From the NCBI GenBank assembly GCA_938015425.1, contig CALLPQ010000137.1:1-40985 (forward strand): DNA of 40,985 nt, read 5' to 3'. This DNA comes from an uncultured Parvularculaceae bacterium. GTDB taxonomy: Bacteria > Pseudomonadota > Alphaproteobacteria > Caulobacterales > Parvularculaceae. A program made the translations under genes and the position numbers. Shown piece after piece: positions 1-40,985 of this stretch. Under the pieces are notes generated by a model. The model did no database searches and was not told the origin of the DNA. It saw only the letters and a program-made list of their open reading frames with translations. The stretch's first letter is position 1, and each line of letters begins with the position of its first letter.

Positions 1-1332
1 TGGGCAGGACTTGACGTTTATGCCAAGGTCATCATCACCGATGGGGCCGAGCAAACAGGTGAAAGCGAAGAGATTAAAATCACTCTCCCCGCTAGAGAAT
101 TTTTTAATCCTTTGGCCAAAGCCATTATCGAGCAACGGCAAGATATTGCTGTCGCCAGTCATGAAATACAACGTGTACGGGATGCTTTAAATGCGATTAC
201 TCTTTTGCCAGAAGAGTTTTATGATGACACTTCGGAGTATCTTTTATTACGGACGGCATTTTGGCGTGCACAAAAAACCCAAAAAGATGAAACAGAAGAT
301 GTCGTCGATCATTTTTGGCCCTTAGCGTTAGAATTAGAAGATAAAGCCTTAGAATTGGCCAGACGTCGCCTCGATGCAGCGATTGAAGCTTTACGCGAAG
401 CTTTGGAGCAAAATGCCTCCGATGAGATTGTCGACGAAAGACGCGCCGCCCTAGAGCAAGCGATACAAGATTATATTCAAGCCTTAGCCCAAGCCGGCAT
501 TCCCGAAGGCAGCGGGGGCGAAGGCAATGAACAACTTGGTGCGAACACCCTACAAGAAATGTTGGACAGTATCGGGGACTTATCAGAGTCCGGCGCCAAA
601 AATGCCGCCCGCCAACTCTTAAGCGATCTGGAAAACATTCTGCAAAACTTGCAACTATCACGAGGCGGTGGCCAAGGCGCGGGCGCGGGTCAAAGTGAAG
701 ACCCCTCAGACGAGCCATCAGATCAAGCCGGTGAATTAATTGGCCGACAAAGAGATTTATCCAACAAATCTTTTGAAGAAGGCCAACAACGTAACGGGTC
801 TGGCGATGAATTGGCCCAGCAACAACAAGATCTGGCAGAAGCCACCAGAGATCTTCTGGATCAAATCACCAATGGTGCAGACGCCAATAATGGCGAGTCA
901 CAAAATGGCGGCTCAAATCCCGACCCAAGCGGCGAAGCGGGCCAAGCCTTACGTGAGGCCATCAGAGAAATGGACCGCGCCCAACAAGCTTTGAATGGAG
1001 ACGATTTTGGCACAGCAGGAACCGCCATGGATCGCGCAATCTCCAACCTACGTGAAGGGGCTCAAAAACTAGCCGAAGAACAAAGCCGACAACAACAAGC
1101 GCGCGGAGAAGAGGGCAATCAATCTGGTGAGAATGGTAATGAAGGACAAAGCCTTGACCCTTCCGGACGGCCCACAGGGGGCCGCGCCAATGGCGGCGGC
1201 GTCGAAGTGCCGGAAGCAAACGATCCGGCACTGACCCGTGAGTTAATTGAAAAATTACGCAAGCGCCTTGGTGAACAAGGTCGCAGTGACGAAGAAATAG
1301 AATATTTAGAACGCTTGCTTGAAGCGTTTTAA
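1..1332 (+). CDS. TIGR02302/DUF4175 family protein, 3' part
   Basis: The frame is open from the first base of the window, so the gene starts upstream and only the C-terminal 443 residues are seen. An apparent TTG start at 112 is inside the gene. The N-terminal part of the fragment (around LAKAIIEQRQDIA and the following PEEFYDDTSEYL stretch) and the extreme C-terminus (RELIEKLRKRLGE through YLERLLEAF) match my memory of the alphaproteobacterial TIGR02302 family, large proteins with N-terminal membrane segments. Between them lies a long Gln/Gly/Glu/Asn-rich low-complexity region (roughly 160-380 of the fragment) with heptad-like Ala/Leu/Gln stretches. Function is unknown; family members are thought to be inner-membrane proteins with a large periplasmic part. 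Family assignment is fairly sure; no function should be inferred. Confidence 0.8.
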   Translation, partial: WAGLDVYAKVIITDGAEQTGESEEIKITLPAREFFNPLAKAIIEQRQDIAVASHEIQRVRDALNAITLLPEEFYDDTSEYLLLRTAFWRAQKTQKDETEDVVDHFWPLALELEDKALELARRRLDAAIEALREALEQNASDEIVDERRAALEQAIQDYIQALAQAGIPEGSGGEGNEQLGANTLQEMLDSIGDLSESGAKNAARQLLSDLENILQNLQLSRGGGQGAGAGQSEDPSDEPSDQAGELIGRQRDLSNKSFEEGQQRNGSGDELAQQQQDLAEATRDLLDQITNGADANNGESQNGGSNPDPSGEAGQALREAIREMDRAQQALNGDDFGTAGTAMDRAISNLREGAQKLAEEQSRQQQARGEEGNQSGENGNEGQSLDPSGRPTGGRANGGGVEVPEANDPALTRELIEKLRKRLGEQGRSDEEIEYLERLLEAF

Positions 1333-1413
1333 ATATATATCTGATGCTCTTTTTAAGCGTCTATCAAGACATCATAACCCTGATATAAACAATAATTTAG
1401 CATGGGGAGACAG

Positions 1414-1488
1414 TGGTAGTCCCTAGGGGAATCGAACCCCTCTTTCCAGGTTGAAAACCTGGCGTCCTAACCGATAGACGAAGGGACC
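1414..1488 (-). tRNA. tRNA-Glu (anticodon UUC)
   Basis: On the minus strand the sequence folds as a complete cloverleaf. The acceptor arm GGTCCCT pairs with AGGGACT (first pair G-U), a 3-bp D stem is GTC/GAC, and the anticodon stem CCAGG/CCTGG carries the seven-base loop TTTTCAA, with TTC as anticodon. The T arm contains GGTTCGATTC and the gene encodes its own CCA end. It lies in the gap between the convergent ends of the TIGR02302 gene and recJ. Confidence 0.96.
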
Positions 1489-1518
1489 ATACTAGGTGTG
1501 TGATATATTAAGCGGGAG

Positions 1519-1568
1519 ACAATCTTGCAAGCGAAAAATGACGTGAAGCGAAAGATTTGCAAGATTGT
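1519..1568. repeat. 12-bp inverted repeat beside tRNA-Glu
   Basis: Two perfect 12-base arms (ACAATCTTGCAA at 1519-1530 and its reverse complement at 1557-1568) flank a 26-base spacer that itself contains AAGCGAAA twice. The site lies just upstream of the tRNA-Glu promoter side and downstream of recJ. No T-run follows on the minus strand, so it is not a textbook terminator for recJ. It could be an operator, a processing signal or a remnant of a mobile sequence. Confidence 0.45.
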
Positions 1569-1639
1569 TTTCTAAAAATCTGCACAGAGCTTCACTGATA
1601 AAGCTGAAAAAGACCTATATGCCTTGAAACCACCTAATC

Positions 1640-3433
1640 TCAGGCTTTTACATAAGCCACATCATTAATCTGGAATTGCCCCGCATTTCCGCCGCGCCAA
1701 TCATCCACCTTGATGCGGCCAGCCACATGCAAACGGTCCCCGCTTTTCAAGGCATCGCCTACCCCGTCTTCAAGGCATCGAAATGCAATCGCCCGTGTCT
1801 CCTCGCCGCCATCGCTGCGTAAAACACAAGAAAGATGGGCATCCCCGACAATTTTAGGATAAACTGCCCGCACGTTCCGAATAACAAAATAAGGTTCGCT
1901 ATTGCCCGCCCCAAACGGTCCCGCCTTGCCAATCAGATGAGCAAATTCAGCCGTCACGGCCCCGGGGACGATTTCCCCATCAATTTTTAAAAACCGCGCC
2001 GCCAGTGCAGAATGAATATCGTCTGCTAAACGCCGGCTCATAAAATCCTGAAACCCATTTAAGTGTTCACGGGCAATAGTAAGCCCCGCCGCCATGGCGT
2101 GGCCGCCGCCAGCAACCAATAAACCTTCTTGCCTTGCCGCACTGACACCGCCGCCAAGATCCACCCCGTCAATAGAGCGTCCAGACCCTTTGCCTACATC
2201 CCCTTCAAACCCGATCACAAAAGCAGGGCGGTCAAAACGTTCTTTAATGCGCCCTGCCACAATGCCAATCACACCCGGATGCCAACCATCCCCCGAACAT
2301 ACCAGCACATCCGGCAACGTCTTTAGTTGTTCTACTTGGCGCACTGCCGCTTCTAATACGCCGGTCTCAATCTCCCGGCGCTCTGCGTTCATGACGTGTA
2401 GTTTTTCTACCATCATGGTGCGGTGTTGGCGATCAGGTGTGGTGATAACATCAAATGCCATATTGGCATGGCCAATCCGCCCCGCCGCATTAATCCGTGG
2501 GCCAATTAAAAATCCTAAATGATAAGGCGTTAAGGTGCCTTTTGCCCCTGATCGCTTGGCCAATGCGCTAAGTCCCGCATTGCCGCCCTCGCCTGTTTTT
2601 AATTGATGGGTTAATATCTTTAACCCTTGGGCAATCATCGCACGGGTTAATCCTTTTACGGACATCACATCACACACCAGCCCAAGGGCCACAATGTCCA
2701 ACCATTTGCGCAAATCGGGTTGAGGGATAGAAGATAGGCCAGATGACGAGGCCGATGAAAAGAAACCGTCCTCCCGTAAAATCCGGTTGACGGCAACCAA
2801 CAACATAAAAGTCACCCCCACCGCAGAAAGGTTGGTAAGGCCGGATAAATCATCAGGACGGTTAGGATTAACCACTGCATGGGCATGGGCGGGTGGCGGC
2901 GCACTCATTTGATGGTGGTCCATGACCAGAATTTCAATGCCCTCACGACCCGCCGCCTCAATCGGATCATGGGCCGAAGCCCCGCAATCAACAGTTACAA
3001 TAATATCAACGCCGCGTTCTTTCAAACTTCGAAAGGCTTCGATGCTTGGGCCATATCCATCCACCACACGGTCCGGCAAATAGATTTCAGGATCTTGCTT
3101 TAACTCTTTAAGATATAAATACAATAAGGAAGTGGCCGTTACACCGTCTACGTCATAATCGCCAAAAATGCCGACATTCTGCCCCGCCATAATCGCTGCT
3201 GCCAAGCGGGTTGCCGCTTTTTCCATATCCAGCATCACATAAGGATCCGGCATCATGGTCTTTAAAGTGGGGTCTAGATAATTACCAACATCACCGCCAT
3301 CAACGTGTCTGGCCACTAAAATACGGGCAATGACTTCGTCAATTTGATGTTCACTGGCAAGCTTGAACACTTCCCCTTCATCAACATCACGAAAATACCA
3401 TGGCATTGCCCGAACAGAGTTCTCGACAATCAT
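1640..3433 (-). CDS. recJ: single-stranded-DNA-specific exonuclease RecJ
   Basis: The 597-residue protein has the usual length and order of RecJ: a DHH phosphoesterase core, a DHHA1 domain and a C-terminal OB-like region. Metal-binding motifs are visible: DYDVDG at 92-97, VDCG at 148-151 and the DHH triad at 172-174, then the DHHA1 signature GGGHAMAAG further on. RecJ degrades single-stranded DNA 5' to 3' in recombinational and mismatch repair. The chosen ATG at 3433 lacks a clear Shine-Dalgarno; an internal ATG nine codons on is an alternative. It lies 121 bases downstream of glpX in the same direction, a pairing common in alphaproteobacteria, so the two may be cotranscribed. Confidence 0.95.
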   Translation of the reverse strand: MIVENSVRAMPWYFRDVDEGEVFKLASEHQIDEVIARILVARHVDGGDVGNYLDPTLKTMMPDPYVMLDMEKAATRLAAAIMAGQNVGIFGDYDVDGVTATSLLYLYLKELKQDPEIYLPDRVVDGYGPSIEAFRSLKERGVDIIVTVDCGASAHDPIEAAGREGIEILVMDHHQMSAPPPAHAHAVVNPNRPDDLSGLTNLSAVGVTFMLLVAVNRILREDGFFSSASSSGLSSIPQPDLRKWLDIVALGLVCDVMSVKGLTRAMIAQGLKILTHQLKTGEGGNAGLSALAKRSGAKGTLTPYHLGFLIGPRINAAGRIGHANMAFDVITTPDRQHRTMMVEKLHVMNAERREIETGVLEAAVRQVEQLKTLPDVLVCSGDGWHPGVIGIVAGRIKERFDRPAFVIGFEGDVGKGSGRSIDGVDLGGGVSAARQEGLLVAGGGHAMAAGLTIAREHLNGFQDFMSRRLADDIHSALAARFLKIDGEIVPGAVTAEFAHLIGKAGPFGAGNSEPYFVIRNVRAVYPKIVGDAHLSCVLRSDGGEETRAIAFRCLEDGVGDALKSGDRLHVAGRIKVDDWRGGNAGQFQINDVAYVKA

Positions 3434-3554
3434 GGATGATGAGGAACGCCCATCATCCCTTCTATGCGGGTTAAGACTAGTAACGGCCTATACTCCTATA
3501 GCATTTTAAACCAGATATCTTTTAAAGGGGAGACCTTTTTAAATAGGAGGGCTT

Positions 3555-4514
3555 TTATACAGGAGATCTGGCACGAATATAACGCACCGTACCCGTATGG
3601 GAGCGCATAACAACCGTATGGGTACTGACAAATCCTGAATCCCATTTCACACCATCCAGCATTGTGCCATTCGTGACCCCCGTTGCCGCAAAGAACACAT
3701 CACCTGACGCCAAATCCATCAGCTCGTATTTTCTGTTCAAATCGGTTATCCCGATTTTTTCGGCGCGGCCCCGCTCGGCATCATCCCGAAAATGTAACCG
3801 TCCTTGCATTTGTCCGCCAACACAGCGCAGCGCCGCCGCCGCCAACACACCCTCAGGCGCGCCGCCGCGCCCCACATATAAATCAATCCCCGTATGGGCC
3901 TCTGTCGTATGGAAAATTCCGGCAACATCCCCATCAGGGATGAAGAACACCCGTGCATTCATTTTACGGGCACCATCAATAATGGGTTGATGACGCTCAC
4001 GATCTAGAACACACAGCGTAATTTCACTGGTTTCAACACCTTTGGCCTTTGCTAAGGCCGCAATATTGTCTGTGACATCTGCATCAAGGTCCACAACTCC
4101 GTCAGGAAAACCCGGCCCGACCGCAATCTTATCCATATAAACATCTGGCGCATGGAGTAAAGAGCCCCCTTGGGCCATCGCCACAACCGCTAATGCATTT
4201 GACATAGCTTTCGCGGCCAAAGTTGTTCCCTCCAGTGGGTCAAGGGCAATATCTACTGCAGGGCCATTTCCGGTTCCCACTTTTTCACCGATATACAACA
4301 TCGGGGCTTCATCACGCTCCCCCTCACCAATGACCACTTTGCCATCAATATCCAGCTTATTCAAAGCATCACGCAGGGCTGTCACCGCCGCTTGATCAGC
4401 GCCTTCTTTGTCGCCGCGTCCGATCATTTTTGACGCTTCGACCGCCGCCGCTTCTGTGCAACGCCCTATTTCAATGGTTAAAATTCGATCTAAATAATCC
4501 TTGGGGTTTATCAT
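3555..4514 (-). CDS. glpX: class II fructose-1,6-bisphosphatase
   Basis: The enzyme removes the 1-phosphate of fructose 1,6-bisphosphate in gluconeogenesis, in the cytoplasm. The 319-residue length is normal for the GlpX family. The family signatures are clear: GEGERDEAPMLYIGE at about 63-77 and DPLEGTT at 92-98, both metal and substrate-binding segments related to the lithium-sensitive phosphatase fold. The start ATG is preceded on the minus strand by a purine stretch. In many alphaproteobacteria a homoserine dehydrogenase gene precedes glpX and recJ; here it is absent, and a 234-base gap separates glpX from the merR-type gene. Confidence 0.95.
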   Translation of the reverse strand: MINPKDYLDRILTIEIGRCTEAAAVEASKMIGRGDKEGADQAAVTALRDALNKLDIDGKVVIGEGERDEAPMLYIGEKVGTGNGPAVDIALDPLEGTTLAAKAMSNALAVVAMAQGGSLLHAPDVYMDKIAVGPGFPDGVVDLDADVTDNIAALAKAKGVETSEITLCVLDRERHQPIIDGARKMNARVFFIPDGDVAGIFHTTEAHTGIDLYVGRGGAPEGVLAAAALRCVGGQMQGRLHFRDDAERGRAEKIGITDLNRKYELMDLASGDVFFAATGVTNGTMLDGVKWDSGFVSTHTVVMRSHTGTVRYIRARSPV

Positions 4515-4687
4515 CTCTAATACCTGTTAAGATTGGCAATCTTGAAAATTCCATCCATAAAATTGCGCAGATTGTGAGTGAAGCTATGGTCTCGCTTCTT
4601 CCATTACCCCTATGGCTACACCTTGCGATAGCATCATGAAAGATATTTTTTCACAGGCTTCAAATTGTGAATGCTTGGTTGATAAAT

Positions 4688-4720
4688 AGAGGCTTATGCG
4701 AAAAAGCGAGAGAGTATTTT
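4688..4720 (-). repeat. fragment of the dispersed ~165-bp repeat (end piece)
   Basis: The plus strand here reads as a diverged version of the end of the copy at 19177. It shares an exact 13-base block CGAAAAAGCGAGA, with partial matches on both sides (GAGGCTTA versus GAGCCTAA). Only the terminal ~30 bases are recognisable. Unlike the other end pieces it does not abut a stop codon. Assignment as a decayed copy is an inference from the alignment. Confidence 0.5.
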
Positions 4721-4748
4721 ACGGGCTGAATAATTACCCCAAGCTCTC

Positions 4749-5411
4749 TTAACTATCTTTATCCGATTCTATTTCCGGTTTTACCATTGCCGTTTTTCCG
4801 GTTTTTTTACGCTCGGGCACTTGATCAAGATCCGCACCTGGTTCTTGTTGCGTATTATTAGAAATCGCCTCTATAGCCAGAACTGTATCATCAAGGGCTT
4901 CCTGGATCATTTCCAGTTTCGCAATCAATTGCGCAAGATGGGCCCTGCCCTGAGGAGTCCTTAAAGGGTCATCATGGTGGTTTTCTTTTTGGTGAACCCC
5001 ATTTTGATTCACCTGCTGTGTTTTTGGTGACTGATTAAATGAATTCTGATTGCTCTTATTTTCTTGACCTTCCAGCGCTTTCAGCCTGGATACATCACCC
5101 TGCACCGCTTTATCATCAATAGACCCACCAATATTCTGGCGGCCTATTTCGGAAATATATTTAGCGCCGCTCTCCCGGAATATTTTTTGAACGCCTTTTG
5201 TTGTATAGCGCTCATCATATAATAAAACCCGCACCCCACGCAGTAAATCCAGATCAACAGGGCGATAATAACGCCGCCCCCCCGCTCTGCGCATCGGTCT
5301 TATCTGGCCGAACACATCTTCCCAATGCCTTAAAACATGTTGGGGAACCCCAAGCTCTTTCGAGGCTTCAGAGATTGTCCGAAAAGCTTCTGCAGATTTA
5401 GATGCTGACAC
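4749..5411 (-). CDS. MerR family transcriptional regulator
   Basis: The N-terminal ~75 residues form a MerR-type winged helix ([22 protein letters not shown], then [20 protein letters not shown]), with the W-E and RRYYR signatures of the DNA-binding wing. The middle (about 105-150) is Asn/Gln/His-rich low complexity, followed by a short helix (about 155-185) and a charged tail. The effector-binding Cys residues of metal-sensing MerR proteins are absent. The position directly downstream of ihfA is conserved in alphaproteobacteria, so this is the familiar uncharacterised MerR protein of that cluster. Its upstream region carries four copies of an 18-bp repeat that may be its own binding sites (inference). 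Confidence 0.88.
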
Positions 5412-5455
5412 TTTAAGTCTCCATGCGCCCCTTTAATCCCGTTGGCCATCCTAAT

Positions 5456-5527
5456 ATAACCAACTTTACTGTCATAACCAACCTTACTGTTATAACCAAC
5501 CTTACTGTTATAACCAAACTTGCAGTC
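5456..5527. repeat. four tandem 18-bp repeats upstream of merR
   Basis: The unit ATAACCAACCTTACTGTT occurs at 5456-5473 (two changes), 5474-5491 (exact), 5492-5509 (exact) and 5510-5527 (diverged). GGTTAT, the complement of the unit start, follows at 5531-5536. The array lies within 120 bases upstream of the merR-type start codon, between merR and ihfA, where operator sites would be expected. Confidence 0.85.
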
Positions 5528-5627
5528 GCTGGTTATTGTTTTACACTATCACAGTTTTAGGCACAGTTTTAATGGCCATTATCATATGTGCTTTAATTTA
5601 CTAAGCCATCTTTATGGCAGCATTAGG

Positions 5628-5957
5628 TTATGCTTGGTCATCCGTCTTGTTAGCCCCAGAACGATGTCCCTCATTTATGCTATCTTTTAATACATGTGAC
5701 GCACGGAAGGAAATGACCCGGCGCGGCGAAATAGGCACTTCCTCACCGGTTTTCGGGTTACGTCCCATACGCATATTTTTTGAACGCACTGCAAAAGTAC
5801 CGAAAGAGGATATTTTTACTTGGTCACCGCGCTCAAGACTGGCCGACATTTCATCTAATATGCGTTCGACAAAAGCGGAGGATTCGTTTCGGGAAACTCC
5901 GACATTTCTATAGACGGCTTCTGTTAAATCAGCTCTTGTTATTGTTTTTCCGGCCAT
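5628..5957 (-). CDS. ihfA: integration host factor subunit alpha
   Basis: A 109-residue protein of the HU/IHF family: an N-terminal helical dimerisation part ([17 protein letters not shown]), the [10 protein letters not shown] strand and the beta-arm [12 protein letters not shown] with the DNA-intercalating proline at about 68. It bends DNA sharply as a heterodimer with IhfB. The frame is open further up to a TTG at 5972, but the ATG at 5957 has a GGGA sequence at suitable spacing and gives the normal family N-terminus. It follows fabH at 137 bases and precedes the merR-type gene. The C-terminal tail ([12 protein letters not shown]) is typical of alphaproteobacterial members. Confidence 0.94.
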
Positions 5958-5985
5958 GACATTCCCAACCAATTTATAACAATTA

Positions 5986-6015
5986 ATGTTACGCCCCGAA
6001 ACCTGTAAAGGTCAA
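5986..6015 (-). promoter_or_regulatory. candidate sigma-70-type promoter of ihfA
   Basis: On the minus strand TTGACC is followed after 18 bases by TAACAT, about 28 bases before the ihfA start codon. Just upstream is a 7-bp inverted repeat (CAATAAG/CTTATTG) overlapping the -35 region. The match is reasonable but unverified; alphaproteobacterial promoters often deviate from consensus. Confidence 0.35.
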
Positions 6016-6094
6016 TAAGACATTGTAACTTATTGCAGTTTTTCAATGAAAAATTTTCAATCCGCGGTCAAGGGCGCACCCAACGGGTAAGGCC

Positions 6095-7102
6095 TTAAGC
6101 CCGCAACAAAGCCGCCGCCCACGTTAAGCCGCCACCCAAAGCTTCCAATAATACAAGGTCGCCCGGTTTGATGCGCCCATCATCAAGACCAGCCCGATAA
6201 GCCAGCGGGATGGATGCAGCCGACGTATTGCCCTGATGGGCGATGGTTGAAACAACCTGCTCGGTGCGGAGCGATAGCTTTTTAACAACCCCCAAGATAA
6301 TACGCTCATTCGCCTGATGGGGCACGAACCAGTCAATATCGGTGACCGGAATATTGGCTTTCTCGCAGACCGTAACCATTGCCTCAGAAATCCGCGTTAC
6401 CGCTTCGCGGAAAACCTTATTGCCTTGCATTTTTACATGGCCCGTCGTTTTTGTAGAGGAAACACCGCCATCAACATAAAGCAAATCAACCATACGGCCA
6501 TCTGTACGCAGATAGGTTTCAATTATACCTCTATGGTGATTAGTGGCTTGGTTAGAGGTTTGATTGCGAGATTGCCCGCTATTGCCACCTTGAGCTTCCA
6601 ACACAAAAGCGCCGGCACCATCACCAAATAAAACGCATGTAGCCCGATCATTCCAATCCAGTAAACGCGTAAACGTTTCCGCACCAATCACCAAAGCACG
6701 CTTATGTTGCCCCGATGCGAGGAATTTTTCCGCCGTAGACAAAGCAAATATAAAGCCCGAACACACAGCTTGTATATCAAATGCTGCCCCTTCGCTCACC
6801 CCCAGTTTGGCTTGAACAATCGCGGCGGTCGCCGGAAAAGTTAGATCCGGTGTTGTGGTCGCAACGATAATAAGATCAATATCATCAGCCTTTAAACCCG
6901 CATCATTAAGTGCCGCCTGCGCCGCTTTAACCGCAAGATCCGATGTTTTTTCATCATCAGCGGCAACATGACGTTCTTTTATGCCAGTGCGTTCTTGAAT
7001 CCACTCATCACTAGTATCAACAAAAGTAGAAATTTCTTTATTCGTTAAAATACGTTCGGGTAGGTATGTACCACAACCAATCACCACCGATTTAATCGTC
7101 AT
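6095..7102 (-). CDS. fabH: beta-ketoacyl-ACP synthase III
   Basis: Condenses acetyl-CoA with malonyl-ACP to start fatty acid synthesis. The catalytic triad is visible: Cys114 in AVCSGF, His262 in VPHQANERI and Asn292 in AHQGNTSAA. The length of 335 residues is slightly more than usual because of an Asn/Gln/Ser/His-rich insertion at about 173-191 ([18 protein letters not shown]) in a surface loop. The start overlaps the plsX stop in an ATGA, indicating translational coupling. The plsX-fabH-ihfA order is the conserved lipid-synthesis cluster. Confidence 0.95.
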
Positions 7103-8307
7103 GCAGATACTCTCTTATTCGTATTATTAGGTTTACTGATCGCGCTGGATTTATCCGCATTCGCTGTTTCCATTATTGTCTCAGCTTCTTTTTTTTTGAC
7201 AATATCATGCACAGATTTGGTTTCTTCGCTTTTCGATAATGGTTGATCTTGTTGGGCAAGCTCCGCCGCCTTTATTCTTTCCATGACCTCATCAACCCGC
7301 GCCCCCATATCAGCAATAAAAGAATGCCCGGCAAGGTTTTGTGCAATCGTCAGTGCACTGGCAATACCCGCCGCATCAGCGCCGCCATGGCTTTTGACCA
7401 CCACATTTTTTAATCCTAAAAAGACACCGCCATTAACCGATGACGGGTCAACCCGTTGCTGCAATTTTTTTAATTGCGGGTACATTAAAAGACTTGCAAT
7501 TTTGGAAAGGAAACTCCCTTTAACCGCATCGCGCGTCCACCCCCCCACAAGGCGGGCAGCCCCTTCAGCAGATTTCAAGGCAACATTACCGGTAAAACCG
7601 TCCGTAACCACCACATCTACGGTTCCCTTAGAAATATCATTCCCCTCAACAAAACCATAAAAAGCCATATCGTCTACATGGGTGCGCAAGCTTGTGGCTG
7701 CTTCACGCAAAATATCATGGCCTTTTAACTCTTCTGCACCCACATTTAAAAGACCCACGGAAGGGTTAGAAGCACCGGTGAGAGCACGATAAAACACTTC
7801 CCCCATGACTGAAAACTGGACAAGTTGTAAGGCATTGGCCTCAATATTTGCCCCTACATCCAGCACCACACTCCGCCCTGTGGTTGTTGGCCATAAAGCT
7901 GTAATTGCTGGGCGATCAACGCCGTTGATCATGCGCAATTGATGTCTGGAGAGCGCCATTAATGCGCCCGTATTACCGCCCGATACCAAAGCCACCGCTT
8001 CACCGGATTTAACCGCTTGAATAGCCAGCCACATCGAGGTCTCGCGCCCACGGCGCAACACATGGCCTGGCTTATCTTCCATAGAAACCGTATCGGGGGC
8101 ATGGCGGATTTCACAATGGGCAAGACAGGCTTCACGGCTCAGTAATGGTTGCAAAACATTTTCGTCACCAAAAAATAGAAATTTCGCTTTAAGACCTTTC
8201 TTAATCGCAATGGCAGCCCCTAAAATAACAGCTTTAGGGCCTTCATCTGCGCCCATCGCGTCAACGGCGAGGCGGATTAGAGAATGGTTATCTTGTTCAA
8301 GCGTCAA
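7099..8307 (-). CDS. plsX: phosphate acyltransferase PlsX
   Basis: PlsX makes acyl-phosphate from acyl-ACP for phospholipid synthesis at the membrane. Family landmarks are the N-terminal [12 protein letters not shown], then [27 protein letters not shown] and [10 protein letters not shown]. The longest frame begins with GTG at 8343, but a TTG at 8307 is preceded at good distance by GGGAGA and gives an N-terminus ([19 protein letters not shown]) closer to the family, so I chose it. The C-terminal 60 residues are a charged tail beyond the core. It overlaps fabH by four bases and lies 277 bases downstream of DUF177. Confidence 0.93.
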
Positions 8308-8493
8308 ATCATTTCTCCCAACTATCGTCACTCGTAAATACACTAAAGCGATTGATATGACGATATTTTAGTTCTTATTAATGGTTTCTGGGGATAAAAA
8401 CCATAGGCGAAATCTAAATGGCACGATCACATTCGCCGGAGATCAACCCAAATTGGTCATTCACCTCACCAAAAGCCCTGATCTAAAATTATC

Positions 8494-8526
8494 AACCGTT
8501 CCCAGCGGGTTACAAATCAGACATTC
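8494..8526 (+). repeat. fragment of the dispersed ~165-bp repeat (left end)
   Basis: AACCGTT followed by CAGCGGGTTACAAATCAGACATT aligns to the left end of the copy at 19177-19342 read on the other strand. I count 20 of 23 matches in the second block, with about seven bases missing between the blocks. The rest of the element is absent. It lies between plsX and DUF177, where a 6-bp GC-rich hairpin (8551-8567) follows. Confidence 0.6.
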
Positions 8527-8584
8527 GGATCAGTAAATTCATGCGCTTTGAGCGGCATTCGGCCGCTTTCAGCCCCAAACTACA

Positions 8585-9148
8585 TCAAGATGGTTTACGG
8601 TCCGCCACAATATCCTTCAAAACATCAAACGGGGATCCTTCTTGCGATTGTCCATATTGATCAGCTAAAGAGGGCACACCCTCGCGCCGTGGATAAGGTT
8701 CCATGATCAATGATAAATGTTGAACAACAATCTCGCCAATATCAATATTATCCCCCTTTAAAGGTTCTCTCTTATCTTTGGAAAAGTCTTCTAAAGCATC
8801 CATATCTGCAAAATCAGGGAGTTCATCAACCACATGACGATCAAAAATAATTTCAACCCTGTCGTCAATCTCTTCTTCCATCAATTCAAGACTGGCAACG
8901 CACTCCCGGGTTAGGTTGGCCTTTATATGTCCCTTAAAGTCCATCCCCTCCTTGATAGGGGTGACTAATAATGTAGCCGTCAAACTATTCACTGCTGGAA
9001 TCTTAAAGCGCTTGGCTATCGCCTTTAAAGCGGCCTCATTAGCCTCTAAGGCATACTCACGCCCTGTCGCAGGCAAAGCACTAATGGCGATTTCCTTACT
9101 AAATTCGACTATAATATGGGTGTCGGTTTCTAAATCATTATCAGTCAT
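8585..9148 (-). CDS. YceD/DUF177 family protein
   Basis: 187 residues, matching the DUF177 family: LTRECVASLELM in the middle, an acidic stretch, then the conserved C-terminal pattern DIGEIVVQHLSLIMEPYPRR. In other bacteria YceD is linked to 23S rRNA accumulation and sits beside rpmF and plsX; here rpmF is missing from the neighbourhood but plsX follows, as usual for alphaproteobacteria. The conserved Cys pair seen in some homologues is reduced to a single Cys. It starts 36 bases after the upstream cbp3-type gene and is probably cotranscribed with it. The exact biochemical role is unknown. Confidence 0.88.
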   Translation of the reverse strand: MTDNDLETDTHIIVEFSKEIAISALPATGREYALEANEAALKAIAKRFKIPAVNSLTATLLVTPIKEGMDFKGHIKANLTRECVASLELMEEEIDDRVEIIFDRHVVDELPDFADMDALEDFSKDKREPLKGDNIDIGEIVVQHLSLIMEPYPRREGVPSLADQYGQSQEGSPFDVLKDIVADRKPS

Positions 9149-9184
9149 AATATCTCGAATATCTTGCTCGAATTATTGCCCTAA

Positions 9185-9802
9185 TCATTTAAAGGGAGGA
9201 AAGTAAACAATGCCTTTTAAAACACGGCCAACAGGTTGTTTTTGTAAAAACTGAAAACAGGTTATGGCATAGTCAGTTAGGTGTCCGGAGTGTTTAATAT
9301 CAAGCGCCCCCTTATCCGTCCTATCATTATCTTTTCGGTCATCAAAGGCACTTTTAATACCATACACATTCTTTTGCACTGCCATGTTTAACCCATCCTC
9401 TGCTTGACTGCTGCCTTGTTCAAGCTTCGCAAAAGCCGCTTCATACACTCCTACACGGCCATAAAAAGCTTCAGCCATTTTCCGGATCTTTTTGGAAACC
9501 GACAGATCACCGACCCCCATCTCACGCAAAGTGTCATCAAGATTTAAAAACATGGCATCAAACAGCTTTTGGCCCATTATTTTATTGGTTTCAGGATCAA
9601 TATCTTCGCTTTCCTTGATCATCCGCATCAATAAAAATACATGGAGGGTCACCATCTCGAATCGGCCCTCAAATGTGTCCGGAACGCCCCAATCTGCGTA
9701 AAAGCCCGGCAAGCGGGATTGATCCATCGCCGCACGATAAAGACTGGTCGCCGCATCTTCTTGCGGGGTTTTCTTAAACAAAGAGAAGAGAGAAATGATC
9801 AC
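9185..9802 (-). CDS. ubiquinol-cytochrome c chaperone family protein
   Basis: A 205-residue protein with the hallmark motif FYADWGVPDTFEGRFEMVTLH of the ubiquinol_cyt_C_chap family (Cbp3/UQCC1 relatives), which helps cytochrome b or bc1 complex assembly in mitochondria; alphaproteobacterial members are presumed to act similarly. The long frame reaches 9841, but the GTG at 9802 gives the short basic-hydrophobic N-terminus (MIISLFSLFKK) seen in homologues. It stands divergent to bamE and leads the DUF177-plsX cluster, the classical alphaproteobacterial arrangement. Confidence 0.88.
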   Translation of the reverse strand: MIISLFSLFKKTPQEDAATSLYRAAMDQSRLPGFYADWGVPDTFEGRFEMVTLHVFLLMRMIKESEDIDPETNKIMGQKLFDAMFLNLDDTLREMGVGDLSVSKKIRKMAEAFYGRVGVYEAAFAKLEQGSSQAEDGLNMAVQKNVYGIKSAFDDRKDNDRTDKGALDIKHSGHLTDYAITCFQFLQKQPVGRVLKGIVYFPPFK

Positions 9803-9905
9803 AATTGCATTTTTCCTGAATTTTCTTTCAAGTAAACACACTAGGGGCTTTGATCAAGACGTTAAGTGGTGATATAGTTCATTTTCAGGCAAAAAGGTTT
9901 TGATT

Positions 9906-10394
9906 ATGATATTGTCGCGTTTTTCTTTATTAATTGCACTTGCTTTATTTTCCAGCTCCCTCCTGCAAGGGTGCATCTCTGTGCGTTCGACCCATGGTTA
10001 TGCACTAGAACGTGGAACCGAAGAACTGACCGCCAATATCGGCCTTGATACAAAAGAAAGTATAATTGCGAAATATGGGGAACCTTCCATTACATCCACT
10101 TTTACGACTAATAGTTGGTATTATCTAGCCAGTGTTGACCAGACCCGTGCCTTCCTGAAACCAAAAACCAATGATCGTAAGGTGGTTGCTTTTCATTTTG
10201 ACGAAGAAGGCAAGGTTAAAGAAGTTGAAGATTTTACACTTGATGATGGTGAAAATATCAGACAGGTCTCCCGCGTTACCCCGACTCGCGGCCGCGAGCT
10301 TTCTTTTTGGGAACAGCTTTTAGGTAGCGTTGGATCACTACCACTACCGGGTGGCCAGCAACAAACCGGACCGGGCGGACGCCCCGGCGGTTAA
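9906..10394 (+). CDS. bamE: outer membrane assembly factor BamE (SmpA/OmlA)
   Basis: A lipoprotein of the BAM complex that inserts beta-barrel proteins in the outer membrane. The N-terminus is a signal peptide with lipobox LLQGC (Cys23). The SmpA/OmlA core follows: GLDTKESIIAKYGEPS, then WYYLASV and VVAFHFDEEGKV. The C-terminus ends in a Gly/Pro/Gln-rich tail. The ATG at 9906 has an AAGG about 10 bases upstream and is preferred over the TTG at 9900. It is divergent from cbp3 and convergent with thiL. Confidence 0.92.
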   Translation: MILSRFSLLIALALFSSSLLQGCISVRSTHGYALERGTEELTANIGLDTKESIIAKYGEPSITSTFTTNSWYYLASVDQTRAFLKPKTNDRKVVAFHFDEEGKVKEVEDFTLDDGENIRQVSRVTPTRGRELSFWEQLLGSVGSLPLPGGQQQTGPGGRPGG

Positions 10395-10430
10395 GTCACA
10401 ACAGTTAAGCCATATCAGTTAATCCCGTTA

Positions 10431-11510
10431 TTAGCCGAAATGATTAAATCCTTTAATGTCCATTTCAATGGGGTTTAATTCATCGTCTAATACATGAACC
10501 CCGTGACCTCGCCTTATTAAACCGATTTTCGTGACTTGGGTCCTTGAAGCCCTAGCCGCCATGGCCACAGACCGCGCCATGGGTTTGGGCGCGGTAAACA
10601 AGATTTCATAATCATCGCCGCAACTCATTAAAAAATTCATTGCCTCCCTATAATCTTCTTGATCATGAACCCAATCATGGGCCGCCTTTGATAAGGGGAT
10701 CGCGCTTAAATCAATATGGACCCCGACTTCGGATTGCTGTTCTATATGGCCACAATCAGCAAGCAGACCATCTGACACATCAATCGCGGCTGTTGCAAAA
10801 CTATTGATCGCACTCCCAAAAGCAATTCTTGGGGTGGGAAGTTGATAACGTTGCTTTAAAAAATCTTTTTCAATTTTTGCGGGTTTATAGTGCCCCTCCA
10901 ATACGCCTAGCCCCAATCCTGCATCACCAATTGTTCCGGTTACGTATAAATCATCCGCAACTTTAGCCCCGGAACGGCGGACAATCCCGCCCGTTGGCCC
11001 CGCTGATGCGGCAACACCATAAAAAGTGGCCGACAATGTCAACGGAGCCGTTGCGCTTTTATGTTTTGTTGTATCCCCGCCCATGAGAGATATTTTAAAC
11101 TCTGCTTGAGCATTAGCGAGACCTGTTACGAATTTTTCAATCATCGCTCTGGTGGTTTTTGCTGGCCAAGCGCAGCCTAAAAAATAACCGGTTGGACGCA
11201 CACCTTTTGCCACCAGATCGGAAATGTTCACCCGCATTAATTTTTGTGCAACCAGATCAAGCGGATCACGCGGGCGAAAATGCACCCCTTCAATCAATAA
11301 ATCTTTTGTAACAACCAATCGCGCTTCATCAAGCACACCCACATCATCAGATAGATTAAACGCACCGGGAGCATTTGCACTAAGGGGGGCAAACAGATCA
11401 TGGATTATCGAGAATTCGTCACCAGAAAATTTTGAACCAGATTTAGAGGCAGATTTTAAACCCGTTTTAGCGGATATCTTGTTCTTGGGTTTTTGTTTCT
11501 TAACAGTCAC
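10431..11510 (-). CDS. thiL: thiamine-monophosphate kinase
   Basis: Phosphorylates thiamine monophosphate to thiamine diphosphate, the last step of cofactor synthesis. The AIR-synthase-type fold is shown by SDDVGVL near residue 53, the LMRVNISDLVAKG segment, SLMGGDTT and DVSDGLLADCGHIE, with CGDDYEILF near the C-terminus. A basic Lys/Ser-rich extension of about 28 residues precedes the family start. The GTG start overlaps the nusB stop in a GTGA, so translation is probably coupled. Confidence 0.95.
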   Translation of the reverse strand: MTVKKQKPKNKISAKTGLKSASKSGSKFSGDEFSIIHDLFAPLSANAPGAFNLSDDVGVLDEARLVVTKDLLIEGVHFRPRDPLDLVAQKLMRVNISDLVAKGVRPTGYFLGCAWPAKTTRAMIEKFVTGLANAQAEFKISLMGGDTTKHKSATAPLTLSATFYGVAASAGPTGGIVRRSGAKVADDLYVTGTIGDAGLGLGVLEGHYKPAKIEKDFLKQRYQLPTPRIAFGSAINSFATAAIDVSDGLLADCGHIEQQSEVGVHIDLSAIPLSKAAHDWVHDQEDYREAMNFLMSCGDDYEILFTAPKPMARSVAMAARASRTQVTKIGLIRRGHGVHVLDDELNPIEMDIKGFNHFG

Positions 11511-11995
11511 ACTACCATCTCGTCATGTCTTGCTTCTTTAGCGGCGGCATCAAGCACTCCGTTAATAAATTTTGGTTCATCCTCATGAAAGAAAGCATGG
11601 GCGATATTAATATATTCATCCAGAACAACTTTGACTGGAGTGTCGGGCAAGCGGATCAATTCATATAATCCAGCCCGCAAAATAGCCCGTACCGTCGTGT
11701 CCAACCGTTTCAAAGTCCACCCTTTAGCCAATTGGCGCTCAAGATAGGGATCAATGCGGTTTTGAACCTCAACCACACCGCGCACCAATATAGCAAAAAA
11801 CTCCCGATCCGCATGATGCAAATCAAGGGGCGCTGTCCCCTCTTCATCCAAGGCTTCTTTTCGGCCCGTCATCCAATATTGCGAGAATTCCAGAATTGCC
11901 CGCTCTACACCAATATCTGACGCATCCATCTGATAGAGCGCTTGAACGCTGGCTATGCGCGCCGCAGAGCGGGAGTGTCGTTCAATATCTTTCAA
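11507..11995 (-). CDS. nusB: transcription antitermination factor NusB
   Basis: 162 residues with the NusB helical fold: SAARIASVQALYQMD at the N-terminus, TTVRAILRAGLYELIRLPDTPVKVVLDEYINIAHAFFHEDEPKFINGVLD at the C-terminus compare well with the family. It takes part in rRNA antitermination with NusE on boxA. The start appears to be TTG with AAGG about eight bases upstream. The usual ribH/ribE partners upstream are absent here; a 155-base gap and then nrdR precede it. Confidence 0.94.
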   Translation of the reverse strand: MKDIERHSRSAARIASVQALYQMDASDIGVERAILEFSQYWMTGRKEALDEEGTAPLDLHHADREFFAILVRGVVEVQNRIDPYLERQLAKGWTLKRLDTTVRAILRAGLYELIRLPDTPVKVVLDEYINIAHAFFHEDEPKFINGVLDAAAKEARHDEMVV

Positions 11996-12150
11996 AGGAT
12001 AGACCTTACATGGTTCAAGAGTTAGGATTCAAAGCAATCTATAGAATATTCACTATAAGAACCATAAGTTTTTTTAACGTAATATTCACGAGGGTCATCA
12101 GCCAGAAAACCCGTTAGCAGGCAATAAAAGTAGAATTGTGATTCGCGCTC

Positions 12151-12612
12151 TTAATCGGGGGGGGCTTCGGCCAAAGCATCCAGAATTTTACCAAAATCTT
12201 TTGCTTCGCGAAAGTTCTTGTAAACAGAGGCATAGCGAACAAACGCCACATCATCGAGCATGGCCAGTGCTTTCATGGCCATTTCACCGATCTCGCTGGA
12301 GGCAATCTCGCTTTCACCCGTTGCCTCAAGACGGCGGATGATACCGGAGACCATTTGTTCAACACGTTCCGGATCAATATTGCGCTTGCGCGTGGCGATA
12401 GAAATAGACCGCATCAGCTTATCACGATCAAAGGGCACTTTGCGTCCGGAACTTTTTAACACCACAAGCTCGCGCAGTTGCACCCGCTCAAATGTGGTAA
12501 ACCTTCCGGCACATGCAGAACATAATCGACGACGCCTAATCGAAGACCCATCCTCCGCAGAGCGGGAATCTTTTACCTGTGTATCTTCACATCCACAAAA
12601 AGGGCACCGCAT
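12151..12612 (-). CDS. nrdR: transcriptional repressor NrdR
   Basis: A 153-residue regulator of ribonucleotide reductase genes. The N-terminal zinc ribbon is intact (CPFC at 3-6, then CSAC before [10 protein letters not shown]), followed by the ATP-cone domain ([17 protein letters not shown] onward). The ATG at 12612 (MRCPFCG) is the family start; TTG two codons earlier is not needed. The order glyA-nrdR-nusB matches alphaproteobacteria, except that rib genes normally in between are missing. Confidence 0.95.
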
Positions 12613-12716
12613 ATGCAAACAGCCTTGATCTAAAAAGTATCGGTTTTCAAAAATATCGGTCTTAAAAAACAGGTATCACTTAATGTAAAAGAACAAACTT
12701 AAGCGCTTAAATCAAA

Positions 12717-12884
12717 AATCGTAAAGCACCTTCAGCAAGTTGTAAATCAGACGTTCGTTTCAACAAATCATACTATTTCAGCTCTCTCTATTTAAAGTGA
12801 GAGCCTGAGGGGTAACGAAGTGGGGCAAACTGACGTCTGATCCATTAGCTTTTATATCTTATCTCGCTTGTTCGGTTAGGCTCT
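12717..12884 (+). repeat. dispersed ~165-bp intergenic repeat, copy A
   Basis: Full copy filling most of the gap between glyA and nrdR. Its right-hand ~93 bases are nearly identical to the copy at 37711-37877 (I count five substitutions and one 1-base gap). It contains a 15-base inverted pair (12746-12760 with 12827-12841: 13 Watson-Crick pairs, one G-T, one mismatch) and an inner GCTCTC/GAGAGC hairpin. Its right end, AGGCTCT, overlaps the TAG stop codon of glyA by two bases. The element has no coding capacity. Confidence 0.9.
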
Positions 12885-14187
12885 ATGGATAAATAGGGAA
12901 GCGAGCGGTAAGGGCCTTCACTTCATCGCCCACCGTTGCAACAATTTTATCCATTTCCGCACTCCCCGCTCCGTGCGCAGATAAGCCATCGAGAACCTCG
13001 GCAATCATCTGTCCCGTTTTGCGGAACTCGGCCAAGCCAAAGCCGCGTGTTGTCGCGGCCGGAGAACCAAGCCGGATGCCGGACGTAATAGCCGGTTTTT
13101 CAGGATCATCGGGTATGCCGTTTTTATTACAAGTCATGCCCGCGCGTTCAAGATAGTCTTCAGCTTCATTGCCTTTAACCCCTTTAGAGCGCAAATCAAT
13201 CAAGGCTAAATGCGTTTCTGTTCCCCCGGAAACAACGGCATATCCGCTTTCTACCAATGCTTGTGACATTGCCTGTGCATTTGCAATGACATTACGGATA
13301 TAGGTTTTATAGGAAGGTTGAAGCGCCTCCCCAAAGGCAACAGCTTTAGCCGCAATCACATGCATTAACGGCCCCCCTTGAAGGCCCGGGAAAAGCGCTG
13401 ATCGGATTTTTTTGGCCAGGTCGGGATCATTGGTAACCACAAGGCCGCCACGGGGCCCCCGCAATGTTTTATGGGTCGTGGAGGTCGCCACATGGGCGTG
13501 GTCAAGCGGATTTGGATATTCACCCCCCGCAACGAGGCCCGCAAAATGCGCCATATCAACCAATAAAATTGCCCCAACCTGATCAGCAATCGCTCTAAAT
13601 CGTTTAAAATCAATAATACGGGAATAAGCACTGCCCCCTGCAATAATCAGCTTAGGCTTATGTTCAAGTGCCAATGCTTCTGCATGATCATAATCAATCA
13701 ACATATCATCTTTACGCACACCATAATGGATCGCATTAAACCATTTACCCGATTGATTGACTTTACTGCCATGGGTCAAATGGCCCCCGGCTGATAAATC
13801 CATCCCCATAATGGTATCACCCGGTTTCAAAGTGGCCATAAAGACCGCTTGGTTGGCTTGACTACCCGAATGAGGTTGAACCACGGCTTCCGCACAATTG
13901 AAAAGTTGTTTGGCCCGATCTATCGCAATCGACTCGGCAATATCGACATACTCACACCCCCCATAATAACGCCGGCCCGGATATCCTTCTGCATATTTAT
14001 TGGTTAAAACAGAACCTTGAGCTTCAAGCACCGCACGCGATACAATATTTTCTGACGCAATCAGTTCAATTTGCTCTTTCTGGCGCTGCATTTCCTTGCC
14101 AATCGATGCAAAAATATCGTGATCAGTTTGCTCTAGGGATTTTTTAAAAAACCCGTCTGTTGCTTCAACGGATGGACTAACGCTCAT
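12883..14187 (-). CDS. glyA: serine hydroxymethyltransferase
   Basis: A 434-residue PLP enzyme interconverting serine and glycine with tetrahydrofolate. The PLP lysine lies in [13 protein letters not shown] (Lys240), and [19 protein letters not shown] and [13 protein letters not shown] are the family landmarks. The ATG at 14187 has AGGAG nine bases upstream; the TTG three codons earlier is the longer alternative. The TAG stop is made by the gene's last T and the first AG of repeat copy A. A 440-base AT-rich region separates it from the divergent mucR-like gene. Confidence 0.97.
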
Positions 14188-14631
14188 GCTCTTCAACTCC
14201 TGCGAAATAAATTTAACCGTTATATACGATGCTCAATCTTAAACCGCAATGCAGCGTCTCATGATTGTGAGAACGAGCATAATCTTCCCCCCGAAGCCTC
14301 AATAATAGCAGCTGTAATAAAGTAGTTTTGTAACTTGCAACCATACAAAAAGAACAAAACGATAACATAAAGTGTCAGCTGTTTAAGCTGCACATGATGC
14401 TTTAATTAAAGCTAAAAACTGATAATGATATATTCTTAAACTATGCACTTATCTTTTATAACAGCATTATTAACTTGCACATGAATGATTATATAGCTAT
14501 CGCATAGCCCATATTTAACAAACTATAAATCATGCCAAGAAATTATACTGTGCACAAATAAATATTAAAAAATATATTGCCAACAATACCATTTTTTAAA
14601 ATATTTTATGACAATTCAGGAAGGACATATA
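14188..14631. other. AT-rich intergenic region between glyA and mucR-like gene
   Basis: No gene is visible. The region is markedly AT-rich with A/T runs, most so within 230 bases of the mucR-like start. It contains a perfect 14-bp palindrome GCTTTAATTAAAGC at 14399-14412 and an imperfect CAGCTGTTTAAGCTG at about 14376. MucR-type proteins bind AT-rich DNA and commonly repress their own genes, so this is a likely autoregulatory target (inference). No riboswitch was recognised upstream of glyA. Confidence 0.6.
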
Positions 14632-15105
14632 ATGTCTAAATACGACCAATCTCAAGTTGGAGAAACTTTGCATTTAACATCCAATATTGTTGCTGCTTAT
14701 GTGAGCAATAATAAAGTAAACGCTGCCGACCTACCGGCTTTAATGGCTGATATTCATGAATCACTACAAGATATTGCGGCGGGCGATGCTTCGTTAAGAA
14801 CAACAAAAGAGCCTGCCGTACCTATCAGCAAATCGGTAACCCCAGAATTTATTATTTGTCTGGAAGACGGCAAAAAACTAAAAATGTTAAAGCGGTATTT
14901 AAGAACACACTTTCAACTAACACCTGAAGAATATATCCGTAAATGGAACCTGCCTTCAGATTACCCGATGGTTGCGCCTAATTACGCCAAGAAACGGTCA
15001 AGCCTTGCCAAACAAATTGGTCTTGGCACCCAGCGCGGAGCTGTTTCTACACCCAAGCCGAAAAGAAAAGCGGGGGGCAAAAGAGGACGCCCCAAAAAGA
15101 GATAA
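14632..15105 (+). CDS. Ros/MucR family transcriptional regulator
   Basis: 157 residues with the MucR core: FIICLEDGKKLKMLKRYL, THFQLTPEEYIRKWNLP, DYPMVAPNYAKKRSSLAK. The N-terminal ~60 residues carry the conserved oligomerisation segment (IVAAYVSNN). In the zinc finger, Cys76, Asp79 and His93 are kept but the first His of the family (RHL) is Tyr89 and the neighbouring alternative His is Phe94, so zinc binding is doubtful. The tail ends in KRGRPKKR, an AT-hook-like motif. The ATG at 14632 follows AGGAAGG; a longer frame starts at 14608. Such proteins act as H-NS-like silencers of surface and exopolysaccharide genes, which fits the locus downstream, though no direct link is shown. Confidence 0.9.
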   Translation: MSKYDQSQVGETLHLTSNIVAAYVSNNKVNAADLPALMADIHESLQDIAAGDASLRTTKEPAVPISKSVTPEFIICLEDGKKLKMLKRYLRTHFQLTPEEYIRKWNLPSDYPMVAPNYAKKRSSLAKQIGLGTQRGAVSTPKPKRKAGGKRGRPKKR

Positions 15106-15122
15106 TTCTATTTTCAGTAATT

Positions 15123-15153
15123 CATATCTTACCCCGCTTTCGAGATCAGGCTC
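15123..15153 (+). repeat. fragment of the dispersed repeat (right end) at the pdxH stop
   Basis: CATATCTTACCCCGCTTT through CAGGCTCT aligns with the right end of copies A and C (TATATCTTATCTCGCTT ... TAGGCTCT). It fills the short gap between the convergent mucR-like gene and pdxH, and its terminal GGCTC lies directly beside the TAA stop of pdxH. The left three quarters of the element are missing. Confidence 0.65.
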
Positions 15154-15864
15154 TTATGGATAAAGCCTTGTCGTGGTCCAGTTCTTCGTGGTTGGCGTTC
15201 TTTCAAATTGCAAACGCTCATGTAAACGAAAAGGCTTATTCACCCAGAATTCTATTTGTGTAGGGATAATCCGAAATCCTGACCAATGGTTGGGGCGCTC
15301 CACCTCCTTATCCGTAAAGCGTTCCTCGCAAGCGGTGATATCCGACTCTAATTGACTATGGGTGGATAAAGGTCGCGATTGCGCAGAAGCCCAAGCTCCA
15401 ATTTGGGCGCCCCTTGCCCTTGTTGCGAAATAAGCATCCGCCTCTTCATGGCTAACGCTTTCGACCTTGCCGCGAAAGCGCACTTGCCGCCGAATAGATT
15501 TCCAATGAAAACAAAGCGCAGCCACAGGGTTTGCCGCAAGGGCGCGGCCCTTAGCGCTTTCAACATTGGTATAAAAACTCAAGCCCCTTTCATCAATATC
15601 TTTTAAGAGCACCACCCGCACATCTGGCATACCATTGCGATCAATGGTCGCTAAGGACATGGCATTTGGATCATTCACCTCATGGGCGCGCGCAAGGCCA
15701 AGCCATTCTTCAAACAAGGTGATCGGGTTCTCATGGGTGAAAACATTCCCCTGATCTTCATCAATCCGGTAAAATTCCTCGCTCGGAGATGAGGGGATAA
15801 GCTTATGCCGAGAAATATCCGGTTTTTTATCCTCTGTTTTATCTTCAGGCGGTAAAGGGGGCAT
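15154..15864 (-). CDS. pdxH: pyridoxamine 5'-phosphate oxidase
   Basis: FMN enzyme oxidising pyridoxine or pyridoxamine 5'-phosphate to PLP. Landmarks: [51 protein letters not shown] and the C-terminal [16 protein letters not shown] ... RLYP. The frame reaches 15960, but that extension is encoded by three 18-bp tandem repeats; the ATG at 15864 has AAGGA eight bases upstream and gives 236 residues, still about 25 longer than typical. Convergent with the mucR-like gene and divergent from aroC. Confidence 0.95.
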
Positions 15865-15900
15865 TAGGGCTTTCCTTATCGTTAGAGCAGTTTTGCCAAT

Positions 15901-15954
15901 ATTCTTGCCTGATGCACTATTATTGCCTAATGCACTATTATTCCCTAATGCACT
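15901..15954. repeat. three tandem 18-bp repeats between pdxH and aroC
   Basis: ATTATTGCCTAATGCACT at 15919-15936 is followed by a copy with one change (15937-15954) and preceded by one with two changes (15901-15918). The array is 37 bases upstream of the pdxH start and 75 bases upstream of the aroC start, in the shared divergent promoter region. It differs in sequence from the 18-bp array upstream of merR. Confidence 0.85.
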
Positions 15955-16028
15955 GGGCAAATTTACAACAAGTCTTTATGGTCAGTTATAGTCATAAAGA
16001 CATAACAATAAGTCCGTTAGGGGTCAAA

Positions 16029-17129
16029 ATGTCCATCAATAGTTTTGGTCGGTTATTTAAGGTTACAACATGGGGCGAATCCCATGGACCTGCCATTGGC
16101 TGTGTAATTGATGGCTGCCCACCGGGTATTCGGTTAACAGCCCAAGACATTCAAATTGCCCTTGATCAACGAAAACCCGGCACATCTAAATATGTTACCC
16201 AACGGCGCGAGCCCGACGAGGTGGAAATATTATCGGGCGTTTTTGAAGATGAACGCACAGACGGCCCCCGCACCACCGGCACGCCCATCAGTTTAATGAT
16301 TAAAAATGTTGATCAACGGTCAAAAGATTACAGCGCTATACGCGATAGCTATCGCCCCGGTCATGCTGACATCACCTATGACCAAAAATATGGTATCCGC
16401 GATTATCGGGGGGGCGGGCGGTCTTCTGCACGGGAAACCGCATGCCGCGTTGCCGCCGGTGCCGTCGCACAAAAAGTACTAAACCATCTTTACGGGAATG
16501 ATATTCAAATCACTGCCTATATGACACAAATGGGACCCCATTTCATTGACCGCACAAAAATGGATATTGGTGAAATCACCAACAATCTCTTTTGGTGCCC
16601 CGACCCGATAGCCGCAAAAAAATGGGAAAGTGTACTGGATCAGGCACGTAAATCCGGTTCTTCATTAGGCGCAATGATTGAAGTCACCGCGTCCGGTTTT
16701 CCCGCCGGACTGGGGGCCCCGGTCTATGGTAAACTTGATGGAGATCTAGCCTCGGCCATAATGTCTATCAATGCTGTTAAGTCTGTTGAGATCGGCGCGG
16801 GCGTTGAAGCCGCGCGCTTTTCGGGGGAAGACAATGCTGATGAAATCTGCATTAAAGACGGCAAACCCCATTTTCTTTCAAATCATTCAGGCGGCATCCT
16901 CGGCGGTATTTCAACGGGCCAAGACATTATCGCCAGATTTTCTGTCAAACCCACCTCCTCTATCTTAACCCCGCGACGCACCATCACCAATGACGGTCAG
17001 GAAACGACTATTCAAACCAAAGGGCGTCACGACCCATGTGTCGGTATTCGCGGCGTACCCGTTGGCGCGGCAATGATGGCCCTGACATTGGTTGACCATG
17101 CATTGCTGCAACGGGGTCAATGTGGCTAG
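16029..17129 (+). CDS. aroC: chorismate synthase
   Basis: 366 residues; converts 5-enolpyruvylshikimate 3-phosphate to chorismate with reduced FMN, the last common step of aromatic synthesis. The three family signatures are visible: [18 protein letters not shown] near the start, [20 protein letters not shown] followed by GRSSARET, and the C-terminal [15 protein letters not shown]. The ATG at 16029 ([10 protein letters not shown]) has TAGGGGT just upstream; the frame extends to 15912 only through the repeat array and lacks family similarity there. Confidence 0.97.
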
Positions 17130-17246
17130 ATAAAAATAGGCCAATACTTGATAGAGATGAACATGCTCATTAGGCAAACTAATATTCTATTTGATGAACA
17201 GTAAATGCGTTTATCTTTCGATGCATTATGAAATGGAGAGGTCGTC

Positions 17247-18215
17247 TTGATTAAAAACACACTTTATTTCATGGGCATCGTAATATGCCTAAGTATCATG
17301 GCATTTTTATTTTTGCGCACAGCCGACACCAATCGCGAAGACATGATCACCAAATATGGCCGCACCCCTAAAACCGATTTATGTTACGGGGATGGCACTT
17401 GCATTCATGTTCATCAACGGGGCAACACACAAAACCCGGCCCTTATCTTTGTCCACGGGTCAACTGCCAGCATGCATTTATGGGATAAGCTGGTGCCCCA
17501 TCTTGAAAAAGACTATCATATTATTCTGGTGGATTTACCTGCCCACGGACTATCGCAACCGCAAATCCTTGATGATTATTCTCCGTCCGCCTTGGTTGAG
17601 GCCATTCACGCGGTCGCCAACAATTTTGATTTAGACAAATTCACCTATGTAGGCAGTTCAATGGGCGCACGCCTTGGTTGGCATTATGCTCTAGCCCATC
17701 AAGACCGGCTATCGGCTCTCATCATGATGAACCCCTCCGGGGCTGAATACATCAATGCCCCCTCACTTGGTCCCAAACCCAAAATTGGTTTGGGGGTCCG
17801 CGTGATGCAAATGCCAATGATGCGGCCTTTGGTGAGCAATATTACACCCCGTATTCTGTTTAAAAAACAACTTCAAAGCATGATCTATGATGATGCCCTT
17901 GTCACCGGAGAAATGGTTGACCGTTATTGGGAGCTTTTCAGACAAAAGGGTAATCGCCGCGCCGCCGCCATTCGTGCGACTACTGATCAAATGCCGGAGA
18001 AAATTCAACAACTCCACAAAATCAATGTCCCCACTCTAATTGTATGGGGAGAGCATGACGAAGTTTTACCCGTACAACAAAGCGCATATTTCAAACAGAC
18101 CATTAAAAATAGTCAGCTTATCATTTATAAAAATGCAGCCCATTTGCCTATGGAAGAGATTCCGGCACAAGTAGCAACAGATATTGATATATTTATGAGC
18201 TCAATATCCCCCTGA
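17247..18215 (+). CDS. membrane-anchored alpha/beta hydrolase
   Basis: 322 residues. An N-terminal hydrophobic anchor (about 4-24) is followed by an alpha/beta-hydrolase domain: VHGSTASMHLWD (oxyanion HG at 70-71), nucleophile Ser138 in GSSMG, an acid in WGEHDEVLP and the catalytic His in NAAHLPMEE. The substrate cannot be told from the sequence; meta-cleavage-type or lipolytic hydrolases look most similar. The TTG start is preceded by GGAGAGG. It is 117 bases after aroC and may be read with it. The catalytic domain probably faces the periplasm. Confidence 0.82.
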   Translation: MIKNTLYFMGIVICLSIMAFLFLRTADTNREDMITKYGRTPKTDLCYGDGTCIHVHQRGNTQNPALIFVHGSTASMHLWDKLVPHLEKDYHIILVDLPAHGLSQPQILDDYSPSALVEAIHAVANNFDLDKFTYVGSSMGARLGWHYALAHQDRLSALIMMNPSGAEYINAPSLGPKPKIGLGVRVMQMPMMRPLVSNITPRILFKKQLQSMIYDDALVTGEMVDRYWELFRQKGNRRAAAIRATTDQMPEKIQQLHKINVPTLIVWGEHDEVLPVQQSAYFKQTIKNSQLIIYKNAAHLPMEEIPAQVATDIDIFMSSISP

Positions 18216-18383
18216 TACGTAAGGAAATATCCGTAGGACTAAGGATATTAGCGCCTATACTCTTTAAAAGATAATTATTTTCATTTAATCAATATCGACC
18301 TTCTCATATCTCAATATTTTAGTTGCGTCCTCTTCGCGGCGCATTATGGTGCGCAAAGTATCATCACCACTGAAAGTTAAATT

Positions 18384-19178
18384 ATGGCCTTACACTCCGC
18401 CCTTATCACCATTATGATGGAAGCCGCACGTCGGGCCGCACGTGATCTTGCTCGCGATTTCACCGAGGTGGAACATTTACAAGTCTCCCGCAAAGGGGTT
18501 GCAGACTTTGTTAGCGCCGCCGATTTGCGCGCTGAAGAAACCATTGTCGAAATTTTAAGAGAAGCCAGACCGAAATATGGATTTATTCTGGAAGAAGGCA
18601 AAAACATCGAAGGATCAGATAACTCAAACCGATGGATTATCGACCCCCTTGATGGTACAACCAATTTTCTTCACGGCTTGGGGCAATTTTGTATTTCCAT
18701 CGGATTAGAACGCGACCGCCAGCCCTATGCTGGTGTTATTTATAATCCGATATCGGATGAATTATTTTGGGCGGAAAAAGGCGCAGGGGCATGGTTGAAT
18801 GATCGCCGCCTACGCACCTCCGTGCGCACAGACTTAACCGAATGTTTATTTGCCTGCGGCCTTCCTTTCGCAGGACGACAAGGGCGCGCACTGGCTTTGA
18901 AAGAAACCGAAACCGTTTTGGCCAAAACCTCTGGCGTTCGCCGTTTAGGGTCTGCGGCTCTTGATCTTGCTTTTGTCGCCGCTGGCCGCTTCGATGCCTA
19001 TTGGGAGCGTGATCTAAACCCGTGGGATGTGGCCGCCGGCATCGTGATCGCCAGAGAAGCCGGAGCCATTGTTGGAGAAATCAATGGCGGGCTTGATCCC
19101 CTGCACGGTAATTCCATCATTGCAGCAAATTCTGAACTATTCGAAAATGCCCGCTTACTTATCGCATCAGCCTCTTAG
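18384..19178 (+). CDS. inositol monophosphatase family protein (SuhB-like)
   Basis: 264 residues with the complete metal-binding set of the family: Glu70/Glu71 in ILEEGK, the signature WIIDPLDGTTNFLHG at 84-98 and NPWDVAAG towards the C-terminus. Such enzymes remove phosphate from inositol 1-phosphate or related sugars; in bacteria SuhB also acts in rRNA antitermination with Nus factors. The TAG stop overlaps the first bases of repeat copy B. Which activity applies here is not shown. Confidence 0.93.
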   Translation: MALHSALITIMMEAARRAARDLARDFTEVEHLQVSRKGVADFVSAADLRAEETIVEILREARPKYGFILEEGKNIEGSDNSNRWIIDPLDGTTNFLHGLGQFCISIGLERDRQPYAGVIYNPISDELFWAEKGAGAWLNDRRLRTSVRTDLTECLFACGLPFAGRQGRALALKETETVLAKTSGVRRLGSAALDLAFVAAGRFDAYWERDLNPWDVAAGIVIAREAGAIVGEINGGLDPLHGNSIIAANSELFENARLLIASAS

Positions 19179-19342
19179 AGCCTAAACGAAAAAGCGAGAT
19201 AGATATAAAAGCTGTGGATCAGAGTCAGTTTGCCCCAACTCGTTACACCTTAGTCTCTCACTTTAAAGAATTAGAGCCGAAATCGTGTGAGATTGTTGAA
19301 ATAAATGTCTGATTTACAACCTGCTGAAGGTGTTTAACGGTT
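19177..19342 (-). repeat. dispersed ~165-bp intergenic repeat, copy B (inverted)
   Basis: Reverse-oriented relative to copies A and C. It begins with AGAGCCTAAACG at the IMPase-family stop codon and ends with AACGGTT, which also occurs in the fragment at 8494. Shared blocks with C include ATTCTTTAAAGTGAGAG, CGAGTTGGGGCAAACTGA and AGCTTTTATATCT on the opposite strand. The GGCTCT/AGAG inner hairpin is weaker here because the third arm reads AGAGAC. Confidence 0.88.
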
Positions 19343-19408
19343 AGAACCTGATTTGCATAAGGATAAAATGACAGAAACCTACTGATATTTAATGACGCCT
19401 ACTGATAT

Positions 19409-19717
19409 CTAAAGGCAAACGTAATGGCGGTAACGCCAGCGAACCGATTGATTATCAATCGTCTCATCTTCATAAACGGCTTGCAAATTATAAGCGTCAC
19501 AATGGGCCTGGGCTTCTTCGTCCAGTCTTTGCGGGTCAAAATTATAAGGGTCGTAAGGAATAGAAACAGAACGTTCTCCACCCGGAGGGTAATTGCTAGT
19601 ACTGGCACACGCCCCCACCAAAAAAACCGTTAGCAACAGCCCCCAAAAGGCTTTGGTCTTTAAAAATGATCTGGTTTTATAATTTTTTCTACCCATTACT
19701 CTTATCGTACGGGACAT
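19409..19717 (-). CDS. small lipoprotein of unknown function
   Basis: 102 residues. A basic n-region, hydrophobic core (WGLLLTVFLVG) and lipobox LVGAC (Cys37) mark a lipoprotein signal. The mature part is short, Tyr/Asp/Gln-rich and has two further Cys (AHCDAY and the C-terminal YVCL) that may form a disulphide in the periplasm. The ATG is preceded by GGGAG at good distance. I do not recognise a named family; similar short lipoproteins with a C-terminal RY-x-C are found in alphaproteobacteria. It is convergent with the IMPase-family gene, with repeat copy B between. Confidence 0.75.
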   Translation of the reverse strand: MSRTIRVMGRKNYKTRSFLKTKAFWGLLLTVFLVGACASTSNYPPGGERSVSIPYDPYNFDPQRLDEEAQAHCDAYNLQAVYEDETIDNQSVRWRYRHYVCL

Positions 19718-19845
19718 AAGCTCCCTTTCCGAAATAATCTTTACTCAACAAAACGTTCTTTTATCATCGCATTATTGCAGCTAAACCGGTAACCACTTGA
19801 GCGCATAATGCTTTAACTACAATTAATCCTACCAAAGACAAGCCC

Positions 19846-19881
19846 ATAAAGAAAGGTCCACCCTTCAACAGAGTGGACCTT
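19846..19881 (-). terminator. rho-independent terminator after hsp20
   Basis: A perfect 9-bp stem AAGGTCCAC/GTGGACCTT (arms 19873-19881 and 19853-19861, 11-base loop) is followed on the minus strand by TTTCTTTAT, 30 bases downstream of the hsp20 stop codon. Confidence 0.8.
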
Positions 19882-19910
19882 ATACATTACCTATTGGTTA
19901 TAGGGGATTA

Positions 19911-20390
19911 TTAGGCAACATCACTATCCCGTAAGATTTTTACATTATCTTGGGGTGCTATCGCTGCATCATTCCCGTTAATAGTTATTTTGCGGGGCTT
20001 TTTAGCCTCGGGGATTTCGCGTCTCAAATCGATATTGAGAAGCCCGTTTTTTAGCTCGGCGCCCGTGACAATCACATGTTCCGCAATCTGGAAACGGCGT
20101 TCAAAAGCGCGTGCGGCAATCCCTTGGTGTAGGAATTCACGAGGAGTATCCTCCTCACTTCGCCCAGCCACCACTTTTAGCTCGTTTTCTTGCACTTCAA
20201 CGTCAATATCTTCTTCGCCAAAGCCCGCAACCGCCAAGGTAATACGGTAGTCATTTTCGGCGACGCGTTCAATATTATAGGGAGGATATCCACTACTCTC
20301 GACTTTGTTACTGACTGTTTCCAGCAGGTCGAAAACGCGGTCAAAACCGACAGTTGAGCGGTAAAGGGGGGTTAAATCGTAATTTCTCAT
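19911..20390 (-). CDS. Hsp20 family small heat shock protein (IbpA type)
   Basis: 159 residues with a full alpha-crystallin domain at about 30-130: YPPYNIERVAENDYRITLAVAGF, then the ELKVVAGR strand and GAELKNGLLNIDLRREIPE, characteristic of the class A (IbpA/HspA) proteins of alphaproteobacteria. It binds unfolding proteins under heat stress. The ATG at 20390 follows AGGAAAG; an upstream in-frame start at 20414 would lie inside the thermometer hairpin and is rejected. It has its own heat-shock-like promoter, RNA thermometer and terminator, so it is a single-gene unit. Confidence 0.95.
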   Translation of the reverse strand: MRNYDLTPLYRSTVGFDRVFDLLETVSNKVESSGYPPYNIERVAENDYRITLAVAGFGEEDIDVEVQENELKVVAGRSEEDTPREFLHQGIAARAFERRFQIAEHVIVTGAELKNGLLNIDLRREIPEAKKPRKITINGNDAAIAPQDNVKILRDSDVA

Positions 20391-20498
20391 TTTCTTTCCT
20401 TCTTCTAAAAGCAAGGGTTAAACAGGAATTTCTGGTATTTCCCGCCAATTATGGCCGGGTCATCAATCCGTGAAATCCCAGCAGAGTCACATGACCTC
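20391..20498 (-). promoter_or_regulatory. ROSE-like RNA thermometer in the hsp20 5' leader
   Basis: The leader's last hairpin pairs CCTTGCTT (20409-20416) with AAGAAGG (20398-20404), which contains the start of the Shine-Dalgarno, leaving one G bulged in the UUGCU side. This is the signature of ROSE elements (repression of heat shock gene expression). A second hairpin, CCCGGCCA/TTGGCGGG with a bulged G, is at 20441-20459. The 5' limit is set from the predicted promoter. At low temperature the hairpin would hide the ribosome binding site and open with heat (family knowledge). Confidence 0.75.
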
Positions 20499-20505
20499 TG
20501 CTCCT

Positions 20506-20537
20506 ATAGATGTAATATCGCCAAATCATCTTTCAAG
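20506..20537 (-). promoter_or_regulatory. RpoH (sigma-32)-like promoter of hsp20
   Basis: CTTGAAA (20531-20537) is followed after 18 bases by CATCTAT (20506-20512) on the minus strand, close to the alphaproteobacterial heat-shock consensus CTTG...CYTATNT. It would start transcription near 20498, giving a leader of about 108 nucleotides, a usual ROSE length. The -10 match is only partial. Confidence 0.5.
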
Positions 20538-20656
20538 TATCTCTAGACGCAAAATTTTAACGTGCTAGAGAATACATCATATTTATAGAAATTATGGACT
20601 AATCAGAGTATAATTCCCGAATTGAGACAAATTGGGCAACCCATACGGAGATAAGA

Positions 20657-21610
20657 ATGACATTCAAACTATTGGCAAAAACTGTGACCAGTGTTGCGGC
20701 TATTTTAGCCCTTAGCGCTTGCGGCGGTAGCGATACACAATCCACTCCTTCAACATCCACCACGCAGGCTGCATCGACTAAAGAAGCCACCAAAGCGGCT
20801 GAAAGCACTGCTGGCCACAACGACGCGGCAGCACCAAGCGCAGTTTTGGACCGCGTTCTCGCCAGCGCCCATCGCGCGGATGACCAACCACGCGACGCAT
20901 GGCGTCACCCAAAAGAAACATTAAATTTTTTCGGCGTTACACCCGATTTAAAAGTTGCCGAATTATTTCCCGGTGGCGGCTGGTACACACGCGTATTAGC
21001 ACCTTATATGGCGGCTGGTGATGGTACTTATGTCGCTGTTAACTTCAACCCCGGCACAAATGAAAGACGGGTTGCGGGCCTTAACACATTCAAAGAACGT
21101 TTTTCTGATGAGTCAGTATACGGTAAAGTAGAACACGGTCTTATCGGCGGCGGCGCAACCATGGCCGAAGCAGGTAGCCTTGATGTTGTATTAACCTTCC
21201 GCAACGTTCATAACTGGATGGCCGGTGATGTATCTGATCAATTCTTCAAAGAATTTTATGATGCGCTAAAACCGGGCGGTGTTTTAGGCCTTGTTGAGCA
21301 CCGTGGTGACGAAGCAACAGAACAAGATCCACGTGCGCGCACGGGGTATGTTAATGAATCAACAGCGATTGCTTTTGCAGAAAAAGCCGGTTTCGTTCTT
21401 GAAGCAAGATCAGATATCAATGCAAATCCAAAAGATACAAGAGACCACCCCTTTGGTGTTTGGACCCTTCCCCCTGTTAAGCGCTCAGCGCAACGCGGCG
21501 AAACCAATGAGAACTTTGATCGTTCAAAATTCGATGCGATCGGCGAAAGCGACCGTATGACTTTAAAATTCCGCAAGCCACTTGATGGGGACGCGGCATT
21601 GCTTGAGTAA
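20657..21610 (+). CDS. exported lipoprotein with class I methyltransferase fold
   Basis: 317 residues. A signal peptide with lipobox LSAC (Cys22) is followed by a Ser/Thr/Ala-rich linker (25-60) and a methyltransferase-like domain: KVAELFPGGGWYTRVLAPYM as motif I (about 99-118), then LDVVLTFRNVHNWM and ALKPGGVLGLVEHRG. This agrees with the COG4798 group of predicted methyltransferases, many of which carry signal peptides. The ATG follows GGAGAT. Since S-adenosylmethionine is cytoplasmic, the role of an exported member is unclear; it may act on another ligand. It stands divergent from hsp20 and leads two small downstream genes. Confidence 0.82.
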   Translation: MTFKLLAKTVTSVAAILALSACGGSDTQSTPSTSTTQAASTKEATKAAESTAGHNDAAAPSAVLDRVLASAHRADDQPRDAWRHPKETLNFFGVTPDLKVAELFPGGGWYTRVLAPYMAAGDGTYVAVNFNPGTNERRVAGLNTFKERFSDESVYGKVEHGLIGGGATMAEAGSLDVVLTFRNVHNWMAGDVSDQFFKEFYDALKPGGVLGLVEHRGDEATEQDPRARTGYVNESTAIAFAEKAGFVLEARSDINANPKDTRDHPFGVWTLPPVKRSAQRGETNENFDRSKFDAIGESDRMTLKFRKPLDGDAALLE

Positions 21611-21640
21611 TCACGCTCACAAATAATATTGGATTTGATA

Positions 21641-22030
21641 ATGACAGTATCACTGGTGGAAGACGCACAACGTTGCTTCACAAACGCCTTTGATGCTGTC
21701 ATTATTATTATCTGCACCCCTGATACAGTCAGAAAAACACAAAGCCATTCCCCCAATCAAGACCCAAGCCCTTCCTATAATGATGATATTATTTTTATAG
21801 ACGGCACGAAAAACCCTCCCTCAATAAAAAGCTATGCTTCCAAAGATGCCCCTGCTCTTCCAGACGCCGGATCAGATAAAAGCGCTGGAATTTGTACATG
21901 GCATGCGGCTCGCTCTACCTTAAAATCAATTTTTGATAATAGCCGGACTTTTTCCAGCACTTTTATTTCAGGGCGCCTGACCATATCCGGTGATATGGCA
22001 GTAATGGCAAGATTAAATATTCACCAATAA
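21641..22030 (+). CDS. small protein with SCP2-like C-terminus
   Basis: 129 residues from the ATG at 21641 (no strong Shine-Dalgarno), 30 bases after the methyltransferase gene. The N-terminal half has a hydrophobic strand (AFDAVIIIICTP) and a poorly conserved polar middle. The C-terminus STLKSIFDNSRTFSSTFIS followed by GRLTISGDMAVMARLNI resembles the end of SCP-2 sterol-binding domains, which have a GRL-x-I-x-GDM pattern. The domain would be short and incomplete at its start, so lipid binding is only a suggestion. The adjacent lipase gene is compatible with a lipid-related role. Confidence 0.6.
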   Translation: MTVSLVEDAQRCFTNAFDAVIIIICTPDTVRKTQSHSPNQDPSPSYNDDIIFIDGTKNPPSIKSYASKDAPALPDAGSDKSAGICTWHAARSTLKSIFDNSRTFSSTFISGRLTISGDMAVMARLNIHQ

Positions 22031-22074
22031 ATCTATATCAATTTCAAAACACCTAATTCTATAAAGGTAAAACC

Positions 22075-23031
22075 ATGGCCTTAACCCCTGTCAGCTTTAT
22101 CGATGTTCCGCAAAATCCAGTTCCCTTGGGGGCAGAATGTTTTAACCTCGATACGCCCGACGGGGCGAAATTGCGCGTGGCCACCTTTCCTCTTCCCGGT
22201 GAAACACCCACACGCGGCACAATTTTATTACTCAGTGGGCGGTCAGAGTTTATCGAAAAATATTTCGAGGTCATCGGAGAGCTTCACCAACGCGGATTTT
22301 CCGTCACAACTATGGATTGGCGAGGCCAAGGACTATCCGATCGCTTGTTACCCATCAGGGAAAAAGGGCATATCACAAATTTTGCCACATTCACAGCTGA
22401 CTTAAGATTGCTTACTGAAACTGTATCAAAACCACGTTTTGCCGGCCCTAGAATATTAATGACCCACTCTATGGGCGGTGTACCGGCATTACAAACTCTG
22501 GCCCATGAACATGATGATTATATCGCAGCGATTTTATGTGCGCCAATGACAAGATTGTTCAAATCACGGGGCATGCGGTTGATTGCCCGCACACTTTCCA
22601 AAAGCGCTGTCGCCATCGGGGCATCAAGGCAATGCATTATGGGGGTTAAAGAATATTCATTAGAATTTGAAGGCAATATTTTAACAAGCGATGCAGATCG
22701 CCACGCCCGGTTTCGGGCTTTACAAGCCGCAGCCCCCAACGCAACCCTTGGCTCACCCACCTATGGTTGGTTAAAAGCCGCAACCAGTGCCATTGATGAA
22801 ATTCACGACCCGGACTATATGCGCAATTATAAAACACCCACACTTATCATTTCAGCGGAAAAAGACGGTTTAATCGACAGCACAGACCATGGAATTCTCG
22901 CCACTAACAATGAACATATTCATGTCATTACCGTAAAGAACGCCTTGCACGAAATATTGATGGAAAAAGATAGTCTGCGCCAAGAATATTGGCGTGCTTT
23001 CGATCAATTCATTGATCCTATTTTATCTTGA
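22075..23031 (+). CDS. alpha/beta hydrolase, PldB-like lysophospholipase
   Basis: 318 residues with the serine-lipase layout of the Hydrolase_4/PldB group: LSGRSEFIEKYFEVIGELHQRGF, MDWRGQGLSDR at 80-90, nucleophile Ser132 in THSMGG, acid in SAEKDGLID and catalytic His in NALHEILME. Homologues cleave lysophospholipids or monoacylglycerols. No signal peptide is seen, so it is probably cytoplasmic or peripheral. The ATG at 22075 follows AAAGGTAAAACC. It ends 84 bases from the convergent exopolysaccharide locus. Confidence 0.88.
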   Translation: MALTPVSFIDVPQNPVPLGAECFNLDTPDGAKLRVATFPLPGETPTRGTILLLSGRSEFIEKYFEVIGELHQRGFSVTTMDWRGQGLSDRLLPIREKGHITNFATFTADLRLLTETVSKPRFAGPRILMTHSMGGVPALQTLAHEHDDYIAAILCAPMTRLFKSRGMRLIARTLSKSAVAIGASRQCIMGVKEYSLEFEGNILTSDADRHARFRALQAAAPNATLGSPTYGWLKAATSAIDEIHDPDYMRNYKTPTLIISAEKDGLIDSTDHGILATNNEHIHVITVKNALHEILMEKDSLRQEYWRAFDQFIDPILS

Positions 23032-23114
23032 CCCTATTTGGCCTTGAAGGTTTTTATAGTCAAACCAGCACCGGGCGCCGCGGGCAATCACGATATTCCC
23101 AAGAACAAAGCACC

Positions 23115-24347
23115 TTATTTGCCGATTAATGTTTCCAACCGGTTTTCAAATCGTTTTAACTTTGGGGCCCATCCATAATGATCCACCACAAGCTGTCTGG
23201 CATTCTCGCCAATCACCGTGCCGTTTTTTGATCCATCTAACACTGCTATTATTTCATTGCCCATTGACTTGGCATCGTCCGCAATAAGAATGTTTTTTTC
23301 GTCTTCAACATTTACGCCTTGCGCTGCGCCACTGGTCGCCACAACAGGTTTTGCCATCGCCATGGCTTCTAATACTTTGTTTTGAATACCGCGCGCAACC
23401 CGCAAGGGTGCAACTACCATTGACGCACTCTTTAGCCACGGACGCACATCCGCCACACGGCCCGTCACTTTTATATTATTATGCCCATCCATTGCTTTAA
23501 TTGTGGCGGCAGGGTTAGAGCCGACAATCGCAAAGCGACATTGTTCTCTGCGCTTTAAAATATCCGGCCAAACGGTTTCAACGAACCATTGCACCGCATC
23601 AATATTGGCCTGATAATCCATTGCCCCCACAAAAACAATATCATTAGCGCCGATCTCACTATTAACGTCAATCTCACCATTAAAGTCTGCATCAGGATCA
23701 AAGTAGACCGTATCAACACCGTTTTCCCAATAGTCAACTGTGTTTTTTAAGTCATCACGATCGTTAAATATTTTTGCTTCTTGCGGGGTAATGGCGAAGG
23801 CGATATCCGCTTGATTAGCCAGTTGACTTTCAACTTTTGCAAGCACGCGACCTTCACGCCGATAAACCGCCCCCATTAACGAAGAGCTGGCCTGTCCATA
23901 TGCGCGCCATTTTTCTGCGTCAGAATCACAAAAATCAATCAGGGTTGCAATTTTCGTAGCAGCGGATTGTTCAACCAAATAAGGCGCCATGGATGATGAG
24001 AAAGCAATTTGTGCAACACAGGGATATTTCCGTCTAACCTTAGATATATATTTCTTCATCACCGGCGACTGATAATAGGTTAATGATAAAGCCTCACCCG
24101 TCAGCAATCCTTTGAGTGACTTCAAGCGCGCTATTTTGGGAGATAAAGGTAACAAAGAACAGGATTTTGTTATACTTTCTAAAAACTCCTTATGCACCAT
24201 ATCCTCAGGGTCATCCACAAAACAACCCAAATGAACATTATAGCGTTCCGTAAGATGACGCAGCAAGTTCCACGAGCGAATTTTGTCGCCTTTATCGGGA
24301 GGATAAGGGATGCGATGTGCAAGGAAAAGAATATCCGATTTTGACAT
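23115..24347 (-). CDS. XrtA-locus glycosyltransferase (TIGR03087 family)
   Basis: 410 residues, GT-B fold of the GT4 type. The N-terminus ILFLAHRIPYPPDKGDKIRSWN is the hallmark of the PEP-CTERM/XrtA-associated glycosyltransferase family; the C-terminal half has the donor site (DIVFVGAMDYQANIDAVQWF, then RVARGIQNKVLEAMAMAKPVVAT). It probably adds one sugar of the repeating unit on the cytoplasmic side. The ATG at 24347 shares its A with the FemAB stop (TAATG); the longer frame to 24413 lies inside the FemAB gene. Last gene of the locus. Confidence 0.92.
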   Translation of the reverse strand: MSKSDILFLAHRIPYPPDKGDKIRSWNLLRHLTERYNVHLGCFVDDPEDMVHKEFLESITKSCSLLPLSPKIARLKSLKGLLTGEALSLTYYQSPVMKKYISKVRRKYPCVAQIAFSSSMAPYLVEQSAATKIATLIDFCDSDAEKWRAYGQASSSLMGAVYRREGRVLAKVESQLANQADIAFAITPQEAKIFNDRDDLKNTVDYWENGVDTVYFDPDADFNGEIDVNSEIGANDIVFVGAMDYQANIDAVQWFVETVWPDILKRREQCRFAIVGSNPAATIKAMDGHNNIKVTGRVADVRPWLKSASMVVAPLRVARGIQNKVLEAMAMAKPVVATSGAAQGVNVEDEKNILIADDAKSMGNEIIAVLDGSKNGTVIGENARQLVVDHYGWAPKLKRFENRLETLIGK

Positions 24348-25426
24348 TAGGCAAAATGACGGGCTAGAACGCCCCCTCCAAAATTTGCGAGGGGTAAAGG
24401 TAGCTTGCGCCACACTTTCGTGGCAACCGCAAATTTAGGATTATTAGGGTTTATGTCGGGCACAGTATTATCTTTAACCAGTTGATATTGATATTCTAAA
24501 GCTTGTGGTTCTATACCCCATGTCTTTTTATATCCAAATGATCCCGTATCATATTTGCTGCGGCCAAAGTCAAACTGTGTCACACCCCGATCCGCAGCCC
24601 GAAGCATTTGTTGCCAATAGATATAATCAAACGCCCGCAACGCGCGAGCCTCGGGTGTTGCCCCTACATAATAAGGCATCACACAATCATGATGATAAAA
24701 ACTGATCAGGGAAGACACCGGCACCCCGTCATTTTCAACAGTAAGCAAATCACACTCATCAGAAAAAACATCAAGAATATTTTTGACAAACCTTTTAGGA
24801 AAAATCGGCGTCCCTAAATCACGCAATGACCGCGCATAAAGCCCATAGAACTTATCCAAATCGCGCTCAAACGAAAATTTAAGAGCACCGCTTTCAACAA
24901 ACTTAAAAGCCTTGCGAATCTCCGCCCGTCTTTTACGGGGGATAGAGAGCAATATTGCTTCTTCATCGGAAGGTAAAGGCTTAACGAACCCGGCATAAGT
25001 CGTGTTTTTATTTTCCAGATGGGTAAAACTGGCTTTTTCGCTGCGCAACTCAACATAGCCAACGCCTAATTGCTCTCCCACATTTTTAGCCTGCGTTAAA
25101 AGGGTTTGTGCAATATGGATATCATCTGCAATCACACCCCCGCCAACCGTAAACGCCGTGGATATAAGAGCATTGCCCGATATCATGCTTTTCACAAAGG
25201 TCAACGGCAACACCCCGACAAGATGGTCATCACGCAGTGCCATCAAATAATAAGGTTTGTACCCATATGATTTTTGAATAATCTCTGACCAACCAAACCG
25301 GTGAAAAAAACGGCTATCTTTATTGCCTTCAACATAGGCATCCCATCGGGCCTTATCATTAAGGTTCGCTTGAACGATAGAAATTTCAGGGTTTGAGTCA
25401 GGGGTTTCCAATTGTGTCTGCACCAT
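24347..25426 (-). CDS. FemAB-like protein, XrtA/PEP-CTERM-associated (TIGR03019)
   Basis: 359 residues with two GNAT-like halves as in FemAB: DSRFFHRFGWSEIIQKSYGY near the start, IPRKRRAEIRKAFKF in the middle and FDFGRSKYDTGSFGYKKTWG near the end, the last being the most conserved segment of the TIGR03019 group. FemAB proteins use aminoacyl-tRNA to extend peptidoglycan; in these loci a role in aminoacylating or otherwise decorating the glycan is assumed, not shown. It is coupled by TAATG to the glycosyltransferase and lies 33 bases after the deacetylase. Confidence 0.92.
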   Translation of the reverse strand: MVQTQLETPDSNPEISIVQANLNDKARWDAYVEGNKDSRFFHRFGWSEIIQKSYGYKPYYLMALRDDHLVGVLPLTFVKSMISGNALISTAFTVGGGVIADDIHIAQTLLTQAKNVGEQLGVGYVELRSEKASFTHLENKNTTYAGFVKPLPSDEEAILLSIPRKRRAEIRKAFKFVESGALKFSFERDLDKFYGLYARSLRDLGTPIFPKRFVKNILDVFSDECDLLTVENDGVPVSSLISFYHHDCVMPYYVGATPEARALRAFDYIYWQQMLRAADRGVTQFDFGRSKYDTGSFGYKKTWGIEPQALEYQYQLVKDNTVPDINPNNPKFAVATKVWRKLPLPLANFGGGVLARHFA

Positions 25427-25459
25427 TTTTAGCCCAATATAATGAAAGAGGTTTCATGC

Positions 25460-26368
25460 TTATGCTGCAGCGATTAAAGAATCCACATGAAGAGTTTCAT
25501 CAATCCGCGTCCATGTAAAATCATCAATCAACGACTCTAATTTCGGGGCCATTTTATTTAAATTCAAATAATGGCGTAGCTTTGATTTTCGCGAAGCCGT
25601 TTCAATACGGGGTTGATCCACATCTATCTCCCACGGGTGAAAATAAAAGATCAATGAGCTTCCTGATTCTTTTTCAGCTTGCTTTAATAATGTCCGTGCC
25701 GCCACATAAGGCATCGCCCTAAACCAACCACCACCAGCGCAACTCACGCGTTTTCCCATCACAGTCGTCGTGGCCACGGGGCACTCGGTAAAATCAGACC
25801 CTTGCAAAGGTTTAAACGGTGTTTGCGGGGCGTTTGGATCTCCATAATGATCATGGGCAATGGGGTGCGAAGAAGAAGAATAGCGATAACCAAGTCGCGC
25901 TAATACGTCGTGGGCAAAAGGTGTGCGTTGATCCATAGAAAACCCGGCGGCACGATATCCCGTAACTTCAACCCCGCCAATATCTTCTAAAATCTTCTTG
26001 GTACGTCCCGCATCTTCAAAAAATTCTTTTTCGTTCTGGTCAAAAACCTTTATGTGCTCATACCCATGGCTAGCAAGTTCATGACCACGCCCAACAATTT
26101 CGCGAATTAATGCGGGGTCGCGCTCTGCAACCCAGCCAAGTGTAAAAAAAGTTGCTTTTATATTTTTACGGTCAAATAAATCAAGGGCCGCCCGTGTGCT
26201 TTGTCCAACACGCAGTTCAAATCCATCCCATGAATTACGGGGAATAACATCAGAAAACCCCCACACCTGAAAATAATCCTCAACATCAACTGACATGCCA
26301 TGTTTTCGCTGAGAGGGTTTTCCCGGCACCGATGATGGATCGCTATTCAGGTCTTCTACTCTATCCAT
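25460..26368 (-). CDS. XrtA-system polysaccharide deacetylase (TIGR03006, DUF3473)
   Basis: 302 residues with the NodB-type fold: catalytic-metal motif SVDVEDYFQV (Asp28), SHGYEH (His101, His105), GYRAAGFSMD and the C-terminal FYFHPWEIDVDQPRI, the last typical of the DUF3473 extension. Removes acetyl groups from the glycan, probably from N-acetylhexosamine. No signal peptide is seen, so it may act on the cytoplasmic side of the membrane or need a different export route. Twelve bases follow the ATPase gene. Confidence 0.94.
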   Translation of the reverse strand: MDRVEDLNSDPSSVPGKPSQRKHGMSVDVEDYFQVWGFSDVIPRNSWDGFELRVGQSTRAALDLFDRKNIKATFFTLGWVAERDPALIREIVGRGHELASHGYEHIKVFDQNEKEFFEDAGRTKKILEDIGGVEVTGYRAAGFSMDQRTPFAHDVLARLGYRYSSSSHPIAHDHYGDPNAPQTPFKPLQGSDFTECPVATTTVMGKRVSCAGGGWFRAMPYVAARTLLKQAEKESGSSLIFYFHPWEIDVDQPRIETASRKSKLRHYLNLNKMAPKLESLIDDFTWTRIDETLHVDSLIAAA

Positions 26369-26380
26369 TATATAGTGCCT

Positions 26381-27859
26381 TTAAACTTTATATTCGTCTT
26401 TCAAATCGTCTATTATGGTATCGGCTTTCGTAATATGCCGTTCGATTTGAATGATGTTATCAGCCGTTTTTTCTTCCATATCCGCAATTGCGTTATAAAT
26501 ATCGCGGTTTCCGCTATGGGCCTGACGCAAATCACTGCGCAATGACAATATATGATCCATCATACTGGAAGGCAACTCTTCTTGTGCACCTTCATTTTGC
26601 GCACTTTCTCCCTGCACACTTTCTCCCTGCGCACTTTCTCCATGGGCACTTTCGCTTTGGCCACCTTCATTTCGTAATGACAAGGGCTTTTCATCTCCAC
26701 GCTGTTCGCTCTCACGGTTTTGCGCTTCGACATCCCCCAAAGGGGCGTCAGGTTTAGATGCATCAACTAACGGCGAAACGGCCTGACTATAATCGATTGC
26801 ATCATCGACGCGTCCACCATCATCTGGTTGCTGATTTTTTGATATTTTTGCAATGGCTGTAGCAACATCTTTTAAGGTTGTCACATTATTCGTTTTTGTA
26901 TTTTTGGCTTTAATATTATCGGCCTGATCAACACTCATATCTATAGCGTTCGTTTGAATATCACGCTGCTGAGCGAAGTCCGATGCATTTTGCGCACTCA
27001 CGTTCAGATCATCAACTTCAGCAACAGAGCTAACCAATGCGGGTCTATAAACCTCTTTTTGTAATTCTTCCGCAACATTGGTTACAATCACGCTGTTTAT
27101 GAGGTCGCGTTGTTCTAGGGCGCAAAACAACAAAATGCGCGTACACAAATTATTAATGCGGCGCGGAACACCTTGCGTAAATTTATAAATAGCTTCAAAA
27201 GCTTCTTCCGTAAACGCTGGTTTATCAACCCGTCCCACCACGGCTAAGCGATGTTCGATATATTCGCGGGTTTCCATTTCATCCAAAGCTTCAAGATGAT
27301 AGGTTGCGATAATACGCTGGGCAAGCTGTTCCATATCAGGGCGGGCAATCACACTGCGGAATTCTGGTTGCCCAACAAGGAATACCTGAAATAACGGTGT
27401 GCCTTGATAATTTATGTTCGTCAGCATGCGTAATTCTTCGATAGTTTCTAAAGGCAGGTTTTGCGCCTCGTCAACCACCAACAAAACCCGACGCCCCCGA
27501 TTAACATTGTCATATAGAAAATCTTCAAACGCTTCCAGTTCACTGGCGCGTCCCGGGCTTTGAGATTCAATTTGAAACGAGGATAAAATATGTGGCAACA
27601 AATCTTCTGGTGCTAACTGACTGGTTAAAAGATGAGCCGCCAAAACATTATTGTCACTTAACTGTTCAAGCATATGCCCAATCAGCATCGACTTTCCGGC
27701 GCCAATTTCGCCAGTTATAACGATAAATCCTTCAGCTTGACGCAACCCATAATGCAAATAAGCCATAGCCTTTGTGTGGCTTTTGGAACCAAAGAAAAAC
27801 CGTGCATCGGGACTTAGTTTAAAGGGCGCACTGGAAAAGCCAAAATACTCTTCAACCAT
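26381..27859 (-). CDS. XrtA/PEP-CTERM-associated AAA ATPase (TIGR03015)
   Basis: 492 residues. The first ~270 match the family (ExeA/GspA-like AAA+): MVEEYFGFSSAPFKLSPDARFFF at the start, Walker A GEIGAGKS at 50-57, Walker B VLLVVDEAQNL and an arginine-rich VPRRINNLCTR sensor region. The remaining ~220 residues are a polar tail with low complexity, including five 15-bp repeats encoding GESAQ-like units (about 401-425), and end in a coiled-coil-like helix. The usual protein is shorter, so the tail is an extra domain. It probably powers or regulates the export complex; its partner is unknown. The start follows the barrel gene stop by two bases. Confidence 0.92.
   Translation of the reverse strand: MVEEYFGFSSAPFKLSPDARFFFGSKSHTKAMAYLHYGLRQAEGFIVITGEIGAGKSMLIGHMLEQLSDNNVLAAHLLTSQLAPEDLLPHILSSFQIESQSPGRASELEAFEDFLYDNVNRGRRVLLVVDEAQNLPLETIEELRMLTNINYQGTPLFQVFLVGQPEFRSVIARPDMEQLAQRIIATYHLEALDEMETREYIEHRLAVVGRVDKPAFTEEAFEAIYKFTQGVPRRINNLCTRILLFCALEQRDLINSVIVTNVAEELQKEVYRPALVSSVAEVDDLNVSAQNASDFAQQRDIQTNAIDMSVDQADNIKAKNTKTNNVTTLKDVATAIAKISKNQQPDDGGRVDDAIDYSQAVSPLVDASKPDAPLGDVEAQNRESEQRGDEKPLSLRNEGGQSESAHGESAQGESVQGESAQNEGAQEELPSSMMDHILSLRSDLRQAHSGNRDIYNAIADMEEKTADNIIQIERHITKADTIIDDLKDEYKV
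26583..26657. repeat. five in-frame 15-bp tandem repeats in the ATPase gene
   Basis: TGCGCACTTTCTCCC at 26598-26612 is repeated with small changes at 26613, 26628 and 26643, with a more diverged unit at 26583. It encodes Gly-Glu-Ser-Ala/Val-Gln units, so it keeps the reading frame and could vary in copy number by slippage. Confidence 0.85.
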
Positions 27860-27861
27860 TT

Positions 27862-29673
27862 TTAAAAATCCAATACTAATCCAAGCGTCACCGCATTTTC
27901 ACTAAACCTTAGATCATCAACATTCGAAAACCGTTGGGTATGACTATACTCCCCGAACACACGTGCCCGTCCAGTCAGACGGTAATTCGCGCCCACAATC
28001 CCCGTTGCCGTATGGGTAACCCCTTCAAGAGAGGCGGCCAAAGTACAATCACCAAGCAGACCACCCGTCAACGAAATGGGCGACAAACCAAATGCCCCAG
28101 GGGCTTGAAGACAATCGTCAATAGAAAAGCCGGTATCCGCATAGCGATAAGCCGCACTGCCAAATAAAGACACACGCCTTGACAGTGTACGGTTTAAATT
28201 AACCGATGCGTTCACATTCTCAAAACCACGGAAGCCAAAATCTGAATTTTGATAATTCGCATTCGCACTAATTGTAGTTTTATCAAACACACCCACTAAA
28301 CTGGCAAAAGCATTGTTCGAGGGGCCAACACCCACTGTTTGCGCATTAAACCCACCATTACCACTGGCTGTAAGCTGGGTTGATTGTTGAATGATATCAC
28401 GTGGGTTTCCGGTCCCACCCTCACGCAATGTATCGGCAAAATTCAATGTGCGGCGAGAAAGATCGCGTATCTGGGTAGAATTAGAAAGCGCTCTGGTCTG
28501 GAAGGTACGGTTAGCACCAGCCGTAAACCTGAAGCGTCTTGAAATCTGATAGGATGCATCAGCTTGAATAAAATCATCATCAAAACGGCGGCCATATTCC
28601 AAGCGTACCCGCGTCCTTGGCCCAGGACGGGCAACAAAGCCCGCACGCCAAAAAATACCGGATAATTCATCATCATCAAAAAAATCACCCGGAGAATTGG
28701 TATCGATTTCATCGTAACCGATCGCACCACTTAACGCGAATTTCGAATTAAGAGCATATTGCGCTTCAACGCTTAACGTACCTTGCTCAAAAGAAAAATC
28801 GGGGCTCGCCACAGGGTTTCCGTCAAGGCCAAGAAAAGTGGCCCCTTCTTCATCCGTTGTATTCCCGTAAGCTGTTGCCACAAATTGCAAGCGGTCAAAT
28901 AGATTACCACTTGAATAGCTTGCCAACACTTCCTGACTTCTGGAATCATTCAAAAAGGCAGCGATGCCATCATTATCAATAAATGCTTGTGAGAACCGAT
29001 AACGCACTTCAGCAACCGATTCGTTCGCGAATTCATGATAGACATAAGGACTTACAGAATAAGAATTAACCGTTACCCGCTCTCCGCGCGCCGCATTAAT
29101 ATTGGCGGAAGAGGCCGCATTGTCACCCACTAATTGCCGCGCCGTCCCGCCAGCAATATCTAGATACAAATAATTATCAACAATAGTTGCCGTCCCTGCA
29201 GCACCGACTTGCTGATTAACCACAACTTCATCGTCTTCAACCAGATATGAAAAATCGAGATCACCACTAAACAGCGCGGTGAATCTTTGCGTTGCAACAA
29301 TCGCATTAGCCGTAAACAAATTAGACAAAATCGCTTGATCACGCACAGCGCCCGAGGATTCAGACACCAGATCAATATTATCAGAATAGGTCACACGCGG
29401 ACTAACGCTAAAAGCATAACCAAGAAAATTTGATTTCAAACGCAAAGGCGGCGCAGGATCGGCAGCTTGCGCTAACGCACTATCAATAGCCGCCGTTCCC
29501 GCAAGACCCAATACACCGGCCAGCGCAAACGCGCCTACAAAAGCAGATCGCGAAACAGAAGCGTTCAACATTCTCTTTTTAGAATGAACCACCTTCGAAA
29601 CCAAAGATGATAATTCAACCTTTCGTTTACCGCGCATCTTGTCGCTTGGTTTAATCGCAGACTTTGCCCGCAT
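27862..29673 (-). CDS. XrtA/PEP-CTERM-associated outer-membrane barrel (TIGR03016)
   Basis: 603 residues: a basic leader, a hydrophobic signal core (about 48-70) and then a long series of alternating beta strands, such as PRVTYSDNIDLV, RFTALFSGDLDFSYLV, AEVRYRFSQ, RTRVRLEYGRRFDDDF and the C-terminal NAVTLGLVLDF ending in Phe, as expected for an outer-membrane protein. This matches the TIGR03016 group, conserved in these loci and suggested to form or support the export channel. The start is coupled to the tyrosine kinase gene by TAATG. Confidence 0.9.
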   Translation of the reverse strand: MRAKSAIKPSDKMRGKRKVELSSLVSKVVHSKKRMLNASVSRSAFVGAFALAGVLGLAGTAAIDSALAQAADPAPPLRLKSNFLGYAFSVSPRVTYSDNIDLVSESSGAVRDQAILSNLFTANAIVATQRFTALFSGDLDFSYLVEDDEVVVNQQVGAAGTATIVDNYLYLDIAGGTARQLVGDNAASSANINAARGERVTVNSYSVSPYVYHEFANESVAEVRYRFSQAFIDNDGIAAFLNDSRSQEVLASYSSGNLFDRLQFVATAYGNTTDEEGATFLGLDGNPVASPDFSFEQGTLSVEAQYALNSKFALSGAIGYDEIDTNSPGDFFDDDELSGIFWRAGFVARPGPRTRVRLEYGRRFDDDFIQADASYQISRRFRFTAGANRTFQTRALSNSTQIRDLSRRTLNFADTLREGGTGNPRDIIQQSTQLTASGNGGFNAQTVGVGPSNNAFASLVGVFDKTTISANANYQNSDFGFRGFENVNASVNLNRTLSRRVSLFGSAAYRYADTGFSIDDCLQAPGAFGLSPISLTGGLLGDCTLAASLEGVTHTATGIVGANYRLTGRARVFGEYSHTQRFSNVDDLRFSENAVTLGLVLDF

Positions 29674-30725
29674 TATCTGTCCCTCCGATGATCGCCAGGT
29701 GTACCCAACGAATTCTCGCGCCTTGCACCGCGAGGATAATATTCTGAATATGATTCATAATGTGAACCGCCCGCCCCGATAAGACATTTATTCAAAACAA
29801 GGCTAATATTTGGATTAACATCCAATAATTCCTCAAGCGCCGAGGTAATCGCTTGTTCTGGCGTGGAATCCGCCTCAACAACAAACAATATCTCATCTAC
29901 ATAGGGCGCTAAGACAATGGCCTCAGTGGTCGCCAATACTGGCGGCGCATCAATCACAACGATTTGGTCTTTATTGGTCTTCTTCAACATATTTAACGTA
30001 CGCTGCGCCGCAGAAGACCCAAAAAGGTCAGATGGACGATCAACGAGATGACCTTCCGGCACAATGGTTAAAGGTCCTTGACGACTCTTTAGTCCCACAT
30101 CTTCAAGGCGTAAATCCGCATTCAACATTAAATCGGTTAGGCCATATTGCTCTTGCAATCCAAAATGCGATTGCACTTTAGGGCGCGGACAATCAGCATC
30201 CACCAACAACACATCAATCTCATCTTCCAGGGCAAGACTTAATGCGAGGTTGATCGAAGTAAACGTCTTGCCTTCAGCAGGACGCGTGGACGTTACCATC
30301 ACTGTATTACGGCGATCCCCAGAGCGCACATCAAGGCCGTTCGGGGTCGAATTTGACCGCAAGAAACCCAATAGGCGCAATAAACGACGTTTCAAATAAC
30401 GCAATTCAAGCATAAGCTGGGTTGTTTTTTCCGAGGTCGTAAAAAACCCTTGGCGCTTCAACCGCGACATATCCAGATCAAATTGTTTGCACTGGCGCAT
30501 AATCCGCTCGGCATTTTGCCGGGCTTGTCTTTGTTGAAATAGCTGTTGCTGGGAGCCATTGGATTGGCTTCCATTTTGATGAGGCGCATTTTGTTGAGGC
30601 CGGTTTTGTTGTCCCATTTCGGGACGACGCATTTGCGACTGAACCTGTTTTTCCAACTGGTCTACGTTAGAGCGTGCATCAGTGACTAAATTATCAACTT
30701 GAAAAGCCTTTTCGATCAAACCCAT
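29673..30725 (-). CDS. XrtA-locus tyrosine autokinase (TIGR03018)
   Basis: 350 residues, BY-kinase type without membrane segment. Walker A STRPAEGKTF at 146-155, A' VLLVDADCPRP at 173-182 and Walker B IVVIDAPP near 255-262 are intact. The C-terminus has a cluster of tyrosines (YESYSEYYP), the expected autophosphorylation sites. An N-terminal segment (36-72) is strongly Gln/Asn-rich. With the chain-length protein encoded next to it, it controls polymer length. Coupled by TAATG on both sides. Confidence 0.93.
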   Translation of the reverse strand: MGLIEKAFQVDNLVTDARSNVDQLEKQVQSQMRRPEMGQQNRPQQNAPHQNGSQSNGSQQQLFQQRQARQNAERIMRQCKQFDLDMSRLKRQGFFTTSEKTTQLMLELRYLKRRLLRLLGFLRSNSTPNGLDVRSGDRRNTVMVTSTRPAEGKTFTSINLALSLALEDEIDVLLVDADCPRPKVQSHFGLQEQYGLTDLMLNADLRLEDVGLKSRQGPLTIVPEGHLVDRPSDLFGSSAAQRTLNMLKKTNKDQIVVIDAPPVLATTEAIVLAPYVDEILFVVEADSTPEQAITSALEELLDVNPNISLVLNKCLIGAGGSHYESYSEYYPRGARRENSLGTPGDHRRDR

Positions 30726-32263
30726 TACCTTAAACCCTTTTCAAGTACTGCAGTAGCTTCTGTTTTATCACCGCCCTTTAACAAATTAGCTTGCGGACGC
30801 AACACAGAGACATAAATATAAACAAAACACAGCAAGAATAGTACCGAACAGGCGGTCATTAACCTTAAGAAATCGAACTGGACTTTTCTGCGGGATTTTC
30901 CTGTTGGTACGGTCCCTACCGCCCCTAACACGGGCAAACCAAATGCTTCTTCCAAATCAGCCGACTGGGTGTAGGTACGCTCGATAAAGGTCAAGACTAG
31001 GGCCAAAGCACCGCCAACACCAAAGGCAAGAACAATCACAGCCAATATCAAAAGTTTACGCGGCGGGTCAGTTGGGACTAAAGCCTTACGAGGGCGCTCG
31101 AAAATTGTATATTCAAGCCCTTGCCCGTCACTATCGGCAGTTTTTCTCAAAGCCAATTGATCACGACTATTAATCAGCTCACGATACGTATTTTGGGTAT
31201 TCGCAAAATTACGTTCTAACCGCTGTAACTCCGCTACCACAAGAGGGGCCTGGCCGCTGGTCACCGTCGCTGTTTCTATTTCCGTCAGCAATCGCTCTTC
31301 CCGGCGCTTTAACCCTCGTAATCGATCTTGGGTACTACGCAATTCGGAACGCAACCGCAAATATTCCGGATTATCTGGCAAAGCATCATCAGATTCAAGC
31401 CGCGCAATTTGCTGAAGCAAATTTTGTATATCAGGATAATTATCATTATACTGACTGCGCAATTGCGATAAACGCACTTTGAGATCAGCCAACTCACCAC
31501 CCGCCGATACGCGCGGGGTTGAGGCAAGGCGCGCCCGTATTGTCTCTTCACGCGTGCGCGTTTGAGAAATATTATCAAGAATATCGTTTAGCTCTGCGCG
31601 TTTTCTAACCCGCGCTTGATCACTGCCTAAATTAGAAGCCAGTTCCTCCGCATGGGTCCGGCGATATTGGGCAATTTCCTGACTTTGCCGAGACAGTAAT
31701 AAATCTTGCTCGTCAATAAGGGCTTCAATTTTCAACTCCGACGCCTCACTCTCGCGCAGGCTGGCACCCAAATCTTGCTCAATCAAAATATTGACCGCCG
31801 CTTCAACAACTTTCTTGGCAAGCTCGGGGTCATTATTTTTATATTTAATAATGAGATACATATCGCGTGGGCTGGTTATGGAAATCCCACTTTTCACATT
31901 ATTAACAAGCCGCTCCATTTGGGCTTGTTTATCAGAGGCAGATACCCATTCAATATCTGCATCAAGGCCAGCGCGATAAACCATCTCTTCTACATTCGGG
32001 AATGTCAGCAACGAGATTCTCATCACTTCAACACGTTGTTGATAATCAGGACGGGCAGCAACACCTTTCAATAAAGGGTTTAAGCGCGCCTCTTGAATAA
32101 ACACATGAGCCTGACTTTGATATTTATCAGGCAATCTATAAACCGCTGCCCAACCTACCAATGCAGATAACCACGCCACGCACACTATAAGCCAGCGACG
32201 ACGCCACAAACCTGCACCATATCGAATAACCGGTCTGGGTATTTCTGAAAGATCAAACAACAA
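30725..32263 (-). CDS. XrtA-system polysaccharide chain-length protein (TIGR03007)
   Basis: 512 residues, Wzz-type inner-membrane protein. A first membrane segment lies at about 25-45 (RRWLIVCVAWLSALVGWAAV), a long coiled coil spans roughly 160-380 and further hydrophobic segments follow near 405-425 and 465-485. Family motifs include the Wzz-like SQAHVFIQE and the VPTDPPRK segment before the second membrane part. The periplasmic coiled coil and cytoplasmic contact with the tyrosine kinase would set the chain length. It starts the tightly coupled gene group; a 148-base gap separates it from the export gene. Confidence 0.94.
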   Translation of the reverse strand: MLFDLSEIPRPVIRYGAGLWRRRWLIVCVAWLSALVGWAAVYRLPDKYQSQAHVFIQEARLNPLLKGVAARPDYQQRVEVMRISLLTFPNVEEMVYRAGLDADIEWVSASDKQAQMERLVNNVKSGISITSPRDMYLIIKYKNNDPELAKKVVEAAVNILIEQDLGASLRESEASELKIEALIDEQDLLLSRQSQEIAQYRRTHAEELASNLGSDQARVRKRAELNDILDNISQTRTREETIRARLASTPRVSAGGELADLKVRLSQLRSQYNDNYPDIQNLLQQIARLESDDALPDNPEYLRLRSELRSTQDRLRGLKRREERLLTEIETATVTSGQAPLVVAELQRLERNFANTQNTYRELINSRDQLALRKTADSDGQGLEYTIFERPRKALVPTDPPRKLLILAVIVLAFGVGGALALVLTFIERTYTQSADLEEAFGLPVLGAVGTVPTGKSRRKVQFDFLRLMTACSVLFLLCFVYIYVSVLRPQANLLKGGDKTEATAVLEKGLR

Positions 32264-32411
32264 GGGTATCCCCTTTCACACTTTTACTAACTCTACTGAC
32301 GGGATTAATGCTCAATCCGCATTAACCCCGATATTATTTGCGCTTTATGGCCCTTATAGCGTTGATGGCCACTATTGCGCGAAACTGAACCTTCGCGAAA
32401 TACAAAAGGCT

Positions 32412-33047
32412 CTACAAAACGCTTTCTGGTATCAAGATAACGTCACCAGGAAGCACAGGCACATTCGCGCTGATATTTCCGCCGCGTAACAGATCATCCA
32501 ATTTTAAACGGAATGCACTCCGCTTGCCATTAATAGTACGATAAAGCGTCGCGCGGTTACCCGCGGCAAATTCTGTCAATCCACCAACAGCCACCATCAC
32601 ATCAAGAGCTGTCATCCCCTCTTGATAAGGCAGAGCCACCGGTTGCTGGGCTTCACCCAAAACACGAATTTGCTGACCCAAGACTGATGAAAAATCCGTT
32701 ACAATCACGCTGACTTGCGGGGCCTTCACGAACTCACCAAGAACACGCTCTAAATCAGCGGCTAATTGAGAGGGGGTTTTATTGGAAGCCACCATATCTT
32801 CAACAAGCGGGGTTGAGATACGGCCATCGGGGCGCACTGTCACTTCCGTTGAAAGCTCCGGTGCACGCCAGACAAAAATTTCCAATTCGTCATTCGGCCC
32901 GATTAGATAATTGGGAGCTCCTGTTTCCAAATTGGCGACAGATCTGGGTGCCGCAGGAAGTTTTTCACCGCCAAATGTGGTACACGCACTCAACAATCCA
33001 ACTGAAATGGCAATTAATGTGCCTTTCAATATCCCTTTAACTTTCAT
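32412..33047 (-). CDS. XrtA-system polysaccharide export lipoprotein (TIGR03027)
   Basis: 211 residues, Wza-like export protein with poly_export and SLBB domains: YLIGPNDELEIFVWRAPELS at about 48-67, the QVSVIVTDFSSVLGQQIRVLGE segment and the C-terminal VLPGDVILIPES. Signal peptide with lipobox LSAC (Cys22). The ATG at 33047 follows AAAGGATAGG; seven codons more upstream are possible. It is much shorter than Wza, as usual for this family, which makes a separate barrel partner likely. Confidence 0.93.
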   Translation of the reverse strand: MKVKGILKGTLIAISVGLLSACTTFGGEKLPAAPRSVANLETGAPNYLIGPNDELEIFVWRAPELSTEVTVRPDGRISTPLVEDMVASNKTPSQLAADLERVLGEFVKAPQVSVIVTDFSSVLGQQIRVLGEAQQPVALPYQEGMTALDVMVAVGGLTEFAAGNRATLYRTINGKRSAFRLKLDDLLRGGNISANVPVLPGDVILIPESVL

Positions 33048-33446
33048 AATCCTATCCTTTACATTCAAGTTCTTTTAATTCTTAAAATAATTATAATCGC
33101 ATTAGTTGTTAATAATAACGGTAATGACAAACCTTCTTTTTACGTTGGTTATCGTTCCATTCATACACATTTAGTCCTAATTTCAGTGACTTATCCACTA
33201 ATTTCCATTTCTGGCCGTGTATACGCAATATTTTTGCCAGTTATAGTTGCACACAACAGGCATAGTATAAGATTTTCCATAAATAATTGATAATATTCCC
33301 CAAAATAAAGTGTGTTAACGCTTATCTCCTCAATTAATCAGATCATCATTTTCCTAATAAAATCGACTGATAAATATCCAAAATTATCGCATATTGGTCT
33401 GTCTTTAGCTACCTTAATCATATTTTAAAGCGAGCACCCGCTAAAC
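33048..33446. other. intergenic region upstream of the export gene
   Basis: No gene or RNA is recognised. It is AT-rich and lies between the 1022-residue TPR gene and the export gene, both minus strand, so it probably holds an internal promoter of the exopolysaccharide locus. A TATAAT on the minus strand (33090-33095) is a possible -10 box but has no good -35 at 17 bases. Confidence 0.5.
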
Positions 33447-36400
33447 CTATACTTTTTCGGTTAAACGCAACAATTTAGGTATCTCATCATCCAAAATTGC
33501 GGCCATCTCATGATAACCAGCCTTAATTAATGCTTTTTGATAATAAAATGAGGCAATTCCCCCCCGCATTGAGGCAGACTGTTGCAAATATGCCCATCTT
33601 GCATATTCCACATCATTGAGATCATCCAAAGATTTCTCGGGGTCGCTTGCTGCTAAAGGGGCTTTATCAAGAACCAAACGCGCTCGTGCCATAATTAATT
33701 CTTGCTTTAAAAGGGCCTCATTTTGACGGCTCTCCCGATAGGTATCCAGATCCGTTAGCTGAGACCCATAATGACTGCCTTGCGTGTCGCTCTCTTCAGT
33801 CTGCTCTTTGGAACCAGATTGCGTTGCGTCGGACCTATCGGGCCTATCGGACCCATCGGGCCCATCGGCCCCCATAAGCGTAATGGCATTCTCCAATATT
33901 TTTGCCGCCCCTCTGGCATCCCCACTGACACTTAAAAGATTGGCCACAAACAGCGCATCCCGCCCTTGCAGGCGTTCATTCACCGCGAGCCAGTTATTTA
34001 GGATTTTGCGCGTTTTTACCCGATCAGTCCCTTTATTATACGCTGATGAAAGGGCCAGAATTTCTGGTAATTGTAATTTTTTTATTTCTTCTGGCGAGGC
34101 ATTAACGCCAACTGCGGATTTGCGACCTTCCAATAAATCCAGAGCAATTTCCAGCAATGCTTGTGTATGTAACATTTCCCCGGATGTTGCATCATGTGAT
34201 GTCTTATCTTGCTTAAGCTGGATCTGCTTTGCGCCCGGGCCATTGTTTTTATTCTTATCTTCTTTTTTCTTATTCTCACTGGAGCGATCCAACAAAGCTT
34301 TAATAAAAGCCCGCCCATTGGCATCACGGCCATCTTGACTCATATATCCCGAAAATGCATTAACCACGCGCCAATCATCAGTATGCGTCAATAATGCCTC
34401 ACGATAAGCGGCCCCCGCTTGGGGTTGCGCGCCTTTCAGCTCATAGAGTTGGGCAGACAAAAGCATCTCTTCTAAACCGCGATGGAAAGCCCCACCATAA
34501 TTTGCCAGAAAGTCCAAAAGATGGATTGTTTGAGGGGTAAGCCCGTTATTATATCGCTCTGTTGTATCGCCCTCATTCCCTGCCAGTAACTGGTTTAATT
34601 GCTCACCGTCATTGATAGGGGTGACCAAAACAAGTGCCTGCGCCAAGGCTTTAAATATCTGCGGTTTTTCGAGTAAACGTGTATCGGCTTTAGCAAGTTC
34701 TATTGCTTGAAAAAGCGCGCCAGTATGCAGATAATGAAAGACCAGTTGTTCGCCAAAAATTTGCGGATCATATTTATTCAGCTTCGCTTCGCTTTGGCCT
34801 TCTGCATTATTAAAGGATGGTGATGTTTTATAATAATGGGAGAGCCTTGCTGTAGCTAATTCCGGCTTACCTACTCTCACATCTAAATGGTTTAACAAAC
34901 CAATCGCATAAATAGAATCTTGAACACTTTCCGGCAACGCCGTTAAAATCTCACGTGCTTTTTCGGTTTTAAGGTTCACTAACAATAACTCAGCATGCAA
35001 TAATTTCTGGAATGTTTCACAATGATTACTGTCTTGTTCTAGATTAATATCTGCGCATGAAGACATTCTTGATTCAAAATACGCTAATGCTTTTTGCGGC
35101 TCATTAGCATTCCACAACGCGAATAACGCTCTTAGGCGATTAAAATATTGCAAGCGCGGCGCATGCTCGGTCACAATTTTGGCCTTAGGACCAAAAAAAG
35201 ACTGCCTTACGATATTATGTATATTCTGATTTTTCTGATCACCCCCAAGATGATAAACCGACGTTAAATCATTTAAAACCTGCCGCACTACATGATAATC
35301 CCCTTCAAACATTGCCAGTTGATATTGACGATATAAGGAGACATCGATTTGGGGTGCCAGAATGGAAATCTTTTTAACCAGATCCTTAAAACGGCCAATC
35401 TCTTTTTCTTCCAATGTCAATTGAGAGAGTAGAAATAATCCGCGCCAATCATCAGGCGCATTATCCACATGATCAGATAAAATCAACTTCGCTTGCACGT
35501 GATCGCCCAATTCCAATTTCAAGGCTGCCCTGATCAAATGCGCACGTGGCAGAACACTACCGGACCAGTTTTCAATGGAATCGAAAACACTCGCTGCCGC
35601 CCGATAATCCCCTTTCGCCGCGTGTAAAAGCCCGCGCACTTGGCGGATAGGGAGATAGTTAACCGAGCTGTTTTCCAACTGTTTTAACCAACTATCTGCA
35701 TCCTCAAATCGTCCTTCGCGAATGGCAATTTCAATCTCGATTAACTTGCTATCCCACAGGCTCCCCCCCGCATCAATCAATTGTTTGGCCGCCTTAAAGG
35801 CTTTATCAAGATCATTTTCATCTAACGCTATCCGCGCGCGAAACAACCATAAACGTTCTGGAAAGGCATTTGCAGAAATAAGTTTCCGCATGATGTTTGC
35901 GGTTTTTTGATCCTGCCCCAATGCATAATAAGCGCGCGCCTTTAAAAACTGTGCCTCTTGGGTTTGATCAATTTTCTCCGCTGCCAAGATTACGCCGCGA
36001 TAATCTTGAAGGCGCAATCGCGCTTCCCCCACCAGAAAAGACGCTTCGTAAAAATACCGGTCATCAGGTTTGATCTGCAATAAGACCTTAACAGCATCCG
36101 GGTTTTTACCCAACCGCATATAAATACGACCTAGAGAAACCAACTCTTTAGCCAGATTGCCGTCTTCAATTTTTCCCTGGAAGGCATTGATGATAGCATC
36201 AGCACGGTCGAGTTTTTTTGCATCAATCAACTTATTCGCAAATTCGAGGCGTAACTTCAGATTTTCAGGATCGGCTTTAACACGCTTATCAATTGCGACC
36301 AGATCTTCCGATAAATTATCGTCTCCCTTTGTCTCAGGCGCAAGATTATCAAACTTTGCATTAGCCACCACCGTTTGACCATCGACCATATGCAATACGC

Positions 36401-36515
36401 CAACAACCGCCGCGCCAATCACAATAGCCAATGTAAATGCCGATATTACAGCCATCAACACCGCGCTAAAGAATTTAGCACGGAACCAATAGAGGCAATA
36501 ATCTAGGGAAAACAT
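33447..36515 (-). CDS. large TPR-repeat membrane protein of the exopolysaccharide locus
   Basis: 1022 residues. A single hydrophobic segment (about 14-42) anchors it in the inner membrane with the rest probably periplasmic. From about residue 60 to the end there are helical repeats with TPR spacing (for example LGRIYMRLGKNPDAVKVLLQI and RAYYALGQDQKTANIMRKLI). Low-complexity linkers lie near 755-770 and 880-905; the latter contains five 9-bp repeats. It occupies the place of the PEP-CTERM TPR lipoproteins (TIGR02917, PrsT-like) but lacks a lipobox, so the family fit is partial. Coupled to the sugar transferase by TAATG. Confidence 0.78.
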   Translation of the reverse strand: MFSLDYCLYWFRAKFFSAVLMAVISAFTLAIVIGAAVVGVLHMVDGQTVVANAKFDNLAPETKGDDNLSEDLVAIDKRVKADPENLKLRLEFANKLIDAKKLDRADAIINAFQGKIEDGNLAKELVSLGRIYMRLGKNPDAVKVLLQIKPDDRYFYEASFLVGEARLRLQDYRGVILAAEKIDQTQEAQFLKARAYYALGQDQKTANIMRKLISANAFPERLWLFRARIALDENDLDKAFKAAKQLIDAGGSLWDSKLIEIEIAIREGRFEDADSWLKQLENSSVNYLPIRQVRGLLHAAKGDYRAAASVFDSIENWSGSVLPRAHLIRAALKLELGDHVQAKLILSDHVDNAPDDWRGLFLLSQLTLEEKEIGRFKDLVKKISILAPQIDVSLYRQYQLAMFEGDYHVVRQVLNDLTSVYHLGGDQKNQNIHNIVRQSFFGPKAKIVTEHAPRLQYFNRLRALFALWNANEPQKALAYFESRMSSCADINLEQDSNHCETFQKLLHAELLLVNLKTEKAREILTALPESVQDSIYAIGLLNHLDVRVGKPELATARLSHYYKTSPSFNNAEGQSEAKLNKYDPQIFGEQLVFHYLHTGALFQAIELAKADTRLLEKPQIFKALAQALVLVTPINDGEQLNQLLAGNEGDTTERYNNGLTPQTIHLLDFLANYGGAFHRGLEEMLLSAQLYELKGAQPQAGAAYREALLTHTDDWRVVNAFSGYMSQDGRDANGRAFIKALLDRSSENKKKEDKNKNNGPGAKQIQLKQDKTSHDATSGEMLHTQALLEIALDLLEGRKSAVGVNASPEEIKKLQLPEILALSSAYNKGTDRVKTRKILNNWLAVNERLQGRDALFVANLLSVSGDARGAAKILENAITLMGADGPDGSDRPDRSDATQSGSKEQTEESDTQGSHYGSQLTDLDTYRESRQNEALLKQELIMARARLVLDKAPLAASDPEKSLDDLNDVEYARWAYLQQSASMRGGIASFYYQKALIKAGYHEMAAILDDEIPKLLRLTEKV
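33831..33875. repeat. five 9-bp tandem repeats in the TPR gene
   Basis: GGACCTATC and near copies (GGGCCTATC, GGACCCATC, GGGCCCATC, GGCCCCCAT) follow one another in frame. On the coding strand they give a Gly/Asp/Ser/Pro/Arg-rich linker. The GC content is much higher than in the surroundings. Confidence 0.8.
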
Positions 36516-37411
36516 TACCTGCTCCCTACACCAAACAAGGTCACACGGACCGTTTTCAGTATAATGATAATATCCAATATGATACTGAAGTTTTTGATAT
36601 AGTATAAATCATAGGTTAGCTTTTCACGGGCATCATCTACAGATGCACCATATTCATATTCGACTTGCGCCCATCCGGTAATGCCAGGCTTAACCTTATG
36701 GCGATCATTATAGTGAGGAATTTCATCCCCCAAAAGCTGAACAAATTCTGGTCGCTCTGGACGCGGGCCCACAAAACTCATTTCGCCTTTTAAAACATTT
36801 ATTGCTTGCGGAATTTCATCGATCCGTGAGCGTCTTAAAAATTTCCCCAGACGGGTGATGCGTGTATCATTTTTTTGCGCCCACTTGGCACCGTCTTTTT
36901 CCGCATCATTCACCATCGACCGGAATTTAATAACGTCAAAAAGACGCCCGTTAACCCCAACCCGGCGCTGGCGGTAAAACACAGTTCCAGGGGAATCAAT
37001 TTTAATCAGCACAGCAACAACAAGCAAAAGCGGGAACAACACCAAAATCATTGTTAGACTAAGGGTAATATCAAGAAGTCTTTTAGGATAACGCCCCCGC
37101 TTCCTATTCTTCTTTAACAAGGGTTGGTGGATGTGGGTTGCATCAAACTGTGTCAGATCAATTTGCCTTGCCGTTTGGTCACCCCAAAAGGCTGTCCTTA
37201 AGAGGGAGACGCGCTCGGAAAACCGCAGCGTGACATGATCAACAAAAGGCGCAAACCCGCCCACAGAGGCAGATGAAATATTACTTTCACCTCCCTTTTG
37301 TGAAAGTTGTCGCAACAACACCATGGCGACAACAAAGCATATTCCCAAAAGCCCCAACAAGAGCATAAGCTGCCCAAATTCTACTAAAAATACCACAATC
37401 AACAATCCCAA
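36515..37411 (-). CDS. undecaprenyl-phosphate sugar transferase (bacterial sugar transferase family)
   Basis: 298 residues. The C-terminal ~190 match PF02397: KRLLDITLSL plus a membrane segment, VFYRQRRVGVNGRLFDVIKFRSM, SRIDEIPQAINVLKGEMSFVGPRPERPEF and VKPGITGWAQV. It starts the glycan by placing a sugar phosphate on undecaprenyl phosphate. The N-terminal half is much shorter than in the XrtA-locus family TIGR03013 (about 450 residues): one or two hydrophobic segments and a short linker, without the nucleotide-binding-like domain. The start is uncertain: several TTG codons cluster at the frame's beginning, and an ATG lies at codon 16. First gene of the locus. Confidence 0.88.
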   Translation of the reverse strand: MGLLIVVFLVEFGQLMLLLGLLGICFVVAMVLLRQLSQKGGESNISSASVGGFAPFVDHVTLRFSERVSLLRTAFWGDQTARQIDLTQFDATHIHQPLLKKNRKRGRYPKRLLDITLSLTMILVLFPLLLVVAVLIKIDSPGTVFYRQRRVGVNGRLFDVIKFRSMVNDAEKDGAKWAQKNDTRITRLGKFLRRSRIDEIPQAINVLKGEMSFVGPRPERPEFVQLLGDEIPHYNDRHKVKPGITGWAQVEYEYGASVDDAREKLTYDLYYIKNFSIILDIIIILKTVRVTLFGVGSR

Positions 37412-38305
37412 TACTCAAACAGAACTAAACCACTAAGCTCGCAATATTAGTTAACGAACCCTACAACCGTCTCAAGACTTCATCAAATCAATCACCATCC
37501 CGAAATATCGGATTTTACCGTGATCTTCTATGGCGATCCAATGTGTCCTAATATGAAAACAGATATTTGATAGAGCATAAAGCATACCTAACAAATAGTT
37601 AATGTTAGTTGGTACTGCTTTTTGTGTGAAATGGATCACTATTTAAGGGTTTTATAGAAAAAAATACCCCAAAAAGGCATCTAACCAGCATCTCAGAGCC
37701 CGAATCAACGACCGGTAAACGCCTTCAGCAAGTTGTAAATCAGGCATTCATGTCAACAATTTCACAGAATTTCGGCTCTAATTCTTTAAAGTGAGAGCCT
37801 GAGGGGTAACGAGTTGGGGCAAACTGACGTCTGATCCATAGCTTTTATATCTTGTCTCGCTTTTCCGGTTAGGCTCTCAGAGTGTAAACAAAAAGGAAGA
37901 TGCCCGTTAAAGTGGCAAAATTTTCTAGAAATTAGACTTATTAGGTTTTTTAAGCAGATAAGAGTTAAAGGTACAGCGCTAAATTGATGTTAAGTAAAAC
38001 AAAAATTCAATCATAACAATACCTTAAGGAGGATCAGCGAACCACCAACCATTACAACCGACCCTAGAATCACCCTAGTTATCAAGAAGAAAGGTATAGA
38101 AACATAGTAGCGTCAATTTCTGGGATGGTTTTTCCAAACCACCCTTCCTAAACACCCTGTAATTTAGAGGGTTACCAAGAATAGGGCCTCAAAATCTTTC
38201 GAGGGAGGGCAAGGTAGCGATTTTTAGGATTTTAAGATCTCGGGCGTTAGGCAGGGCCATGCTCACCAAATCATTCTTACTCACGACGCGCTCGGTCCGG
38301 TAAAT
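37412..38305. other. 894-base gene-poor region upstream of the exopolysaccharide locus
   Basis: Contains repeat copy C (37711-37877) and a 9-10-bp hairpin GGG-TGGTTT/AAACCA-CCC at 38122-38144, without a T-run. The promoter of the locus should lie in 37412-37710. On the minus strand a 30-codon frame (around 38180-38280, reading SKNDLVSMALPNARDLKILK) follows the orphan gene but has no recognisable match; it may be a decayed gene end. No RNA gene is recognised. Confidence 0.55.
37711..37877 (+). repeat. dispersed ~165-bp intergenic repeat, copy C
   Basis: Same orientation as copy A. Inner hairpin GGCTCT (37774-37779)/AGAGCC (37794-37799) is perfect, and AGGCTCT recurs at the right end (37871-37877), so the middle AGAGCCT could pair with either partner. 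The left arm of the larger stem is more diverged than in copy A. This copy does not abut a stop codon. Confidence 0.9.
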
Positions 38306-38707
38306 TTAAAAAAGCCAATTGGAAAAAAAATGAACCGCTTGTCCTAAGCTAAGCCAACCAATCAGGGATAATCCCAACCAAATCGCGTAACAAACCGCTG
38401 GAGAATATTTAACGTCGTGGGGGCCTTTATCTTTATGATTGTTTTTAACCAAATCAACATCAATATCTTTTTCAAAATAAAGACGGTTGGAAGAATTATG
38501 TATTCCTGATACCTCCGGTTTTGAAAAAAGAACATCAGCCTTATAGGCATCAAAAAAAGTACCCTCCCCTACAGAGCAGGCAAAAGCTGAAAAATAGCCG
38601 TATGAAGAACGCTTAATAAGCTGATGAACATAACCACTGATTAAGGCATAGGCATCGCTTACGAGGCGCACCCTCCTTAACAAATCATTTATGGAATTTT
38701 TCATCAT
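38306..38707 (-). CDS. orphan small membrane protein
   Basis: 133 residues, not recognised as any family. The N-terminus is basic and amphipathic (MMKNSINDLLRRVRLVSDAY), the centre is polar with many Asp/Lys/His, and the C-terminal ~25 residues are hydrophobic (CYAIWLGLSLIGWLSLG), suggesting a tail anchor. There is no clear Shine-Dalgarno. It is divergent from the glycosyltransferase fusion and upstream of the exopolysaccharide locus. It could be a real accessory gene or a chance frame; I lean slightly to real because of the coherent tail segment and its position. Confidence 0.42.
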   Translation of the reverse strand: MMKNSINDLLRRVRLVSDAYALISGYVHQLIKRSSYGYFSAFACSVGEGTFFDAYKADVLFSKPEVSGIHNSSNRLYFEKDIDVDLVKNNHKDKGPHDVKYSPAVCYAIWLGLSLIGWLSLGQAVHFFSNWLF

Positions 38708-38847
38708 TTAAACCAAAACCAGCTTTATGTTCTCATAGCCCGTTAAATATCCGTGTCACAGCTTATTTATCAACGATCAAAGAATCGTTAACTCCTTATA
38801 CCATTATATATGATATAAAATCATAGACGTTACTAAGATCTTAATTC

Positions 38848-40985
38848 ATGCATATCCTTGTTCTCACCACTTTGTTTCCTAACGCCCAGATGCCAAGGCA
38901 TGGTATCTTTGTGGAGAATCGCTTGCGAGCCCTTCGTAAACTTGAAGGGATCACCATGGATATCATTGCACCTGTTCCGTGGTTTCCCAGTCAAAATAAC
39001 AGATTCGGCGCTTGGGCAAAATGGGCAAAAGTACCTCACGAAGAAGAACGCCACGGGATTACAATTCATCATCCTCGATATTTCATCCCGCCAAAAGTGG
39101 GAATGAGTTATGCTCCCTTTAGCCTTGAAAAATGTTTCAAGAAAAAAATCGCATCATTAATGGCATCGGGAAACAAATACGATCTTATTGATGCCCATTA
39201 TTATTACCCTGACGGGGTTGCAGCGGTACGCCTTGCAAAACAGATGGACCTTCCGGTCACGGTGACGGCGCGCGGCACCGACATTAATTATATTCCTAAA
39301 TTCAAGCCGCAAAAAAATATGATTTTACAAGCGGCAGCCCATGCAGATGCCAGCATCACTGTCGCCAAAGCCCTTAAAGATGAAATGGTCAATTTGGGCG
39401 CGACCACAGAGAAAATCCATATATTACGTAACGGCGTCGATCTGGATAATTTCAAACCTCTCGATCGCGAGACCATTCGCAAGAATTTGAACCTTTCTGG
39501 TCCAGTGGTTGCCAGTGTTGGTCATCTGATTGAACGTAAAGGCAATCATTTTTTAATTGAAGCCTTGCCGCAATTGAAAGACGTTAATCTGATTCTCGCC
39601 GGCGACGGACCGGAATGGGATAATCTTCACGCGCTTGCTAAAGAAAAAAATGTTCTGGATCGGGTCCATTTTCTCGGTGCCATCCCCCATGAAAGACTAA
39701 GCGAAATTTATAATGCTGCGGATGTTTTGGCCCTTGCCTCTTCGCGCGAAGGATGGCCAAACGTCTTACTCGAAGCAATGGCGTGCGGCACCCCATGTGC
39801 GGCAACCAATATTTGGGGAAATGGTGAGGTCATCACCGAAAAAGCGGCTGGCCTTCTTGCTCCCATGCGCAATGCGCAATCGCTAGCCCAAACAATCCAG
39901 TCTTTGCTGGACGATTTGCCCAAGCGTGAAGACACTAGAGCCTATGCGGAACAATTTTCGTGGGATGAAACGTCGCAAAACCTCAAAACCCTGTTCACCG
40001 ATTTAATTGAAAAAAAGAATATTAGGCGCCAAATTCAATGTGCCCCTGCTATCTTGAAAAAAAATAATCCGCAACCATTGGCACTCGTTTCCATCGATAC
40101 GGAAGAAAGGTTTAATTGGCAGAATTTTAAAAACCTTGAATACAGCCTATGCGGCACCGCTGATATTGACCGCTTTCAATCGCTATGTGAGGGACTTGAA
40201 ATAAAACCCGTCTATTTCATCACATACCCCCTTATGGAAGATAATCAGACTGCAAATTACTTCAATAGAATCTACAAAGAAGACAAAGCTTGCTTAGGGC
40301 TGCATATGCATCAATGGGTCACCCCGCCCCTAAAGCAACTCATAAGCCCATATTACTCATTCCAAAAAAATATTCCTGAGGATTTACATCGTGAGAAATT
40401 TGAGATTTTAATCCAAAAATATATTGAGCGATTTAACCACAAACCAGATATGCACCGTGCTGGCCGGTATGGAATCGCACCGGAAAATTATGACATATTA
40501 GCCCAAATGGGCATCAAATATGACTTTAGCCCAAGCGCCGGGTTTGATTTTTCCAAAGAAGGTGGCCCCGATTTTTCTAGCGTAGACAACACGCCTTTCA
40601 TTATTAATCCTAATACTGATACAAGCATTGCAGTGACACCTGTTACCGGCATTAATGCAGTGCGCCATTCCCGTTTGTTTAGTAAACTTCCTGGCACACC
40701 TGGATTTACCCCATCTAACATCTCCCGCTTGAGCCAATCGATCCCCCCACGCACGACAATGCGCCTGACACCTGAGGGAAACAATGTCACGGATATGATA
40801 CAAATGGCGCGTTATCTTATCAAAAAAGAAACACCCGTTATTACATTTACTCTTCATTCCACATCTTTAACAGCAGGTGCAAATTCTTACACCCCCACCA
40901 CCCAAAGCGTTCAATCCCTACTTGATGATTGTGAGCAATTTTTTAACACCTTCAAGAATGATCTCGGGGGAAGATTTATTGATAC
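38848..40985 (+). CDS. GT4 glycosyltransferase fused to WalW-like deacetylase domain, 3' end cut
   Basis: One frame is open from the ATG at 38848 to the window end (712 codons, no stop). Residues 1-390 are a GT4 glycosyltransferase: MHILVLTTLFPNAQMPRHG at the start, HILRNGVDLDNF, GDGPEWDNL and the EX7E motif (Glu301, Glu309 in SREGWPNVLLEAMACG). After a short linker (about 391-411) a NodB-like domain begins: ALVSIDTEERFNW (Asp417), GLHMHQW (His486, His488) and HRAGRYGI. This is the pattern of WalW-type deacetylases. The protein would transfer a sugar and then deacetylate, or the second domain may act on another substrate. It is divergent from the orphan gene and probably belongs to the same exopolysaccharide region. 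Confidence 0.88.
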   Translation, partial: MHILVLTTLFPNAQMPRHGIFVENRLRALRKLEGITMDIIAPVPWFPSQNNRFGAWAKWAKVPHEEERHGITIHHPRYFIPPKVGMSYAPFSLEKCFKKKIASLMASGNKYDLIDAHYYYPDGVAAVRLAKQMDLPVTVTARGTDINYIPKFKPQKNMILQAAAHADASITVAKALKDEMVNLGATTEKIHILRNGVDLDNFKPLDRETIRKNLNLSGPVVASVGHLIERKGNHFLIEALPQLKDVNLILAGDGPEWDNLHALAKEKNVLDRVHFLGAIPHERLSEIYNAADVLALASSREGWPNVLLEAMACGTPCAATNIWGNGEVITEKAAGLLAPMRNAQSLAQTIQSLLDDLPKREDTRAYAEQFSWDETSQNLKTLFTDLIEKKNIRRQIQCAPAILKKNNPQPLALVSIDTEERFNWQNFKNLEYSLCGTADIDRFQSLCEGLEIKPVYFITYPLMEDNQTANYFNRIYKEDKACLGLHMHQWVTPPLKQLISPYYSFQKNIPEDLHREKFEILIQKYIERFNHKPDMHRAGRYGIAPENYDILAQMGIKYDFSPSAGFDFSKEGGPDFSSVDNTPFIINPNTDTSIAVTPVTGINAVRHSRLFSKLPGTPGFTPSNISRLSQSIPPRTTMRLTPEGNNVTDMIQMARYLIKKETPVITFTLHSTSLTAGANSYTPTTQSVQSLLDDCEQFFNTFKNDLGGRFID

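Follow-up and report, generated by a model that had tools for sequence, protein, structure and literature searches.

The window analysed here, which is the whole stretch of 40,985 nucleotides from an uncultured Parvularculaceae bacterium, contains a gene for a small heat-shock protein of the IbpA type (hsp20) preceded by a leader with three predicted hairpins. The product of this gene matches PF00011 at 68 bits and its top NCBIfam match is IbpA (180.9 bits, the curated cut-off of 212 not being reached); it is the single PF00011 match in the source genome, which is 78% complete, and it carries residues equivalent to both Arg93 and Tyr34. Toward the gene, the leader presents in order a CTTGAAA box, weak -10 candidates, hairpin I, hairpin II and hairpin III. 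The features of the locus, with the basis for each, are as follows:

20531..20537, minus strand: CTTGAAA, RpoH-type -35 box (placement conserved in family leaders)
20508..20518, minus strand: candidate -10 boxes, both weak (ATATTACAT, 20518-20510, from the matrix; TTACATCT, 20515-20508, picked by eye)
20480..20502, minus strand: hairpin I, AGCAGAG-G-UC/AUGU/GA-CUCUGCU, with a 5'-side bulged G (folds, scan)
20441..20459, minus strand: hairpin II, CCCG-G-CCA/UAAU/UGG-CGGG, with a 5'-side bulged G (scan, 37 C folds)
20398..20416, minus strand: hairpin III, UYGCU paired with the Shine-Dalgarno (SD), one bulged G (sequence, model R1, pair counts in relatives)
20410..20414, minus strand: UUGCU box, anti-Shine-Dalgarno (sequence)
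20397..20404, minus strand: Shine-Dalgarno region AAGAAGGA (sequence)
19911..20390, minus strand: hsp20, IbpA type, 159 amino acids (aa), ATG at 20390 (PF00011 and NCBIfam IbpA matches)

The top named matches of the Hsp20 protein come from a Marinicaulis metagenome-assembled genome (MAG), an unclassified alphaproteobacterial MAG and Amphiplicatus; the NCBI taxonomy places Marinicaulis (now Hyphococcus) and Amphiplicatus in the Parvularculaceae, and the Amphiplicatus hsp20 leader is identical to that of a genome from the window's own family (G013). The hsp20 reading frame stays open through hairpin III (20390-20414, minus strand), and the TTG within the UUGCU box, at 20414, is a possible start that would add 8 residues to the protein; the predicted start is the ATG, which the conservation of MRNYDL-like starts favours. 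Elsewhere in the window, a gene run at about 23115-37411 resembles exopolysaccharide export and chain-length control and includes an XrtA-system polysaccharide deacetylase (25460-26368, minus strand; TIGR03006, 374 bits), and a PrsT-like TPR protein is found at 33447-36515 (67.5 bits, below cut-off).

RpoH most likely transcribes the hsp20 leader from the CTTGAAA promoter. In 32 of 35 family leaders CTTGAA is located between 100 and 158 nt upstream of the ATG, with a CGCCTAnnT-like box 12-14 nt further on, and the -35 box of the window is found at -147 relative to the ATG. Counting both strands, the window contains 16 copies of the 7-mer CTTGAAA, and the -10 candidate has a matrix score of 13.0, which ranks 11 of 589 candidate places; the promoter candidate is supported by position rather than score. 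Of the RpoH-like promoter put forward by the sequence-only reading, the -35 box (20537-20531) is borne out by its conserved placement, and the -10 box is weak. In many family leaders the 5' arm of hairpin I is a recurring CGGAGGC, about 17 nt past the -10 box; the window has a different but paired stem at this place.

A hairpin over the Shine-Dalgarno

Hairpin III (CCUU-G-CUU/UUAG/AAG-AAGG) consists of seven Watson-Crick pairs closed by a UUAG loop, with a folding energy of -4.0 kcal/mol at 37 C, and it stops 7 nt short of the hsp20 ATG. The hairpin with a single bulged G that had been described as masking the Shine-Dalgarno is real (20416-20398, minus strand), and its signature is unique in the 41 kb: among 187 occurrences of UYGCU on both strands, two have the seven template pairs, and only hairpin III combines these with an SD-like stretch and a nearby ATG. 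When the last 45 nt of the leader were base-shuffled, UYGCU with at least seven template pairs arose in 49 of 20000 shuffles.

The conservation of this hairpin was analysed in two sets of hsp20 leaders. The first set comprised 137 distinct leaders, the window included (L001 and L002, which are the window again, and L034, whose leader is the same as that of L012, were dropped). The second comprised 85 of 86 leaders from further genomes (L216 was removed as a duplicate) and excluded matches from genomes already used (G000, G037, G038, G042 and G046) and matches without a protein start; the two sets may overlap in species, as only leaders identical over the last 80 nt were removed. UYGCU is present at -45 to -8 in 133 of the 137 leaders, compared with 5 to 17 of these leaders when slices elsewhere are taken and with 6.3% of dinucleotide shuffles, and it is found in 82 of the 85 leaders of the second set. 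With registers optimised alike, the arms of hairpin III in 136 leaders form 7.54 pairs on average with their own partner versus 6.51 (sd 0.05) when swapped, the corresponding values for the window's family being 7.31 and 6.70 (sd 0.10). Three of five measures in the family alignment (35 leaders, without the window), viz. paired cells, cells changed on both sides (10 versus 3.6) and the covariation score, exceeded all 500 shuffles; the count of pairs with two-sided changes and the count of pair types were not above the 500 shuffles. The picture is stronger than the family's in 32 other alphaproteobacteria, where 96.9% of cells are paired and 30 are changed on both sides versus 5.9 in shuffles. 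The alignments used for these pair counts include related sequences.

A covariance model (R1) built from the 35 family leaders, with the window left out, detects the hairpin III site in the window with a score of 31.6 bits (E 1.7e-6; the runner-up scores 10.5) and finds no second match at E<=1 in the window's genome. A model built from 32 leaders of other, more distant alphaproteobacteria (R2) fails on the window (10.5 bits, rank 3, E 1.4), which we attribute to drift of its SD arm, AAGAAGG, from the common GGAGGA. The Rfam covariance search that the sequence-only reading had proposed as a check likewise scored below threshold: no ROSE match was found in the window at the gathering score or at E<=10, and none of RF00435, RF01832 and RF02523 reached its gathering score in the window or its genome. 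Window matches to SNORD65, MALAT1 and CRISPR families fell far under their cut-offs and were taken as chance.

Rfam at the gathering score also found no ROSE in 20 relatives; a permissive search of 20 loci gave below-cut-off ROSE matches in four (L012, L039, L042 and L055) and none in two Bradyrhizobium hsp20 loci. The classical bearers of ROSE are reported to include Caulobacter crescentus (PMC3669281), and a Caulobacter control genome passed for none of the three ROSE families. Because this control and the two Bradyrhizobium hsp20 leaders were missed, the Rfam ROSE cut-offs are judged insensitive. Across 61 genomes at E<=1, RF00435 had matches in 6 genomes, of which only one (G054) was above cut-off; those below it are located at the hsp20 start in G002, G013 and G026, 29 nt before the hsp20 start in G016, and elsewhere in G001. 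RF01832 gave 7 matches in 6 genomes, including below-cut-off matches at the hsp20 starts of G025 and G038, and passed its cut-off in one of 14 control genomes (E. coli or Methanosarcina). RF02523 was noisy, with 28 matches in 22 of the 61 genomes at E<=1, two of which (G042 and G058) end at the hsp20 start, below cut-off. The R1 and Rfam matches remote from hsp20 that were examined were chance-like, except for ROSE-like leaders in G054. One of these (L185, G054:C24:10871-10965) exceeds the RF00435 cut-off at 67.7 bits, lies before a 68-aa ORF without an IbpA match and has a bulged-G hairpin upstream; it is apparently a ROSE-type element ahead of a non-Hsp20 gene. The suhB/mmgR sRNA (RF00519) was found near hsp20 in a Hyphomicrobiales MAG (L055:234-306, minus strand; 69.7 bits, above cut-off), with a further match below cut-off in L033:1844-1917 (plus strand; 31.1 bits).

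Temperature folding did not discriminate: the unpaired probability of the window SD hardly rises in the folding model (from 0.20 at 20 C to 0.22 at 42 C), and a Bradyrhizobium leader (L072) also stays shut (0.00 to 0.02). This small opening, the silence of Rfam and the chance-level score of R2 are what would be expected if hairpin III were a chance pairing before an ordinary hsp20 gene, with no sensing function. Such an explanation is highly improbable, as the box is conserved, the arms fit their own partners better than swapped ones, and R1 detects the site without having been built on it.

A predicted ROSE-like thermometer and its place among known elements

The element shares with ROSE and ROSE-like elements (Bradyrhizobium ROSE1, E. 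coli and Pseudomonas ibpA; RF00435, RF01832 and RF02523) a predicted 5' UTR placement at a small heat-shock gene, as identified by its PF00011 and IbpA matches, the U(U/C)GCU-SD pairing with a bulged G, and a heat-shock type -35 box. It also shares the presence of several hairpins: within the range of two to four for such elements, three are found by scan and 37 C fold, with hairpin II absent from the best whole-leader fold at 25 C, where another pairing displaces its bulged form. It differs from them in that it falls below Rfam reporting and its heat response is predicted only. The pair formed by the variable Y of the box is U-A in the window, rather than U-G or C-G, since the SD arm AAGAAGG replaces the common GGAGGA. 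ROSE-G (PMC12857270) has in common with the window a bulged-G helix over the Shine-Dalgarno; the features reported for it are CUGCU, an SD strand that carries a second bulged G, and ABC transporter genes downstream, whereas the window has UUGCU and an SD strand without a bulge.

We estimate at roughly 0.87 the probability that the window leader is a ROSE-like RNA thermometer, as predicted from its anatomy and its relatives. These support the thermometer proposed by the sequence-only reading well, the part that failed being the Rfam covariance score; because the three Rfam ROSE families are silent, the element is named ROSE-like by anatomy and is not assigned to an Rfam family by score. The element is a ROSE-like leader in a Parvularculaceae-type alphaproteobacterium. 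It had been expected to extend the range of ROSE beyond the Rhizobiales into an AT-rich lineage; this extension is not new, more than 40 ROSE candidates in diverse alpha- and gammaproteobacteria having already been reported (PMC3669281), and the description as AT-rich is overstated, the GC content being 45.5% in the window and 44.6% in the leader (20391-20502).

In the proposed mechanism, hairpin III would pair UYGCU with the Shine-Dalgarno in the cold and block ribosomes; the bulged G would weaken the helix so that heat frees the ribosome site, a melting step that is carried over from studied ROSE elements. In Pseudomonas, the SD hairpin is reported to melt and hairpin I is not, and hairpin II alone is enough for thermoregulation (PMC3669281); in E. 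coli ibpA the two proximal hairpins are described as stable from 20 to 50 C (PMC9450479). Loss of the SD-hairpin G weakened heat induction in the ROSE-like element of oppF (PMC11342760), and deletion of this G had mixed effects in two Pseudomonas leaders (PMC3669281).

A bulged G in the upstream hairpins

Hairpins I and II repeat the geometry of hairpin III, viz. a stem, a 5'-side bulged G, 2-3 pairs and a 4-nt loop. The base pairs beside the bulge are CC/GG in hairpin II and UC/GA (not CC/GG) in hairpin I. Neighbouring pairs of G-bulge hairpins 15-70 nt apart occur five times in the 41 kb on both strands, two of these being I-II and II-III (41 and 43 nt); the remaining pairs lie at 10384 and, within an AT-rich run where two of the hairpins overlap each other, at 14589 and 14523. 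Two G-bulge hairpins arose in 16 of 3000 shuffles of the window leader.

The same trend is seen across hsp20 leaders, where these counts come from related sequences and are not independent events. When the part upstream of the SD hairpin is folded, bulges of one base close to a loop are a 5'-side G in 47 of 48 cases in the 36 family leaders and in 93 of 99 in the other 101. A scan that takes no account of energy (4 or more pairs in the outer stem, a single 5' bulge whatever its base, 2-4 inner pairs and a loop of 3-6) found, in the non-SD hairpins of the 137 leaders, a G in 164 of 185 5' bulges and in 18 of 56 3' bulges, compared with 158 of 533 bulges in 1188 control tiles of 100 nt (the tiles from L042 and L091 contain a leader). 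By clade (assigned manually, on the basis of record titles, for named loci), G accounts for 59 of 65 5' bulges in the window's family, 25 of 30 in the same order, 47 of 52 in other alphaproteobacteria and 33 of 38 in gammaproteobacteria, the dinucleotide-shuffle expectations of G bulges being 4.2, 3.8, 4.2 and 2.0, respectively. The scan, unchanged, gave G in 108 of 129 5' bulges (shuffle expectation 9.7) and 5 of 22 3' bulges in the second set; of its 22 families, 15 have a G majority, in 5 G makes up half of the bulges or fewer, and 2 lack hairpins of this kind. Pooling both sets, 272 G-bulge hairpins are present in 177 of 222 leaders and none in 45, and the inner arm carries CC in 238 of the 272 versus 4 of 42 hairpins with other bulges. 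The upstream modules aligned too poorly for a covariance model of them.

Folding of the E. coli K-12 ibpA leader gives three hairpins, each with a bulged G, and the ibpB leader has one such hairpin upstream; two E. coli regions, 33 kb in total, contain 6 G-bulge hairpins with CC when both strands are scanned, and 3 of the 6 belong to these leaders. The literature searched, whose coverage leaves out key papers, does not remark on the G bulge of the upstream hairpins. The Rfam RF00435 consensus has an unpaired column directly 5' of CC-uuau-GG in its first hairpin, so the bulge may have been drawn before without comment.

As hairpins I and II leave the ribosome site uncovered, retention of their G for recognition or folding is more likely than for melting. 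One explanation is that the upstream bulged Gs serve folding only, tuning leader stability or folding order so that the last hairpin forms, with no protein partner. We regard this as a serious possibility, at somewhat below even odds: disruption of hairpin I in Pseudomonas is reported to derepress the thermometer and open the SD at 25 C (PMC3669281), and a review gives the stable E. coli hairpins the same role (PMC9450479). Stability alone, however, leaves a 5'-side G next to CC/GG unexplained, given the rarity of G among 3' bulges (only 18 of 56) and the near restriction of inner-arm CC to G bulges. The function of the 5' hairpins is described as not fully understood (PMC3669281).

A second explanation, that the upstream hairpins arose long ago by duplication of the SD hairpin and retain the G by descent, would account for the shared geometry and the fairly even spacing (median distances of 32 nt from one upstream bulge to the next, in 91 leaders, and of 36.5 nt to the bulge of the SD hairpin, in 176). 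It is unlikely, since the outer stems vary freely among leaders yet the G stays, which would be expected to decay without selection.

A third explanation, which we favour tentatively and at well below even odds, is that the upstream bulged-G hairpins are docking sites for an Hsp20 oligomer acting as feedback repressor. The MS2 coat-protein operator is a hairpin with a 5'-side bulged purine (A), two pairs and a 4-nt loop, at which the protein represses translation; the bulged base is G in the window and the analogy is one of geometry only. E. coli IbpA is reported to bind the 5' UTR of its own mRNA and repress it, a process that requires Arg93 and relies on oligomers (PMC10474464). The window shares with IbpA autorepression, as described for E. 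coli, Cedecea neteri and Vibrio harveyi, the gene type, the Arg93 and Tyr34 equivalents and the kind of leader; RNA binding is shown for those three proteins only (PMC10474464), and would be a prediction for the window protein. All 137 proteins of the first set have an Arg93 equivalent (Tyr34 in 128, the remainder having Trp or Phe), as do 79 of 85 in the second; the 6 of 85 leaders without Arg93, 3 with and 3 without the G module, are too few to inform. More broadly, instead of a single thermometer hairpin accompanied by passive helpers, ROSE leaders may possibly be tandem arrays of one recognition module (a 5' bulged G, CC/GG and a short loop, about 32-37 nt apart), gripped by an Hsp20/IbpA oligomer for autorepression until unfolded proteins titrate it away.

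Several observations count against docking. IbpA is said to repress sigma32 (PMC10474464), and a scan of E. coli rpoH that began 230 nt upstream of the gene and ended 250 nt inside it gave no hairpin combining a G bulge with CC; the bulged-G module is absent from three leaders in a single family (f40) whose proteins retain Arg93; and a bulged-G hairpin stands ahead of the non-Hsp20 ORF in G054 (L185). The rpoH and G054 results also favour the folding-only explanation.

The window element extends a known class by one genome, and the bulged G of the upstream hairpins matters more. If the tandem-array reading is true, the bulged G of the SD hairpin would be both the last copy of a protein-binding site and the weak point for melting. 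The available text of PMC10474464 does not name the IbpA site within the leader, and the upstream bulged G offers precise point mutations in E. coli ibpA that bear on both the role of the 5' hairpins and the IbpA binding site.
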